Program-made: the position numbers and the translations under genes
Assembly: GCA_018820315.1 (NCBI GenBank)
Contig: JAHJOQ010000053.1
Span: 1 to 57,997, forward strand
Origin: Candidatus Zixiibacteriota bacterium
GTDB lineage: Bacteria; Zixibacteria; MSB-5A5; JAABVY01; JAHJOQ01
Reading direction: 5' to 3'
DNA: 57,997 nucleotides
Shown: positions 1 to 57,997 of the stretch, piece by piece
How the letters are laid out: the number at the start of each line of letters is the position of its first letter
Numbering within the stretch: the first letter of the stretch is position 1
The notes under the pieces: generated by a model
What the model saw: only the letters and a program-made list of their open reading frames with translations
Databases searched by the model: none
What the model was told of the DNA's origin: nothing

Positions 1-9
1 ATCTTGCGC

Positions 10-91
10 ATGAGGCTACCTCCTGTTAGTTTGTGGCGCTTCGCGACCACGGGTTCTATCAGTTTTTAACCAAAACTAAAGGTAGCCTCAT
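10..91. repeat. 82-bp element bounded by a perfect 12-bp inverted repeat
   Basis: ATGAGGCTACCT at 10-21 is exactly complementary to AGGTAGCCTCAT at 80-91. Pairing continues inward in part (AGTTTGTGG against CCAAAACT), and an inner hairpin GTGGCGCTTCGCGACCAC lies at 33-50. It could fold as one long stem in RNA or DNA. It has no T-tract, so a simple terminator is unlikely. It may be a miniature repeat or a structured RNA. What lies to its left is outside the window. Confidence 0.55.
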
Positions 92-325
92 TGATTTCAA
101 ACACCTATCTGCACCAATACCGAATCATAACATAGGAACTGGCAGCCAATTGGAGCGAGCAGGGTTCCTGCCCGTACAGAACAGGCGCGTAGTGCAGAGC
201 GTGGTTTCGACACCCCAGCTTCAGATCGGCGTCATCACGAGGAGCGAAACGACGCGGCAATCTCTATGTTGATTGAAATCGGTGCTCGCAGGAGCTGTAC
301 TCCTGAAGTTGTTGAAAGCGAGATG
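92..325. other. Gene-free left edge
   Basis: I see no convincing gene here. The stretch holds one copy of a dispersed repeat (238-267) and a small hairpin, CAGGAG at 289-294 pairing with CTCCTG at 300-305, about 20 nt past the stop of the anti-sigma gene. Without a T-tract the hairpin is at best a weak or processing-type transcript end. Short open frames across it appear to be translations of repeat sequence. Confidence 0.5.
238..267 (+). repeat. Dispersed intergenic repeat, GAGGAGCG family, copy 1
   Basis: The core CGAGGAGCGAAACGACG followed by CGGCAATCTCTAT matches the copy at 27264-27293 at nearly every position. Degenerate relatives lie at 32877-32908 (opposite strand) and 41098-41135. 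Sequences of this kind (GCGAGGAGCGAAGCGACG...GCAATCTC) are a familiar intergenic repeat in several bacterial phyla; that statement is from memory, not a search. Confidence 0.6.
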
Positions 326-580
326 CTATTTCTCTTTCGGGAACTTCTTATTCCAGCGGTCTTTCAGAAGGGATGATAACTTGTTCTCGAGCGATTCGGG
401 GAGTCTTTCTGACCGACCGTCGCGACAGAGGGTGACAGTCTGTCTTAGACTATCGATCATTATTCGGCAGTTCTGGCACTCGCCAATATGCTTCTCTATC
501 TCGGCGCAAAGCTCAGGTTCTACTTCGCCATCAAGATAGTCGCTCAGTCCCTTAATGTAATCCCGGCAACTCTTTCCCAT
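326..580 (-). CDS. Putative zinc-finger anti-sigma factor
   Basis: This 84-residue protein carries H31-x3-C35-x2-C38, the zinc-binding signature of ZAS-type anti-sigma factors, inside a short helical N-terminal domain (CRDYIKGLSDYLDGE). Such proteins bind and inhibit a cognate ECF sigma factor. The ATG at 580 is chosen because it gives the usual family length and a 29-nt overlap with the sigma gene just upstream, a normal arrangement for a coupled pair. There is no membrane segment, so it would act in the cytoplasm, possibly as a redox- or zinc-responsive regulator. Its C-terminus is short and basic. The partner assignment is inferred from the gene overlap. Confidence 0.8.
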   Translation of the reverse strand: MGKSCRDYIKGLSDYLDGEVEPELCAEIEKHIGECQNCRIMIDSLRQTVTLCRDGRSERLPESLENKLSSLLKDRWNKKFPKEK

Positions 581-1157
581 ATCGAACCTCGAATACAGAT
601 GTGAGTTTGTCCCGGAGCGCAAGCCTTGCGCGAAGAATGCGAGACTTTGTCGCGGCTTCGCTCTCCTCTATTATGGCAGCCACTTCTTTGACTGACAATT
701 CCTCAAAGTACCGAAGCAGAAATGCCTCACGATACTTGACAGGCAGCTCAGATATCGCATCATCGATAATCTTGCGCAGCTCCTCGCTTTCAAGCAGCGA
801 ATGCGGGTCTTTCCAATCGAAAAGGGCGTGCGCATCATGCATATCATCGGCATTTCGACTCGGAAGATACTCCTCGATCGGCTTCAGGTCGACATGCTTC
901 TGCTTGCCGAGAAACTGCCTCGCCTGATTGAGCGCAATGGCATAGAGCCAGCTCCCGAATGCAGCATCTCCACGAAACTGATCTATATTATCGATAGCTT
1001 TCAACAGTGTCTCCTGCACTATATCTTCCGCATCCTGCTCATTTCCGGTCATCTTCCGCCCAAGGGCAAAGATTCGTCCCTTGTAACCATCCACGAGCTT
1101 CACGAAGGCATCAAAATCACCAGCTTGCGCCTTCTTGACTAGCATTGACTCATTCAT
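552..1157 (-). CDS. ECF-family RNA polymerase sigma factor
   Basis: The protein is 201 residues. Region 2 is clear (DAEDIVQETLLKAI, then FGSWLYAIALNQAR), and region 4 has the expected helix-turn-helix (LPVKYREAFLLRYFEELSV...SRILRARLALRDKL). The start is placed at MNESMLVKKAQAGD because ECF factors normally begin a few residues before this helix; a longer frame reaching 1262 adds an unlikely extension. It directs RNA polymerase to a dedicated promoter set and is probably held by the anti-sigma factor encoded with it. It follows the pilus genes after a 150-bp gap, so it may have its own promoter. Its regulon is unknown. Confidence 0.88.
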   Translation of the reverse strand: MNESMLVKKAQAGDFDAFVKLVDGYKGRIFALGRKMTGNEQDAEDIVQETLLKAIDNIDQFRGDAAFGSWLYAIALNQARQFLGKQKHVDLKPIEEYLPSRNADDMHDAHALFDWKDPHSLLESEELRKIIDDAISELPVKYREAFLLRYFEELSVKEVAAIIEESEAATKSRILRARLALRDKLTSVFEVRYGKELPGLH

Positions 1158-1307
1158 TTGAGTGTCAATATAACCAAAATGATTCAGAAAATCTTCCAGT
1201 AAAGTGATATTGCGTGAATGAAGTATGTGGAAGTATGTGAAGGACAGCAGGCGTGCAGCCACTGCCGGACCTAACGGGTTACTGTAACGGGCAGATTCTG
1301 CCGGTCA

Positions 1308-2588
1308 TCAATCCGCAATTATCCTCGGCGTGATCAGGATAATCAAATCTGTTTTCTCGATACTCGTCGAGTGATGCTGGAACAGTCTCCCGATCAGCGG
1401 TATAGAGCCAAGCAACGGGAGTTTCTCGACAGTTTTGTGTTCGATCTCTTTCATCAGCCCACCGAGTCCGAGCGATTCGCCCGCCTTGACCGTCACCGAT
1501 GATGTCACCGACCGCTTCGATGTTATCGGGCGTTGATTATCTGACGGGCCGGTGTATCCCGTGATCTCCTCGACAACAGAAGATACGTCGAGCGTTATCA
1601 TGGAGTCAGCACCGACTCTCGGTGTCACCTGCAGACTTAGTGTCACATCCAGGTCCTGGAAACTGACAATGTCCTGAACCACACCGGCTTCGGAAAACCG
1701 ATTCAATGTCTGTACCGGAATCGTGGTCGAAACTTCTATCTCGGCCTGTTTATTCGAAAGAGTCGTCACTCGCGGATTAGAGACCAGATCGGAATTGCCG
1801 TTCTGTATCAACAAATCGAGAAGCAGAGTCACTTCGCCGATAGTCATGCGCCCCCAGCTCCAGTCTCCAGCCTCGATCGGCCGGGTCCCAACCCCCTCGA
1901 CACCACTGTCATCTTCGAGATTGCCAAGCGTGAGAGAGTAATTATCGGGAAAGTCGAATCCAAGCTTCTTCTCATTGCGAATCGAGGTTTCGATAATCTT
2001 GACCTCAATCTCCACCAGCGGCCGGGGCTGATCGATCTCTTCGATCAATCTCTCGATACGATTCAGGGCTGTGGAGTAGGTAGAGACTTCGAGGACTTCA
2101 TCCCATCCACCGCCTTCGCCACTTCCCTGTCTGGAGAGAATCTCCATCTTGCTGCCTTCCGGGAGCAATGGCTCCGCCACAAGTCTCGCCTCTGCGGCAG
2201 GGACATACTGCAATCGAAACAGTCTTGTCTGGAATTCACGGAGATCGACTTGTTCTATTGGCTTGACGACGACTATATTGCCTGCGATATACCATGAAGC
2301 TGACACCGAGGAAGTGATGACATCTAGCGCATCGGCAAGCGTAACATCAACAAGCGCCAGAGTCACCATGCCCTCAACCTGATCAGATATCGAAAGATTC
2401 AGGTCATTCTGAGCGGCCAGCAATTTCAAGATATCGACTACTCTGCCATCGTCGACCGCAAAGGTCACAGACCGACCCTCCAGATCGCCACGATTAAGAT
2501 CTGCATACAATGGGACAGAGCAGCACGCTATTATCACGCATGTCGCAGTTACAAGTCCCAGCCACCAATATCTGTCAGTAATCAGCAT
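1308..2588 (-). CDS. Secretin of a type IV pilus / type II secretion-like system (PilQ/GspD-like)
   Basis: The protein is 426 residues. It opens with a hydrophobic export signal (about 1-29; IIAC could be a lipobox), followed by a short STN-like domain (about 38-105, VTFAVDDGRVVDILKLLAAQ), a linker domain, and a C-terminal secretin beta-domain (about 190-426, from VEIEVKIIETSIRNEKKLGF to DLIILITPRIIAD). Secretins form the outer-membrane ring through which pilus or substrate passes. At 426 residues it is compact; PilQ and GspD are usually 600-750, and AMIN and multiple N domains are missing. It is the last structural gene of the pilus operon, 2 nt after the PilP-like gene. Confidence 0.88.
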   Translation of the reverse strand: MLITDRYWWLGLVTATCVIIACCSVPLYADLNRGDLEGRSVTFAVDDGRVVDILKLLAAQNDLNLSISDQVEGMVTLALVDVTLADALDVITSSVSASWYIAGNIVVVKPIEQVDLREFQTRLFRLQYVPAAEARLVAEPLLPEGSKMEILSRQGSGEGGGWDEVLEVSTYSTALNRIERLIEEIDQPRPLVEIEVKIIETSIRNEKKLGFDFPDNYSLTLGNLEDDSGVEGVGTRPIEAGDWSWGRMTIGEVTLLLDLLIQNGNSDLVSNPRVTTLSNKQAEIEVSTTIPVQTLNRFSEAGVVQDIVSFQDLDVTLSLQVTPRVGADSMITLDVSSVVEEITGYTGPSDNQRPITSKRSVTSSVTVKAGESLGLGGLMKEIEHKTVEKLPLLGSIPLIGRLFQHHSTSIEKTDLIILITPRIIAD

Positions 2589-2590
2589 AT

Positions 2591-3046
2591 TTATCTCCGT
2601 CTCAGGTTCAGCTTAACATTCTCGGAACCCTTCTTGAGCAAGACTGAATTGCCATCGATACTCGCGACAGTCCAGCCGTCGATTGCACCGCCCTGTTTCA
2701 CAATCTGCCCGTCGATTATCGCCATTGTACCACCACCCGAACTCGATATCGCAGACAACTTAAATTGCACCGGTGCCTCAGACACTTGAGCGCCCTGCCG
2801 TTGCGGCGCCTTTCTGCGAACGAATGGGTCATCTTTCCAATCCTGTGTATCGGTGAGACCGACACTACCGATGTCTGCCGGTGCGATTGTCGCTACCATA
2901 TCGGCTGGACCACTCGGTGGTGGTGCCTGTTCGGACATGCCTGGCTTGTTCTTCTTTTCAGCCGTGAATGGGTTGTTCCAAATTCCCCAGATTACCGCCA
3001 CTACGAGGATTCCATATACTATATATTTCCTTCTCTTCTCCGTCAC
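2591..3046 (-). CDS. PilP/GspC-like inner-membrane periplasmic protein
   Basis: The protein is 151 residues, with one N-terminal membrane anchor (KYIVYGILVVAVIWGIW, about 7-23), a Pro/Ala-rich linker, then a small beta domain (about 90-151, QFKLSAISSSGGGTMAIIDG...WTVASIDGNSVLLKKG). This matches the homology-region fold by which PilP or GspC links the inner-membrane platform to the secretin. Position between the PilO-like and secretin genes supports the role. It overlaps the PilO-like gene by 4 nt. It lacks a clear PilP lipobox, so GspC-like topology is more likely. Family assignment is by layout and domain shape. Confidence 0.6.
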   Translation of the reverse strand: MTEKRRKYIVYGILVVAVIWGIWNNPFTAEKKNKPGMSEQAPPPSGPADMVATIAPADIGSVGLTDTQDWKDDPFVRRKAPQRQGAQVSEAPVQFKLSAISSSGGGTMAIIDGQIVKQGGAIDGWTVASIDGNSVLLKKGSENVKLNLRRR

Positions 3047-3612
3047 AGCACAGTTTCCCTTCCCGGCACAATGAGAACCTCCAACTGTAAATCGAAGTAT
3101 ATCTCCGGATCGACTGTCTGCTGATATACCAGCTCAATATTGTCGATATCGGCGACAATGACATCTTTCTCGAGCAGGGCTACGAAATCACCTACGTCAA
3201 AGAAACGTCCTCGACCTGCAATATCGACATCGATTCTATCGATATGATGGCTCTCTTCGCCCTTATCGAGCTTATCCAATAGCGGATCGAAAGAAATGTC
3301 CATATTTAGAATGGTCAACTCTTCGCTTGCAGCCAGTTGCATCAGATGACCCAGAATCAATTCCACACTATCCGGCCCCACCAGACTGCAGCGCAGACTG
3401 TCCCACTTGTCGCTGGATTCTTCCATCGTAGTCTTGATCACACCCGCCTGCTTGAGATGAGCTTCTGCAACAGAGAGCCTGCTGCCGATAGACTCCTGTT
3501 CGCTCTTCAGTACGCTCATCTTTGAAGATTGCTTCTGGTATAACATGAAGTACCAGCCGATCAATAGAATCAGCGAAGCTGCCAGCGATATGTATATTCT
3601 TTTGCTGAGCAT
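3043..3612 (-). CDS. PilO-like pilus assembly protein
   Basis: The protein is 189 residues. A single N-terminal membrane segment (about 5-25, YISLAASLILLIGWYFMLY) is followed by a coiled-coil stretch (KSEQESIGSRLSVAEAHLKQ) and a periplasmic alpha/beta domain (from about 80). This is the layout of PilO, which pairs with PilN under the secretin. It lies 2 nt after the PilM/PilN-like gene and overlaps the PilP-like gene, keeping the classical M-N-O-P-Q order. Sequence in this family is poorly conserved, so the call relies on order and topology. Confidence 0.72.
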   Translation of the reverse strand: MLSKRIYISLAASLILLIGWYFMLYQKQSSKMSVLKSEQESIGSRLSVAEAHLKQAGVIKTTMEESSDKWDSLRCSLVGPDSVELILGHLMQLAASEELTILNMDISFDPLLDKLDKGEESHHIDRIDVDIAGRGRFFDVGDFVALLEKDVIVADIDNIELVYQQTVDPEIYFDLQLEVLIVPGRETVL

Positions 3613-3614
3613 AA

Positions 3615-5240
3615 TTACCTGGTTACAACCTCCATGCTGAATAGCGTCCTCTTGACAGCTAATTGCGAACTTGTTCTCTTGCTACCAATCTTGATATCTT
3701 CGACCATCGGATGATCTCTCAGGCCTGAAACGTACATATACAGTTCTGCCTCTTGCTTTTCATTTGGACCGACCACTTCGCCGGTCAAGCCGATAACCGA
3801 TCCCCCTGTACCCCGGTCGCTGACATTGACCGTGTTCAGCCGGACACTCTCACGCGATAAGCTTGACAGGAGAACCAGAGCCGCCCTGAAACGTGATTGG
3901 CGACTGCTGCCTAACGTAGCTAAGTGACCCTGCAAATCGACCGTTTTTGCTTCGAATCCGGACAGATGTTGCAATACCGGAGCTGATTCTACGTGCTCGA
4001 CGAGTGACTGCTGTTCAATGAGATGTTTCTCAATACTCACGATGCTCGTGTACTTGAATATGGTGAGTGCAGCAACTGACAGCAGGACCATCAAACACCA
4101 TACAAGACTGTACTTGAAAATGCGAGACTCCTGCCTGGCCTTCATTATGAATTTGGGCACGAGGTTCACTATTGACGAGTTGATTTTTCTGCAAGGATAG
4201 ATAGACATCCATTGCGAGCAATCGGAGATATCATCTGCTATTTTCAAACGCCTGCAGTATTCCCGGACACTCGATCTTTCGCTCAAATCGACGACCTTGC
4301 CGCCAATTACTGTCGTTACAAACTTCCCTATCTCCTCTGAAAGGTGAGATGGCATGCTGATATATGCCGTCTTAATTGAGCGCTGTCCGAACTGACCTTG
4401 GTAGTAGTCGATGGCATCACGCATTATGGTCTTCAGCTCACTGCTAACAAGACCATGATTCGGTGAAGCATCATTTGACTCCATTCCGACGATCCTCTTA
4501 AGGTCGCCGACAGTCCCTCCATCGGTCAGGCTATCAACCGGTACCTCGCGATAAAACTCCAGACGCCCTTCGTGGAAAAAGGCTGTCTCGACTACATTCA
4601 GCTTAAGGCGAGTGAGGTAAGAGTCTTCAGCAGCAAAATTATCGGCCTTGTGATTCAAGTTGCATTCATACATCTGGCCGTTTGCGGTGACCAGTGCAAT
4701 ACCGTGAAGATGTTCTCCGAACAGCTTCGTTAGCCAGAGAATCCAGTTCTCACCCAACAGCAGTGAATAGACATGATATTTCATTCCGCCGGCCCAATCG
4801 ACTTTTCCAATCACTTTCCAGCCAAAGAGCCCTTTGTCTATTTCAAGCGGAAAAACTCTCTTAGCCTCACTTCGAACAACAGCGTTCAGCTCGGACTTCG
4901 GAACAACCGGTATCATGAACGATCTCTGCTGAAGCTCAGGTCCTGATACTTGAATGTGAATCTCGTGTCTCTTGTCGCCGACCGCTTTCCAGAAATGCTC
5001 GAACCAGACTGCCAACTCGTCTATATCTTCATAGCCGAGTTCGACTGATCCCCTGTACATATGCTCGCCCTTCTTCTGCTTCCTGCGAACCGCGGTCCAG
5101 AAGACCATGTTTTCGCACAACTCGAATGTCAAAAGAAGCGAGCGATTCGACCTCGGCAAACCGACAGACAAATCCTTATAATCAACAGTCGGTTCTATCG
5201 AAGACTCAGCGGGGAGGATGTCCGGGAGACTCTCTGTCAT
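3615..5240 (-). CDS. PilM/PilN-like pilus assembly protein in one chain
   Basis: This 541-residue protein appears to join two functions. Residues about 30-360 resemble the actin-like PilM/GspL fold (IPVVPKSELNAVVRSEAKR, then VFPLEI). A membrane segment at about 372-395 (SLVWCLMVLLSVAALTIF) follows, then a coiled coil and a periplasmic alpha/beta domain (about 430-541, FRAALVLLSSLSRESVRLNTV), as in PilN. In many pilus systems PilM and PilN are separate; GspL of type II secretion is naturally fused, so this may be a GspL-like architecture. It would be the cytoplasmic-to-periplasmic scaffold of the inner-membrane platform. It lies 1 nt after a pilin-like gene. Confidence 0.72.
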   Translation of the reverse strand: MTESLPDILPAESSIEPTVDYKDLSVGLPRSNRSLLLTFELCENMVFWTAVRRKQKKGEHMYRGSVELGYEDIDELAVWFEHFWKAVGDKRHEIHIQVSGPELQQRSFMIPVVPKSELNAVVRSEAKRVFPLEIDKGLFGWKVIGKVDWAGGMKYHVYSLLLGENWILWLTKLFGEHLHGIALVTANGQMYECNLNHKADNFAAEDSYLTRLKLNVVETAFFHEGRLEFYREVPVDSLTDGGTVGDLKRIVGMESNDASPNHGLVSSELKTIMRDAIDYYQGQFGQRSIKTAYISMPSHLSEEIGKFVTTVIGGKVVDLSERSSVREYCRRLKIADDISDCSQWMSIYPCRKINSSIVNLVPKFIMKARQESRIFKYSLVWCLMVLLSVAALTIFKYTSIVSIEKHLIEQQSLVEHVESAPVLQHLSGFEAKTVDLQGHLATLGSSRQSRFRAALVLLSSLSRESVRLNTVNVSDRGTGGSVIGLTGEVVGPNEKQEAELYMYVSGLRDHPMVEDIKIGSKRTSSQLAVKRTLFSMEVVTR

Positions 5241-5241
5241 C

Positions 5242-6402
5242 TCATGTACCTGAGTTAAACGTTACGACCGAGCCGTCACTGAATTCGACTGTGAAATCGA
5301 TATTTGCCATATTCACCCATGAACCGCCTCCAGTCTGTGAATCGCGGAATCTCTGTAATTGGACTGTCTGTGTGGCTCCAACATTAATCGTCTTGGGGGA
5401 ACTGAACGTCACAGTATCCGCGCTGGCCGCTCTCGGGCTGCTCGAATCAAACACCGTACTACCTCCCCATCGAACTCGCTCATAGTAGGGGGTTGGAGAG
5501 TGAGTGTATGTCGCTATAAGCCATGTAATCGTGAGCTGCGACGAACCACCGTTCGTAATCTGGAAATTGACATTCCGATTCGAACCTCCGTCTACATTAG
5601 CGGAGCCGCTCACGTATGTGATATTTCCGCTCGGTCCGCCTCCGCCGCCTCCGGATGATGCTGCCCAGAGCGCGCCGGGGAATCTGAGGCTGGCGTATGA
5701 TTCGCCGCTAGGAAGGACCGAGATATAGGTGTAAACCGTATCATTAGTCGGCAGATAGACAGCTGTGATCTTGTGATTGCCTATCGGTATAGAATTGCTG
5801 TAGGAGAATGCACCGCCGGAGGAGACCGAGACGATAGAGTCCTTGAGAGCTCCTGCTCCGTCGGGAAACTGCAGAATTACCGATAACTGAGTAGAGCTGT
5901 CCCCCGGTGGATTCCCAGCGGCATCCGTGATCGAACCCAGCACACTGTTCTGTGTCAGGTCGGCCACTGAAGAACAAACTGATCTTGTCAGAGTGCCTCC
6001 GCTGCCGCCGCTTGACTCGATATTCGTCACATTGTAGGTGTAGAGTTCTCCCCACGCATCACGCTTATAATCATCCGCTGCCTGGGCGAAATCGCTGGAC
6101 ACGTAAGGACCATCCCACGTGGAATAGCCTGGGTCGGTCACCAAATCATTAAGGCTCGACGGCATCGCTCCGACATCTCCGACATATCCGAAATCAGTTC
6201 GCATTCCATTTGCGAATAAATCGGGATTGCCGGAAATAGCGTACACAAGCTGGTCCATCTCAATGCGCGTATTATCGAACCGAGCATTGTCCAGCGACTT
6301 GTCTATGGTCCTCATCGCCACGGATGCCACAATGCCGAGAATGACAATCACGGCAATTAGCTCCATCAGCGTGAACCCATTTCTGTTTTTCATAACTTCC
6401 AT
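5242..6402 (-). CDS. Large pseudopilin with a C-terminal beta-rich domain
   Basis: The protein is 386 residues. A class III signal (NRNGFTLMELIAVIVILGIV) shows cleavage before Phe and Glu at +5, as in type IV pilins. Residues about 60-135 resemble GspG-like pseudopilins (SLNDLV...WDGPYV...DAWGELYTY) and the neighbouring pilin. After that comes a Ser/Gly-rich region, a carboxypeptidase-regulatory-like beta domain (about 165-250), a run of six Gly (about 262-267) and a final Ig-like domain. Start may be ATG 6402 or ATG 6393, which has a better spaced GGA. It may be a tip or adhesin pilin rather than the major subunit. Confidence 0.8.
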   Translation of the reverse strand: MEVMKNRNGFTLMELIAVIVILGIVASVAMRTIDKSLDNARFDNTRIEMDQLVYAISGNPDLFANGMRTDFGYVGDVGAMPSSLNDLVTDPGYSTWDGPYVSSDFAQAADDYKRDAWGELYTYNVTNIESSGGSGGTLTRSVCSSVADLTQNSVLGSITDAAGNPPGDSSTQLSVILQFPDGAGALKDSIVSVSSGGAFSYSNSIPIGNHKITAVYLPTNDTVYTYISVLPSGESYASLRFPGALWAASSGGGGGGPSGNITYVSGSANVDGGSNRNVNFQITNGGSSQLTITWLIATYTHSPTPYYERVRWGGSTVFDSSSPRAASADTVTFSSPKTINVGATQTVQLQRFRDSQTGGGSWVNMANIDFTVEFSDGSVVTFNSGT

Positions 6403-6405
6403 AAA

Positions 6406-6879
6406 TCAAAAACTTACCGATATACTTGCCCCCGAGCCGGCACTGGTGATGGTTCTTCCTGCGGCCGCATAGACATATACGGAGTCCCAAGCGTCCCGAA
6501 GATACTCACCATCAGTGCTGTCAATGTACGGACCATTCCATCCCATGCCGGTGATCCTGTTGTATACAGATACAGAACCCGGCTTTGCAACCAGATCTTC
6601 CAGGCGGGACGGTACGAATCCGACGTCGTTTTCGAAGCCCCGGCTGGTGTAATTGTTGCCACCGGTAACCTGCGGAGTGCCAACAATGGCTCTCTTCAAT
6701 TCCGAAAGTTCAGACTCGGTAGCATTGATTTTCGACGTCTCGATCAGATTTCCGATCCGCGGTATCGCTGACACCGCCAAAATCGTGAGCACGGCGATAA
6801 TTATCACCAGTTCAATCAGCGTGAATCCGCTGGAGCCGGAGATCAGAGAATCAAGAGCATTCGCTTTCTTACCAGACAT
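6406..6879 (-). CDS. Pseudopilin (GspG-like)
   Basis: The protein is 157 residues and has the prepilin signal SGFTLIELVIIIAVLTILAV at about 18-37. The mature part shares the pattern DVGFVP-LEDLV-WNGPYI-LRDAWDSVYVY with the next gene, so the two are paralogues. The ATG at 6879 is preferred over upstream in-frame starts because it gives a normal short leader and overlaps the preceding pilin gene by 11 nt. It would be a minor subunit processed by a prepilin peptidase, which is not encoded in this window. Confidence 0.82.
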   Translation of the reverse strand: MSGKKANALDSLISGSSGFTLIELVIIIAVLTILAVSAIPRIGNLIETSKINATESELSELKRAIVGTPQVTGGNNYTSRGFENDVGFVPSRLEDLVAKPGSVSVYNRITGMGWNGPYIDSTDGEYLRDAWDSVYVYAAAGRTITSAGSGASISVSF

Positions 6880-7297
6880 TCTCACCGACTGTATTAGTAT
6901 TGGGCCAGACTTCACCAGTTGCCGCCTTGTATGCCCATCCACCGCGCGTGCCGACGATCGTAGCTTTTGTAACACCGGTCACAATGCTGTCGGCTGCATT
7001 TGACTGATACGGATTGGTCGGCAATGCCTGCTCCATTACTACACCAATTGTGCTAAGTGAGTCGATCGATGGATAGGTCGGAGTATTGCCCATCGCAGCT
7101 TGATTGGCGTACCAGATATTGATACCACTTCTCAGAGCACCTAAAGCACCCTTGCAGGATGACTCTTTCGCTTCTATGGCGATATTCTGATACTTCGGAA
7201 CCGCGATTGCTGCAATTATCCCCAGGACAACGATAATGATCACTAGCTCGATCAGTGTGAAACCACTGTTCCCTAACTTGCCCGCGATTCGTGACAT
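6869..7297 (-). CDS. Type IV pilin-like protein, candidate major pilin
   Basis: The protein is 142 residues. The leader MSRIAGKLGNSG precedes FTLIELVIIIVVLGIIAAIAV, a textbook prepilin cleavage site with Glu at +5 and a hydrophobic polymerising helix. The C-terminal part has AKESSCKGALGALRSGINIWYA, typical of small pilins, and ends after GWAYKAATGEVWPNT. A strong Shine-Dalgarno (GGGAGGTG) precedes the ATG. Its size and position first among the pilin genes, after a 69-nt gap from pilC, suit the main structural subunit. There is only one Cys (about residue 48), so no intramolecular disulfide. Confidence 0.85.
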   Translation of the reverse strand: MSRIAGKLGNSGFTLIELVIIIVVLGIIAAIAVPKYQNIAIEAKESSCKGALGALRSGINIWYANQAAMGNTPTYPSIDSLSTIGVVMEQALPTNPYQSNAADSIVTGVTKATIVGTRGGWAYKAATGEVWPNTNTVGENVW

Positions 7298-7342
7298 AGC
7301 ACCTCCCTATATGTTGCAATACCTTCTGCTTCGGATTATCGA

Positions 7343-7361
7343 CAGGACATCTTCAGTCCTG
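7343..7361. repeat. Small palindrome between pilC and the pilin gene
   Basis: CAGGAC at 7343-7348 pairs with GTCCTG at 7356-7361, leaving a 7-nt loop, a few nt past the pilC stop. It shares the CAGG/CCTG core with the palindromes at 10472, 26097 and 27212. It may act as an mRNA-processing or stability hairpin that sets pilin levels apart from the ATPase and platform genes; this role is inferred. Confidence 0.35.
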
Positions 7362-7366
7362 AATGT

Positions 7367-8584
7367 TCAATGTCTGAACACAGATATCAAGTTCCACATC
7401 GGCAGAAATATCGCCAGCGCAAGGAAGAGCACCATCACGGCGACGATAGTTATTATGAACGGTTCAAGGAGACTGGTCAGTCTGCTTGAAGTGTACTGAA
7501 CCTCCCTGTCGAAGAATCTACATATCTCTTTTAGAGTCAGATCGAGCGTTCCTGACTCCAAGCCAATATTTATCAGCGATAGTGCGAGTTTTGGAAAGTG
7601 CTGCATTTGATGTCTTGTTTCGGCAAGACTGCGACCCTGCCTCATCCCCTCACTCAATTTGCCTACTTCGCCACCTATCACCGCATTTCCGACAGCATCC
7701 TTCACAATCTCGAGGCTCTGAATCAGCGGAGTGCCGGATGCGATCAGAACCGATAAAATGTGGGAAAAGCGCGAAAGAGCCGTCTTGGTCAACATATCTC
7801 CGACAACCGGAAGTTTCAGCAAAATCGAGTCAATAGGCCTTTGCAGCTTCGGATGTTTTAGAACGCGGATCATACCGTACACACCAGCGAGCATGCATGG
7901 AAATATCACATACCAGAGCCGCGACATCACATCACCAAGAAACATCAATATCTGAGTCGGCATCGGCAAGTCCGTACCATACGATCCGTAGAACTGCGCG
8001 AATTTCGGAACAACAAAAGTCGTCAGAACCACAAATGCGGCTACTATCGCCCCGAGTACAGTGATCGGATATCGCAGTGCCTTTCGCACCTCCTCGCGAG
8101 TCACCATCTCCTGCTCAGCCGATTCAGCAAGCTTGTCCAGAACGATATCCAATTTACCCGACGCCTCCGCTGCTCTGACACTGGATACATATATGGTTGA
8201 GAACACTATCGGATGCTTGGCCAGACTGTCGGAGAGATGTTCACCGCGTTCCATGTCATCTCTGATTGCCAGAAGAATCTTACCGAGGCTGTTGTCTTCA
8301 TATTGCTCGGAAATGATCTCGAGTGAACGTAATATGGGAATGCCGGCACGGTAAAGAGTCGATAGATTCCTGGTAACAAGAATCATATCTTCTCGCCTCG
8401 GTTTCCTGCCGCCGAGATGCAGTAATTTGCCTAATGAATGATCTCGCTGCTGCCAGACTCTTATCGGAATGAAGTCGAGCGATTCAAGGTACGTTTCGAC
8501 CGCAAGGGCATTTTCGCCGCGGACCGTCCCCGTCACAAGCTCTCCCGAATGATCGCGAACCCTATACCTGAACAGTTCTGGCAT
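7367..8584 (-). CDS. pilC: Type II secretion / type IV pilus inner-membrane platform protein (PilC/GspF)
   Basis: The protein is 405 residues, the usual family length. Two repeated GspF domains are visible (about 72-195, LVTRNLSTLYRAGIPILRSLEII; and about 275-397, FSHILSVLIASGTPLIQSLEIV), each followed by membrane helices, with the terminal helix IITIVAVMVLFLALAIFLPMW. It forms the inner-membrane platform that couples the assembly ATPase to pilin insertion. Its start overlaps the 3' end of pilB by 23 nt, indicating translational coupling. Confidence 0.93.
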   Translation of the reverse strand: MPELFRYRVRDHSGELVTGTVRGENALAVETYLESLDFIPIRVWQQRDHSLGKLLHLGGRKPRREDMILVTRNLSTLYRAGIPILRSLEIISEQYEDNSLGKILLAIRDDMERGEHLSDSLAKHPIVFSTIYVSSVRAAEASGKLDIVLDKLAESAEQEMVTREEVRKALRYPITVLGAIVAAFVVLTTFVVPKFAQFYGSYGTDLPMPTQILMFLGDVMSRLWYVIFPCMLAGVYGMIRVLKHPKLQRPIDSILLKLPVVGDMLTKTALSRFSHILSVLIASGTPLIQSLEIVKDAVGNAVIGGEVGKLSEGMRQGRSLAETRHQMQHFPKLALSLINIGLESGTLDLTLKEICRFFDREVQYTSSRLTSLLEPFIITIVAVMVLFLALAIFLPMWNLISVFRH

Positions 8585-10286
8585 CTACTTCACTCCGCTT
8601 CTTTTCTTCGTTGCGCTGGCTGACTCTCAAAACCTCACGATAGGTCGTTCTGCCCTCAAGTGCTTTACTGAGCGCATCATTGTGCAAGGTGACCATGCCA
8701 TCTGCAATCGCAGCAGCTTTGATCCGGCTCGACGATGCATTGGTGAGAATCATTTCTTTGATTCTGTCTGTGACCTCGAGGAATTCATAGACACCCATCT
8801 GGCCCCGGTAACCGGTATTATGACAATCCTCGCAACCAGCTCCCTGGAAGAACTTCGCATCAGAATGAGGGCCCAATTCCAGTTCGCGCAAAAGCGGCGA
8901 AGGAACCTCATCTTCGACCGTACAGGTCGGGCAGATCACACGCACCAATCTCTGCGCAAGGACTCCGAGGAGTGACGATGCCAGCAGATAGCCCTCGACT
9001 CCCATATCCAATAGTCTGCTCACAGCTCCGGGGGCGTCGTTGGTATGGATCGTCGATAGAACCAAATGACCGGTCATAGCGGAACGAACAGCTATCGCGG
9101 CTGTTTCCGCATCTCTGATTTCACCGACCATGATGACATCAGGGTTCTGTCTCAATATAGAACGTAAGCAGCTTGCGAACGTCAGTCCCGCCTTTTCGTT
9201 CGTCTGTACCTGGTTTATCCCAAGCAGATTGTATTCGACCGGATCTTCAATAGTGATAATGTTTTTCTCAATGGTATTGATCTCATCAAGCAGTGCGTAG
9301 AGCGTCGATGTCTTGCCCGAACCGGTAGGTCCCGAGATCAGAATCAACCCTTCAGGCTTGTGAGCGATTTTCCGGAACTGCTCCAGCATATTATCATCGA
9401 ATCCGAGACTTCCCATTCCACTCAGCAGGTTGCGCCTGTCAAGCAGACGCATCACTATCTTCTCGCCATGAATCGTCGGAAGTGTCGAGAGACGAACATC
9501 GACCTTCTGATTGCCCCACTTGAATGTGAACCGACCATCCTGCGGGACACGTTTCTCGGAAACATCAACATCAGCCATGATTTTCAGTCTTGTTATGAGC
9601 GCCGACTGCACCGCCTTGGGAGGACTTCCCTCCTGACGAAGCAACCCGCTCACGCGATAGCGGACCCTCACACTATTCTCGTCCGGTTCGATATGGATAT
9701 CAGACGCCTTATTCTTAATCGCTTGCACAACAAGCAGATTGACATACTTGATGACAGGTGCCTCTCCCGCGAGGGCTTCGTCTCTCTGATCAGGATCTGC
9801 CTCCAGCAGGTCGGCTTCCTTCTGACGGATCGCATCTTCGAGAGCTTTATCGAGCGAGTCTTTCATCGAATAATGCTCCTCGATCGCTGCCATAACGCTG
9901 GAATTTGTTGATACGACGCGGTTTATACGAAGCTTGGTCAGATATCGCAATTCGTCCATAGCGACCACATCGAGCGGATCAGCCATTGCGACAGTGAGGG
10001 TGTTACCGAGCTTGAATACCGGCACAAGCCGGGGTTTCTTAGCGATTTCGTAGCCGATCAGTTTGACCAAATCCGGATCAATTGAGATATTCTCCAGCGA
10101 TAGTTTTGGAACACCAAGACGTTCGGAGATCGCCTCCGCGAGATCGTTTTCGGTAATGAATTTCTCATCAACGAGCACTTCACCAAGCTTCTTGCCGGTT
10201 TTTGTCTGGATAGTGAGTGTCTGCTGAAGGATTTCCTCTGTAATGACGCCCTTTTCAATCAGGATGTCGCCGATTCGTTGATTCAT
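8562..10286 (-). CDS. pilB: Type IV pilus / type II secretion assembly ATPase (PilB/GspE)
   Basis: The protein is 574 residues. An N-terminal MshEN-type domain (about 1-150, GDILIEKGVITEEILQQTL) precedes the secretion ATPase core: Walker A SGPTGSGKTSTLYALL, Asp box (ITIEDPVEYNL), Walker B (DVIMVGEIRDAETA) and His box (GHLVLSTIHTNDAPGAV). A four-cysteine zinc motif (CPTC ... CEDC) is present near 455-485, typical of extension ATPases PilB/GspE and not PilT. It powers pilin polymerisation from the cytoplasmic face. It is the first gene of the operon, and no PilT lies in the window. Confidence 0.95.
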   Translation of the reverse strand: MNQRIGDILIEKGVITEEILQQTLTIQTKTGKKLGEVLVDEKFITENDLAEAISERLGVPKLSLENISIDPDLVKLIGYEIAKKPRLVPVFKLGNTLTVAMADPLDVVAMDELRYLTKLRINRVVSTNSSVMAAIEEHYSMKDSLDKALEDAIRQKEADLLEADPDQRDEALAGEAPVIKYVNLLVVQAIKNKASDIHIEPDENSVRVRYRVSGLLRQEGSPPKAVQSALITRLKIMADVDVSEKRVPQDGRFTFKWGNQKVDVRLSTLPTIHGEKIVMRLLDRRNLLSGMGSLGFDDNMLEQFRKIAHKPEGLILISGPTGSGKTSTLYALLDEINTIEKNIITIEDPVEYNLLGINQVQTNEKAGLTFASCLRSILRQNPDVIMVGEIRDAETAAIAVRSAMTGHLVLSTIHTNDAPGAVSRLLDMGVEGYLLASSLLGVLAQRLVRVICPTCTVEDEVPSPLLRELELGPHSDAKFFQGAGCEDCHNTGYRGQMGVYEFLEVTDRIKEMILTNASSSRIKAAAIADGMVTLHNDALSKALEGRTTYREVLRVSQRNEEKKRSEVDARTVQV

Positions 10287-10506
10287 TCAAGACTCCATGC
10301 TGACGGATATGTCTGTATACAACACATAATTGCCCCACCAGAGGGAATGCCCCGCCAACACTAATCTTATCGGACAGTTGGTTGAATACCTTATTGTTAA
10401 GCAGCTAATTGGGTAAGAATACGCAGATTTGCAGGTCGAATACCTTGCGGATTCGACATTGCAGGTTATGCGCCGTCAGGGATCCTGACGGCACATCAGA
10501 CGATAC
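10287..10506. other. Intergenic region between pilB and the S9 peptidase gene
   Basis: This 220-bp stretch must hold the pilB promoter and the end of the S9 peptidase transcript. Two inverted repeats are present: GTCGAAT at 10435-10441 with ATTCGAC at 10451-10457, and a strong palindrome at 10472-10492. No open frame in it looks real. Confidence 0.5.
10472..10492. repeat. Extragenic palindrome, CGTCAGG/CCTGACG family
   Basis: GCCGTCAGG and CCTGACGGC are perfect 9-bp arms around a 3-nt loop. It lies 15 nt beyond the stop of the S9 peptidase gene, so it could end or protect that transcript; there is no T-tract. The same core recurs at 26097-26120 and 27212-27237. Confidence 0.65.
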
Positions 10507-12498
10507 CTACTTCTTCCCCTTCAAGTACTTATCAAACCACTTGAGGATCCACTCGAGGCGCGCGACCCTACGGTCCGGGCGACCGCATCGCGACAAACCA
10601 TGCGGTTCGCCGGGGAATCGCACCATCTCGACTTTGCGATTCAACTTGCGCAGAGCGATATACATCTGCTCCCCCTGCTCAATCGGGCAGCGGAGATCAT
10701 TCTCAGAGTGGATAATGAGCAGCGGCGTCTTGATATTTCGCACATGCTTGATCGGTGACATCTCCCACCAGCTATCGGTGTTGGCGTACGGTGATCCCGA
10801 AATTTCGCGGGGAAGATCAAATCCGATGTCTGACGATCCGTACATCGATATGAAATTCGTGACCGACCGCTGCGTGACAGCAGCCTTGAACATATTCGTA
10901 TGACCAACGATCCAGTTAGTCATATAGCCGCCATAGCTACCACCGGTCACCCCCATCTTCCGCGAGTCGATATACTTCTGGCTTGCCATGTAGTGCGCCA
11001 TAGACATGCAGTCTTCGTAATCGACACCCCCCCAACCGTTGACAACACACTCGGCGTGCGCGCGACCATAACCCTGACCACCACGAGGATTGCAGTAGTA
11101 TACAACATATCCCTGAGCAGCCAGGAACTGCATCTCGTGGAAGAACGTGTAGCCGTATTGCACGCGTGGTCCACCATGAATCTGCATGATCGACGGGTAC
11201 TTTCTCTTCGGGAAGAATCCGGGAGGTGTAAGAATCCAGCCATGTATCGGGTAACCATCATGACCGCGAACAATGACTTCTTTCGGCTTCTGGATATCGA
11301 GATTCCCGGTTGATTCCATACTGATCGATGTCAACCGTGTGGGATTCTCATCCAATCCAGTTCCCGATATATATATCTCCGCAGGGGTTGCCGAATTAGA
11401 GATTACCAACGCTACTGACTTGTTGCTCGCTCCGAATGATGCCCCGGACACGTGACGCTTGCCACCGATCACCTTACCCATATTTCGCCCTGAAGCGGTG
11501 ACTCTGTAAATTTGCGTTGCGCCCGATTCAGAGACCATGAAATGTATCTGCCGGCCATCCGGTGACCAGTGCGGACTCAGAAGGGCATGCGATTCCGACA
11601 TATCCGAAATCGTCAGATCAACCGCCTGCCGATCAAGTTTCGGCGTTATATCAACTGCGGTACCACCGGCCACCGGCAATTTCCACACATGGTTATTCGC
11701 GACACCCCATGCATCTTCCGGCTCGTCATGACCGATGAATGCCAGAAACTTGCCATCGGGCGAAACCGACAGCGCTTCCACAGGACCGCTCGGTTTTGAC
11801 AGCTTACGAGGCTTGCCTCCGGCGAGATTCACTACGAATATGTCATCACGCAGTGCATGCGCATCGGCATCGCGCTGAATATTCGATACAAATGCGATCT
11901 GCCTCCCGCTGGGGAACCAGACCGGCGCTCTCTCACCATTCTTCATGTTGACGATACGTCGCCCTTCGCCGGTTTCCATATCGAAGACATACACGTGGCC
12001 TCGATCCCTGGGGAGAAAGCCACTGTTGTCGAGCTTGTAGAACAGGCGGGTAACATGACGAAACACCGGTTCCTCTTTCTTTCCATTCTTGTCCTTAGGG
12101 ACATCGTCAGCCTTTGTGAACACGCATAATATCTTCTTGCCATCGGGTGAGAAGCTGAGATGTGAATATGAACCATCGGAATCGATGAGGAGTTCTGCCT
12201 CGCCTCCATGTGTCGGCATTTTGTAGATACCTTTTTTCTCACCCCGTTTGGACACAAATACTATCCATTTACCGTCCGGAGTGAACATGGGCGACGAATC
12301 AGATACCTCGCCGAACGTATACTGTCTCTGGTCACTCCCGTCGACATTCACCATGTATATGTGCGAGTAGTATTTCTTCTTGTCCTCCGATACGGTTGAA
12401 ACGGTGAACATTACTTTCGATTCATCCGGGGAGAGAACAACGGATCCGATAAACTTAAGCTTCTGAATATCCTCGGCCATCACTTTCGGATTTTTCAT
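10507..12498 (-). CDS. S9 family serine peptidase (acylaminoacyl / dipeptidyl peptidase type)
   Basis: The protein is 663 residues. The N-terminal two thirds form a seven-bladed-like beta-propeller with repeated SPDG motifs (WxPDGK, FSPDGKKIL, SVSPDGKFLAF, WSPDGRQIHF). The C-terminal alpha/beta-hydrolase domain has the nucleophile Ser521 in GGSYGG, Asp601 (SENDLRCP) and His633 (GEPHG). It hydrolyses short peptides, releasing acyl-amino acids or dipeptides. There is no signal peptide, so it is probably cytoplasmic. AGGAG lies upstream of the ATG. It is transcribed divergently from the DUF2064 gene and looks monocistronic. Confidence 0.93.
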   Translation of the reverse strand: MKNPKVMAEDIQKLKFIGSVVLSPDESKVMFTVSTVSEDKKKYYSHIYMVNVDGSDQRQYTFGEVSDSSPMFTPDGKWIVFVSKRGEKKGIYKMPTHGGEAELLIDSDGSYSHLSFSPDGKKILCVFTKADDVPKDKNGKKEEPVFRHVTRLFYKLDNSGFLPRDRGHVYVFDMETGEGRRIVNMKNGERAPVWFPSGRQIAFVSNIQRDADAHALRDDIFVVNLAGGKPRKLSKPSGPVEALSVSPDGKFLAFIGHDEPEDAWGVANNHVWKLPVAGGTAVDITPKLDRQAVDLTISDMSESHALLSPHWSPDGRQIHFMVSESGATQIYRVTASGRNMGKVIGGKRHVSGASFGASNKSVALVISNSATPAEIYISGTGLDENPTRLTSISMESTGNLDIQKPKEVIVRGHDGYPIHGWILTPPGFFPKRKYPSIMQIHGGPRVQYGYTFFHEMQFLAAQGYVVYYCNPRGGQGYGRAHAECVVNGWGGVDYEDCMSMAHYMASQKYIDSRKMGVTGGSYGGYMTNWIVGHTNMFKAAVTQRSVTNFISMYGSSDIGFDLPREISGSPYANTDSWWEMSPIKHVRNIKTPLLIIHSENDLRCPIEQGEQMYIALRKLNRKVEMVRFPGEPHGLSRCGRPDRRVARLEWILKWFDKYLKGKK

Positions 12499-12706
12499 AT
12501 CGACATACTCCTGTTCATGAGTGCATTCCCGTCGACAATGCTACTAATTTGGATCACCAAAAGCAACAAATGAATCCAAAACATGCCTGTACCGGAACGG
12601 GGAGATTCAGCAGACAGCTCTGATCGGCACTTGCCTTCCATTCCATTTCTTATTACATTTGCCTTTGGATTCAGCTATTTTGCTGTCCTTTCATCAGGAG
12701 AAAGTT

Positions 12707-13333
12707 ATGCTCAGTTCCTCCGTGGGTCTCATGACGAAATATCCTCTGCTCGGCAAAGTTAAAGCCCGGCTTGCAGCACATATAGGAGATGAGAAGTCGC
12801 TCGAAGTCTTCACAATGCTTCTGCAAGGTGCAGTCAATGTCACCTGCTCGTTGGACAGCAGCGAATTCCTGCGGGCGGCATTCATCGGAGCAGGCGGTTT
12901 GATCGAGAATTTCTCCGGGCAATATCCTGGGTTCGACAGGTACTTCCGTCAGGATGGTGAAGATCTGGGTGAAAGGATGGCCACCGCTCTTTCGACGCTG
13001 ATTGAGCAGGAAGGCGCAAGAAAGGCTATGCTGATCGGTTCGGATGCACCGGAACTGACGGCAGATATTATCAAAGATGCCAACAATCTGCTCGGCTCGC
13101 ACGACCTCGTACTTGGGCCGTGCGTCAACGGCGGGTATTATTTGATAGGGATGCGAAAGGTCGTACCCGATCTCTTTTTCAATATCGACTGGAGATCAAA
13201 CGATGTCCTTAACGCGACTATGGAAACTGCCGGCAAGAAAAAGCTGAACGTGGGGCTTTTGCCGGAGTTGCGGGACCTGGATACAATCGACGATCTCAAC
13301 TACTTCAAGGATCGATTCTCGACGATCCTGTAA
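12707..13333 (+). CDS. DUF2064 / TIGR04282-type glycosyltransferase-like protein
   Basis: The protein is 208 residues and has a nucleotide-diphospho-sugar transferase-like fold. Motifs seen are TKYPLLGKVKARLA near the start, GSDAPELT in the middle, and DLVLGPCVNGGYYLIGM, the family signature, with Asn where Asp is common. RDLDTIDDL near the end also fits. The start ATG at 12707 is set by AGGAG at 12696-12700. Relatives have been linked to arsenosugar or related glycosyl transfer and resemble CofC; the substrate here is unknown. It is one of only two plus-strand genes in the window, convergent with the O-antigen ligase gene. Confidence 0.82.
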   Translation: MLSSSVGLMTKYPLLGKVKARLAAHIGDEKSLEVFTMLLQGAVNVTCSLDSSEFLRAAFIGAGGLIENFSGQYPGFDRYFRQDGEDLGERMATALSTLIEQEGARKAMLIGSDAPELTADIIKDANNLLGSHDLVLGPCVNGGYYLIGMRKVVPDLFFNIDWRSNDVLNATMETAGKKKLNVGLLPELRDLDTIDDLNYFKDRFSTIL

Positions 13334-13351
13334 TACGGCGGCGACATTCTG

Positions 13352-14569
13352 TCACGCTGAATCGAACTCTGCGAGCGCTTTTCCCGATAACCCCAACCCA
13401 AGTCCTACGACGAGACTGAAGAAATTGAAAATTTCTTCGTCAGCAAAATGGCATTCGAACAGCGATGCTATGCAGAGGAATAGTAGACCATAGAAAGTGC
13501 CTCTCACCAACGGATGCGCTTCATTTTCTCCGAGTTTTCGTATCGAACTGCCGAGTTTCCGAAGTATGACAGCAAGAATTGTCAGAAATGCCAGGAGTCC
13601 GAATATCCCCCTAGTCGACAGTGCTTCGAGGTATTCATTGTGGGCATGGGCTGCCGGGAGGAAATCGGCAGATGGTTTCCAAACCTCATAAGCTGCAGTG
13701 AATGCTCCGGGTCCGATTCCAAAGAATGGATTGGCAGTGAAGAAATCCCACGCCGCCTCTGCATAGAGCAACCGTAATTTGTACGTGCTGAATCCGGCAT
13801 CGCCGCTAAATGCATACTGCATTCTGGACACTAATTCCGGCAGGAGGAAGTAACTCACGATCGCGATAACCACCACAGCTCCCAGAAAATGCAGCAAGTA
13901 TTTCCGTTGTCGGACCACCAGCACAAACGAGGTGACTATCGTCGCCAGAAGCGCTCCTCTTGCGTACGAAAGCACAACCGCCGCCAGAAGCAGCAGAACA
14001 GCTGCAGCAACAAACATCTTCAACCATCTAATCCGAGTCTTGAGCAATGGCATCAGGAAGAACAGAGCCATTCCGTAAAAGCCTGAATAGGTCATGCTGT
14101 TCGAAAAGGTGCCCCGTATCCTTGGTGGTATACCGGGATTGTGTGGTGCTCGACGGCCCAGAATACCCGTGTCGTTGAAATACTGCACGATCCCGTTAAG
14201 CGCTCCGAATGCGAGGGCGGCGATCAGAACATAGAGATGCCCCTTTGTGAATATTCCCTTCCTGCCCAAATATATCGAGGCAAAGAGAAAGATGTAGAGC
14301 AACATGTGCCCAACTTCGTTCAGAGATTTCGGATTGATCTTGCACAGCAAAGCCGACGCGAGCGAGATCAGAATGTATGCAGCCACGGCATACAGCAGCG
14401 AGGACTTGAATTCACCGAATGAATGGGTGATTGCAATGTGAGCCAGCACGCCAAGTAGTGTTATTAGAATACACATTTCCGAGAAGGCAATCGAAAATGG
14501 AAGGAATGCCACAACGCCATACAACGCAGGACTGATCCAGAACTTGACTGTGTTGTCGGCGTTAATCAT
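13352..14569 (-). CDS. O-antigen ligase / polymerase family membrane protein (Wzy_C)
   Basis: The protein is 405 residues with about 10-12 membrane segments. The conserved periplasmic loop is at about 285-335 (FFGIGPGAFTAAYEVW...AHAHNEYLEALSTRGIFGLLAF), where the His-Asn-Glu stretch carries the family's catalytic histidine. Such enzymes transfer or polymerise undecaprenyl-linked glycans onto lipid A-core or proteins. Whether this is a WaaL ligase, a polymerase or a pilin glycosylase cannot be settled by sequence. It overlaps the GNAT gene by 8 nt and ends a run with gmhA, which fits envelope polysaccharide synthesis. Confidence 0.85.
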   Translation of the reverse strand: MINADNTVKFWISPALYGVVAFLPFSIAFSEMCILITLLGVLAHIAITHSFGEFKSSLLYAVAAYILISLASALLCKINPKSLNEVGHMLLYIFLFASIYLGRKGIFTKGHLYVLIAALAFGALNGIVQYFNDTGILGRRAPHNPGIPPRIRGTFSNSMTYSGFYGMALFFLMPLLKTRIRWLKMFVAAAVLLLLAAVVLSYARGALLATIVTSFVLVVRQRKYLLHFLGAVVVIAIVSYFLLPELVSRMQYAFSGDAGFSTYKLRLLYAEAAWDFFTANPFFGIGPGAFTAAYEVWKPSADFLPAAHAHNEYLEALSTRGIFGLLAFLTILAVILRKLGSSIRKLGENEAHPLVRGTFYGLLFLCIASLFECHFADEEIFNFFSLVVGLGLGLSGKALAEFDSA

Positions 14570-15353
14570 CAGTTGTCTGCTTCATCTTAGAACAATCCCC
14601 CTCGAAAAATTCGAGTCGAACGTCAAAGCCGAGCTTGCGGTACACACGAATCGCCGGTTCGTTCTCGGCACTGACATTCAGACCGATTAGTCTGTGATCG
14701 ACCAGCAGATCGGCTACCAGTCTGGAGGTCACCTGTCGGGCGAGTCCTCTTCCACGATATGTCTCGTCCGTAACAACATTGCCTATGGCTACAACTCCCG
14801 TATTGCGATTTATCGTGTGCACTCCAGCCATCGCAATTAGCGATCCTTCATCGAATATACCCCGATAGTAACCTGTGTTCAACTGGTATTCCTCGAAGAA
14901 GTTGGCCGGATATGATCTGAGCAGCTCTCGAATGCCATCTATGTGTGACATATCAAGATTGACAACTTCACGTTGAGATTTGCAGAGTAAAAATGTGTCC
15001 GCTGCTACTGCCATTCTGAACATGGGCCTTCTACCCGGTAGTTCGAGCAACTCCGCCATCACGCTTTCATGTTCCGGCATCCAGACTGAATAGAACTCAT
15101 TTGGCAGCACATCCGAGTGCTCCTCAAGAAAGAAACGCAATCCTCCAGGAGTCCCCAGAGGCAGCAGGGTTGTTCCCCATGTTTTGTAAAGAAGAATAAC
15201 CGAGGCAACTTTCTCAGCATCCGAAACGAAGTACCATTCGCATGTTTTGAAGTAGTAATCGTCGAGGTCGCCAAGATGATAGAGAGCTCGAACTCGATCT
15301 GACGAAAGTTCTCTTTCGATCATCTTCTTATCAGATACGCGCTGCAATTTCAT
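14562..15353 (-). CDS. GNAT-family N-acetyltransferase
   Basis: The protein is 263 residues. The C-terminal half (about 145-255) is a GNAT fold with the acetyl-CoA loop TYRGRGLARQVTSRLVADL and ENEPAIRVYRKLGFDV. The N-terminal half (about 1-140) resembles the extra, degenerate GNAT-like domain found in FeeM/DUF-type acetyltransferases. The acceptor is unknown. It is encoded between gmhA and the O-antigen ligase, so a sugar or peptide substrate in envelope metabolism is possible but not shown. Confidence 0.82.
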   Translation of the reverse strand: MKLQRVSDKKMIERELSSDRVRALYHLGDLDDYYFKTCEWYFVSDAEKVASVILLYKTWGTTLLPLGTPGGLRFFLEEHSDVLPNEFYSVWMPEHESVMAELLELPGRRPMFRMAVAADTFLLCKSQREVVNLDMSHIDGIRELLRSYPANFFEEYQLNTGYYRGIFDEGSLIAMAGVHTINRNTGVVAIGNVVTDETYRGRGLARQVTSRLVADLLVDHRLIGLNVSAENEPAIRVYRKLGFDVRLEFFEGDCSKMKQTTDD

Positions 15354-15386
15354 TCGATGAAAGTCACCAGGCCCGTCATGGGATGA

Positions 15387-15980
15387 TTAGACTTCCGGCG
15401 AAAGGATAATCTGGATGCTCTCGACAAGCTGATGGAGCAAAAACAAATGCTCTTCCTGAATTCTGAGAACCGATTGTGACGGCACGACTATCGAATAATC
15501 CGCCATCTTCGCAAGTTCTCCCCCTCCTTTGCCCAGAAGCGCTGCCGTTGTCATCTGATGGTCTTTTGCGGTTGCAGCGGCGGCATTCACGTTTGGTGAA
15601 TTCCCAGAGGTGGAGAGCGTAAGTAGCATGTCACCCTTGCGGCCGAGAGCTTCGACCTGCCGCGCAAACACACGTTCGAACCCGTAGTCGTTCGCGCATG
15701 CGGTGATGACGGATGTGTCAGTGGAAAGGGCGATCACGGGAAGAGCTGCGCGTTCTGTCTTCTCGGTGAGTCGCACAACCATCTCAGCGGCAAAATGCTG
15801 GCTTTCGGCTGCCGACCCGCCATTCCCGCACACAAGGACCTTCCCACCCGCCAAAATCACATCAGCAATCATTTTCGCCAAAGCTGCTATCTTGTCCGGA
15901 TAGTCATTCCCCGCCGAGAGTAATAGTTTCTCTTTTTCCGCCAGCGCGGCAAGAGTCAGTTCGCGCTCAGAATCGCTCAT
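15387..15980 (-). CDS. gmhA: Sedoheptulose-7-phosphate isomerase (phosphoheptose isomerase)
   Basis: The protein is 197 residues, normal for GmhA. The SIS domain shows CGNGGSAAESQHFAAEMVVR, ALSTDTSVITACANDYGF and LTLSTSGNSPNVNAAAATAK, and the C-terminus has the family LLHQLVESIQ helix. It converts sedoheptulose 7-phosphate to D-glycero-D-manno-heptose 7-phosphate, the first step of ADP-heptose synthesis for lipopolysaccharide core or S-layer glycans. It overlaps the GGGP synthase gene by 4 nt (ATGA type). DiaA-like proteins share the SIS fold, but residues and length favour GmhA. Confidence 0.88.
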   Translation of the reverse strand: MSDSERELTLAALAEKEKLLLSAGNDYPDKIAALAKMIADVILAGGKVLVCGNGGSAAESQHFAAEMVVRLTEKTERAALPVIALSTDTSVITACANDYGFERVFARQVEALGRKGDMLLTLSTSGNSPNVNAAAATAKDHQMTTAALLGKGGGELAKMADYSIVVPSQSVLRIQEEHLFLLHQLVESIQIILSPEV

Positions 15981-16741
15981 GGTAGCACCTCCGAAGCAGT
16001 ACGAACGTGAATCGCATCAGCGAACTCGGAAATCAATGAACGGGACTGCTCTTTTTCGAAGTGATTGCCGATCACGACAAACGACGCTCCAGCCATGACT
16101 TTCCGATTCGCTTCCTCGGGTGAGACAATCCCACCACCGACAATAACAGGCCTCGAAATATATTCGCTCACTTCAGCAACCATTTCATCCGGAACAGATT
16201 CCATCGCGCCGGAGCCTGCTTCCAGATAGATCAATTTCATCCCAAGATACTCGCCAGCAAGAGCATGTGCCTTCGCAATATCATACTTATCGCGCGGAAC
16301 CGGGTGAGTGTCTGAAATATACTCGACCGAAGTCTGTTTGCCCGATTCGACGAGAATATAACCGGTGGGAATCGGTTCGATACCGTGAGACTTAACAAGT
16401 GGCGCGCCTCTGACCTGCTCTGTTATAAGATAGTCCGGGTTTCTACCCGATATCAGCGAAAGAAACAGAATCGCGTCAGCCTCAGGCGTTATCTGCAGCC
16501 AGTTTCCAGGAAATAGGATCGCAGGAATTTTGGTGGTCTTCTTGATTGCTTTGATTACGTCCGACGTATGATCCGACATCAGCAGGGACGTCCCAATGAG
16601 AAATGCATCGACACCCGCCTCGGCTGATGCTGCCGCCAGTGATGGAACCCTGTTCGGATCGATACGATCCGGATCAAGCAGCATCAAAAATCCAGCCTGC
16701 TTAATCGTCGCCGTCTTCAACAGATAATCGTAGACTATCAA
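15977..16741 (-). CDS. Geranylgeranylglyceryl phosphate synthase family protein (GGGPS/PcrB-like)
   Basis: The protein is 254 residues with a TIM-barrel layout: GFLMLLDPDRI near the start, VDAFLIGTS, FPGNWLQITPEADAILFLSLIS, GYILVESG, KLIYLEAGSGA, PVIVGGGIVSPEEA and FVVIGNHFE. This is the group II GGGPS pattern, which joins glycerol-1-phosphate to a polyprenyl diphosphate, the first ether bond of archaeal-type lipids. The start is TTG at 16741 (no ATG fits) with GAGG 8 nt upstream. It lies 9 nt after alaS and overlaps gmhA, so it is in the operon. Bacterial homologues include PcrB and FCB-group enzymes; prenyl length is unknown. Confidence 0.88.
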   Translation of the reverse strand: MIVYDYLLKTATIKQAGFLMLLDPDRIDPNRVPSLAAASAEAGVDAFLIGTSLLMSDHTSDVIKAIKKTTKIPAILFPGNWLQITPEADAILFLSLISGRNPDYLITEQVRGAPLVKSHGIEPIPTGYILVESGKQTSVEYISDTHPVPRDKYDIAKAHALAGEYLGMKLIYLEAGSGAMESVPDEMVAEVSEYISRPVIVGGGIVSPEEANRKVMAGASFVVIGNHFEKEQSRSLISEFADAIHVRTASEVLP

Positions 16742-16750
16742 TTCAAATCC

Positions 16751-19318
16751 TCAGATTGCGCTTTCGAGAACGCGAGAGAGATCGTTCAGGCTGAAATCCT
16801 GCTTGGATCCACCCTGTGCAAATGTATCCTTACCGCCGCCACGCCCATCAAACGCGTCATTGAGATGAGCAATCACCTTCTTGGCTGACAGCCCGTTATC
16901 AGCAGCCGCTTTCGATACGACAATAAAATAGTTCGATTCCTGCTTCAGTACCACTACAACTTTGCGCTTGTCGTTTTTCACATTATCGAGATATTGCTGG
17001 GCCTCTTTGCGATCTGCGATATCTGCGACAAGATAACTGACGTCGCCCTTCTGTTTTACATCGCTCAGATTCGACTTGATCTGCTCATCGCCCTGCGCCT
17101 GGCTAAACTGATCCAGTTGCTTCTGAAGCTCTTTGACCTTCTTCGCAAGAGTCGCGACGCGCTCGCCAACTTCTGATGACGCGACCTTCAGCATCCTCGC
17201 AACGCCTTCCAAATTGTCGCGATTCTCCGATGCTAGCCGATATGCGCCGTCACCAGTCACCGCCTCCATGCGCCGCATTCCCGCTGCAATCGCCGTCTCC
17301 TGAGTGATCAGAAACAACCCGATTTCCCCGGTTCGAGACACGTGCGTCCCACCGCATAGTTCACGGGAGAACCCCTCGACCTCGACCATTCGCACATTGT
17401 CGCCATATTTCTCGTCGAACAGCGCCATCGCTCCGGCAGCTTTGGCTTTCTCGATCGGCATGACCTGCCAACGGACCGGCAGATCGCGGAGTATCTGCTC
17501 ATTGACGCGCCGTTCGATCTCCCTGAGCTCTTCAGGCGTCACGGCCTTGAAATGCGAGAAGTCGAACCGCAGACCCTCTGGCTTTACGAGTGAACTCGCC
17601 TGTTGAACATGCTCTCCAAGAACCTCCCGAAGCGCCGTTTGCAGCAGGTGCGTAGCGGTGTGATTACGCTGAGTCGCTTTCTGACGCTCTTTGTCCACTG
17701 CCGCTGTGACGCTCTTGCCGATGTATTCAGAGATATCACCTTTCACATTCTGTCCGACATGAACAAAGGTGTTACCTTCTTTAAGCGTGTTGACAACCTT
17801 GAATTCGAGACCTTCTGCCTGCAAGATGCCTTTGTCACCAACCTGGCCACCCGATTCGGCATAGAAAGGTGTTCGTTCCAGAATCACAGCGAGGAGATCG
17901 TCCTTGAGAGGCTTGACATCTATGACTATCGTTTCATGCATGAAATGATCGTCATACCCGCAGAATTCAGTCTTCAGTGGGTTTACAACTTTGATCACAA
18001 AGGGGACTGCCCCGCGTGCCTGTCTGCTACGCTGCTGTTGGTCTCTCAAAGCTCTCTCAAACCCATCCATATCAACATCAAGACCGCGCTCGCGAGCCGA
18101 GAGCAGGGTCAGATCAGAGTCGAATCCATAAGTGTCATGCAGCTTGAAGACCTCATCGCCCGAAATTGTCATCCCGCCAGACGATGTCACCTTATTCGCG
18201 AGGCGATCAAAGTAATCGAGACCGTTGTCGTAGGTTTCCTCGAAGCGCTCCTCTTCAGCGCGAATCAACTCCGTTATGTGCACCTCACGCAATTTCAACT
18301 CGGGATACGTGTCTCCCATGATATCCCGTACCACCGGAGGGAGCTTATACAGAAACGACTCACGCATACCGAGAAGTCTTCCATGCCGCGCTGCGCGATT
18401 CAGAATTTTTCGTAACACGCTTCCCCGTTTACCACTCGACGGCACCGCACCGTCGGCAAATGCAAATGTCAGCGCCCTGATATGATCGGCTATCACCCTG
18501 AATGAGATTCCCTCCGGCCCGGCCACGCATTTTCTGCCGCACAGACTTTCGACTGCCTTGATGATCGGTACAAAAAGATCCGTCTCATAATTGGTATCGC
18601 ATTCCTGTAGAACACAGACAATCCGCTCCAGCCCCAGGCCGGTATCTATCGATGGTTTCGGGAGCGGAGTGACTATCCCCTGCTCATCCTTCTCGAACTG
18701 CATAAACACGAGATTCCATATTTCGACGAATCTCTCACTCTCACCATTGACGACGTCTTCCGGTCCTGTACCATATTTCTCGCCTCGGTCGAAATGGATT
18801 TCCGCGCACGGACCGCATGGCCCCGTATCTCCCATCGACCAGTAGTTCTCCTTCTCGTCGAATCGTAGAATTTTCCCTTTCAGTTCCGGGACGATCTTCT
18901 CGAACAGTCCGAAAGCCTCATCATCATCGAGATATATAGACGCCCAGAGCCGCTCTTCCGGCAGCATGACGACTTTTGTCAGAAACTCCCAGGCATATTC
19001 GATCGCTTCGGCTTTGAAATAGTCGCCGAACGAGAAATTCCCCAGCATTTCGAAAAATGTCTGATGCCGCGCGGTCTGACCTACATTCTCGAGGTCGTTG
19101 TGCTTTCCGCCGGCGCGGATACATTTCTGGCTCGATGCCGCTCGTTTATACGGTCTCTTCTCCCCGCCGGTGAATACCAGCTTAAACTGGTTCATGCCGG
19201 CATTAGTGAAAAGAAGCGTTGGATCATCGATTGGAATCAATGACGACGACGGCACGATCCTGTGACTGCGTTCTTCGAAATATTGAAGAAATGATTTCCT
19301 GACATCTTTGCTGTTCAT
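16751..19318 (-). CDS. alaS: Alanyl-tRNA synthetase
   Basis: The protein is 855 residues from ATG 19318. That start gives the family beginning DVRKSFLQYFEERSH; an in-frame ATG at 19366 adds 16 residues. Class II motifs are clear (LLFTNAGMNQFKLVFTGG, HNDLENVGQTARHQTFFEML). The editing domain has HTATHLLQTALREVLGEH and the zinc ligands in CGGTHVSRTGEIG. The C-terminal oligomerisation domain ends with FDGRGGGKDTFAQGG. It charges tRNA-Ala and removes mischarged Ser and Gly. The recA-recX-alaS order is common, but a restriction-modification pair separates recX from alaS here. Confidence 0.96.
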   Translation of the reverse strand: MNSKDVRKSFLQYFEERSHRIVPSSSLIPIDDPTLLFTNAGMNQFKLVFTGGEKRPYKRAASSQKCIRAGGKHNDLENVGQTARHQTFFEMLGNFSFGDYFKAEAIEYAWEFLTKVVMLPEERLWASIYLDDDEAFGLFEKIVPELKGKILRFDEKENYWSMGDTGPCGPCAEIHFDRGEKYGTGPEDVVNGESERFVEIWNLVFMQFEKDEQGIVTPLPKPSIDTGLGLERIVCVLQECDTNYETDLFVPIIKAVESLCGRKCVAGPEGISFRVIADHIRALTFAFADGAVPSSGKRGSVLRKILNRAARHGRLLGMRESFLYKLPPVVRDIMGDTYPELKLREVHITELIRAEEERFEETYDNGLDYFDRLANKVTSSGGMTISGDEVFKLHDTYGFDSDLTLLSARERGLDVDMDGFERALRDQQQRSRQARGAVPFVIKVVNPLKTEFCGYDDHFMHETIVIDVKPLKDDLLAVILERTPFYAESGGQVGDKGILQAEGLEFKVVNTLKEGNTFVHVGQNVKGDISEYIGKSVTAAVDKERQKATQRNHTATHLLQTALREVLGEHVQQASSLVKPEGLRFDFSHFKAVTPEELREIERRVNEQILRDLPVRWQVMPIEKAKAAGAMALFDEKYGDNVRMVEVEGFSRELCGGTHVSRTGEIGLFLITQETAIAAGMRRMEAVTGDGAYRLASENRDNLEGVARMLKVASSEVGERVATLAKKVKELQKQLDQFSQAQGDEQIKSNLSDVKQKGDVSYLVADIADRKEAQQYLDNVKNDKRKVVVVLKQESNYFIVVSKAAADNGLSAKKVIAHLNDAFDGRGGGKDTFAQGGSKQDFSLNDLSRVLESAI

Positions 19319-19366
19319 GTCTAACCCATTGCCAGCTGTCACTCTATCAGGAGCGGACACGCACAT

Positions 19367-20059
19367 CTACCTCTTGAGTCGCTCAATCTCCTGACGGATT
19401 TGTTCAACCACTTCTTTGTTACTGATTTCTTCTTTTTGACTAAACACTACGAATACTTTACCCCCATATTCAGCTTCGAAGTCAGCGAAGCTGGCCTTCA
19501 TCCTCTCAGATGGTGAATAATTAGCAAAACTGAATTTCGCTGTGACTGGCTTAATCTGAATGCCGAATGCTCTATCACCTATTCTTGCCAAATAATCAAT
19601 ATCACCGGCGTGATCCAACTCTGCATCACTCTCTTGAAAAATCACATCTGGGAAGAGCTTTGCCAATCCATCGTTGACCACCGACTTCTCCCGCAGAAAA
19701 CCGTCAAAGGTTCTATTAATAGTAAGATTGTAAATATAGTCATCGCAGTCCTGACGCGTCAAGTGTCGGAACGCTGCTTGCCACTCGGGAATCACTACTG
19801 CTGTTATCTTTTCATATAATCTCTCGCCCAACTCCCGCAGGCTCTCACGGGTTACTTTGGTTGGCGTTTTGGCTGCTGTGTATGCCTTTTCGAAATACCA
19901 CTCTTCCCATTCCTCAATCGTCCCTGGTTGACAGTCTCTTATAAGGGCCATCACAGTACCAACTTTGTTGGGTCGCGATAATTGATAAGTTTGACAAGCA
20001 TAGTTCAGAACTTTCTCTTTCTTGCCAAACTCCATTGAGTACTTCCGCGTATTATCCAT
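19367..20059 (-). CDS. Type II restriction endonuclease, MjaI-like
   Basis: The protein is 230 residues from ATG 20059, overlapping the methyltransferase gene by 8 nt. It has a helical N-terminal half and a C-terminal PD-(D/E)xK-like core, seen as HAGDIDYLARIGDRAFGIQI then K, a D...QxK variant. As I recall the family, it matches the MjaI type, which acts at CTAG. Close coupling to the methyltransferase supports a cutting partner. The last residues are a long helix (NKEVVEQIRQEIERLKR). Base composition of this pair looks more AT-rich than recA or alaS around it, suggesting recent acquisition. Confidence 0.72.
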   Translation of the reverse strand: MDNTRKYSMEFGKKEKVLNYACQTYQLSRPNKVGTVMALIRDCQPGTIEEWEEWYFEKAYTAAKTPTKVTRESLRELGERLYEKITAVVIPEWQAAFRHLTRQDCDDYIYNLTINRTFDGFLREKSVVNDGLAKLFPDVIFQESDAELDHAGDIDYLARIGDRAFGIQIKPVTAKFSFANYSPSERMKASFADFEAEYGGKVFVVFSQKEEISNKEVVEQIRQEIERLKR

Positions 20060-21341
20060 TTGCTTCTTCCGCCATTTTCTGAAACCTGTTTTTGAACTTG
20101 TAATCCATATTGTTGTCCACATCTACCAGTCCTGCTTTGATTAGGTGGGCATTGATAAAAGTCCTATTTTTCAAATACAAATAACACTGCAAATTGCCAT
20201 CGCCATGATACTTACAGGCATCAAACTTCAAGAAGACCTTCTGTCCGGTTGTTCTCTCAATCAGGAATTGTACAGCCTGTCCATGAACTGATTTCTTCTC
20301 CCTAATACCGAGTAACCGAACAAGCAAGCCGTTGTCGAGTTTTAGCATCTCGGGGCTGATTACTTCTTTGATGGAAAAGTACTTCTCTGGATCTCCGCCG
20401 TCCTTGTCAATTCTCGATCCGAATTGGAGTTTCTTAGGATCAATCTTCTTGTCGAGACTATGTGGATCTTTGAAGAGATAAGGTAGTCCTTCAATCTCTC
20501 CCGACAAGTCGGAGCTCACACTGTCTTTCAGAAATACAAACTCGGTTCCCGCTATATCGGTCTGTGATATATTCAGCTTTCTTTCTATAATCGGAATGAA
20601 TTCAGGGTTTATTTCATACCCGACGGAATTGCGACCAAGATTATGGGCCGCCAGCGATGTAGTCCCACTACCGAGGAACGGGTCCAGTACTGTATCACCA
20701 ATAAAAGCAAACATCTTGATCAACCGCGACGGCAATTCCTCTGGAAACATTGCGATATGACCATCCTGTTTTGCGCCCGCAAAATACCAGTGGCCGGAGA
20801 AGTAAGTATTCCACTCTTCCTTGGTCATTGCGGAAAGTTCCTTTTGTTCTTTTGTTGGCTTCGGGGGTTTGCCCTGCTTCTTGAAGAGGAGAATAAATTC
20901 ATAGTCAAGCTTTAGAATCCCGTTTCTCGGATAAGGGAAACTCCCCATGATAGTCGCACCACCTGTGGTATTAGTTGTTGTAACTTTCTGCCAGATTATT
21001 GCTCCCATGTAATCGAAACCAATGATCTCACAGAATTTGATTATCTCGGTGCGAATTGGGATTACCTTATATCGTCCATAATAGACTGATCGAGCGAATT
21101 GGTCTCCGACATTTATGCAAAGCCGACAGCCGGGATGCAATACCCTATGACATTCGTTCCAGACGAGATTCATGTTGTTTATGTAGCTCTCATAAGACTC
21201 GTAATAGCCGATCTGGTTCACCACTCCATAGTCTTTCAATTGCCAGTACGGCGGTGATGTGATTATCAGATGGACAGATTCGTCTGATAGCAGATTCATT
21301 TGCCTACTATCGCCATCGACTATTCTGTGTGTGGTTCTCAA
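20052..21341 (-). CDS. DNA methyltransferase (beta class, N4C/N6A) with C-terminal SNase-like domain
   Basis: The protein is 429 residues. Catalytic motif IV, TSPPYW at 28-33, comes before the AdoMet motif DPFLGSGTT at 220-228, the beta-class order; SPPYW suggests N4-cytosine activity. Residues about 325-428 look like a staphylococcal-nuclease fold (LLVRLLGI, AVQFLIERTTGQKVFLKFD, CYLYLKNRTFINAHLIKAGL). The nuclease residues are mostly gone: Arg342 aligns with SNase Arg35, but Asp40, Glu43 and Arg87 equivalents are Arg347, Lys350 and Asn383. It is probably a DNA- or partner-binding module. The start is TTG, with GGAGG 6 nt upstream. It protects the site cut by the next gene. Confidence 0.85.
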   Translation of the reverse strand: MRTTHRIVDGDSRQMNLLSDESVHLIITSPPYWQLKDYGVVNQIGYYESYESYINNMNLVWNECHRVLHPGCRLCINVGDQFARSVYYGRYKVIPIRTEIIKFCEIIGFDYMGAIIWQKVTTTNTTGGATIMGSFPYPRNGILKLDYEFILLFKKQGKPPKPTKEQKELSAMTKEEWNTYFSGHWYFAGAKQDGHIAMFPEELPSRLIKMFAFIGDTVLDPFLGSGTTSLAAHNLGRNSVGYEINPEFIPIIERKLNISQTDIAGTEFVFLKDSVSSDLSGEIEGLPYLFKDPHSLDKKIDPKKLQFGSRIDKDGGDPEKYFSIKEVISPEMLKLDNGLLVRLLGIREKKSVHGQAVQFLIERTTGQKVFLKFDACKYHGDGNLQCYLYLKNRTFINAHLIKAGLVDVDNNMDYKFKNRFQKMAEEANG

Positions 21342-21362
21342 CTCCTGCCTCCATTGCGATAG

Positions 21363-22025
21363 CTATTCTGTTGTGTCGCCGCGCTCTTCCCGCTCAAATC
21401 TCTCGGCTACACGCAGGATAACATCCGAGTTAAAGCCTCGGTACCGCAGAAAATTGTGAATTTTCCGTTGTGTGTCAACCCAATTCTCCTGCATTAGCCT
21501 CTGCCTGCGGCCTAATAGCAGCTTGAACGCGAGCTCCGCTTCGTCCGTTCCATCGAGTTTCTCACGCACAACCGCTTCGGCCGTCTCTTTGTCAACGCCT
21601 TTGGATCGAAGCTCTATCACGAGAAGTCGCCCGCTGCGAGGTTTGAGCCTAAGCCTGGTCTCAACCCAGCTCTCCGCGAATTTCCGGTCGCCGAGCAGGT
21701 CTTTACCACAAAATTCCTTGACCAATGCCTCAATATCTGATCGGGAAAACCCTCTCTGCCTCAGTTTGTCCGCAAGTTCCTTCACAGAATGTGGCCTGCG
21801 GGAGAGGAGTCTGTACGCAGTGTCACGCAGCTTGCGTTCGTCAAGGGCAGCCGCAAGACTCTCATATTCGGATGACGAGAGCTTTCTCCCCTGCTGAAGT
21901 CCGAAGTTGGCGATCAGATCTGCGGTAAGAGAGACGAGAAATTTTCCGTCCACGTAGACGGAGTATCTGCCCTGAACTCTCTTCGAAGGCTTGATCGACG
22001 TTACTACATGGCTTGATTCGGACAC
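21363..22025 (-). CDS. recX: RecX-family regulator of RecA
   Basis: The protein is 220 residues and mostly helical, with repeated three-helix units: DTAYRLLSRRPHSVKELADKL, RQRGFSRSDIEALV, then FAESWVETRLRLKPRSGR, and a last unit IHNFLRYRGFNSDVILRV. RecX binds RecA filaments and limits their extension. It follows recA after only 3 nt and must be cotranscribed. An N-terminal extension (about 1-55, with VYVDGKFLVSLTADLI) is usual in longer RecX proteins. Confidence 0.88.
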   Translation of the reverse strand: MSESSHVVTSIKPSKRVQGRYSVYVDGKFLVSLTADLIANFGLQQGRKLSSSEYESLAAALDERKLRDTAYRLLSRRPHSVKELADKLRQRGFSRSDIEALVKEFCGKDLLGDRKFAESWVETRLRLKPRSGRLLVIELRSKGVDKETAEAVVREKLDGTDEAELAFKLLLGRRQRLMQENWVDTQRKIHNFLRYRGFNSDVILRVAERFEREERGDTTE

Positions 22026-22028
22026 CGG

Positions 22029-23072
22029 CTATTCGTCACCATTGTCGTCCGGACCGCTCGTAGTTGCAGGAGTACTGAACATGGCTTCACGCACCTGAGC
22101 AGCTATCTTATCTCTCAACTCGATGTTCTCCGCCAAGAAAGCCTTCACATTTTCACGGCCCTGTCCGAGTCTGTCGCCACCAAACGAGTACCATGCACCT
22201 GATTTGTCGATAATGTTGTGCTTCGCTCCAATGTCGACAAGCTCGCCTTCAAGTGATATCCCATGACCATAAATGATATCGAATTCGGTATCACGGAACG
22301 GGGGTGCCACCTTATTCTTGACGACACGAACCCTCGTGCGCGAACCGATCACTTGATCGCCATCCTTGAGAGCGGCGATTCGTCGAATATCGAGCCGTAC
22401 AGACGAGTAGAACTTGAGAGCATTGCCGCCTGTCGTGGTCTCCGGATTTCCGAACATCACACCGATCTTCATTCTGATCTGATTGATGAACAGCAGGCTG
22501 GTGCGCGATTTCGATACAGTGCCGGTCAATTTCCTAAGAGCCTGAGACATCAGCCGCGCCTGCAGTCCCATGTGCGCGTCTCCCATTTCTCCCTCTATTT
22601 CCGCTCTCGGAACAAGAGCCGCGACCGAATCGATCACCACAAGATCGACCGCACCCGATCTGACAAGCGTATCGGCTATTTCGAGCGCTTGCTCTCCGTT
22701 ATCAGGCTGTGAAATCAGAAGATTGTTCGTGTCGACACCGAGAGCTTTGGAGTAGGCCGCATCAAGCGCATGCTCGGCATCAATGAACGCTGCAATACCT
22801 CCCGTTTTCTGAGCCTCCGCGATAATGTGCAGCGCAAGAGTGGTCTTGCCGGAGGCCTCAGGACCGTAGATTTCAATAACCCTTCCTCGCGGTATTCCAC
22901 CGACTCCGAGCGCGAAATCCAGCCCGATTGAGCCGGTTGGGATCACCTGCAGCCCCTCTACGCGCTGGTCCGAGCCGAGTAGCATGATCGAGCCTTTACC
23001 GAACTGTCGCTCGATTTGCACTAATGCCTGATCCAGTGCTTTCTTCTTATCCGGCATTGCCGAACTCCCCAT
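22029..23072 (-). CDS. recA: Recombinase RecA
   Basis: The protein is 347 residues. Walker A is [14 protein letters not shown], Walker B is [20 protein letters not shown], and loop L2 and the ATP cap are conserved ([22 protein letters not shown]). The acidic C-terminal tail is short. The ATG at 23072 is favoured over upstream codons by the ribosome site GGAGGG 7 nt before it. It drives strand exchange and the SOS response. It follows thpR by 16 nt in a pgsA-pgpA-cinA-thpR-recA-recX run. No obvious SOS box was found at this junction. Confidence 0.98.
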
Positions 23073-23088
23073 TTTGATCCCTCCCATT

Positions 23089-23649
23089 CTAAGGCGTGAG
23101 TTCAAATATTTTCAATGGAGTATAGACAGGTCCCTGTGGGCGAAGCACGCTCTGATGGAGCACAAAACCCGACACTTTCGCCGACGAGGACGCGAAGTCG
23201 ATTTTCGATAGATCTCTTGTCAATGTCTCCACGTTTCTGTTATCCTTGACCCTTCCGATGGTCAGATGCCCCGAAAATTTCCTCTTTTCGGGAGCGAAAC
23301 CGAACGGTTCGACTGCCCTCTCGACGTCCCTCGAAAGATCTCTGAGACCGTCGTAACCATCATCGATCCCGACCCAGATCACACGAGGCCTTTGCACATT
23401 TGGAAAGCAGCCGAGATTTCTGAGTGACAGATCAAACGGCTGAATTCCGCTCACTGCATCGGCGATCGCAGCGTACATGTCCGGCAGGGCCTTCTCGTCG
23501 GTATCTCCGAGAAACTTGAGGGTCACATGCAAATTGCTGACTTCGACCCACTTAATCCGAACATCATAATCTCTCAACTTGCCGATCACTTTCCCGACCT
23601 CGGCACGCTGGTCATCGGATATATTTACGGCAACAAACGCCCGAATCAT
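23089..23649 (-). CDS. thpR: RNA 2',3'-cyclic phosphodiesterase (ThpR/LigT)
   Basis: The protein is 186 residues. The two 2H phosphoesterase motifs are HVTLKFLG (about 40) and HLTIGRVK (about 125), which carry the catalytic His and Thr pairs. It opens RNA 2',3'-cyclic phosphates. ATG 23649 is used; a TTG 12 nt earlier would overlap cinA. The cinA-thpR-recA order is seen in several phyla (from memory). Confidence 0.92.
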
Positions 23650-23650
23650 A

Positions 23651-24889
23651 TCATTTTCCAAGGAGTTTTAGCCGAAGCATGTTCAATAGGACGGAAGTTG
23701 ATCTCGTTCGGATTATATCCCGGTCGCCTGAGAATGATCGTCGTTGCACAGTCGTACCATTTATGTCAGCCACCGCCAGGTAAACCAGCCCTACCGGCTT
23801 GCCCTCTGTGCCGCCCCCGGGACCGGCAGTACCGGTCGATGCCAGTGCATAATCGGTTCCGGCCGCATCACGCATTCCGGCAGCCATTTCACGGCAAACC
23901 GGCTCCGATACCGCCCCATACTGCTCTATGCTCGTTTCTTTCACTCCGAGATACTTGATCTTTGCCTCATTGGAGTAGGTAACGACACCCTCCATGAAGT
24001 ACTCCGAACTTCCCGGGATATCGGTCAGCATTTTGGCCATCATTCCACCTGTGAATGACTCGGCGACCGCAATCGTGGCCTTCTTCTTCTTCAGAAGAGA
24101 GGTCACATTCTCAAGCAGGCTCTCGTTCTCTGTCGAGAAGACATGCTCTTTGACAATTTCGTATAGCCTCTTGAAGTTCTCATTTAATACGGATTCAACC
24201 GCTGCTCGATCCTCGCCATCGGCACGCAGCCGCAATACCACACCCGCATACGAGGGGAGAAATGCCAACCTGACATTCTCAGGAACGAACCCGCCCTCGC
24301 TCAGCTTCTCAGCGAGCCTCGACTCGGGTATGCTGATTGTTGAGATGTTCTTGAAGCGGATCACACGTCCCGTACCCCTTTTCTCCAGATAAGGAATCAG
24401 GGAATGGACAAGTATGGCTTCCATCTCTGAGGGAACCCCCGCCATGGCGCAGAAGACCTTTCCGTCGCGATCATATAGAATACCCGGAGCTGTCCCAAGC
24501 GGATTGTACAACAATGTCGCACCTCGAGGCTGCATGCAAAGCCTTTTGCCGGTGTGAGACATAGCAGCTCCGAGTTGCCTGTAGCGCTCCTTGAGCGCCG
24601 CAAGCGTCTCCTTGTGCTCGACCAACCGCTCACCAAATACCTCACAGATGACTTCCTTGGTGATGTCGTCATCCGTTGGTCCAAGACCACCCGTTGTGAT
24701 GACTACATCGCAGTCCTCGAGTGCCTGTGTGATCTCGCGCTTTATGTCCGATCGTTCGTCACCTACCGAGCAGCGCTTCGTGACATCAATGCCGATAAAC
24801 ATGAGCCCCTTCGCGATGTAAGCAGCGTTGGTATCGATAGTGGCGCCAGAAAGAATTTCGTCACCGATTGTTATGATTATCGCATTCAT
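23651..24889 (-). CDS. cinA: CinA: nicotinamide-nucleotide amidohydrolase with MoCF domain
   Basis: The protein is 412 residues, full length. The N-terminal MoaB/MogA-like domain (about 1-170) shows TIGDEILSGATIDTNAAYIA and TTGGLGPTDDDITKEV. A middle domain follows. The C-terminal PncC-type domain (about 255-412) shows AVAESFTGGMMAKMLTDIPG and ASTGTAGPGGGTEGKPVGLV. It recycles pyridine nucleotides, hydrolysing ADP-ribose and NMN; its historic link is with competence and recA. It overlaps pgpA by 4 nt. Confidence 0.95.
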   Translation of the reverse strand: MNAIIITIGDEILSGATIDTNAAYIAKGLMFIGIDVTKRCSVGDERSDIKREITQALEDCDVVITTGGLGPTDDDITKEVICEVFGERLVEHKETLAALKERYRQLGAAMSHTGKRLCMQPRGATLLYNPLGTAPGILYDRDGKVFCAMAGVPSEMEAILVHSLIPYLEKRGTGRVIRFKNISTISIPESRLAEKLSEGGFVPENVRLAFLPSYAGVVLRLRADGEDRAAVESVLNENFKRLYEIVKEHVFSTENESLLENVTSLLKKKKATIAVAESFTGGMMAKMLTDIPGSSEYFMEGVVTYSNEAKIKYLGVKETSIEQYGAVSEPVCREMAAGMRDAAGTDYALASTGTAGPGGGTEGKPVGLVYLAVADINGTTVQRRSFSGDRDIIRTRSTSVLLNMLRLKLLGK

Positions 24890-25338
24890 AAGGTCTTAGT
24901 AAAGTGGACTACAACCTGCAAGAGAATATTCGCATAAACCCCCGCGGCAACGTCATCTGCGGTCACTCCCCAGCCAGACGGCAATGATTCGAATTTCCGC
25001 GCAGGATAAAGTTTCAGAACATCCATAGCGCGAAACAACACGAATCCCAATAGATAATAATACCAAACTCGCGGCACAAAAACAAGAGTTACCAGCATTC
25101 CGGCGACCTCATCGATCACAATCGGCTTTGCATCATGACCAAATTCTTTCTCAGCAAGCGATGCCACAACTACTGAAATCGCAATTACACCGGCTGTTAT
25201 CAGGATCTGAAATTGAACATCGACTCCAAATACGAAAATAGCCAATGCAAGACCGGGAAGAGTCCCCCAAGTGCCGGGGATTATCGGCATCTCACCCGTG
25301 TAACATCCTGTCGCCAAGAATCTTATGATACTCTTCAT
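24886..25338 (-). CDS. pgpA: Phosphatidylglycerophosphatase A
   Basis: The protein is 150 residues with three or four membrane helices. The family start (TGEMPIIPGTWGTLPGLALA) and the metal-binding stretch VIDEVAGMLVTLVFVPR are present. It removes phosphate from phosphatidylglycerol phosphate to give phosphatidylglycerol, the step after PgsA encoded just upstream. Start and stop codons overlap with pgsA (TAATG), giving direct coupling. Confidence 0.92.
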   Translation of the reverse strand: MKSIIRFLATGCYTGEMPIIPGTWGTLPGLALAIFVFGVDVQFQILITAGVIAISVVVASLAEKEFGHDAKPIVIDEVAGMLVTLVFVPRVWYYYLLGFVLFRAMDVLKLYPARKFESLPSGWGVTADDVAAGVYANILLQVVVHFTKTL

Positions 25339-25925
25339 TACCAGAGTGTACCTTTCAAGAGATAGAAGTTCTTTACAAGATAGTCTACGCCGGTCCAGAC
25401 TGTCACCGCCATCGTGACAAACAGCATGGTGTCAAAAGCCGTGATGACCATTGGATCTGTGAATATTCCCCAATTCGCGCCCCAGATGGGAAGAAATGTC
25501 TTCAGATTTATAAATACGAGGATCACACCGACCGCAATCATCTGCAGAAAAGTCTTCACTTTTGCAAATCCGCTTGTGACAATCAGAACACCCTTGTATG
25601 CCGCCAGAGATCGCAGGCCGGTGATGAAGAAATCGCGCACGATTATCGGCAGCACCATCCAGAGTTTGGCATACCCGAGCGCGATAAATGCTATCAGAGC
25701 TGATGAGATCAGAATCTTGTCAGCAAGTGGGTCCATGAATTTCCCGAACCCGGTGGTGATATTGTACTTCCGGGCCAGCCAGCCATCAACCAGATCGGTA
25801 AGCGCCGCCAAAATGAATATGATCAGAGCCGTAAACCTGGTGTAAACATTGTCGATCAGGAAGAGAAATACGAATACAGGGGCAAGAAACACCCTGATCA
25901 ATGTTAGACGATTGGGCCAGTTCAT
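25338..25925 (-). CDS. pgsA: CDP-diacylglycerol-glycerol-3-phosphate 3-phosphatidyltransferase
   Basis: The protein is 195 residues with about six membrane helices. The CDP-alcohol phosphotransferase signature is complete: DG-x2-AR-x8-G-x3-D-x3-D within VDGWLARKYNITTGFGKFMD then PLAD. It makes phosphatidylglycerol phosphate at the inner membrane. The first gene of a long operon, it has a good promoter candidate 21-49 nt upstream of its start. Confidence 0.93.
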   Translation of the reverse strand: MNWPNRLTLIRVFLAPVFVFLFLIDNVYTRFTALIIFILAALTDLVDGWLARKYNITTGFGKFMDPLADKILISSALIAFIALGYAKLWMVLPIIVRDFFITGLRSLAAYKGVLIVTSGFAKVKTFLQMIAVGVILVFINLKTFLPIWGANWGIFTDPMVITAFDTMLFVTMAVTVWTGVDYLVKNFYLLKGTLW

Positions 25926-25945
25926 AATAGCATCTGAAAATCGTT

Positions 25946-25974
25946 AAGCTACCCCAAAACAGAGTCCATGTCAA
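25946..25974 (-). promoter_or_regulatory. Candidate housekeeping promoter of the pgsA-recA operon
   Basis: Read on the minus strand, a perfect TTGACA (25969-25974) is followed after exactly 17 nt by TAGCTT (25946-25951), which matches TATAAT at three positions. It lies just ahead of pgsA in an otherwise gene-free stretch. The -10 box is weak, so this is a candidate only. Confidence 0.4.
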
Positions 25975-26096
25975 TTGGTTTGTGAGAATGGCCTCATACC
26001 AAACCCTCGGTAACATCCTGATATGAGGCAAGGCGTAGCTCAAGGACATGCGGAGAGAGCGGTCGATACGGATAGATACGGAGCTATGCAAATGCG

Positions 26097-26120
26097 CCGT
26101 CAGGAATCCCTTCCTGACGG
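26097..26120. repeat. Extragenic palindrome, CGTCAGG/CCTGACG family
   Basis: CCGTCAGGAA and TTCCTGACGG form perfect 10-bp arms around a 4-nt loop (TCCC). It sits between the start regions of the divergent pgsA and phosphodiester glycosidase genes, so a terminator role is unlikely. Core and loop match the copy at 27212-27237. Confidence 0.7.
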
Positions 26121-26232
26121 ACTCTAATGCGTGAGCCGCAGACCTGCCGGCCCGCCCGGGTTCGATTGCGCTTGCACCTTCCAGCGGTCTCTTTATATTT
26201 GCGATAAGAAAGAAACAGTATTGATTACAGAG

Positions 26233-27069
26233 ATGATAAAACGATTCGAAATGGCTGCTAAACTTTCGATCAGTATTCTGCTGCTCCTGCTCATTTGCAG
26301 TCGCCCATGTCTATCGCAGGACACAGTCTGGCAGGAGATCGATAAGGGCATCGAGGTGTCCCGTTTCAAGTCACCGGCTGCATTGGTGAATCCCGACATC
26401 ACAGTCCTGCGCATCAACCCTGCTCTCTGGGATATGAAGCTTATCACGAGAGCGCAGTCAGAAGAACGTTTTAACCTCACTGCGAAAGAATGGTGCGAGA
26501 AGCTCAATCTGACAGCCGCAATCAATGCCGGCATGTTTCATCAGGACTATGTCAGACATGTGGGATACTTGAAGACGAGGGATTTCGTTCACGACTCGCT
26601 GGTCAATCAGTACAAATCTGTAGCGGCGTTCGATCCGCTAATGCCCGACTTGCCACGATTCCGGATGTTTGATCTTGATGAGTGCAGCGTTGATTCAATC
26701 ACTCGAACGTATGCAACTCATGTGCAAAACCTCAGGCTGATAAAACGACCCGGTGAGAATCGATGGCAGCAGCAGGAGAAGAAATGGAGCGAGGCAGCCT
26801 TGGGTGAGGACAGCACCGGACGCATTCTGTTCATCATATGCCGCTCACCCTATTCGATGTACGACCTCAATGAAATACTCCTCTCGCTCCCGATCGATCT
26901 CATCTGCGCGCAGCATCTCGAGGGCGGCCCCGAAGCGCAGCTTTACATTAGGCACAACAAAACCGAGATTGACCTGTGCGGAAGCTTCGAAACCGGGTAC
27001 GCAGAAAACGACAATAATCTCCAGGCCTGGCCCATCCCAAACATCATCGGTATCACGAAGAAGAAGTAA
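26233..27069 (+). CDS. Exported phosphodiester glycosidase-like protein (NAGPA/DUF2233)
   Basis: The protein is 278 residues from ATG 26233. A signal peptide (about 1-29: basic start, SISILLLLLICSRPCLSQ) points to export. The family signatures INAGMF (about 98) and LEGGPEA (about 245) are present, as is the characteristic VLRINPALWDMKLI start of the domain. Relatives cleave phosphodiester-linked sugars, as in the uncovering of mannose 6-phosphate; the substrate here is unknown. It is convergent with pepF and stands alone on the plus strand. Start could also be ATG 26251. Confidence 0.8.
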   Translation: MIKRFEMAAKLSISILLLLLICSRPCLSQDTVWQEIDKGIEVSRFKSPAALVNPDITVLRINPALWDMKLITRAQSEERFNLTAKEWCEKLNLTAAINAGMFHQDYVRHVGYLKTRDFVHDSLVNQYKSVAAFDPLMPDLPRFRMFDLDECSVDSITRTYATHVQNLRLIKRPGENRWQQQEKKWSEAALGEDSTGRILFIICRSPYSMYDLNEILLSLPIDLICAQHLEGGPEAQLYIRHNKTEIDLCGSFETGYAENDNNLQAWPIPNIIGITKKK

Positions 27070-27130
27070 GTTCTCCGTGCGATATCTTCGACAGTCCGCA
27101 ACATCTGGATACCGACTTTCGTCATTATGC

Positions 27131-27184
27131 CAACGCCATTGGCGTTGTCTCTGGTTGCATTCGGCCGCGATCATAGATCACGGC
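27131..27184. terminator. Two hairpins past the glycosidase gene
   Basis: CAACGCC (27131-27137) pairs with GGCGTTG (27141-27147). A second near-perfect stem, GGCCGCGATC with GATCACGGCC, lies at about 27163-27184. They come 60-115 nt after the stop codon at 27069, and neither is followed by a strong T-tract. They may stop convergent transcription from either side, but factor-independent termination is not proven. Confidence 0.35.
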
Positions 27185-27211
27185 CACGATATATCGCATT
27201 GTAGCGTAAGC

Positions 27212-27237
27212 GTCGTCAGGAACCCTTTCCTGACGAC
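27212..27237. repeat. Extragenic palindrome, CGTCAGG/CCTGACG family
   Basis: GTCGTCAGGAA and TTCCTGACGAC form perfect 11-bp arms around CCCT. It lies between two convergent genes, 53 nt from the end of pepF. It is the longest copy of the family seen here and is followed immediately by the GAGGAGCG repeat. Confidence 0.7.
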
Positions 27238-27263
27238 TCTGTGAAACGCTATCGCATCCTTCG

Positions 27264-27293
27264 CGAGGAGCGGAGCGACGTGGCGATCTCTAT
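27264..27293 (+). repeat. Dispersed intergenic repeat, GAGGAGCG family, copy 2
   Basis: CGAGGAGCGGAGCGACG followed by TGGCGATCTCTAT is nearly identical to 238-267. Its right end overlaps the pepF stop codon (complement of CTA at 27290-27292), so the repeat supplies the stop. Confidence 0.65.
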
Positions 27294-29095
27294 CCCACCA
27301 GTTTCACAAACGGCTCGACGTCTTCCAGCACGCGGTTGACTGCATCATTCCAGAAGTCAGGCTTAGTTAGATCGACACCGAGATGCTTGCGACCAAGATC
27401 CTCGGTCGTCATGCTCCCCGTGTCGAGCAACAGATCGCGATATTTCGATGCGAACGCCTTCCCCTCTTTCTGCGCGCGATCATAGACACCACCCGCAAAG
27501 AGGAACCCGAAAGTATATGGGAAATTATAGAACGGCAATCCTGTCAGATAGAAATGCAGCTTCGATGCCCAGAACAACGGATGGCATCCATCAGGATCGA
27601 GCGTATCACCAAACGCCTCTTTCTGTGACTGCACCATCAACTCATCGAGCCGTTGCCGCGAAATGACACCATTCTTGCGCTCAGCATAGAACGCCTTGTC
27701 GAACAGGAATCGCGCGTAAAGGTTGCAGAACAGCACCTGCGCCCGCTGGAGCTTCTGATCGAGCAGCATCAACTGCTCATCGGCTCCGGCGGCGACTTTG
27801 AACGCAGCATCTGTCACAAGCAGCTCATTGAATATCGAGGCTGTCTCCGCAAGGTTGGCGGGATATTCTCTCGCGAATGGTGGCTTGTCCTTCAGCACCC
27901 AACTGTGATATGCATGTCCAAGCTCATGGGCGAGTGTCGACATATCGCCAAATGTATCAAGGTACGTCATAAATATTCGGCTCTGCTTCTTCGGGCCAAA
28001 TCCGGTGCAAAACCCACCTCCCGCCTTGCCGGTCCGATTCTCAGCCTCGATCCATCGCTTCTCGAACGCCATCTGTGAAAACTCGGACATCTCATCGGAG
28101 AAGCCGGAAAGATGCTTGAAGATAAAATCGTGCGCATCATCGTACGTCATCTTCGATTCCGATTTCCCAACCGCTGCAGTCTGATCGTACCACATGAACT
28201 TATCCATGCCGAGAAGTTTCTTCTTCGCTTCGATATACGGCACAAGTTTCGGAACTCCATTGGCAACAGCAGTCCACATCGCATTGAGGGTATCCTCTTT
28301 CAATCGACCCATCACCAGCGGCTCATACAGCGGTGATTCCCAGTTACGATGTTTGTAGATCGACAGACGGAACCCGCCGAGTGAATTCAGGCACATTGCG
28401 GCATAGTCGGCACGAGTCTCCCATGATTCCTCAAGCTTCTCGAATGCCTGCTGACGGATCGACCGATCGGGACTGTCCATTTTGCTCGCAAGCTGGCCGA
28501 GAGAGACTGTCTCAGCCTTGCCATTTTCGGTAAACTGGACCCTAAGATCACCGGACATCTTGTCGTATAGCCGGTTCCAGGCATGAAAACCGTTAACCGC
28601 AAGCTCATTTGCAAACGACTCGAACTCCTCAGCCATCTTGTGCTTCGCATTGTCGCGGAGTTCGGTCAGGGAGAACTTGATTGTCGAAAGCGACGAATCT
28701 TCAAGAAGCGCGATCCAACTTGCATCATCCTGCTTGCGAGCAAGAGATTCGAGCCTCGTCTCGAGATTGCGCCATTCTGAGATGAGAACATCGGTCTCCT
28801 GAAGTATCTGCAGCGCCGGCTTGTCATCCACATCCTGAGCGGTCAGACACAATGCGAGCGAATAGGCAAGCCCAAGATTCTCGGATAGCCGCTGAAATTC
28901 CAGAATCGCAATCTTATACTGCTCTCTGCTCGAATCATCGAGTTTGTCCGGCAGAGCAGCAAACGACTTGCTTGCGGCGGCGAGGTCCTGTTTCAGTTTG
29001 TTACGGAATTCTTTGTATTCTGTCGAGTCTGATCCGCCCGGAAATATTGAATCGAGATCCCATTTCATGTTCAACTTGACAGCTGTATTACTCAT
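27290..29095 (-). CDS. pepF: Oligoendopeptidase F (M3B metallopeptidase)
   Basis: The protein is 601 residues, the usual size. The zinc motif HELGHAYHSW (about 390) with a downstream Glu in the NLAETASIFNELL helix marks M3 peptidases. It is helical throughout and has no signal peptide, so it acts in the cytoplasm on oligopeptides. ATG 29095 is preceded by AAGGAGA. The gene ends in a dispersed repeat that contributes the stop codon. It appears monocistronic. Confidence 0.94.
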   Translation of the reverse strand: MSNTAVKLNMKWDLDSIFPGGSDSTEYKEFRNKLKQDLAAASKSFAALPDKLDDSSREQYKIAILEFQRLSENLGLAYSLALCLTAQDVDDKPALQILQETDVLISEWRNLETRLESLARKQDDASWIALLEDSSLSTIKFSLTELRDNAKHKMAEEFESFANELAVNGFHAWNRLYDKMSGDLRVQFTENGKAETVSLGQLASKMDSPDRSIRQQAFEKLEESWETRADYAAMCLNSLGGFRLSIYKHRNWESPLYEPLVMGRLKEDTLNAMWTAVANGVPKLVPYIEAKKKLLGMDKFMWYDQTAAVGKSESKMTYDDAHDFIFKHLSGFSDEMSEFSQMAFEKRWIEAENRTGKAGGGFCTGFGPKKQSRIFMTYLDTFGDMSTLAHELGHAYHSWVLKDKPPFAREYPANLAETASIFNELLVTDAAFKVAAGADEQLMLLDQKLQRAQVLFCNLYARFLFDKAFYAERKNGVISRQRLDELMVQSQKEAFGDTLDPDGCHPLFWASKLHFYLTGLPFYNFPYTFGFLFAGGVYDRAQKEGKAFASKYRDLLLDTGSMTTEDLGRKHLGVDLTKPDFWNDAVNRVLEDVEPFVKLVG

Positions 29096-29235
29096 TTCAT
29101 TCTCCTTGATCGTCGCAGCAATATGTGCAGGAATCGATTGCCGAACAGGGCTGATTCCGATAGTGCCAGTGTGATAAGTATATAACAGAGAAAGCGCGAA
29201 ATATCAAGCCAGTTCTGGAGATGGATACAGAGAGG

Positions 29236-30114
29236 CTACACGACCATCAGCACTAAAACCGTCACGAACCAGAGGAGGACATTGATCAGAAGTGGAAGGT
29301 CGGTCAGCATCAGCCTTGATGGCGAGCCCCCCTCGTCTTTCTTGTGGATGAGATACAGATACCGAAATATACCATATAATACGAATGGCACACTGATCTC
29401 GAGATGCTCCACGCCAAGTTTCTGCTCGACTTCCGGAGACAGTGTGTAGAACGTATACGCCATGACCGTCGAGGCGGTTACGACCGAAATCATCTGATCC
29501 AGGAAATATGTAGAGTAGTGCTCAAGTATCTTGCGGTGCTCGACTGCCACACCTTCGAGCGAACTGAGCTCATGCCGGCGTTTCCCGAACCCGAGGAACA
29601 GCGCCAGGAGTATCGTGCAGACAACCAGCCACGCCGATATCGGTACCGATATCGCAATACCGCCGCCGACAGCTCGTAGCACGAATCCCGCCGCAATAGT
29701 CATTACATCGAGGATCACAATATGCTTCAACACAAGTGAATAGAGTACGTTGAGTACGGTATATGACAACAAGATCACCAGCGTCAGCTCATTCATGACG
29801 AACCATGAGACAGCGATCGTGACAATGAGCAGAATTGCAGCGAGAACGAGCGCATTCTTCCGCGAGACGACTCCCGATGCGATGGGGCGTTTCGATTTGC
29901 GGGGATGAACCCGGTCCTTCTCGTAGTCGATGACGTCGTTGAAGAGATAAATCGAAGACGATACCATGCAGAATAACGCGAACATCACGAACGTCTTCTC
30001 GATCATCGGGATATCGAAGAAGTTCTTCGAGAAAACCAGTGCGCCAAAGACGATCAGGTTTTTGATCCATTGTTCCGGTCTGAGAGACCGGATCAGCCCT
30101 TTAGCGAGATTCAT
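29236..30114 (-). CDS. UbiA-family prenyltransferase, decaprenyl-phosphate phosphoribosyltransferase-like
   Basis: The protein is 292 residues with about eight membrane helices. The subgroup start SLRPEQWIKNLIVFGALVF and the Asp motif YLFNDVIDYEKDRVHPRKSK, then RPIASG, are those of the phosphoribosyl-phosphoryl polyprenol synthases rather than of quinone enzymes. Such enzymes place a ribose 5-phosphate on a lipid carrier for glycan building. It lies 18 nt after EpsI, in a run with exosortase and a sugar epimerase, which supports a polysaccharide role. Other UbiA substrates cannot be excluded. Confidence 0.82.
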   Translation of the reverse strand: MNLAKGLIRSLRPEQWIKNLIVFGALVFSKNFFDIPMIEKTFVMFALFCMVSSSIYLFNDVIDYEKDRVHPRKSKRPIASGVVSRKNALVLAAILLIVTIAVSWFVMNELTLVILLSYTVLNVLYSLVLKHIVILDVMTIAAGFVLRAVGGGIAISVPISAWLVVCTILLALFLGFGKRRHELSSLEGVAVEHRKILEHYSTYFLDQMISVVTASTVMAYTFYTLSPEVEQKLGVEHLEISVPFVLYGIFRYLYLIHKKDEGGSPSRLMLTDLPLLINVLLWFVTVLVLMVV

Positions 30115-30132
30115 AGATCCAAAATACTCTTG

Positions 30133-30780
30133 TTATGTTCCAAACGGCAAGCTGTTTTCTATCGAGTCGTGGAACGTACTCAGGAAATCCCGGAGGATTC
30201 CGTCTGCGGCGGACTCATCTCCGTTCGGCGCCTCAGCGACAATCCTGATCAACGCGGCATCGGTCGGCCTGAACCGGAGGGAATTCACCATAAGATCAAG
30301 CTTCAATACATACTCATTGGTAAGCACACCTGATCGTGTGCGAAACCAGTAGTAGACAACTTGACGCATCCTCTTATTTCCGATCAGGACACGATTGACC
30401 GACATTTTCGTCCCGTTGATATCGATTTCGACCGGATGCATCTCGAGCAGTCCCCAGCCACCTCCAGGGAGGCAATGCCGAGGCGAGTGAATCTGAGAAC
30501 CGTACTTCTGATCCTCGAAATATCCGATGAAGAGCGTTGTCAAATTGCGTTTGGAATCTTTGTAACTCCGGCCGGTCGTATTGGTCGCTTGCAGCACCTC
30601 GAGAGTGAAATCGGAAAGAGGATATTCCTTGCCGATCCATCCACCCGCATCCAGCGGTATTTTGCTGAAGTCGGATGGTCTATCGGGGCTCACTCGATAG
30701 AACCTGAGTACAAGCGCCAGCGCACCCGACAGAATCAAGAGCGCTACGATTAAAGAGTATTTACCGGTGATTTTTTCCAT
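30133..30780 (-). CDS. EpsI-family exosortase-associated protein
   Basis: The protein is 215 residues, with one N-terminal membrane helix (about 9-26) and a periplasmic domain. Family features include the GGWIGKEYPLS stretch, HSPRHCLPGGGW and VYYWFRTRSGVLTNEY. EpsI (DUF3485) is found beside or fused to exosortases and is needed for exopolysaccharide production in some bacteria; its chemistry is not known. The gene overlaps the exosortase gene by 31 nt. Confidence 0.88.
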   Translation of the reverse strand: MEKITGKYSLIVALLILSGALALVLRFYRVSPDRPSDFSKIPLDAGGWIGKEYPLSDFTLEVLQATNTTGRSYKDSKRNLTTLFIGYFEDQKYGSQIHSPRHCLPGGGWGLLEMHPVEIDINGTKMSVNRVLIGNKRMRQVVYYWFRTRSGVLTNEYVLKLDLMVNSLRFRPTDAALIRIVAEAPNGDESAADGILRDFLSTFHDSIENSLPFGT

Positions 30781-31622
30781 CTAAGTATTGAACTCACAAT
30801 AAACAACATTATCATCGAAAAAAGAAATACCAACATTCCAGACATCTCATGCAAAATGCCATCAACGAAGTCCTCGCTTATCGCGTAAGTTCCGACAGTC
30901 GTGAATGTGATCCGCACAACATTCCCAAGAATCGCTATCGGTATGGTTGATGCAAACAGTATCAGTGCTTTGATCCTGGTCTCTTGTGTGAAATATGCGA
31001 GCAGCGCTCCAAGTGCCAGCAGCGATACAATCGATCTCAGCCCGCTGCAGGCTTCAGCGACTTCCAGCGCCTGACCACCCGGGATATAGAGCACATTGCC
31101 TAGACGCACCAGCGGCAGCCCGATGAAGCCGAGTGCGAATGACGCTATCTTCGATGCGAACAACTGCATCGGGAATGTCAGCGAATAGTATATCACGTAT
31201 GGAATCGGGATCATGAACAACATGAAAAAAAATGCGAACCAGATTTTGCGGAAGATCTGTGTTCCAAGCAGATAGAGCGCCAGCGATGCCAGCAACAGCA
31301 CAAATGAGAAGCGAACGCTGAAATACTCCGCCCCTGCCGTCCCCACAATGAATATCGCCAGCGATACAAGGACACCAACAAATCCCCACATGTTCGTGGA
31401 GATGGGGGTCGAAGCCAGTTCTTCCCGCTGATGCCAGACAAACCAGATTGCAACAGGTATGATTAGAAATCCGTGCGAATAATTCGGGTCCTCGTACCAG
31501 TCCAGCCCCAAATCTGCAAGAACCGGCAGGTAGATAAGAATCACCAGCATCACTAAGAATAAAATCTTCGGATCGATCCTGATGTTGGTCTTGGATTTTG
31601 ACGTTTCGGCTGCCTTGGCCAT
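30750..31622 (-). CDS. Exosortase (transmembrane transpeptidase)
   Basis: The protein is 290 residues from ATG 31622, set by AGGA a few nt upstream. About eight membrane helices carry the family catalytic residues: Cys192 (AEACSGLR), Arg237 (LGNVVRITF) and His258 (GILHEMSG). Exosortases recognise a C-terminal PEP-type sorting signal and cut and anchor exported proteins, usually alongside exopolysaccharide. The gene is 7 nt after an epimerase gene and coupled to EpsI. No obvious PEP-CTERM protein lies in the window, so targets are elsewhere. Confidence 0.92.
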   Translation of the reverse strand: MAKAAETSKSKTNIRIDPKILFLVMLVILIYLPVLADLGLDWYEDPNYSHGFLIIPVAIWFVWHQREELASTPISTNMWGFVGVLVSLAIFIVGTAGAEYFSVRFSFVLLLASLALYLLGTQIFRKIWFAFFFMLFMIPIPYVIYYSLTFPMQLFASKIASFALGFIGLPLVRLGNVLYIPGGQALEVAEACSGLRSIVSLLALGALLAYFTQETRIKALILFASTIPIAILGNVVRITFTTVGTYAISEDFVDGILHEMSGMLVFLFSMIMLFIVSSILRWKKSPVNTL

Positions 31623-31629
31623 CCGCTTC

Positions 31630-32583
31630 CTAATTCGCCCGCGTGCGAGCCGGGGTCTTGGTTCTGAAATGCTCAACAGTTCGAGCCAGCCCCTCTCTGA
31701 AGTCAACATCTACATCAAAGCGTAATAGCTTCTTCGCCTTGGAGATATCCGCGACCGAATGTTTGATGTCACCCGGTTTCTCTGCCTCAAAGAGTGGCTC
31801 AGCATCGACGGCCGTAATATCCTTCAAAATGTCGAGGAGTTCAAGCAAATTAAAACGCTTACCGGCTGCAATGTTGATTGATTCGCCGACAGCATCATTC
31901 GACTTCGTGGCAAGGAGGTTTGCGGAGACTACATTGTCGATATATAGGAAATCGCGCGACTGCTCGCCATCACCGAAGATCCGCAGCTGATTGCCTGACA
32001 GCAAACACTCGATAAACTTCGGAATTACGGCAGAATAGTCGCTGTTCGGATCCTGGTACGGGCCAAAGATATTGAAATATCTCAGGCAAACGGTTTCGAG
32101 ACCGAAAAGTTCACTGTATATCCGGCAGTAATGCTCACCAGCCAGCTTGGCAGCGGCATAGGGTGACAGCACTTTGAGCAGAGAGCATTCCGATTTCGGC
32201 AGATCAGGCAGATCGCCATAGACAGCCGCTGATGATGCGAACACAAGGCGCTCTATACCAGCTCGTTTCGATGCCTCGAGCACATTCAGAGTCCCGCCAA
32301 TGTTCACCTCTGTTGATCCCACGGGGTCCTTGACCGAAAGTTCGACCGACGCAATCGCCGCCTGGTGAAGCACATAATCGACATTCTTCATCGCCTTGGC
32401 GACGGTTTCGAAGTCTCGGATATCACCTTCAATCAGCCTAATATCTTTACGAACCGCTTCGAGATTAGAGATTTTTCCACTTGAGAAGTTGTCGAGGACA
32501 GTAACCGTTTCGCCCATCGAGACTAATCTGGTCGCAATATTCGAGCCGACGAATCCAGCCCCACCCGTGATCAAATAGTGCAT
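31630..32583 (-). CDS. NAD-dependent nucleotide-sugar epimerase/dehydratase
   Basis: The protein is 317 residues, an extended short-chain dehydrogenase. The NAD loop GGAGFVGSNIA is at about 7-17, the active-site YAAAK at about 144-148, and the sugar-binding part shows RYFNIFGPYQDPNSDYSAVIP. It resembles UDP-glucose/UDP-GlcNAc 4-epimerases of the WbpP/GalE type. AGGAGG lies ahead of its ATG. It opens the exosortase-EpsI-prenyltransferase run and probably supplies a nucleotide sugar for the linked polysaccharide. Confidence 0.9.
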   Translation of the reverse strand: MHYLITGGAGFVGSNIATRLVSMGETVTVLDNFSSGKISNLEAVRKDIRLIEGDIRDFETVAKAMKNVDYVLHQAAIASVELSVKDPVGSTEVNIGGTLNVLEASKRAGIERLVFASSAAVYGDLPDLPKSECSLLKVLSPYAAAKLAGEHYCRIYSELFGLETVCLRYFNIFGPYQDPNSDYSAVIPKFIECLLSGNQLRIFGDGEQSRDFLYIDNVVSANLLATKSNDAVGESINIAAGKRFNLLELLDILKDITAVDAEPLFEAEKPGDIKHSVADISKAKKLLRFDVDVDFREGLARTVEHFRTKTPARTRAN

Positions 32584-32992
32584 CTAACCTCCTGATAATC
32601 GACTTCTCTAATTATATCGACCATGATCCCGACATGTTGAGCCGAGTGGAAGTTTTCGATGATTTGCCCTCGCAAAGCCGATCAACAATATGAAGTTGTC
32701 AGCAATCTCCGATTACACATTCCGCTATTGAGTTTCTACAACACATACAGATGCAGTTGGTTCCCTCTCAATCGCCCGAGCCACGAATTTGTCCCTTAAC
32801 TTCATGAAAATGAGACAATTGCGCCCTAAGACGCTGTATTCAGAGGTTTGAACCTTCTATGTGTACTGCTGCCGGATCGTTGCAACACTTCGCTCCTCAT
32901 GATTACGAGGTCGAAGTCTATCATGATCTATACGACAAGCCCAAGGCTGTGAATCTTCACGCGCGAGCAATCATATCCCCGGATCGGCCGGT
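32584..32992. other. Gene-free stretch between the epimerase and gyrA genes
   Basis: It lies upstream of the epimerase gene and downstream of gyrA. It holds a degenerate dispersed repeat (32877-32908). A 45-codon plus-strand frame (32860-32997) ends at the gyrA stop and has a phrase (YEVEVYHDLYDK) recalling B12-binding radical SAM starts, but it is too short to call a gene. Confidence 0.4.
32877..32908 (-). repeat. Degenerate GAGGAGCG-family repeat
   Basis: On the minus strand, CGTAATCATGAGGAGCGAA matches the start of copy 1 (CGTCATCACGAGGAGCGAA) at most positions, after which similarity fades. It is probably a decayed copy. Confidence 0.4.
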
Positions 32993-35542
32993 CTAATCGT
33001 CCTCTTCGGGCGGTGCCTCCTCGGCTTCCTCGGCTTCCTCAGCTTCCTCAGCTTCTTCCGCTTCCTCATCTTGATCGGAGATGCCATTCGCATCTCCATC
33101 TCCGATCGAGACTCCGCTGTCGGGAACGAGTCTGGCAACATCGACCACAGAATCGCCTTTATCGAGACTTATGAGCGTCACTCCCTGAGTTGCCCTGCTG
33201 AGTGAACGTATCGCCCTGATAGCAGTTCTGATTATAATTCCGTTTTGAGTTATGATCATCAATTCATCATCCTCGACAACCTCTTTCACTGCCACTACCC
33301 GCCCGTTGCGCTCGGATGTCTTGATATTGATGATACCCTTACCGCCTCGATTTGTGATTCTGTAGTCATCTATCGATGAACGCTTTCCGTAGCCGTTTTC
33401 AGTAACCGTCATCAGCCACGACTGCCGCTTGATGACGACCATCGAGACGATGAAATCGCCTTCAGCGATATTGATACCCTTAACGCCGTATGCAGTACGG
33501 CCCATGGGCCTCACCTTATTCTCTGGGAAGCGGATCGCCTTGCCGTCATTCGATGCCAGCACGATATCATTGGTACCGTCGGTGATCGCCGCGTCAATCA
33601 GCTCATCTTCACCCGGTGTGATGTTTATCGCTTTGATGCCGTCCCGACGCGGATTCGAGAACGCCGTCAGGTCTGTCTTCTTCACGATTCCGTTCTTTGT
33701 CGCCATAACGACATAGAAACCGGGATCGAACCGCCGTACTGGCTGGAACGCACAGATGGTTTCATTCTCAGCAAGCTTAATCATGTTTGTCGCATGACGT
33801 CCCTTAGCGAGCCTTCCCCCCACCGGAATCTCATGCACTTTAATCCAGAAGCACTTGCCGTGTGTGGTGAAGAACATGATATAGTCATGGGTCGAGGCTA
33901 TGAACAAGTGCTGGATGAAATCATCCTCTTTCTTCTCCATGCCGATTACACCGCGACCTCCGCGGTTCTGCTTGCGGTAGGATGATATCGAGAGCCTCTT
34001 TATGTAGCCGCCGTGAGTGATCGTAATGACCATGTCCTCTTCGGCGATCAGATCCTCAAGAGTTAGTTCCTCTTCCTCATCGGTGATCAGAGTCCGGCGC
34101 TCGTCGCCAAATCTGTCTTTCAGTTCGATCAATTCCTCACGGATCAACCCCATTCTCTTCGGGTATGAGGCGAGGATGCCTTTCAGCCGTTCAATCGTCT
34201 GAATCAGTTCGAGATACTCCTGCTCGATCTTCTCACGTTCGAGACCGGTCAACCGCTGCAGCCGCATGTCAAGAATTGCCTGTGCCTGAATTTCGGAGAG
34301 CTTGAACGTCTTCATCAAACCCTCTTTGGCATCGGCCGGTGTCTTTGAGGCCCTGATCAACGTGATAACAGCATCGATATTGTCGAGCGCGATCTTCAAA
34401 CCTTCCAATATATGCGCCCGCCGCTCCGCCTCATCGAGTTCGAACTTGGTCCGGCGTGTAATCACCTCGTGGCGGTGCTTCAGGAATTGCTCCAGCATAA
34501 TCCGGATTCCTGTCTGGCGCGGAATACCGTCGATCAGCGAGAGCATGTTGACACCGAATGTCGTCTGCATCTGAGTATGCTTGAAGAGCTGATTGAGAAC
34601 AACCGTCGCCTGAGCGTCCCGCTTGAGCTCGACGACGATGCGCATGCCGTCGCGGTCAGATTCATCGCGAAGGTCGGCGATTCCCTCCAGCTTCTTGTCG
34701 CGCACAAGATCGGCTATCTTTTCGAGGAGATTGGTTTTATTGACCTGATACGGAATCTCTGTAACGATAATGAATTCTCTACCATTTTTCTGAATTTCCG
34801 TGTTAACCTTAGCGCGAACGAGCACATGTCCCTGACCGGTCAGGTAGGCTGTCCGAATGCCGTCGCGGCCATAAATTATCCCGCCGGTCGGGAAATCGGG
34901 TCCGGTCACGATCCCGAGAATGTCCTCTTCATCGCATTCGGGATCATCGATTATCTTGCAAAGCGCATCGATAACCTCGGTTATATTGTGCGGTGGGATA
35001 TTCGTCGCCATGCCGACTGCGATACCGGATGATCCATTGCAGAGGAGATTCGGGAATCTGCCCGGCAGCACAACCGGCTCTTCACGAGTTTCGTCATAGT
35101 TTGGAACGAAATTGACCGTATTCTTCTTGATATCCTCGAGCATCTCGACCGCAATTGGGGTCAGCCGCGCCTCGGTGTATCGCATCGCGGCGGCGTTGTC
35201 ACCATCTATCGACCCGAAGTTCCCCTGTCCGTCGACGAGCGGATACCGCATGCTGAAATCCTGCGCCATTCGGACAAGAGTCGGATAGACTACCTGCTCG
35301 CCATGAGGATGGTAGTTGCCGGAGGTATCGCCGGCGATCTTTGCGCATTTACGATATGGCCGTCCCGGCACGAGGTTAAGATCGTTCATCGCGATCAGGA
35401 CCCGCCGGTTGGATGGCTTCAGTCCGTCGCGGATATCGGGCAATGCTCTCGCGGTAATGACAGACATCGAATAGTCGAGATAACTCGACTTCATCTCGTC
35501 TTCAAGATAGATATCAACAATATTCTGCCGATCAGTAACCAT
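32993..35542 (-). CDS. gyrA: DNA gyrase subunit A with an acidic tail
   Basis: The protein is 849 residues. The catalytic Tyr122 lies in AAAMRYTEARL. The GyrA box is present as QNRGGRG (about 530), so this is gyrase and not topoisomerase IV. The C-terminal beta-pinwheel repeats run to about 810. The last 40 residues are acidic: a near-canonical EF-hand-like loop DGDANGISDQDE followed by several EEA repeats and a final PPEEDD. GAGGT precedes the ATG. It introduces negative supercoils with GyrB, which is encoded 2 kb upstream rather than adjacent. Confidence 0.97.
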   Translation of the reverse strand: MVTDRQNIVDIYLEDEMKSSYLDYSMSVITARALPDIRDGLKPSNRRVLIAMNDLNLVPGRPYRKCAKIAGDTSGNYHPHGEQVVYPTLVRMAQDFSMRYPLVDGQGNFGSIDGDNAAAMRYTEARLTPIAVEMLEDIKKNTVNFVPNYDETREEPVVLPGRFPNLLCNGSSGIAVGMATNIPPHNITEVIDALCKIIDDPECDEEDILGIVTGPDFPTGGIIYGRDGIRTAYLTGQGHVLVRAKVNTEIQKNGREFIIVTEIPYQVNKTNLLEKIADLVRDKKLEGIADLRDESDRDGMRIVVELKRDAQATVVLNQLFKHTQMQTTFGVNMLSLIDGIPRQTGIRIMLEQFLKHRHEVITRRTKFELDEAERRAHILEGLKIALDNIDAVITLIRASKTPADAKEGLMKTFKLSEIQAQAILDMRLQRLTGLEREKIEQEYLELIQTIERLKGILASYPKRMGLIREELIELKDRFGDERRTLITDEEEELTLEDLIAEEDMVITITHGGYIKRLSISSYRKQNRGGRGVIGMEKKEDDFIQHLFIASTHDYIMFFTTHGKCFWIKVHEIPVGGRLAKGRHATNMIKLAENETICAFQPVRRFDPGFYVVMATKNGIVKKTDLTAFSNPRRDGIKAINITPGEDELIDAAITDGTNDIVLASNDGKAIRFPENKVRPMGRTAYGVKGINIAEGDFIVSMVVIKRQSWLMTVTENGYGKRSSIDDYRITNRGGKGIINIKTSERNGRVVAVKEVVEDDELMIITQNGIIIRTAIRAIRSLSRATQGVTLISLDKGDSVVDVARLVPDSGVSIGDGDANGISDQDEEAEEAEEAEEAEEAEEAPPEEDD
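33003..33070. repeat. 9-bp tandem repeat in the 3' end of gyrA
   Basis: Five or six near-identical 9-bp units (plus strand CTCCTCGGC or CTTCCTCAG variants) encode Glu-Glu-Ala repeats in the GyrA tail. Synonymous differences between units suggest it is not newly made, but the array could change length by slippage. Confidence 0.75.
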
Positions 35543-35570
35543 AATCTATACCTCAGATATGATCCGTTTT

Positions 35571-36386
35571 CTAGTTCAATTGCGATCCTTCGGACAACCA
35601 CTTACTGACTTCCTCAACCGAGGTCGAAATCTCGGAGCTAACTGCCAGTTCGCTGTCCTGTCGAATCTGTTCCAATGCATCGGGGAGTACGGCCGCGACG
35701 CTTTCCGTCAGCGATGATTTGGGTACTATACGGGCACAATTTGAAAGCGTATCGAGGGCACTACGGATCAAGTATAGCCAAGGAGGTTGAGTTCTGCCCT
35801 TTCTCACCTGCATTACTGTGGATAGGCAGAGAATAGCCGACTCGGCGGCGCGACTTACCAAGTCTACTCTGGGCTGTTCTCCAACCCTTGAGCTAACGTA
35901 ATGACTCATCGCGATCGTCGCTTCCATGCTGTGGTGACTGGCTGATACTAGAACTTCCGAAATCTTCATTACCGTGTCGAGCCCGGAATCTACTTGTGTC
36001 TTGAGCGAGTCGATCGCTTTCTGTACCTGCAATTTGTGGAGTCTATTGAAAATCTGAATTACGCCAAAGATCAAGGCAATGTTTACGATTCCGACAATGA
36101 TCGCCACAGTGCTGAGCTGAGAACTCATCGAATTCAGAGTTTCGCCATGGTGAACCCGATCATCCGCGAGCCGCTGTTCCCACAGCTCCCGCATCGCATG
36201 ATCAGATAGCGAATCCGCTACCCATAAAGTGTCAGTTCTTCCCTGCCCAGCTGTCAGTGATGGCAAGGACGAAGCTTCTTTGATTACAGACGGCGTGCCT
36301 CCCTCATCCTGCCCAATCACAACCGACGGCGCAACCGCAATCAGCGCGACCATCACCGCAGCGCATATCCAGCCACCCTTAAGCAT
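35571..36386 (-). CDS. Unknown exported, membrane-anchored protein
   Basis: I do not recognise this 271-residue protein. It has a signal peptide (about 1-25: WICAAVMVALIAVAPSVVIG) and a single membrane helix at about 91-112 (VAIIVGIVNIALIFGVIQIF). The part beyond the helix is helical, with Ser- and Val-rich stretches and little Gly, and no Cys pair motif. ATG 36386 is used, but GTG 36389 has slightly better spacing to an AGGGG. It sits 28 nt before gyrA and right after a repeat array, so it may share the gyrA transcript. Confidence 0.55.
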   Translation of the reverse strand: MLKGGWICAAVMVALIAVAPSVVIGQDEGGTPSVIKEASSLPSLTAGQGRTDTLWVADSLSDHAMRELWEQRLADDRVHHGETLNSMSSQLSTVAIIVGIVNIALIFGVIQIFNRLHKLQVQKAIDSLKTQVDSGLDTVMKISEVLVSASHHSMEATIAMSHYVSSRVGEQPRVDLVSRAAESAILCLSTVMQVRKGRTQPPWLYLIRSALDTLSNCARIVPKSSLTESVAAVLPDALEQIRQDSELAVSSEISTSVEEVSKWLSEGSQLN

Positions 36387-36427
36387 CACATCTTTCCCCT
36401 TTCATACCTAGTACAGCGCGCAGCGTT

Positions 36428-37153
36428 GTCATGCCGACGAAAGTCGGTATCCAGAAGGCGTGCCTCAGAGCAAGACTGGATTGCGGTTTTCACCGCAATG
36501 ACAGTCCCTGCGGGGCTGCCTTCATGACCACCGTACACTGATGAGTGTCCCTTCGCCCCTACAACGCCGCAGGCGTTGTCATGCCGACGAAAGTCGGTAT
36601 CCAGAAGGTCTGCCTCAGAGCGAGACTGGATTGCGGTTTTCACCGGAATGACAGTCCCTGCGGGGCTGCCTTCTATCATGTCACATGAGACATGCTTCCC
36701 AACCATACTGCAGCGCAAAGCGCTGTTGTCATTGATATCGCCACACGTCAGCGACTTCCTCTTCATCAGACAGCGCGTAGCGCTGTCATACCGACGAAAG
36801 TCGGTATCCAGAAGGCGTGCCTCAGAGCAAGACTGGATTCCGGTTGCCACCGGAATGACAGCCCCTGCGCGGCTGTTCTCAATTCCGCCACACGTTGGAG
36901 ACTGCTTCTTCATCAGACAGCGCACAGTGCTGTCATGCCGACGAAAGTCGGTATCCAGAAGGCGTGCCTCAGAGCAAGACTGGATTCCGGTTTCCACCGG
37001 AATGACAGCCCCTGCGGGGCTGTTCTCAAGAGTGCCAAGTGCCACAGGTCGTTTCTTCATACTGCAGCGCGCAACGCTGTCATGCCGACGAAAGTCGGTA
37101 TCCAGAAGGACTCCCTCGGAGCAAGACTGGATTCCGATTTTCATCGGTATGAC
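36428..37153. repeat. Tandem array of palindromic repeat units (about 150-bp period)
   Basis: Five units begin at about 36428, 36578, 36785, 36932 and 37079, with a remnant near 36713-36735. Each unit starts GTCATGCCGACGAAAGTCGG then TATCCAG, has a 20-25 nt middle, and ends CTGGATT, CCGGTTTTCACCGG and AATGACA. Thus it is an imperfect palindrome bounded by TGTCAT and ATGACA, with a GAAA-looped stem (CCGAC/GTCGG) and a CCGG stem inside, then a GC-rich CCCTGCGGGG tail. It belongs to a widely dispersed bacterial intergenic repeat family. Open frames across it on both strands are artefacts of this repetition. Confidence 0.85.
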
Positions 37154-37181
37154 AAATTCGAGGACAGTTTGAAATGACATC

Positions 37182-37478
37182 TCAGCTTTCTCCACAGATT
37201 TCAGGATACAAATCCCTCCACTCTGGGTTCATCTTCTCTATGAGCTCCAACTTCCACTGTCTCTTCCATTCTTTGATGCGCTTCTCCCTCAGAATCGCCT
37301 GCTGGATGTCTTCATGCACTTCGTAAAAGACCAGCTTGTCGATACCATACTTACTGGTGAACAAAGAACCCATCTTCTGCTTGTGCTCATATACACGCTT
37401 TATGAGATCGCCCGTGACTCCAGTATAGAGAGTTCCGTTTCTCTTATTGGCCATGATATAGACATAATACTGCGCCAT
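37182..37478 (-). CDS. GIY-YIG domain endonuclease
   Basis: The protein is 98 residues and consists of one GIY-YIG domain: YYVYIMANKRNGTLYTGVT (Y-V-Y ... Y-T-G), Arg in LIKRVYEH, and KRIKEWKRQWKLELIEKMNP with the conserved Glu and Lys region. Small proteins of this kind (UPF0213/YhbQ relatives) are common and of uncertain role. Here the gene is bracketed by repeat copies, ending 29 nt from array copy 5 and beginning 9 nt from a half copy at 37487-37530. This suggests the gene and the repeat moved together or that the nuclease acts on the repeats. Confidence 0.88.
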   Translation of the reverse strand: MAQYYVYIMANKRNGTLYTGVTGDLIKRVYEHKQKMGSLFTSKYGIDKLVFYEVHEDIQQAILREKRIKEWKRQWKLELIEKMNPEWRDLYPEICGES

Positions 37479-37486
37479 TTCCCATC

Positions 37487-37530
37487 ACTGGATTCCGATT
37501 TGCATCGGAATGACAGTCCCTGTCGGACTG
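37487..37530. repeat. Half copy of the palindromic repeat
   Basis: ACTGGATTCCGATTTGCATC then GGAATGACAGTCCCTG matches the right half of the units in 36428-37153. The left half is missing; in its place is the start of the GIY-YIG gene. It ends about 13 nt short of the gyrB stop codon region. Confidence 0.75.
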
Positions 37531-37542
37531 TCCAAAACTCCA

Positions 37543-39501
<1,959 letters not shown>

Positions 39502-39530
39502 TTAGACGTTACACAGCCCGTGTCGTCACG

Positions 39531-39815
39531 CTAACGAAATCGAATGTCAGTGATGATCTTTTCGCCGAGTCGCTCATTCAGTTTCCGGATTATTTCCCAT
39601 TTCATCATCACAAGTTCCTGTCGCCAGACAGAGTCCCTGACAATGACTTTCAATAATCCATTCTCAACACCTGCAACTTGCGTCACCCGATCAATGTCAT
39701 CTCCAACTATCTCAGCCCAGACATGCGCGGCGCCAGCCTCTCTGACACGCTTATCGATCTTAAGAGACTTGAACAGACCACCTAAAGCGTCCTTGATTTT
39801 GACCGGCTTGGTCAT
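39531..39815 (-). CDS. DUF721 protein (DciA-like)
   Basis: The protein is 94 residues. The family pattern VWAEIVGDDIDRVTQVAGVENGLLKVIVRD, here cut in parts as AHVWAEIVGD and GLLKVIVRDSVWRQEL, is clear. The related DciA loads the DnaB helicase in many bacteria. The gene order recF-DUF721-gyrB is typical. ATG 39815 is used; a TTG two codons upstream is the alternative. Confidence 0.82.
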   Translation of the reverse strand: MTKPVKIKDALGGLFKSLKIDKRVREAGAAHVWAEIVGDDIDRVTQVAGVENGLLKVIVRDSVWRQELVMMKWEIIRKLNERLGEKIITDIRFR

Positions 39816-39914
39816 GGGCAAAGTTCCCCTAACCCCTTATCATAACGGAAATTAAATCGATTTGCAAGTGATTTTTGAGGTTTTTGCAACTGCAAGAAGC
39901 TATCATTTAATGAG

Positions 39915-41042
39915 TTACATTTGCGACTTGTGTTTGTTGACACGTCCTTCGATAATGCTGAGTGAATTCTCAAATGCATCTAAGTCCCTCACCTCCTCTA
40001 ACTTAGAAGTGGTAACCAACACCTGAGACAGGCCGGGAAGCAGCAAAGATAGGGAATCGAGACGGTTCCGATCCAGATCGGAGTAGATCTCATCTAAGAG
40101 GAGAATCGGCGTCTCGCCGCAAAGAGCCTTGATATGTTCGAAGACAGCGAGTTTGATCGCCAACACCGCAGTCTTAACCTGTCCTCGTGAGGCAAAGCTC
40201 CTGCAGTCGACATCGGACAGCAGGAACTGTAGATCATCGCGATGAGGACCGTACATCGACTGTTTCATAACGAGCTCCCTGCGACGTCTTGATGCCAGCT
40301 TCTCCTTGAATGCCGCCTCGGTCTGTTCTTCGAGACGCGGTGATGCAGTGTACTTTATGTCAAACCTGGAGTCTGTGTTTACAAGCTTGCTGTGGAAGTC
40401 TCCCGCGAGCTCGGAGACCCTTTGAATGAACCGTGCTCGCGCACGATGGATCGCCAGACCAAACTCGATCAGCCTCTCATCCCACACACCCAGCAACTCG
40501 TCTCCGTCGACCGCACCGAGCGAATCGTAGGCCTCTCCAAGTTCTCGCAGCAACGCATTTCTCTGAGCCAGAACCTTTCGATATTCCCACAGAAGCGAAA
40601 TGTATCCACGATCAAGCTGGGCTATCGATATATCGAGGAAGCGCCTCCTGACTGTAGGTGGTCCGTACACCAGCTCCACATCATCAGGTCCGAACGAGAC
40701 TACCTTCAGGTATTCGTAAAGGGTCGACAGTTTGGTCTCAGGCACATCATTGATCTTGATACGTTTCTTCTCGCGCGGCTTATATGCGATTTCAATCTTC
40801 AGAGGACTGTCGTTGAGAGAACCTTCTCCCACCAACCTGAAGAACTCCGATTTATCTCTCAGGAGAACATCATCTGTGGCACCACGAAATGACTTCGCCG
40901 TACAGAGGTAGAATATGCCTTCCAGAAGGTTGGATTTCCCGGAGCCGTTAGGTCCAAACAGGAGGTTTGCACCTGGAGAGAGCTCAACTGTCTCTGAGTC
41001 AAAATTCCTGAACCCGGACATACTTAGCCGTTCGATATGCAT
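39915..41042 (-). CDS. recF: DNA replication and repair protein RecF
   Basis: The protein is 375 residues. Walker A is FGPNGSGKSNLLEGI (about 30-44), the signature is FASRGQVKT (about 283), and Walker B is ETPILLLDEIYSDLD (about 318). RecF is an SMC-like ATPase that loads RecA at gaps with RecO and RecR. It follows dnaN after a 210-bp gap that holds a decayed repeat. Confidence 0.96.
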   Translation of the reverse strand: MHIERLSMSGFRNFDSETVELSPGANLLFGPNGSGKSNLLEGIFYLCTAKSFRGATDDVLLRDKSEFFRLVGEGSLNDSPLKIEIAYKPREKKRIKINDVPETKLSTLYEYLKVVSFGPDDVELVYGPPTVRRRFLDISIAQLDRGYISLLWEYRKVLAQRNALLRELGEAYDSLGAVDGDELLGVWDERLIEFGLAIHRARARFIQRVSELAGDFHSKLVNTDSRFDIKYTASPRLEEQTEAAFKEKLASRRRRELVMKQSMYGPHRDDLQFLLSDVDCRSFASRGQVKTAVLAIKLAVFEHIKALCGETPILLLDEIYSDLDRNRLDSLSLLLPGLSQVLVTTSKLEEVRDLDAFENSLSIIEGRVNKHKSQM

Positions 41043-41097
41043 GGTAGAATATATATAGCTAAGGGTTAATCACAAACACTGAATGAAACGAATACGA

Positions 41098-41135
41098 TAT
41101 CATCGCGAGTTACGAGGTGACTTGGTGATCTCTTA
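41098..41135 (+). repeat. Degenerate GAGGAGCG-family repeat between dnaN and recF
   Basis: TATCATCGCGAG...ACGAGGTGACTTGGTGATCTCTTA follows the layout of copy 2 (ATCGCGAGGAGCG...GACGTGGCGATCTCTAT) with several changes. It is weak, and I include it as a possible decayed copy. Confidence 0.3.
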
Positions 41136-41254
41136 GTTGACGCGGTTACAGGTGGCTTGTTTCTATCTTTAGACGCAAAGCAACACGCAGAGCCATGGCA
41201 ACTGCACTTACTTATTGGAAATGTCAGATTTCTTAATGCGATAATCGTGCAATA

Positions 41255-42364
41255 TCAATCCGCCAGACGAAGCGGCATAATTAGACAGAGATAGTCATCG
41301 GTACGATCTGCGGCATAAATGACTCCCGCCGACACAGGCGATGACAGTTCGAACACAACTTCCTCGCTGTCCATCTGCCGGAGGATCTCTTCGACATAAG
41401 TGGCGTTATATCCAAGCTCCATCTTGTCATGCTTGTACTCGCATACAAGCTCTTCTTTCGCTTCACCGCCGAGATCGATATTTGTCGCCGACAGGAGCAG
41501 CTTATTGCGATCAAGCCCGAATTTCACCTGGTGAGTCAGTGAATTCGAAAGAATGGAAACACGTCTGACCGCAGCGGCCAGATCATTCTTGGAGAGGATT
41601 AAGCGCTTGTCATTGTCGGTTGGAATCACTTGATCAAAATTCGGATACGGTCCTTCGAAAAGCTTCGAGGAGATGATTGTCGAGCCAACCCTAAACATGA
41701 TATTCTTCTCGCCGAACACCACACCGATTTCTTTTTTCTGATCACCGATCAGTTTTACAACAGCGTTCAGGGCTTTCGGTGGGATGATCAAGTCTTCGGC
41801 TATTCCGCGCAGCTTCGTATTTTCAAGAGAGATTTTTGCGAGTCTGTGACCATCTGTGGCTACCATAACCATCTTCTCGCCGGAAGTTTGCCACAGCACG
41901 CCATTGAGAGCAGGTCGCGATTCATCTGCCGATACAGCAAACGCTGTCTTTCTGACCATCCGAACAAACTCTTCACCCGCTATGCGTATCTCTTTCGCAG
42001 AGGCATACTCCGGTATTCTCGGGAATTCATCGGCAGCTATTCCGGATATCTTGTATTGACCGCTCTTGGTAGAAATTTCCATTCTGTTATTTTCCGACGA
42101 AATGGAAACTTCTGTTTCAGGCAACTCACGAATTATCTCTGCAAACGTTTTTGCCGGCACCGTGAGAGAACCCTTCTTCTCCGGCTTTATTTCAATGATG
42201 CTCGAAATGGAGATTTCCAGATCTGTTGCAGCGAGCATGATGCCGGTGTCTCCTGCTTCCATCAGCACATTTCCAAGAATCGGCAGAGCTGTCTTGCCGG
42301 GAACCGCTCCGAGTACTATCTGCAAATATTCAAGCAGTTTTGAAGACGCTATCTGAAATTTCAT
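41255..42364 (-). CDS. dnaN: DNA polymerase III beta sliding clamp
   Basis: The protein is 369 residues from ATG 42364, with AGGAGAG upstream; this gives the family start MKFQIASSKLLEYLQ. The three clamp domains are visible (boundaries about 1-120, 121-245, 246-369), with family phrases VPAKTFAEIIRELP, DESRPALNGVLWQ and RLILSKNDLAAAVRRVSIL. The C-terminal LIMPLRLAD is typical. It tethers polymerases and repair enzymes to DNA. It follows dnaA after 242 bp. Confidence 0.97.
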   Translation of the reverse strand: MKFQIASSKLLEYLQIVLGAVPGKTALPILGNVLMEAGDTGIMLAATDLEISISSIIEIKPEKKGSLTVPAKTFAEIIRELPETEVSISSENNRMEISTKSGQYKISGIAADEFPRIPEYASAKEIRIAGEEFVRMVRKTAFAVSADESRPALNGVLWQTSGEKMVMVATDGHRLAKISLENTKLRGIAEDLIIPPKALNAVVKLIGDQKKEIGVVFGEKNIMFRVGSTIISSKLFEGPYPNFDQVIPTDNDKRLILSKNDLAAAVRRVSILSNSLTHQVKFGLDRNKLLLSATNIDLGGEAKEELVCEYKHDKMELGYNATYVEEILRQMDSEEVVFELSSPVSAGVIYAADRTDDYLCLIMPLRLAD

Positions 42365-42606
42365 TGCTCTCTCCTGAACCATTCACATTCTGATTAGTAA
42401 TTCCTTTTACACTATATAACATAAATAACAACAATAAGTACGTTAACAAACATGAAGTACCCTAGTAACCTGTTTGTGTGCATTCGGTTCAAGCCCACAA
42501 CAGGTGTTGACAGGATGAGCGGTTACTAACACTGTACCCGCTTTGCAAACATATACCATATTGGATTGACAATATCAACATAATTCAACAGACTTTCACA
42601 CACGCC
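42365..42606. other. AT-rich intergenic region between dnaA and dnaN
   Basis: It probably holds the dnaN promoter. The stretch near 42405-42460 is markedly AT-rich (ATAACATAAATAACAACAAT). I see no perfect DnaA box (TTATCCACA), only loose relatives such as TATCAACA at about 42577. A second, minor origin part here cannot be excluded. Confidence 0.4.
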
Positions 42607-43983
42607 CTAAATATAGAGAGAATTGATCAACTGGTCTATACGTAGCTTCAGATTCACGTCTTTTTTCATCATATTGAGAATCGTCTTGTGAGCATGAATA
42701 ACCGTCGAGTGATCTCTTCCGCCGAAAGCGACACCGATTGCTTTCAGTGAGTTGCTGGTAAGCGTCCTACAAAGATACATCGCAATATGCCGTGCCAACG
42801 CAACATCGGCCGTCTTTTTCTTAGCTAGCATCAGCTCAGGGCTCAAGTTGCAGGATTCCGCGACACGTTTCTGGATCTGCTCGATAGTCACCTGTTGTTT
42901 GGAATGCGGAATTGTATCCTTTAATACAAGCTGAGCCAAGTCCACGTTTATTTCTCTGCCCCGAAGAGATGCATAGGCCAACAAGCGCGTCAGGCAGCCC
43001 TCGAGATCCCTTATATTCGTCGAGACCGAGTCGGCGATAAATGTGAGAACCTCGACGGGCACACTGCATCCCTCCGACTCGGATTTCTTCTGAAGAATAG
43101 CAATGCGCGTTTCGAGTGATGGCGGCTGAATGTCGGTTACGAGTCCCCAGGAAAATCGCGAGAGGAGACGCTCCTCGAGTCCCTTGATATCCCGGGGTGG
43201 TCTGTCAGAAGTAAGCACGACCTGTTTGCTGTTTTGGTGAAGCGTATTGAATGTATGGAAGAATTGCTCCTGGGTCGATTCTTTGCCGGTGAAGAACTGA
43301 ATGTCGTCGATTATCAAGACATCCGCGGACCGATAGTGATTGGAGAAATCTGCAACTGACTTACTGGTGATAGAGGTAATGAACTCGTTGGTGAACTTCT
43401 CCGATGTCACGTAGATAATCCTCGCGTGACCATCTCCGTTCAGCAGAATGTGATTGCCGATCGCCTGAGCGAGGTGAGTCTTGCCTAAACCGACACCGCC
43501 GTAGATAAACAGAGGGTTATATTTGGTCCTTCCCGGTGATTCGGCGACTGCGAGGCTTGCTGCATAAGCAAACTCGTTGGAATCCCCGACCACAAATGTA
43601 TCGAAATCGTACCTGTGCGACAGGGCTGTGCTTGCAACGGCTCGCTTGCTGGTCTGAGGCGCTGTGACTGTCACGATTGGGACTGGCGTTGCTGCGGCCA
43701 TATCGAATATGTCAGTCTGACGTTGGGATAACTGCGAGCTGATAACCAACTCGAAAGCGCATTCCTTGTTGGTCACTGATCTGAGCGCATCACCTATTAA
43801 GTCGCCGTAATGTTCGTCAAGCCAGTCAGCAACAAACTTGTTCGGTACGCCAATATGAAACTTGGCGTCATCCCCGCTGAGAGCGGTGGTGGGCTTCAGC
43901 CACGTGAAGAAGCTCTGCTTGTTCACTCTCCTTGACATGAAAGAGAGGCATTCATCCCAGATCTGATTCTGATTGAGTTCCAT
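42607..43983 (-). CDS. dnaA: Chromosomal replication initiator DnaA
   Basis: The protein is 458 residues. Domain I (about 1-85) is followed by a short linker, then the AAA+ core with Walker A GGVGLGKTHLAQAIG, Walker B VLIIDDIQFF and sensor regions. The C-terminal domain IV has the DNA-binding signature FGGRDHSTVIHAHKTI. GGAG lies upstream of the ATG. DnaA binds boxes in the region just upstream of its own gene, found at 44012-44320, and opens the origin. Confidence 0.97.
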   Translation of the reverse strand: MELNQNQIWDECLSFMSRRVNKQSFFTWLKPTTALSGDDAKFHIGVPNKFVADWLDEHYGDLIGDALRSVTNKECAFELVISSQLSQRQTDIFDMAAATPVPIVTVTAPQTSKRAVASTALSHRYDFDTFVVGDSNEFAYAASLAVAESPGRTKYNPLFIYGGVGLGKTHLAQAIGNHILLNGDGHARIIYVTSEKFTNEFITSITSKSVADFSNHYRSADVLIIDDIQFFTGKESTQEQFFHTFNTLHQNSKQVVLTSDRPPRDIKGLEERLLSRFSWGLVTDIQPPSLETRIAILQKKSESEGCSVPVEVLTFIADSVSTNIRDLEGCLTRLLAYASLRGREINVDLAQLVLKDTIPHSKQQVTIEQIQKRVAESCNLSPELMLAKKKTADVALARHIAMYLCRTLTSNSLKAIGVAFGGRDHSTVIHAHKTILNMMKKDVNLKLRIDQLINSLYI

Positions 43984-44330
43984 CTATTTCTCCGCAGACT
44001 TTCTTAACAATTGTGGACAACTACAACTCCAGGGTTGTCATGCATTTGTCGCTACTTTGCATCCCAGTATGAGCCACTTATCCACATTCAACAGCTTGAA
44101 ATGACCAAGTGAATGTGAGAACTGGAGACCATTTCGCCGAATCATGACGTTATCAACATGTTGTTAACACATTAATAACCAACAAGTTCCGAAAGCAAAT
44201 GTTGTCAAAAAACGAGGACTTGTCAAGTTTCGCAAGGTATAAAATAGCCGTATTGTAATGGTGTGATGCACAAGCAATTATGGGCAATGATTGACAGGGA
44301 AGATCTCTGTGTTCTCCACAGTAGATACAC
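43984..44330. other. Likely replication origin (oriC) upstream of dnaA
   Basis: The region has one perfect DnaA box, TTATCCACA at 44078-44086, and close variants: TTGTCCACA on the minus strand at 44012-44020, TTATCAACA at 44150-44158 and TTCTCCACA at 44312-44320. Between about 44150 and 44260 the DNA is AT-rich (for example TTAACACATTAATAACC), suitable as an unwinding element. Location beside dnaA-dnaN-recF-gyrB is classical. Box number is modest, so the exact limits are uncertain. Confidence 0.65.
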
Positions 44331-44413
44331 CCCGACCGTAGGCGTCGGTCTATTAACCGGTTATTGAAGTGCTGCGGGATGACTTCTCCAATAGCGGCTG
44401 CAGATCACCTCAT

Positions 44414-44830
44414 CTACAATCGCTGAACTCGTGAGTCGTTCTGGCTGATGATATCCTCGAGGGTCGTCGATTGGATGATATCCTCGATCGACGATTGGAT
44501 GTTTCTCCATACGCCTTTCAAAGAGCAATTCTTCACAAATTCGCACTGATCAGGGCTGGTGAGGCAGCCGTATGTTACGATTGGCCCCTGCACAGCCTCG
44601 ATTATTGTCTTCAGTGTGATTAATTTAGGTGAGTGATTCAGGGTGATTCCACCCCCATATCCTCTAGCGGTCTTGACGAGTCCTGCCCGAGAGAGGTCGC
44701 TTAGTATGTGTGCGAGGAATTTTGGGGGGATCTTCTGATTCAGTGCTATGTCTTCAGACTTGCAGAGATCTCCGGATTTCGCGAGCTCCCACAACGCCCT
44801 TATTGCATATTCTGTTCTGTTGGATATCAT
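44414..44830 (-). CDS. Rrf2-family transcriptional regulator with a cysteine cluster
   Basis: The protein is 138 residues, with a winged-helix domain (EYAIRALWELAKSG, then IPPKFLAHILSDLSRAGLVK and GYGGGITLNHSP wing). Cys89, Cys96 and Cys102 (C-x6-C-x5-C) match the [2Fe-2S] ligand region of IscR/NsrR-type members (usually C-x5-C-x5-C), so it may sense iron-sulfur status, nitric oxide or redox. A perfect 14-bp palindrome lies right before the start codon and is a likely autoregulatory site. Its targets beyond itself are not visible. Confidence 0.88.
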   Translation of the reverse strand: MISNRTEYAIRALWELAKSGDLCKSEDIALNQKIPPKFLAHILSDLSRAGLVKTARGYGGGITLNHSPKLITLKTIIEAVQGPIVTYGCLTSPDQCEFVKNCSLKGVWRNIQSSIEDIIQSTTLEDIISQNDSRVQRL

Positions 44831-44837
44831 GACTAAT

Positions 44838-44851
44838 TTGTCTTAAGACAA
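44838..44851. promoter_or_regulatory. Palindromic operator before the Rrf2 gene
   Basis: TTGTCTTAAGACAA is a perfect 14-bp palindrome, 7 nt upstream of the Rrf2 start codon. Rrf2 proteins bind such dyads as dimers. Its position, overlapping where the ribosome site and promoter would lie, fits autorepression. Confidence 0.6.
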
Positions 44852-45105
44852 TCCACGATAGCATATTCGCAGTCCCAATAATACAGCATTGAGTCGCGAT
44901 GTCAATCGGTTTCTGAGGGCCTGACGACAGGATAGGGGCGTCGTTCGGGCAATTAAGCAGTCACTGTCCTTCCGTAGCTTAGGATCTCTCCGTGGTGATC
45001 TTCTCCAGTGATTGATCGAGGTTACTGTTGGGTGCTCCTTCTTCTATGTTCGGCTGTTTGCCGTTCGTTCAGCAGCGTGGAAGTAGTCCGCACGGGCTTC
45101 TGGAA
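44852..45105. other. Intergenic stretch without a recognisable gene
   Basis: Short open frames here do not resemble any family. It must hold the Rrf2 promoter and the 3' end of the unknown gene at 45106-45699. No clear hairpin or repeat was seen. Confidence 0.35.
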
Positions 45106-45699
45106 TCATGGAATGGCGTCAACGTCTATTCCTGGAATCTGCTGCTCTTGCAGCACTCCGGGGACTTGAAACAGCAGTTGCAAACCTTTGGACTTTTCAT
45201 CAAGAGGAAGCACTTTCATTCTGGTTCTCCGTTTGAGGTTGACAAACTCGAACCGTTTGGACTTCGAATAAAGAAGTTGCAGGGTACACGCCAGGGCCTC
45301 TATCAAATCAGTCAGGCATAATATCGTGAATCCGAAATTGCTTCTGTTATTGGCCACGGTGATTTCAGGTTCGTCGTAGCTGAGTCCCAGAAGATCTGGA
45401 TGCTGCGAATTACCATCGAGGCGTTCGCTGCGCGACGGTATGATTGACTTCGATGCAGAGACGGCCTCCAGTGACTTGCTCGGGACATCAAATCCGATGA
45501 TGAAACTCGAAAGAGACTTTGGAAGCGGGAGAGCAGAGACCAGCACTGATTTCATGATCGCGCCGAGATCATCATGGTTGCAGCCCTGCTGTAGTATGAA
45601 GCGGACTGTCTCGGCAGCTTCACGCAAGTCGTCAATCGACGTAACAAGGTACCGTATGGTTCTTGGGGCTCCGTACGTTTCTAAGATATGCGTATCCAT
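45106..45699 (-). CDS. Unknown protein
   Basis: I do not recognise this 197-residue protein. It looks soluble: no signal peptide or membrane helix. It has an N-terminal helical segment (DDLREAAETVRFILQQGCNHDD) and a mixed C-terminal part (LTDLIEALACTLQLLYSKSKR). Six or so Arg/Lys precede the end. There is no obvious ribosome site before the ATG. It lies in the quiet region between oriC and the porV-like gene, with a terminator of the latter 120 nt upstream. It could be real or spurious; the length makes it plausible. Confidence 0.4.
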   Translation of the reverse strand: MDTHILETYGAPRTIRYLVTSIDDLREAAETVRFILQQGCNHDDLGAIMKSVLVSALPLPKSLSSFIIGFDVPSKSLEAVSASKSIIPSRSERLDGNSQHPDLLGLSYDEPEITVANNRSNFGFTILCLTDLIEALACTLQLLYSKSKRFEFVNLKRRTRMKVLPLDEKSKGLQLLFQVPGVLQEQQIPGIDVDAIP

Positions 45700-45821
45700 A
45701 GTGCTTCACTATCAGTATCGGCACAAGGCACCAACACTTTTGTGAATAATCCGGTTCCAGCCATCGATTCTCGTAGAATCTGCAGGGATATTGTCAAAGT
45801 GGACTGGCGGATGAGTATATC

Positions 45822-45860
45822 CACAACAAAACCGCCCCCGCATATTGCGGAGGCGGTTAA
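45822..45860 (-). terminator. Rho-independent terminator of the porV-like gene
   Basis: On the minus strand, AACCGCCTCCGC pairs with GCGGGGGCGGTT (one G-T pair) over a short loop, followed at once by TTTTGTTGT. It lies 22 nt past the stop of the porV-like gene. It is the clearest terminator in the window. Confidence 0.85.
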
Positions 45861-45881
45861 TGTCAAAGAAAACACAGTCAA

Positions 45882-46793
45882 CTATGGAATGTCGACCGTG
45901 AGACTTATCCTGTGGTTTTCTCCGAACGCATCGCTAGCTTCAGTGATGTAAGCATAATCAATGCTGTATCTTCCGGCGATCTTCAGACCGGCACCGATAG
46001 TGAAATCACCATCATTGACACCACCGCGGACCGCTCCCCAGTAGTTCGTTCCGAACTGAGTGGCATATTCAGCACCTGCTCTGAGCTTGATCTCAGAACG
46101 ATGCTGAACCTTCTCAATCTCGATCGGAATGGTGAAGCCTGTGGTCGGGAAGACAACCGCTCCGACACGGAACGTCATCGGAACATAGTCACCGACTTTC
46201 GTACCGAGATCGGCAGCAGTGATACCCAATTGGGCAGTACTGCTGATGTTGTACAGAACGCCGACATCGAAGCCTACGCCCGTCTTCGTGTAGTCGTCAA
46301 TCTTCTGATAGACGACCTTTGCAGTCACACCCAACGCCAGATCTGTAGCCATGTTGTTGCCCCACGAGAACAGGAACGCATGATCGTTAGCGTTGAAATC
46401 AGCTTCACGAACTCCGTTAGACGTATATGACGCGATGTCCGAAGTCCCGGCATTGAGCCAGGAGAAGCCGATCGTACCGAAACGGAAGCCCCCACCTGCG
46501 ATTGACAGATAGTTGTACTTCCGATCCACTCCCATATTCGCAGCAATCATGCTGGAGAAGGAGAATTTTCCAACATGTGATAGGCCTGCCGGGTTCCAGT
46601 AGCCCGCCGTAGCGTCATCTGCCACGGCTACGTAGGCACCACCCATACCAAGAGCACGCGCCCCCACACCCATGCGCAGAAATGGCATTGCATGGTTGTA
46701 GTCCTTGGCTACAGCAACCTCTGAGCAACCCACCACCATCAGGATGAAAAGCGCTAAGCTTAAAGCTAACGTCTTTCTTGAGTTTCTCGTCAT
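45882..46793 (-). CDS. PorV/PorQ-like outer-membrane protein (UPF0164-type)
   Basis: The protein is 303 residues. An export signal ends near residue 29; VVGC could be a lipobox. The diagnostic N-terminal motif FLRMGVGARALGMGGAYVAV, with DDATAGYWNPAGL, is present, and the rest alternates as a beta-barrel (FadL-like fold). In Bacteroidota, PorV is the outer-membrane carrier that hands type IX cargo to the attachment complex. The gene lies 70 nt after the giant gene and has AAGGGA before its ATG. Whether a full type IX system exists in this organism is not shown by the window. Confidence 0.85.
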   Translation of the reverse strand: MTRNSRKTLALSLALFILMVVGCSEVAVAKDYNHAMPFLRMGVGARALGMGGAYVAVADDATAGYWNPAGLSHVGKFSFSSMIAANMGVDRKYNYLSIAGGGFRFGTIGFSWLNAGTSDIASYTSNGVREADFNANDHAFLFSWGNNMATDLALGVTAKVVYQKIDDYTKTGVGFDVGVLYNISSTAQLGITAADLGTKVGDYVPMTFRVGAVVFPTTGFTIPIEIEKVQHRSEIKLRAGAEYATQFGTNYWGAVRGGVNDGDFTIGAGLKIAGRYSIDYAYITEASDAFGENHRISLTVDIP

Positions 46794-46827
46794 TTCTGTA
46801 TCATCCCTTCTTATAAGGTGTCCACAA

Positions 46828-46851
46828 GTCCCGGGGTATTACCCCCGGGAC
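46828..46851. other. Strong hairpin between the giant gene and the porV-like gene
   Basis: GTCCCGGGGT pairs with ACCCCCGGGAC, a GC-rich 10-bp stem with a very short loop, starting 12 nt past the stop of the giant gene. No T-tract follows on the minus strand, so it is more likely an RNA-stability or partial-termination element that lets porV expression continue. Confidence 0.6.
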
Positions 46852-46862
46852 CTGCAGGTGAG

Positions 46863-49800
46863 TTACTTTTCTATAACGGCAATCTTCACGGTCTTGTGAT
46901 TGCCGTCGGCGGTTTGGACGTATGCGAAATAGACACCATTCGCAACGAGCTCACCGTCATCGGTACGACCTTTCCAGGTGGTCTGACCAGCCAGTAGTGA
47001 CCGTACAAGCTCACCACCAAAATCGTAGATCTTGATCGTGATCCCGTTGCCGTTGAAGCCCGTGACGATCGTCGTCTCTTCTCCAGCACTCGGGTCAAAC
47101 GGGTTCGGGAAGTTGTACGCATCTCCGGCGTCGGTGTAATCACCCGGACCGAAGGCCGACCATGTACGAACGGTCTTGTTGCCGGTATCATCGTAAGCGA
47201 TGATTGTCGTCTGTACTCCCGCTGTCGGACAGTACGAGATGTAGCCGGATTCCTCGTCGAAGCTGTACTGACCAGCTTCGAGATCGCCTGCGACCTCATC
47301 GATTGCGACGCCATCCTCGAGTACCTCGATGCTCTCGATACCGGCGCCGTCATCTACGACCTGGATCATGACCGGACACGTCTTCGGAAGCGCATCGAAC
47401 AGATTCGACTCGCTTTCGCCCTGAGCGAAGACAGACGGGCCGAAGTAGTCGACAGCCAGAATCTGGAACCACGGATCGGTTACGTTGTCCACGCAATCCC
47501 AGACACCGTGACCGTGCAGGTAGTATTCATCCCATTCGCCGTAGGCGACCGGGTCACCTTCGCTATAGTAGGCAGTGTTGTCACTACGTGTGCCGTCGTA
47601 GATCGCGACACCAATTGCGCGCTTGTGTTCAAGCTCGTAGTGAGTCGTGATCGTGATCGTGTTTCCATCGCGGTAGTAATCTACCTGACCCGGGAAGAAC
47701 GTGCCGAGGAAGAACAACTGCTCGGTCTGATTCGGATTCATCGGATCCGTGCTGGTTGTCTGAATCGCTACGACGTCGACGAATACGTGATCCCAATCGA
47801 CACCGGCGCCTTCGCCGTCATCGATCGTGAATGTGATCGTCGGGTTCTTCGAGACATAGTAGTTCTCGAATACCACTGTCGGAGGAGTGCAATCAACCTC
47901 GAACGTCCATGTCAGCGTTGCAGTGTTGTTCTGATCGTTGGTGGCACTGATCCAAAGTGTGTTAGTGCCACATGGCAATGCAGGAGCATCGTTGTTCATC
48001 CAGATACCCAACAACTGGCTGACCCCGTCGTAATTGGTATTCCACATCTCGGAATCGCTACCGTTTCTGTGGATGTATGTACCGTTCAGTTTGACCACGA
48101 AGTCGAAGTTGGACTCCGAAGTGCCTGCGAATTCATCGACCACCTTGAAGACGAACTTCGGAGTTTCCTCCCAGTCGGCATCCCACTCGCCGTAGTAATA
48201 CGGGTTGTACGGACCAACGAAATCGTTGCATAATGGATATGCATCGAAGAACTCGATGGTAACCGGACCCGGGTCGTCATCAGGTACGATTGCGACTACA
48301 GCATAGATACCGTACAGACAGTCGGTTGAGAACTCAACCCACCGCTGTTCACCAACCGTGTAGAATCCGGCATCGCCATTGAGGAAGTAGATTCCGCTAC
48401 GGTTCCATTCCGAGTAGTCGGCGTTCCAACGAACAACCAACAGCGACTCGGCCGGAACATCGGAATCGAACGTCATATTGATGACTGCATAGCGATTATC
48501 CGGGAAGCAGCAAGGTGTGAACAGACTCAGGTCGCCGCCGTTACCCTTGATCGGTGCATCGTACTCTTCATAACAACCGATGAAGTGGGCGAGTCCGTTC
48601 TCATTCGGCACAGGTTGCCAGGTATCCTGCTGAGCGCCGGATCTCGGCAGCCATGTTTCGAGAACCGTCAGACATCCACCGTAAGTGCCGTCCGGTATGT
48701 AAACCGAAGCGCTTCCGCCGTTGCCATAAACGGTACCGTTCGTACCCAGATCATCGTAGAATGTGTACGTATTGACAGTGGTGTACTGGGCACTGGCACC
48801 ATCCGCGGCACCAACCATGAACACCGCCATACCGTCACAGTATACCGCATCAGGATGAACATCTTCCTGGAAATACTCACCCTGGAGGTTTTCGTTCAGC
48901 GAGATAGATTCATACGAGAAACTTCCTGCCTGTTCGTAAACACCCAGCGCAGCCGGTGCGTCACCTGAAGCGGCCGCCACTCGGAGTACCAATTCGAAGT
49001 AGTCATCCTCGTAGTTCTTGTATGTTGCGAGACCGGAGAGTTCCTCGCCGGCTTCGAACACCAGACCACCCGCGCCATCTGCGACAGCATCGATAATCAA
49101 TGCATTACCCGGAAGGGTATTGCCTGAACCATCAGTGGCCTGCATGCGGAACTGGAGGTCGCCATTAACCGAGCTCGCATCGAACTCAGTCCACCAGAAG
49201 TCGCTTACGGCGACGGCGCCTGTACCAACTCCGTACCAGCCATTGCCATTGTTGTACTCGAAGAGCACATACGAGGCATCACTGGACCAGTCAAAGCCGT
49301 ACAGTCTTCCATCATGGTAACCGACAATTGATGTCCACGGTGCGGACTGATCAGTGATAGAACCACTGACCGGGCCAACCGTGTCGGCATTTCCAACAGC
49401 ATCCCAACCGTAGAAATAGAACCTGTAGGTTCCGGTCGAGAGTCCGGAGATATTGAACCAGGCTCCGTGGATGCCGTCCGTTGCCGGATCGATCAGGCTG
49501 TACATCATCTGGGAGCCGGTGCTGTTTCTGATCTCAAATGCGACCGCGGCCATTCCTGAATTGGCCCCAGTTGAGGAACCATTATCAAAGAATGAGCCTT
49601 CCACCCAAATCGTATCCATTCCAGTCAGATCGAGCGCGGGATCATTACCAGCCTCGACATCCTGACCGGCGATCTGTGTGGCAGCAATAACCGGGTTGAC
49701 CGCATCATAGTAGAATGTCCACCTGTCGGAATCAGTGTAGCGTCCTGCACGGTTCCAGGCCCTCACTCTGAAGTGATAGGCACCGTCCGTCGGGCTGCCC

Positions 49801-52800
49801 AGTGTTGCCGAGTATGGTGGGTAGTAATCACGTGCCCAGGTTGTCCACGATCCGCTCAGTACGTTCTTGTACTGGAACCAGATCGAGTCGATCGGAATGT
49901 CGCCGTTGTCGGCTGACGCGCCGAATGTGTAACCTGCACCGATGAAGCCGGAGTCGGCAACGCCTTGTGGAGCAGTCATTGTCACTGTCGGCAGTGCATT
50001 CGCGATGTAGATCTTGGTCGCAGTCGGGTTTGCATCACGATTGAATGAAGAATCAACCGCAACAGCTCTCACCCAAACCCAACCATCGGCGACATTGCCG
50101 AGTGTTGGCCAGGTGATCGGGAAAGTGCCTTGGCTGCTCGATGAGTCGATCGGCATCCAGGTAGATCCGCCGTCTTCCATATATTCATAGACGACTTTTC
50201 TGAGCTGGTAGCCGTTGAGGGCGGCAGCCGTCAGGCTGACGTTACCCCATACGTACTGTTCCCAGGTGAGGCTGGAAATCAGCGCCTGATTAGGATCGAC
50301 GTCGAGAATCGTGATTGCGATTGTATCGGCTACGAACGCTCTGTTGAGACTGTCTTCCTTCTGGACAACCAGAGAGCTGCCACCGTAGAAGTTGTTTTCG
50401 ACGTTTGCGTCCGTGTAGATGCCGAGATCGTACGGGTTAAAGGTGGCTTCGTACCACGGCTCCGGTCCAACCTGAGCCAGAGGAGTCAGCGTGCCGGAGT
50501 TCAACCAGTAGTAGTTAACTCTGGTGACCTCAAAAGAGTCGGCCATTGGGATGGTCTGCGACCAAACCGTCATGTCCTCTCTTGCCTGTGCGAACACCGA
50601 ACCCGCACCCATCAACTTCGTCGACGGTGTGTAGAAGGTGACTCCACCAGACTCGAATTGCCTGAAGGCAAAGTCGGCCGGTGAGTTGTCAACCATCCAG
50701 GTGCCGTCTGAGTTGACGTTCAGGGCATCAAATGTGTTGTCATCCGGGAAGCCATCTGCGTCATAGTCCCACATAACATTGCCGGTTATGTCGGTGGCTA
50801 TTACGCGGAAATCATTGTAGATATCCGACAGAGTGGCTGTATTGAAGTTGTACCATACATACACGCCTTCATCAGTCGCCGGACCCATCGTACCGATCAA
50901 AGTCCAGTTCGTGAAGATGTCCGGATTCCAGCTCGGCTTCGTATAGAGCTTAAGCGACGCGAAGTCATTGTAGCTCTCCTGAATCTCAGCGTAGAAGTCG
51001 ACCACTCCGGCCAACATGCTGACGCCGTTGATCGAAGCGGCGTTCGGACAGGTAAGCATAATGTCCGTAGCCGTCGAATCGAGCTGAACCGTGATTACCG
51101 GTGTGTATGAAGTATTCTGAACATCATCATAGAACTTCGCACGCAGGTAGACAATTGCGTCGCCCGCGAATGCGCGGTTATCCCACGATGCAGTGTAGAC
51201 GCCTGAGACCGGAACGGTCTGGACATCAAACACGCTGTAGGCAGCATCGTATTCGAGCGAATGCTCAAAGTCGACACGTGTCACCGACGAAGGATCATAG
51301 GAGTTCGGATTCACCATCGCCGTGACAAACAGTGGCTGTAGTGCACTGTTCATGCGGCGAACTCTCTGGCCGTCGACCGGAGCGGTGATCATACCCCACG
51401 CTGCATCTTCATCAGGTGTGCAAACTTCGAACATTACCCAGCCGATCTTGCCATCGGAACGGGTTACCTTGACGGTGACGTCTTCGGTGCCCTTCGGGAA
51501 GTTCGTGCAATCGAGGTTGAACGTGTAAGGCATCGTAGTGACGGCCTCGTCGTAGAACACTCTGTTCGCCCAGCTTGTGTCATCGACGGTCACGGAGACG
51601 ATAAACTCTTCGCCTGCGATGAAGTCGGTCACGTCAATCTCTACCACGTTGTTCGCGTCACGAGTGACGTTATAGCCGCAGGTGCTCTGTGGTGACACGG
51701 TGTCATTCACGTCAAGCACCACAACCGGCAGACCTGTGTAGAACCAAGTGAAACTGTAGGCTCCACACGCGATATATCCGGCAGGAGCTGTTGTCACATT
51801 TCCTACGTCATCAACCGCAGCAATTGCGAACTCGTATGTATCGTCAGCGGTCGCACCCGGGAATGCTCCAAGCATCAAAGCGTTGGTAACAGTCATGGTG
51901 AACTGCTGTCCGCCACCTACCTGGGTCATTCCGCCGAGCGAAATCCATGCGCCCGGAGTGCCGGTTCCAAGATCGGCATCGCGAACGAAGAGAGTCGCTC
52001 CATTAATATCAGGATCGGGTGACTCTGCCACGACCGTCATCGGATTCGTGATTCCGTACATTCCGCCTGACGCCGGGAAGTTGATGCAAGCCGTTGGAGC
52101 TTCGCAATCAGCTACCTGAGAAACGCGCGTGAAATTCCACTCGCGGTTGTTAGCGTCATCGATTGTACGAACCACGAATTGATATGTCGTTCCGTGAGTC
52201 AGAATGACCGTACCATCGGTTGTCCAGGAAGTGGTCGTGGAGGAACCGACTGCTGAAGTCGTATCAGCAGCATCCCACACGCCGTCGCCGCCGTCCCAGA
52301 AGACCAGGTAAAGCGAGTCATCGGGATTGCCTGCAGTCCAACTCAGGTTGATAGCGCAGGCACCCTGCGACGGAGTCAAGGCGGTTACTGGCAGAGGTGA
52401 TCTGGTGTCGACCGGGAAAATGATCACGCTGCTTGTAGCAACGGTGGTATTACCGGCGTCATCTTCCAGAGTCGCTTCGACCGTGTGCAGACTGGCCGCA
52501 GTGTCCACGCCGAACGCGCCGCCATCGGCGACTGTCCAGGTGTAGGAGTACTCACCGGTTACGAGAGTGTCCTCCACGCACTGCGTCTGACTTCCGCCAA
52601 GACCGGACATAAACAGATCCAACATGACCTCACAGGTCGCAATCAGATCCGGGGTGGTTGAAGCATCAAGCGTAAACTTAACTTCGTCTCCGATATTGAT
52701 AACATTGTTGGAGTCGAGATCAAGATTACGAGTGTATGTGAAGCTCACTGGAGCCGCAGGCGGCTGATTGTCAATTGCGAAGTGAGCCACATTAGAATCT

Positions 52801-54227
52801 ACATTCCAGTTACACGCATTATCCCATGCCCATACCCAGAAACGTGATCCTGAAGAGTCAGCTATAAGATCAAGCGCTCCGGCGGTAAGTACCTTCTGGG
52901 CAGTGAATCGACGATCGCCCGAGGCGTCATCGAGAGTTGTCCAGCCGGCATAACCCCAATTCGTGAGATCTGCCTGAACCGTAATAACCTCGCCGTATGC
53001 GTTGCCGGTCATGTATGCGTAGATTTGAACGGTGTCTCCGACAGCAGCGATGCCGTCGCCATTCCCATCTCCGACCAAACTGACCCATACCGAGTCGCCA
53101 TCGAATACCGGCTTCTGGTTGTCGATTGCGAATGGGACCAGAAGTGAATCCGTTAACTGGTTGCCTGCCATGTCTTCCACTTTGACAACCAGGTACCAGA
53201 ATCCGGCGGCAACATCCAAAGCGGGTGTTATTGACGCCTCCGGAAGTTTCCATCCGAGAGTCATGGCCGAGTCAGAACCGGATACAAGTGTATCGGTGAA
53301 TACCTGAGCCGACCCGCCTCCAAACACCTGTATGGAAGCGTAGGCTTTGTATGTCTCGAACTCGCCTACCGTATCCCATGCGGTAATGAATATCGAGTCA
53401 CCAAGGTTCACTATTCCGTTACCGCCGCAACTGTCATTGTCAGCAGCGAGTGCGAAATTGATCGTCAACTCTGGCGGCTTCGTATCGAAAACCAGCACGC
53501 GGCCATCACCGACATAGCCGGTACTGGTCTCGGTGGTGTGCGGCCAGGTTCCACCAGAATTGTATCTCAACGTGTCGGTCACTCCAGTCGGAGCGACTCC
53601 GGCGTTTGCCAGAGTGATACCATTCTGGAAGATCTTCAAACCGGCATACTCGTCATTCCAGGTCGCATCGACCATTGCTGAGTCAATGTCCACCGAGAAG
53701 TAATAGTAGACGGTGTCGCCTGCTGGAATCGTGTCATGAAGACCGGTGAATTGCAGCAGTGTATTTTCTGAGAAGGAGCTAGACGCGCCTATATTCAGGA
53801 TTTCCGCTATCTTCGTGGCGCCAGCGTGTGTAACATTGGCGTCGCGATAAAGATAGATGTTCTCGAACATGTACGGCTCGTCATTGAACGAGGCAATCGT
53901 AATGGCTTCGAGAGTATCCTGAGAAGCTTCCAGGTTTGCAATGTGAAACTTGAAAGCCCTGGCTCCGTTGGTCCTTGCCGACACCGTGTGGATTGTGTCC
54001 AAGACAATAGCATCGGTATAGGCGGAGTCAAGATCCGTGTCGACGTGGTACGGGTGCATCAGTTGCACCGTCGTACTTGCCGAGCCGGAGAATGTAGTCA
54101 CTACTATTCCAGCCGACAGGTCGTCGCCATTTCCTCCTCCGAGCGAAAGGTCCCCCTGCGCCCAGGCGGTGCTTGTAAGCATCAACCCGGCCACAAGGAG
54201 TAAGAATAAGTTGCGAACGTGTTTCAT
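46863..54227 (-). CDS. Giant secreted Ig-like repeat protein with FlgD-like C-terminal domain
   Basis: The protein is 2454 residues from ATG 54227 (ribosome site AGGGGG). A signal peptide is clear (about 1-23, ending TSTAWAQ). After an N-terminal domain come three related Ig-like units at about 250-370, 370-490 and 490-610, each opened by an Asn/Asp-rich loop before GD (NDSCGGNGIVNLGD, GDGNGDGIAAVGD, DLDSNNVINIGD) and the first two closed by FAIDNQ. A fibronectin III-like domain follows (about 610-700), then many more Ig-like segments. The last 90 residues are FlgD-Ig-like (NFPNPFDP ... ANGVYFAYVQTADG), the form of type IX sorting domains. An in-frame ATG at 54293 behind AAAGGAGGT is an alternative start. 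Confidence 0.88.
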   Translation of the reverse strand: MKHVRNLFLLLVAGLMLTSTAWAQGDLSLGGGNGDDLSAGIVVTTFSGSASTTVQLMHPYHVDTDLDSAYTDAIVLDTIHTVSARTNGARAFKFHIANLEASQDTLEAITIASFNDEPYMFENIYLYRDANVTHAGATKIAEILNIGASSSFSENTLLQFTGLHDTIPAGDTVYYYFSVDIDSAMVDATWNDEYAGLKIFQNGITLANAGVAPTGVTDTLRYNSGGTWPHTTETSTGYVGDGRVLVFDTKPPELTINFALAADNDSCGGNGIVNLGDSIFITAWDTVGEFETYKAYASIQVFGGGSAQVFTDTLVSGSDSAMTLGWKLPEASITPALDVAAGFWYLVVKVEDMAGNQLTDSLLVPFAIDNQKPVFDGDSVWVSLVGDGNGDGIAAVGDTVQIYAYMTGNAYGEVITVQADLTNWGYAGWTTLDDASGDRRFTAQKVLTAGALDLIADSSGSRFWVWAWDNACNWNVDSNVAHFAIDNQPPAAPVSFTYTRNLDLDSNNVINIGDEVKFTLDASTTPDLIATCEVMLDLFMSGLGGSQTQCVEDTLVTGEYSYTWTVADGGAFGVDTAASLHTVEATLEDDAGNTTVATSSVIIFPVDTRSPLPVTALTPSQGACAINLSWTAGNPDDSLYLVFWDGGDGVWDAADTTSAVGSSTTTSWTTDGTVILTHGTTYQFVVRTIDDANNREWNFTRVSQVADCEAPTACINFPASGGMYGITNPMTVVAESPDPDINGATLFVRDADLGTGTPGAWISLGGMTQVGGGQQFTMTVTNALMLGAFPGATADDTYEFAIAAVDDVGNVTTAPAGYIACGAYSFTWFYTGLPVVVLDVNDTVSPQSTCGYNVTRDANNVVEIDVTDFIAGEEFIVSVTVDDTSWANRVFYDEAVTTMPYTFNLDCTNFPKGTEDVTVKVTRSDGKIGWVMFEVCTPDEDAAWGMITAPVDGQRVRRMNSALQPLFVTAMVNPNSYDPSSVTRVDFEHSLEYDAAYSVFDVQTVPVSGVYTASWDNRAFAGDAIVYLRAKFYDDVQNTSYTPVITVQLDSTATDIMLTCPNAASINGVSMLAGVVDFYAEIQESYNDFASLKLYTKPSWNPDIFTNWTLIGTMGPATDEGVYVWYNFNTATLSDIYNDFRVIATDITGNVMWDYDADGFPDDNTFDALNVNSDGTWMVDNSPADFAFRQFESGGVTFYTPSTKLMGAGSVFAQAREDMTVWSQTIPMADSFEVTRVNYYWLNSGTLTPLAQVGPEPWYEATFNPYDLGIYTDANVENNFYGGSSLVVQKEDSLNRAFVADTIAITILDVDPNQALISSLTWEQYVWGNVSLTAAALNGYQLRKVVYEYMEDGGSTWMPIDSSSSQGTFPITWPTLGNVADGWVWVRAVAVDSSFNRDANPTATKIYIANALPTVTMTAPQGVADSGFIGAGYTFGASADNGDIPIDSIWFQYKNVLSGSWTTWARDYYPPYSATLGSPTDGAYHFRVRAWNRAGRYTDSDRWTFYYDAVNPVIAATQIAGQDVEAGNDPALDLTGMDTIWVEGSFFDNGSSTGANSGMAAVAFEIRNSTGSQMMYSLIDPATDGIHGAWFNISGLSTGTYRFYFYGWDAVGNADTVGPVSGSITDQSAPWTSIVGYHDGRLYGFDWSSDASYVLFEYNNGNGWYGVGTGAVAVSDFWWTEFDASSVNGDLQFRMQATDGSGNTLPGNALIIDAVADGAGGLVFEAGEELSGLATYKNYEDDYFELVLRVAAASGDAPAALGVYEQAGSFSYESISLNENLQGEYFQEDVHPDAVYCDGMAVFMVGAADGASAQYTTVNTYTFYDDLGTNGTVYGNGGSASVYIPDGTYGGCLTVLETWLPRSGAQQDTWQPVPNENGLAHFIGCYEEYDAPIKGNGGDLSLFTPCCFPDNRYAVINMTFDSDVPAESLLVVRWNADYSEWNRSGIYFLNGDAGFYTVGEQRWVEFSTDCLYGIYAVVAIVPDDDPGPVTIEFFDAYPLCNDFVGPYNPYYYGEWDADWEETPKFVFKVVDEFAGTSESNFDFVVKLNGTYIHRNGSDSEMWNTNYDGVSQLLGIWMNNDAPALPCGTNTLWISATNDQNNTATLTWTFEVDCTPPTVVFENYYVSKNPTITFTIDDGEGAGVDWDHVFVDVVAIQTTSTDPMNPNQTEQLFFLGTFFPGQVDYYRDGNTITITTHYELEHKRAIGVAIYDGTRSDNTAYYSEGDPVAYGEWDEYYLHGHGVWDCVDNVTDPWFQILAVDYFGPSVFAQGESESNLFDALPKTCPVMIQVVDDGAGIESIEVLEDGVAIDEVAGDLEAGQYSFDEESGYISYCPTAGVQTTIIAYDDTGNKTVRTWSAFGPGDYTDAGDAYNFPNPFDPSAGEETTIVTGFNGNGITIKIYDFGGELVRSLLAGQTTWKGRTDDGELVANGVYFAYVQTADGNHKTVKIAVIEK

Positions 54228-54369
54228 TCGACAACCCCCTGCAGTAGGTTGGAAGGTTACTGTTTTTGTTTCCATGTTTGGGTTTTCGTTCATAGGCTGA
54301 GGGCCTACCTCCTTTCCACTTGTTTTTGTTGGTTCACTATACACTTACTTCTCTATATTTCACAATCTC

Positions 54370-54398
54370 GTTACAAAAAGTGAATGCACTGACGTCAA
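54370..54398 (-). promoter_or_regulatory. Candidate promoter of the giant gene
   Basis: Minus strand TTGACG (54393-54398) and TGTAAC (54370-54375) are 17 nt apart, matching sigma-70-type spacing with one and two mismatches. It predicts a 5' leader of about 135 nt before ATG 54227. Confidence 0.35.
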
Positions 54399-55149
54399 TT
54401 TTCCGCAGTGCTGCCACGGCATCAATATCTGTACCTAACCAGAGGACAATATTTCCTTCATAAGCATTGCGCGTTTGGGAAGATAATAATTAAACTGGAA
54501 CCAGTAGGTTCTCTTCCCTGAGCGATAGGTCTAATCCCTTACAGACGCAAATAACTCAACCGGGCAAGGTGGTGTAACTCACACTCCCCGTACGTTGAGT
54601 TCGCTGGTCGTTGTCCCTATCTCTGTATAGCCAAAAAGCCTAACAACCTGTATATTATCGGACATGTCAAACATGCCTCTTAACAATCCGACAAATTTAT
54701 CGGCGCAAATAAAGAACAACACTGTACAAAAATCAAGTTCTTTTTTCCAAAGGCGGATCACCATTTCATACATTTGCGCCCTAAATCGTCGGCATACTAT
54801 CAAGTTGTTGAATTTTTGTCAAGTAATAATTTGCGAACCTTTCAGTTACACAACATAGTTAAAGCATTCTTCACACTTCAGACTATCAACTGCTTGTGCC
54901 GCACATGATCCGGCCTGATACCAGAACTAGGCCCCCCTTGTTTTACAACTGAACGCTTGCGGAAACGGTGTGTTTCAAATGCCCTCATACTGCTCGACCT
55001 ATTTCAATACGACAAAGTCAATTAGTCTATCGGCATACTGTTTCATTTATTTAGTTTCAATCTGCAACGCGATCTGGCCCAATATCGGAATTTCATCCTT
55101 ATCTGACTCTGATCTTCCCACTCTGCCTCTCCAGAACCCGAACTGTGTG
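54399..55149. other. 750-bp stretch without a recognisable gene
   Basis: Open frames here (for example 54579-54803 minus and 54970-55257 plus) are short, lack ribosome sites and match nothing I know. The part near 54660-54850 is AT-rich. It may hold leader or regulatory RNA for the giant gene, but I see no recognised riboswitch core. Confidence 0.4.
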
Positions 55150-56619
55150 CTATTCTTCGCCCTTCTTCTTGCGAAGAAGCGATATCTTGAGAAGGGGAGG
55201 AGTCACCAGCGTTGTCACTATGACCATAATGACCACAGCCGAATATGTCGAGGCTGATACTATGGCCACACCCGCGAGGGTCAAACCAGCGCCTATCTTC
55301 GCGAATATCAGACCGACCTCCCCACGAGGGATCATGCCAAGACCGATAGCCAGCTTGTTTGTTCCTTTCTTCCACACACCAAGCGAACAGGCCTGCTTGC
55401 CAATTATCGCCGCAATCGTCAGGACCCCAGCAAATCCGAGTATGCTTGGATCTGAGAATGTACGGAGGTCGACCAGTAAACCCATTCTTACAAAGAATAT
55501 CGGTACCAGGAAGAGGGAGATTGGCTTGATCAAATCCTCAAGGTGATGCTCGCCTCGGTCAGAATATCCCTTGAAATGTACCTCGTCCATCAGAAGACCC
55601 GCTGCGAAAGCTCCGACTATTGCCGCGAGCCCTATTTGCTCTGCGAGCCACGCCAATAAGAAGCAGATCGCGAGTGCCAGCGAAAGAAGGACTCCCTTAC
55701 CTTTCACTCTCAGTGAGAACCTGAATATGTGCGGAACCAGAAGCGAGCCTATGAATAATGCCCCGAGGATAAATGCCACAGCCTTCCCGACTACCAGCAA
55801 TATCGTGCCGGATCCGACACCGCCGTCGTTGCCTGACGCGGCCGCACTGATTAGTCCGGTAACCACCGAGAGCACCACCAGTCCCATGATATCATCAATC
55901 ACTGCCGCCCCGAGTATTATCTGCCCCTCCTTGCTCTTGACTTTGCCGATATCGCTCAATACACGTGCTGTGATACCGACCGACGTTGCACAGAGAGTAG
56001 CACCGACAAATACGTGAGTATAAATAGACTCCTCCGGAAGGAAGTATACGGCAACACCCCAACCGAGAAAGAATGGCGCTATCACGCCGAGACTCGCCAC
56101 CGCAAACGCTGTCGTACCGACTGAAAGCATATCTCTGATCTTTGTCTCGAGGCCTACCTCGAATAGGAGTATAATCACCCCGATTTCTGCCAGAACCTCA
56201 AGAGATGCGTTGGTTTTGAGAAAATCAAGCCCATGGAAGTTGAACAGTGTCAGATTGCCTATTATAACACCGATCACTAACTCGCCAAGCACCGCGGGCT
56301 GTCGAAATCTCTCAAGCACGTCGCCGCCCAGTTTTGCGGTGATAAGGATAACGATGAGAGCGAACAACACCGGAATTGCAACTGACTGCGGATGTCCACC
56401 ATGTTCGGTCGTCTCAGCGTGCGCAGCCGCCTTCTCGGGTGCAGGTTCCGTATGTTCAGAGACTGGCATGCTGTGTGGAGCAGTTTGCGCGGAGTCTCCG
56501 ATGTGACCGGTGGAATCATGCAAAGTATCATTCTGTTGCGGGTATCCAAGGACGCCTGACCAGCCAGCTGCGAAGATGCAGGTCACGGCTACCAGTGTGA
56601 TGACGATTGCTCTCTTCAT
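55150..56619 (-). CDS. CPA2-family cation:proton antiporter with a His-rich N-terminal extension
   Basis: The protein is 489 residues. The core (about 80-480) has 12-13 membrane helices with family features: FRQPAVLGELVIGVIIGN, LAEIGVIILLFEVGLET, GATLCATSVGITARVL, and the ion-binding AAVIDDIMGLVVLSVV with paired Asp residues. It exchanges Na+ or K+ for protons. Unusually, a signal peptide (about 1-25) is followed by about 50 residues rich in His, Glu, Ala and Pro (HDSTGHIGD ... HAETTEHGGH). This segment would lie outside the inner membrane and might bind metal or sense pH. KefB-type nucleotide-binding domains are absent. Confidence 0.88.
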   Translation of the reverse strand: MKRAIVITLVAVTCIFAAGWSGVLGYPQQNDTLHDSTGHIGDSAQTAPHSMPVSEHTEPAPEKAAAHAETTEHGGHPQSVAIPVLFALIVILITAKLGGDVLERFRQPAVLGELVIGVIIGNLTLFNFHGLDFLKTNASLEVLAEIGVIILLFEVGLETKIRDMLSVGTTAFAVASLGVIAPFFLGWGVAVYFLPEESIYTHVFVGATLCATSVGITARVLSDIGKVKSKEGQIILGAAVIDDIMGLVVLSVVTGLISAAASGNDGGVGSGTILLVVGKAVAFILGALFIGSLLVPHIFRFSLRVKGKGVLLSLALAICFLLAWLAEQIGLAAIVGAFAAGLLMDEVHFKGYSDRGEHHLEDLIKPISLFLVPIFFVRMGLLVDLRTFSDPSILGFAGVLTIAAIIGKQACSLGVWKKGTNKLAIGLGMIPRGEVGLIFAKIGAGLTLAGVAIVSASTYSAVVIMVIVTTLVTPPLLKISLLRKKKGEE

Positions 56620-56781
56620 CTGAGACCTTTCTGCAGTATTATGTCAGTCAATGTTATTGCAATCAGAATTCGCCTAAACAACCAAATATGCTTTCAAACG
56701 CAAGTTTTTTTTGACATAGGGCAGGCCGAAACCATCCAGAGTTGCGCGGAGCGCAGGAAATAGTTTCGACTATCATCGCCT

Positions 56782-57702
56782 TCAATCGATGTCATCGAAT
56801 ATTTTCATGTAACTATTGTAACGTTCCGGAAAAATCGAACCCTCCTTCACAGCCTTCTTGACCGCGCAATCGGGCTCATTCTTGTGGCGACAATCGGAAA
56901 ATCGGCAACCATGTGACGCCTCGAATATCTCGCTATAAAATTGATCAACACTCCATTTATCAAGCTGCGCGAGTCCGAGCGCGCGCAGTCCCGGCGTGTC
57001 TACAACGAATCCACCGAACTCGAGCGGAAACAGCTCAACAACAGTAGTCGTGTGCTTACCCTTACCCGATTTGTCCGATATCTTGCCGGTCCTCAATTTC
57101 AGTCCCGGCTGAATCGCATTGAGCAAACTCGATTTGCCCGCGCCAGACTGGCCGACGAAAACCGACTCCTTATCATGCAGTACAGCTCTTAATTCCTCGA
57201 TGCCGTGCAAACTCGGCGCACTCGTAAAAATCAATTGGATATCAACCGAACGATAGATCTCTTTGGCTCGCTCAATATCCACCGTGTGCTTGAGATCGAT
57301 CTTGTTTATCACAACCACAGGCGTCATGCCCCCCTGATGCGCTGTAATGACGAATCTATCGATCAGTCGCATCCTGAAAGGGGGGTCCTTCACCGATGCG
57401 ACAATTATCATCTGATCGATATTCGCCGCGATGATCTGCTCGCGCTCTTTCTTGAGAGTAGTTTTCTTCTTCGCGAAATGCGTTCGCCTCGGAAGGACCT
57501 CTGTGATGACACCACTGCGCAGTTCAGATTCCGACGGCGGCAACTCTTCAACGATCACTTTGACATCATCGCCAACGACAACTGGCGACAGTTCGTACTC
57601 AGCCTTCTCCTTGACTGACCCCCTCACACTGCATAATACGATTTCATCGTGAAGCTTGACGTGAAACGTCAGTCCTGCAATCTTTATTACTCGTCCAGTC
57701 AA
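56782..57702 (-). CDS. rsgA: Ribosome biogenesis GTPase RsgA
   Basis: The protein is 306 residues. An N-terminal OB fold (about 1-75) precedes the circularly permuted GTPase: NKIDL (G4) comes before GQSGAGKSSLLNAI (G1) and DTPGLRALG (G3). The C-terminal zinc knuckle is CRFSDCRHKNEPDC. RsgA checks 30S subunit maturation at the decoding site. It appears to have its own transcript. Confidence 0.96.
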   Translation of the reverse strand: MTGRVIKIAGLTFHVKLHDEIVLCSVRGSVKEKAEYELSPVVVGDDVKVIVEELPPSESELRSGVITEVLPRRTHFAKKKTTLKKEREQIIAANIDQMIIVASVKDPPFRMRLIDRFVITAHQGGMTPVVVINKIDLKHTVDIERAKEIYRSVDIQLIFTSAPSLHGIEELRAVLHDKESVFVGQSGAGKSSLLNAIQPGLKLRTGKISDKSGKGKHTTTVVELFPLEFGGFVVDTPGLRALGLAQLDKWSVDQFYSEIFEASHGCRFSDCRHKNEPDCAVKKAVKEGSIFPERYNSYMKIFDDID

Positions 57703-57997
57703 ATATGCCTTTCTTCGGTCAAAGCTGGATAGATGTTACACAAAACGGCCTGGCTTGTCAAACTGTTCTATCATTGCCGTGCCGAATCCGATTGCGTCAA
57801 TCGCTACATATACATATAATCAGGTTCTTGAGATGATCGCGATCTCAGTCAGTGAAGTAGGTCACCTATGAGAAGGCAGCTGTCAAGGGGTATCTCCAGT
57901 TTTTTGTCGCCGTCAGGCGATGTATGTTCTGTCGGATCTCAGAAGTCACCTATTCGAGATCATCCGGCCAGCGGCTGAATGTCCCACGATACTGTTC
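57703..57997. other. Right edge, no gene seen
   Basis: This is the upstream region of rsgA. It has a partial direct repeat: GATCTCAG with GTCACCTAT nearby at about 57841-57874, and again GATCTCAGA and GTCACCTAT at about 57936-57955. A palindrome TCGCC-GTCA-GGCGA lies at 57907-57920. Nothing protein-coding is convincing. Confidence 0.4.

Follow-up and report, generated by a model that had tools for sequence, protein, structure and literature searches.

The C-terminal tail of a beta-class DNA methyltransferase (MTase) from a restriction-modification (RM) system has a predicted staphylococcal nuclease (SNase) fold, as shown by profile searches and a structural model, and to judge from its residue content it is most likely inactive as a nuclease. 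This tail marks a large MTase clade in many phyla, and the genes of these MTases almost always directly precede an RE_MjaI endonuclease gene. The protein was analyzed in the window, by which we mean the whole 57,997-nucleotide stretch of DNA under study. Its open reading frame is real, runs on the minus strand from 21341 to 20052 with a TTG start after a GGAGG site, and encodes 429 amino acids. Residues 1 to 275 (20517 to 21341, minus strand) form the MTase core, which matched Pfam PF01555 (N6_N4_Mtase) with an E value of 2.9e-44. The closest solved structure was PDB entry 2zie, both in a sequence search (E = 1.9e-57) and in a Foldseek search with the full-length model (E = 1.1e-22). Motif IV (TSPPYW, residues 28 to 33, with SPPY at 29 to 32) precedes motif I (DPFLGSGTT, residues 220 to 228); this order of an S/DPPY motif before an FxGxG motif, together with the profile match, is that of beta-class N6_N4_Mtase enzymes, and the SPPY form would fit N4-cytosine methylation. 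A linker with the conserved motif DKKIDPKKLxFGSR (residues 276 to 317; 20391 to 20516, minus strand), delimited by conservation in 95 homologs and by the C termini of tail-less relatives, leads into the degenerate SNase-fold tail (residues 318 to 429; 20055 to 20390, minus strand).

The cognate endonuclease gene of the RE_MjaI family (19367 to 20059, minus strand; PF09568, E = 1.8e-26) is directly adjacent, which makes the pair an MjaI-type RM system. From its likely ATG at 20057 to 20059, the endonuclease gene overlaps the MTase stop codon at 20052 to 20054 (ATGGATAA). The original prediction of a restriction-system beta-class methyltransferase was supported, the RM system being of type II. 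From the endonuclease family we infer that the enzyme is of the CTAG type and that the system has m4CTAG specificity. The RM pair (19367 to 21341) is located between alaS and recX (21363 to 22025, minus strand), the latter being the upstream neighbor of the MTase and lying outside the pair. Because recX is directly followed by alaS, leaving an empty site, in G001, G002, and G003, all three belonging to the same family, the RM pair constitutes an insertion. The nearest relatives of the MTase were found in Nitrospirae, Deltaproteobacteria, and other groups.

When searched alone, the window protein matched the SNase profile PF00565 marginally (E = 0.0019, 19.1 bits with a cut-off of 21) and the NCBIfam profile NucI with an E value of 1.6e-4. 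PF00565 was matched by all 56 aligned homologous tails, with a best E value of 8.5e-10. A phmmer search of the PDB with the single tail yielded no match, and the family profile was needed; its sole match was the thermonuclease 3sr1 (E = 0.01). The genome's own intact SNase was matched both by the whole protein (E = 7.6e-4) and by the tail profile (E = 1.4e-6). This protein (L105, 1324 to 2004; G000:C39) is the one ordinary SNase of the genome; it keeps the GIDTPE and DRFGR catalytic motifs and carries a hydrophobic N-terminal segment. An AlphaFold2 model of the tail, built from the homolog alignment, had a mean pLDDT of 82 and showed strands and helices in SNase order. The matches listed for this model in a Foldseek search of the PDB were all SNases (E values from 2.7e-7 to about 1e-6), with TM-scores of 0.62 to 0.76, mostly 0.65 to 0.75. 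The SNase match of the tail is beyond chance, and fold and profile similarity both place it with PF00565. A degenerate SNase-like domain after the MTase core had been predicted originally, along with a Foldseek comparison with SNase structures as its check; the profile matches, the AlphaFold2 model, and the Foldseek search made with it support this prediction. The alternative of a typical target-recognition domain was rejected, as the predicted fold is that of SNase and the tail-less relatives are intact.

Five SNase positions (Asp21, Arg35, Asp40, Glu43, and Arg87) were inspected for the active site. The window tail has Glu331 in place of Asp21, Arg347 in place of Asp40, Lys350 in place of Glu43, and Asn383 in place of Arg87, and it retains the arginine of the Arg35 position as Arg342; the three substitutions at 347, 350, and 383 and the kept arginine had been named correctly beforehand. 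Among the 95 homologs, the Asp40 position is occupied by Lys in 78 and Arg in 9, the Glu43 position by Lys in 39 and Pro in 27, the Arg87 position by Asn in 61 and Arg in 9, the Asp21 position by Glu in 66, and the Arg35 position by Arg in 65 and Lys in 28. An intact Asp40/Glu43/Arg87 set, and hence the full set of an active SNase, was present in none of the 95. Therefore, the loss of catalysis is an old and fixed property. The family has a conserved pattern of its own instead, with FGS, K347, K377, D379, N392, T394, N397, and H399 invariant or nearly so. The tails are basic, with a mean net charge of +5.2 over 112 amino acids; the corresponding mean is +0.9 over 274 amino acids for the cores, and the genome's own SNase domain has a net charge of -3.

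The MTase-SNase fusion is old and is found in many bacterial phyla. The best 80 loci in genome contigs all carried the tail, in a search that favored tail patterns. In the window's phylum (133 genomes), 19 of 21 RE_MjaI loci adjoin a tailed MTase, and the other two (G008 and G070) adjoin divergent untailed MTases. A second phylum-level sample of 396 genomes contained RE_MjaI in 63; by a hand tally from contig coordinates and fetched loci, the gene stood beside a tailed MTase in about 44 cases and beside other MTases in 9, the rest being undecidable. Untailed MTase/endonuclease pairs are mostly convergent, as is the case for M.MthZI on pFZ1, and none of the untailed pairs scanned gave an SNase match. 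Across many phyla, the tails are 46 to 65% identical to the window tail and share invariant columns. The survey of MjaI-type MTases proposed with the original prediction thus found the tail to be clade-wide in many phyla and not universal, being absent from M.MthZI and the convergent pairs. Neither the G008 pair, with an untailed MTase of 52% core identity, nor the MthZI system has such a tail, so the domain is no general requirement of MjaI-type systems. A scan of viral contigs found no relative; the plasmid matches listed span the core only, and among phage matches a few extend to residue 370 with 23 to 27% identity.

Several loci with unusual gene structures were observed. In two of them (L037, 2707 to 4005, and L057, 74 to 1399), a stop codon splits core and tail into two consecutive open reading frames with the endonuclease still present, reflecting either a split gene or a sequencing error. 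Partial, rearranged MTase copies lie near the intact gene in Chlorobiaceae and relatives (L039, 354 to 5031; also G263, G371, G446, G454, and G330); these copies often break near residue 139, and the pieces in L039 are 95 to 97% identical. An MTase of G490 (L241, 984 to 4971) combines a core like that of the window protein (62%) with an unrelated extension of some 150 amino acids at its C terminus; next to it lie another MTase and a pair of RE_MjaI genes on the opposite strand. Three further homologs (G194:C2:17911-18741, G263:C7, and G330:C20) matched only residues 154 to 429 in frames of 302 to 320 amino acids; their N-terminal half is missing or different, and one of them adjoins an endonuclease.

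Nine MTases within the clade have a visible C terminus and no tail (G088, G092, G025, G091, G087, G021, G036, G295, and G411). All nine retain an intact core and end at the same boundary just after the FGSR linker; the tail therefore appears dispensable for a maintained MTase. RE_MjaI was found in none of their genomes (0/9). After removal of identical cores, the endonuclease was adjacent in 103 of 122 tailed MTases, about 15% being without it, and endonuclease remnants were seen behind five more tailed MTases (L009, L024, L031, L051, and L071). The G490 MTase was not counted as plain tail-less in the set of nine due to its unrelated extension, G041 and G054 were kept outside the counts since their contigs end at the decisive point, and the MTase core of G532 is masked with N and unreadable. 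A candidate endonuclease remnant behind the tail-less MTase of G295 (E = 1e-4, 32 amino acids) proved too weak on reading and was not used. On the tree, tail-less rows occur at scattered positions: the best tree has nine changes, and starred branches force at least four, with G490 and both split genes included among the tail-less. The association between tail and endonuclease was not significant on well-supported branches alone, where four independent pairs are too few, and a single tail-less clade within the window's phylum was not rejected (AU test, p = 0.062). After phylogenetic correction, the association is suggestive.

The endonucleases of tailed MTases belong to three RE_MjaI subfamilies with mean identities between subfamilies of 21 to 37%, and one of the three is similar to endonucleases from untailed systems. 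Where MTases share 96% identity in the core and 91% in the tail, their endonucleases can belong to different subfamilies and be only about 35% identical. Near-identical tailed MTases with endonucleases of different subfamilies (about 35 to 40% identity) were also observed for L085/L079, L076/L047, L073/L047, and others. As these sequence comparisons indicate, the endonuclease is repeatedly exchanged behind a kept tailed MTase. Specific co-adaptation of tail and endonuclease was tested by partial correlation and came out weak: tail distance followed endonuclease distance beyond core distance with a partial r of 0.16, a value reached in 4 of 999 permutations, and this may be plain linkage, as the tail adjoins the endonuclease gene. 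Because endonucleases of about 35% identity stand behind tails of 91% identity, a finely fitted contact between tail and endonuclease looks unlikely.

We tentatively favor the reading that the inactive, basic SNase/OB module helps the MTase to hold nucleic acid and to methylate completely when the cognate endonuclease is present. The tail would have lost cutting and kept nucleic acid contact without sequence specificity. Such contact could add DNA affinity or residence time, by which the MTase would reach the near-complete site methylation needed where sites left unmethylated would be cleaved by the cognate endonuclease. Once the endonuclease is lost, incomplete methylation would be tolerated, and the domain could be lost at its boundary, leaving the core intact. 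Orphan type II MTases show incomplete methylation, unlike the MTases of RM systems (PMC4752239). From the net charge and by analogy, we infer that the tail may be a nonspecific DNA-binding MTase tail working like that of CcrM; the full-length model leaves its orientation to the DNA cleft unfixed. That the tails tolerate endonuclease swaps would fit binding to something other than one particular endonuclease surface. This reading is further supported by the fold, the basic charge and the lost catalytic residues of the tail, by its long-standing linkage to an RE_MjaI gene, and by the missing endonuclease of the nine tail-less MTases. Against it count the tail-endonuclease association falling short of significance on well-supported branches, the single tail-less clade left unrejected by the AU test, the roughly 15% of tailed MTases with no endonuclease alongside, and the untailed MTases of the G008 and MthZI systems.

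The main rival is an endonuclease-binding or regulatory role, which we consider possible though doubtful. Here the tail would be an interface that binds the endonuclease, or the mRNA or DNA of the gene junction, and would delay or limit restriction until methylation is done. The lack of an endonuclease with the tail-less MTases of the clade would fit such a role, as would the weak partial correlation and the overlap of the endonuclease reading frame with the 3′ end of the MTase gene, seen in the window and at most loci. However, the correlation is open to the linkage explanation given above, near-identical tailed MTases accept strongly diverged endonucleases, and these come from three subfamilies including one like that of untailed systems. 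Rather unlikely in our view is the further idea that the dead SNase is a dedicated accessory of the RM MTase that gates restriction: it would sense or bind DNA, RNA, or the endonuclease, let restriction start only once methylation is complete, and be kept only while the endonuclease is present. If true, type II RM systems would have a mode of timing that has so far gone undescribed. A purely structural tail, serving MTase dimerization or stability with no nucleic acid contact, also seems unlikely. The most conserved stretch (residues 384 to 402) takes in positions of the fold core, within a strand and a helix, and besides Arg342 no nucleotide-binding residue is clearly kept, as a structural role would allow; however, the tail-less relatives retain a conserved core, and the tail is basic with conserved Lys positions at 347, 363, 372, 377, 393, and 402. 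That the tail is a passive relic, an SNase gene fused by chance and lost with the endonuclease in single 3′-end deletions, is very improbable: one deletion could remove both neighbors, but the tail is conserved across phyla down to invariant columns, and it persists in the five loci that retain endonuclease remnants. That the tail still cuts, by way of a rearranged active site, can be dismissed almost entirely. Such activity would fit the SNase fold, the Arg or Lys kept at the Arg35 position, and the 9 of 95 homologs with Arg at the Arg87 position; however, 87 of the 95 have Lys or Arg in place of Asp40, and Glu43 is mostly replaced by Lys or Pro, so no calcium site would be expected.

RM methyltransferases are usually pictured as a catalytic core with a target-recognition region. 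In the open-access literature we found no paper on an SNase domain fused to the DNA methyltransferase of an RM system, in agreement with the original prediction, which knew of no described case; the tail is clade-wide across phyla and not an oddity of one genome. Domain databases may already show the SNase-MTase architecture without comment, as Pfam detects the tails. An inactivated nuclease carried by a widespread MTase branch, and kept mainly with the endonuclease, offers a natural experiment on RM methyltransferases, which must methylate completely, versus orphans, which need not.

The CTAG N4-cytosine MTases M.MthZI, M.MjaI, M.BfaI, and HVO_0794 share the beta-class N6_N4_Mtase core with the window MTase. 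M.MthZI, whose core is about 34% identical, likewise adjoins an MjaI family endonuclease but has no SNase match, and its gene does not precede the endonuclease gene but is convergent with it. CcrM resembles the window MTase in being a beta-class MTase with an extra C-terminal domain outside the catalytic core; however, CcrM is an orphan MTase and its C-terminal domain does not have an SNase fold, whereas the domain described here goes with an endonuclease. Published CTAG MTases have 303 to 364 amino acids (PMC5867850) and are therefore too short for the layout of the window MTase. Thus, the characterized CTAG MTases are without the tail, M.MthZI by our scan and M.MjaI, M.BfaI, and HVO_0794 by published length. 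With the bacterial SNase family (PF00565), the tails share the fold, the order of strands and helices, the Arg35 position, and, in some tails, a recognizable DxxxR loop; they differ in their fusion to an MTase and in the replacement of Asp40, Glu43, and usually Arg87. SNase folds with mutated catalytic residues have been reused for other roles in Tudor-SN and eTudor domains (PMC7641849), which are eukaryotic, belong to RNA and methyl-arginine biology, and involve no DNA MTase. To these, the tailed MTases add a bacterial case of an SNase fold reused after catalysis was lost.
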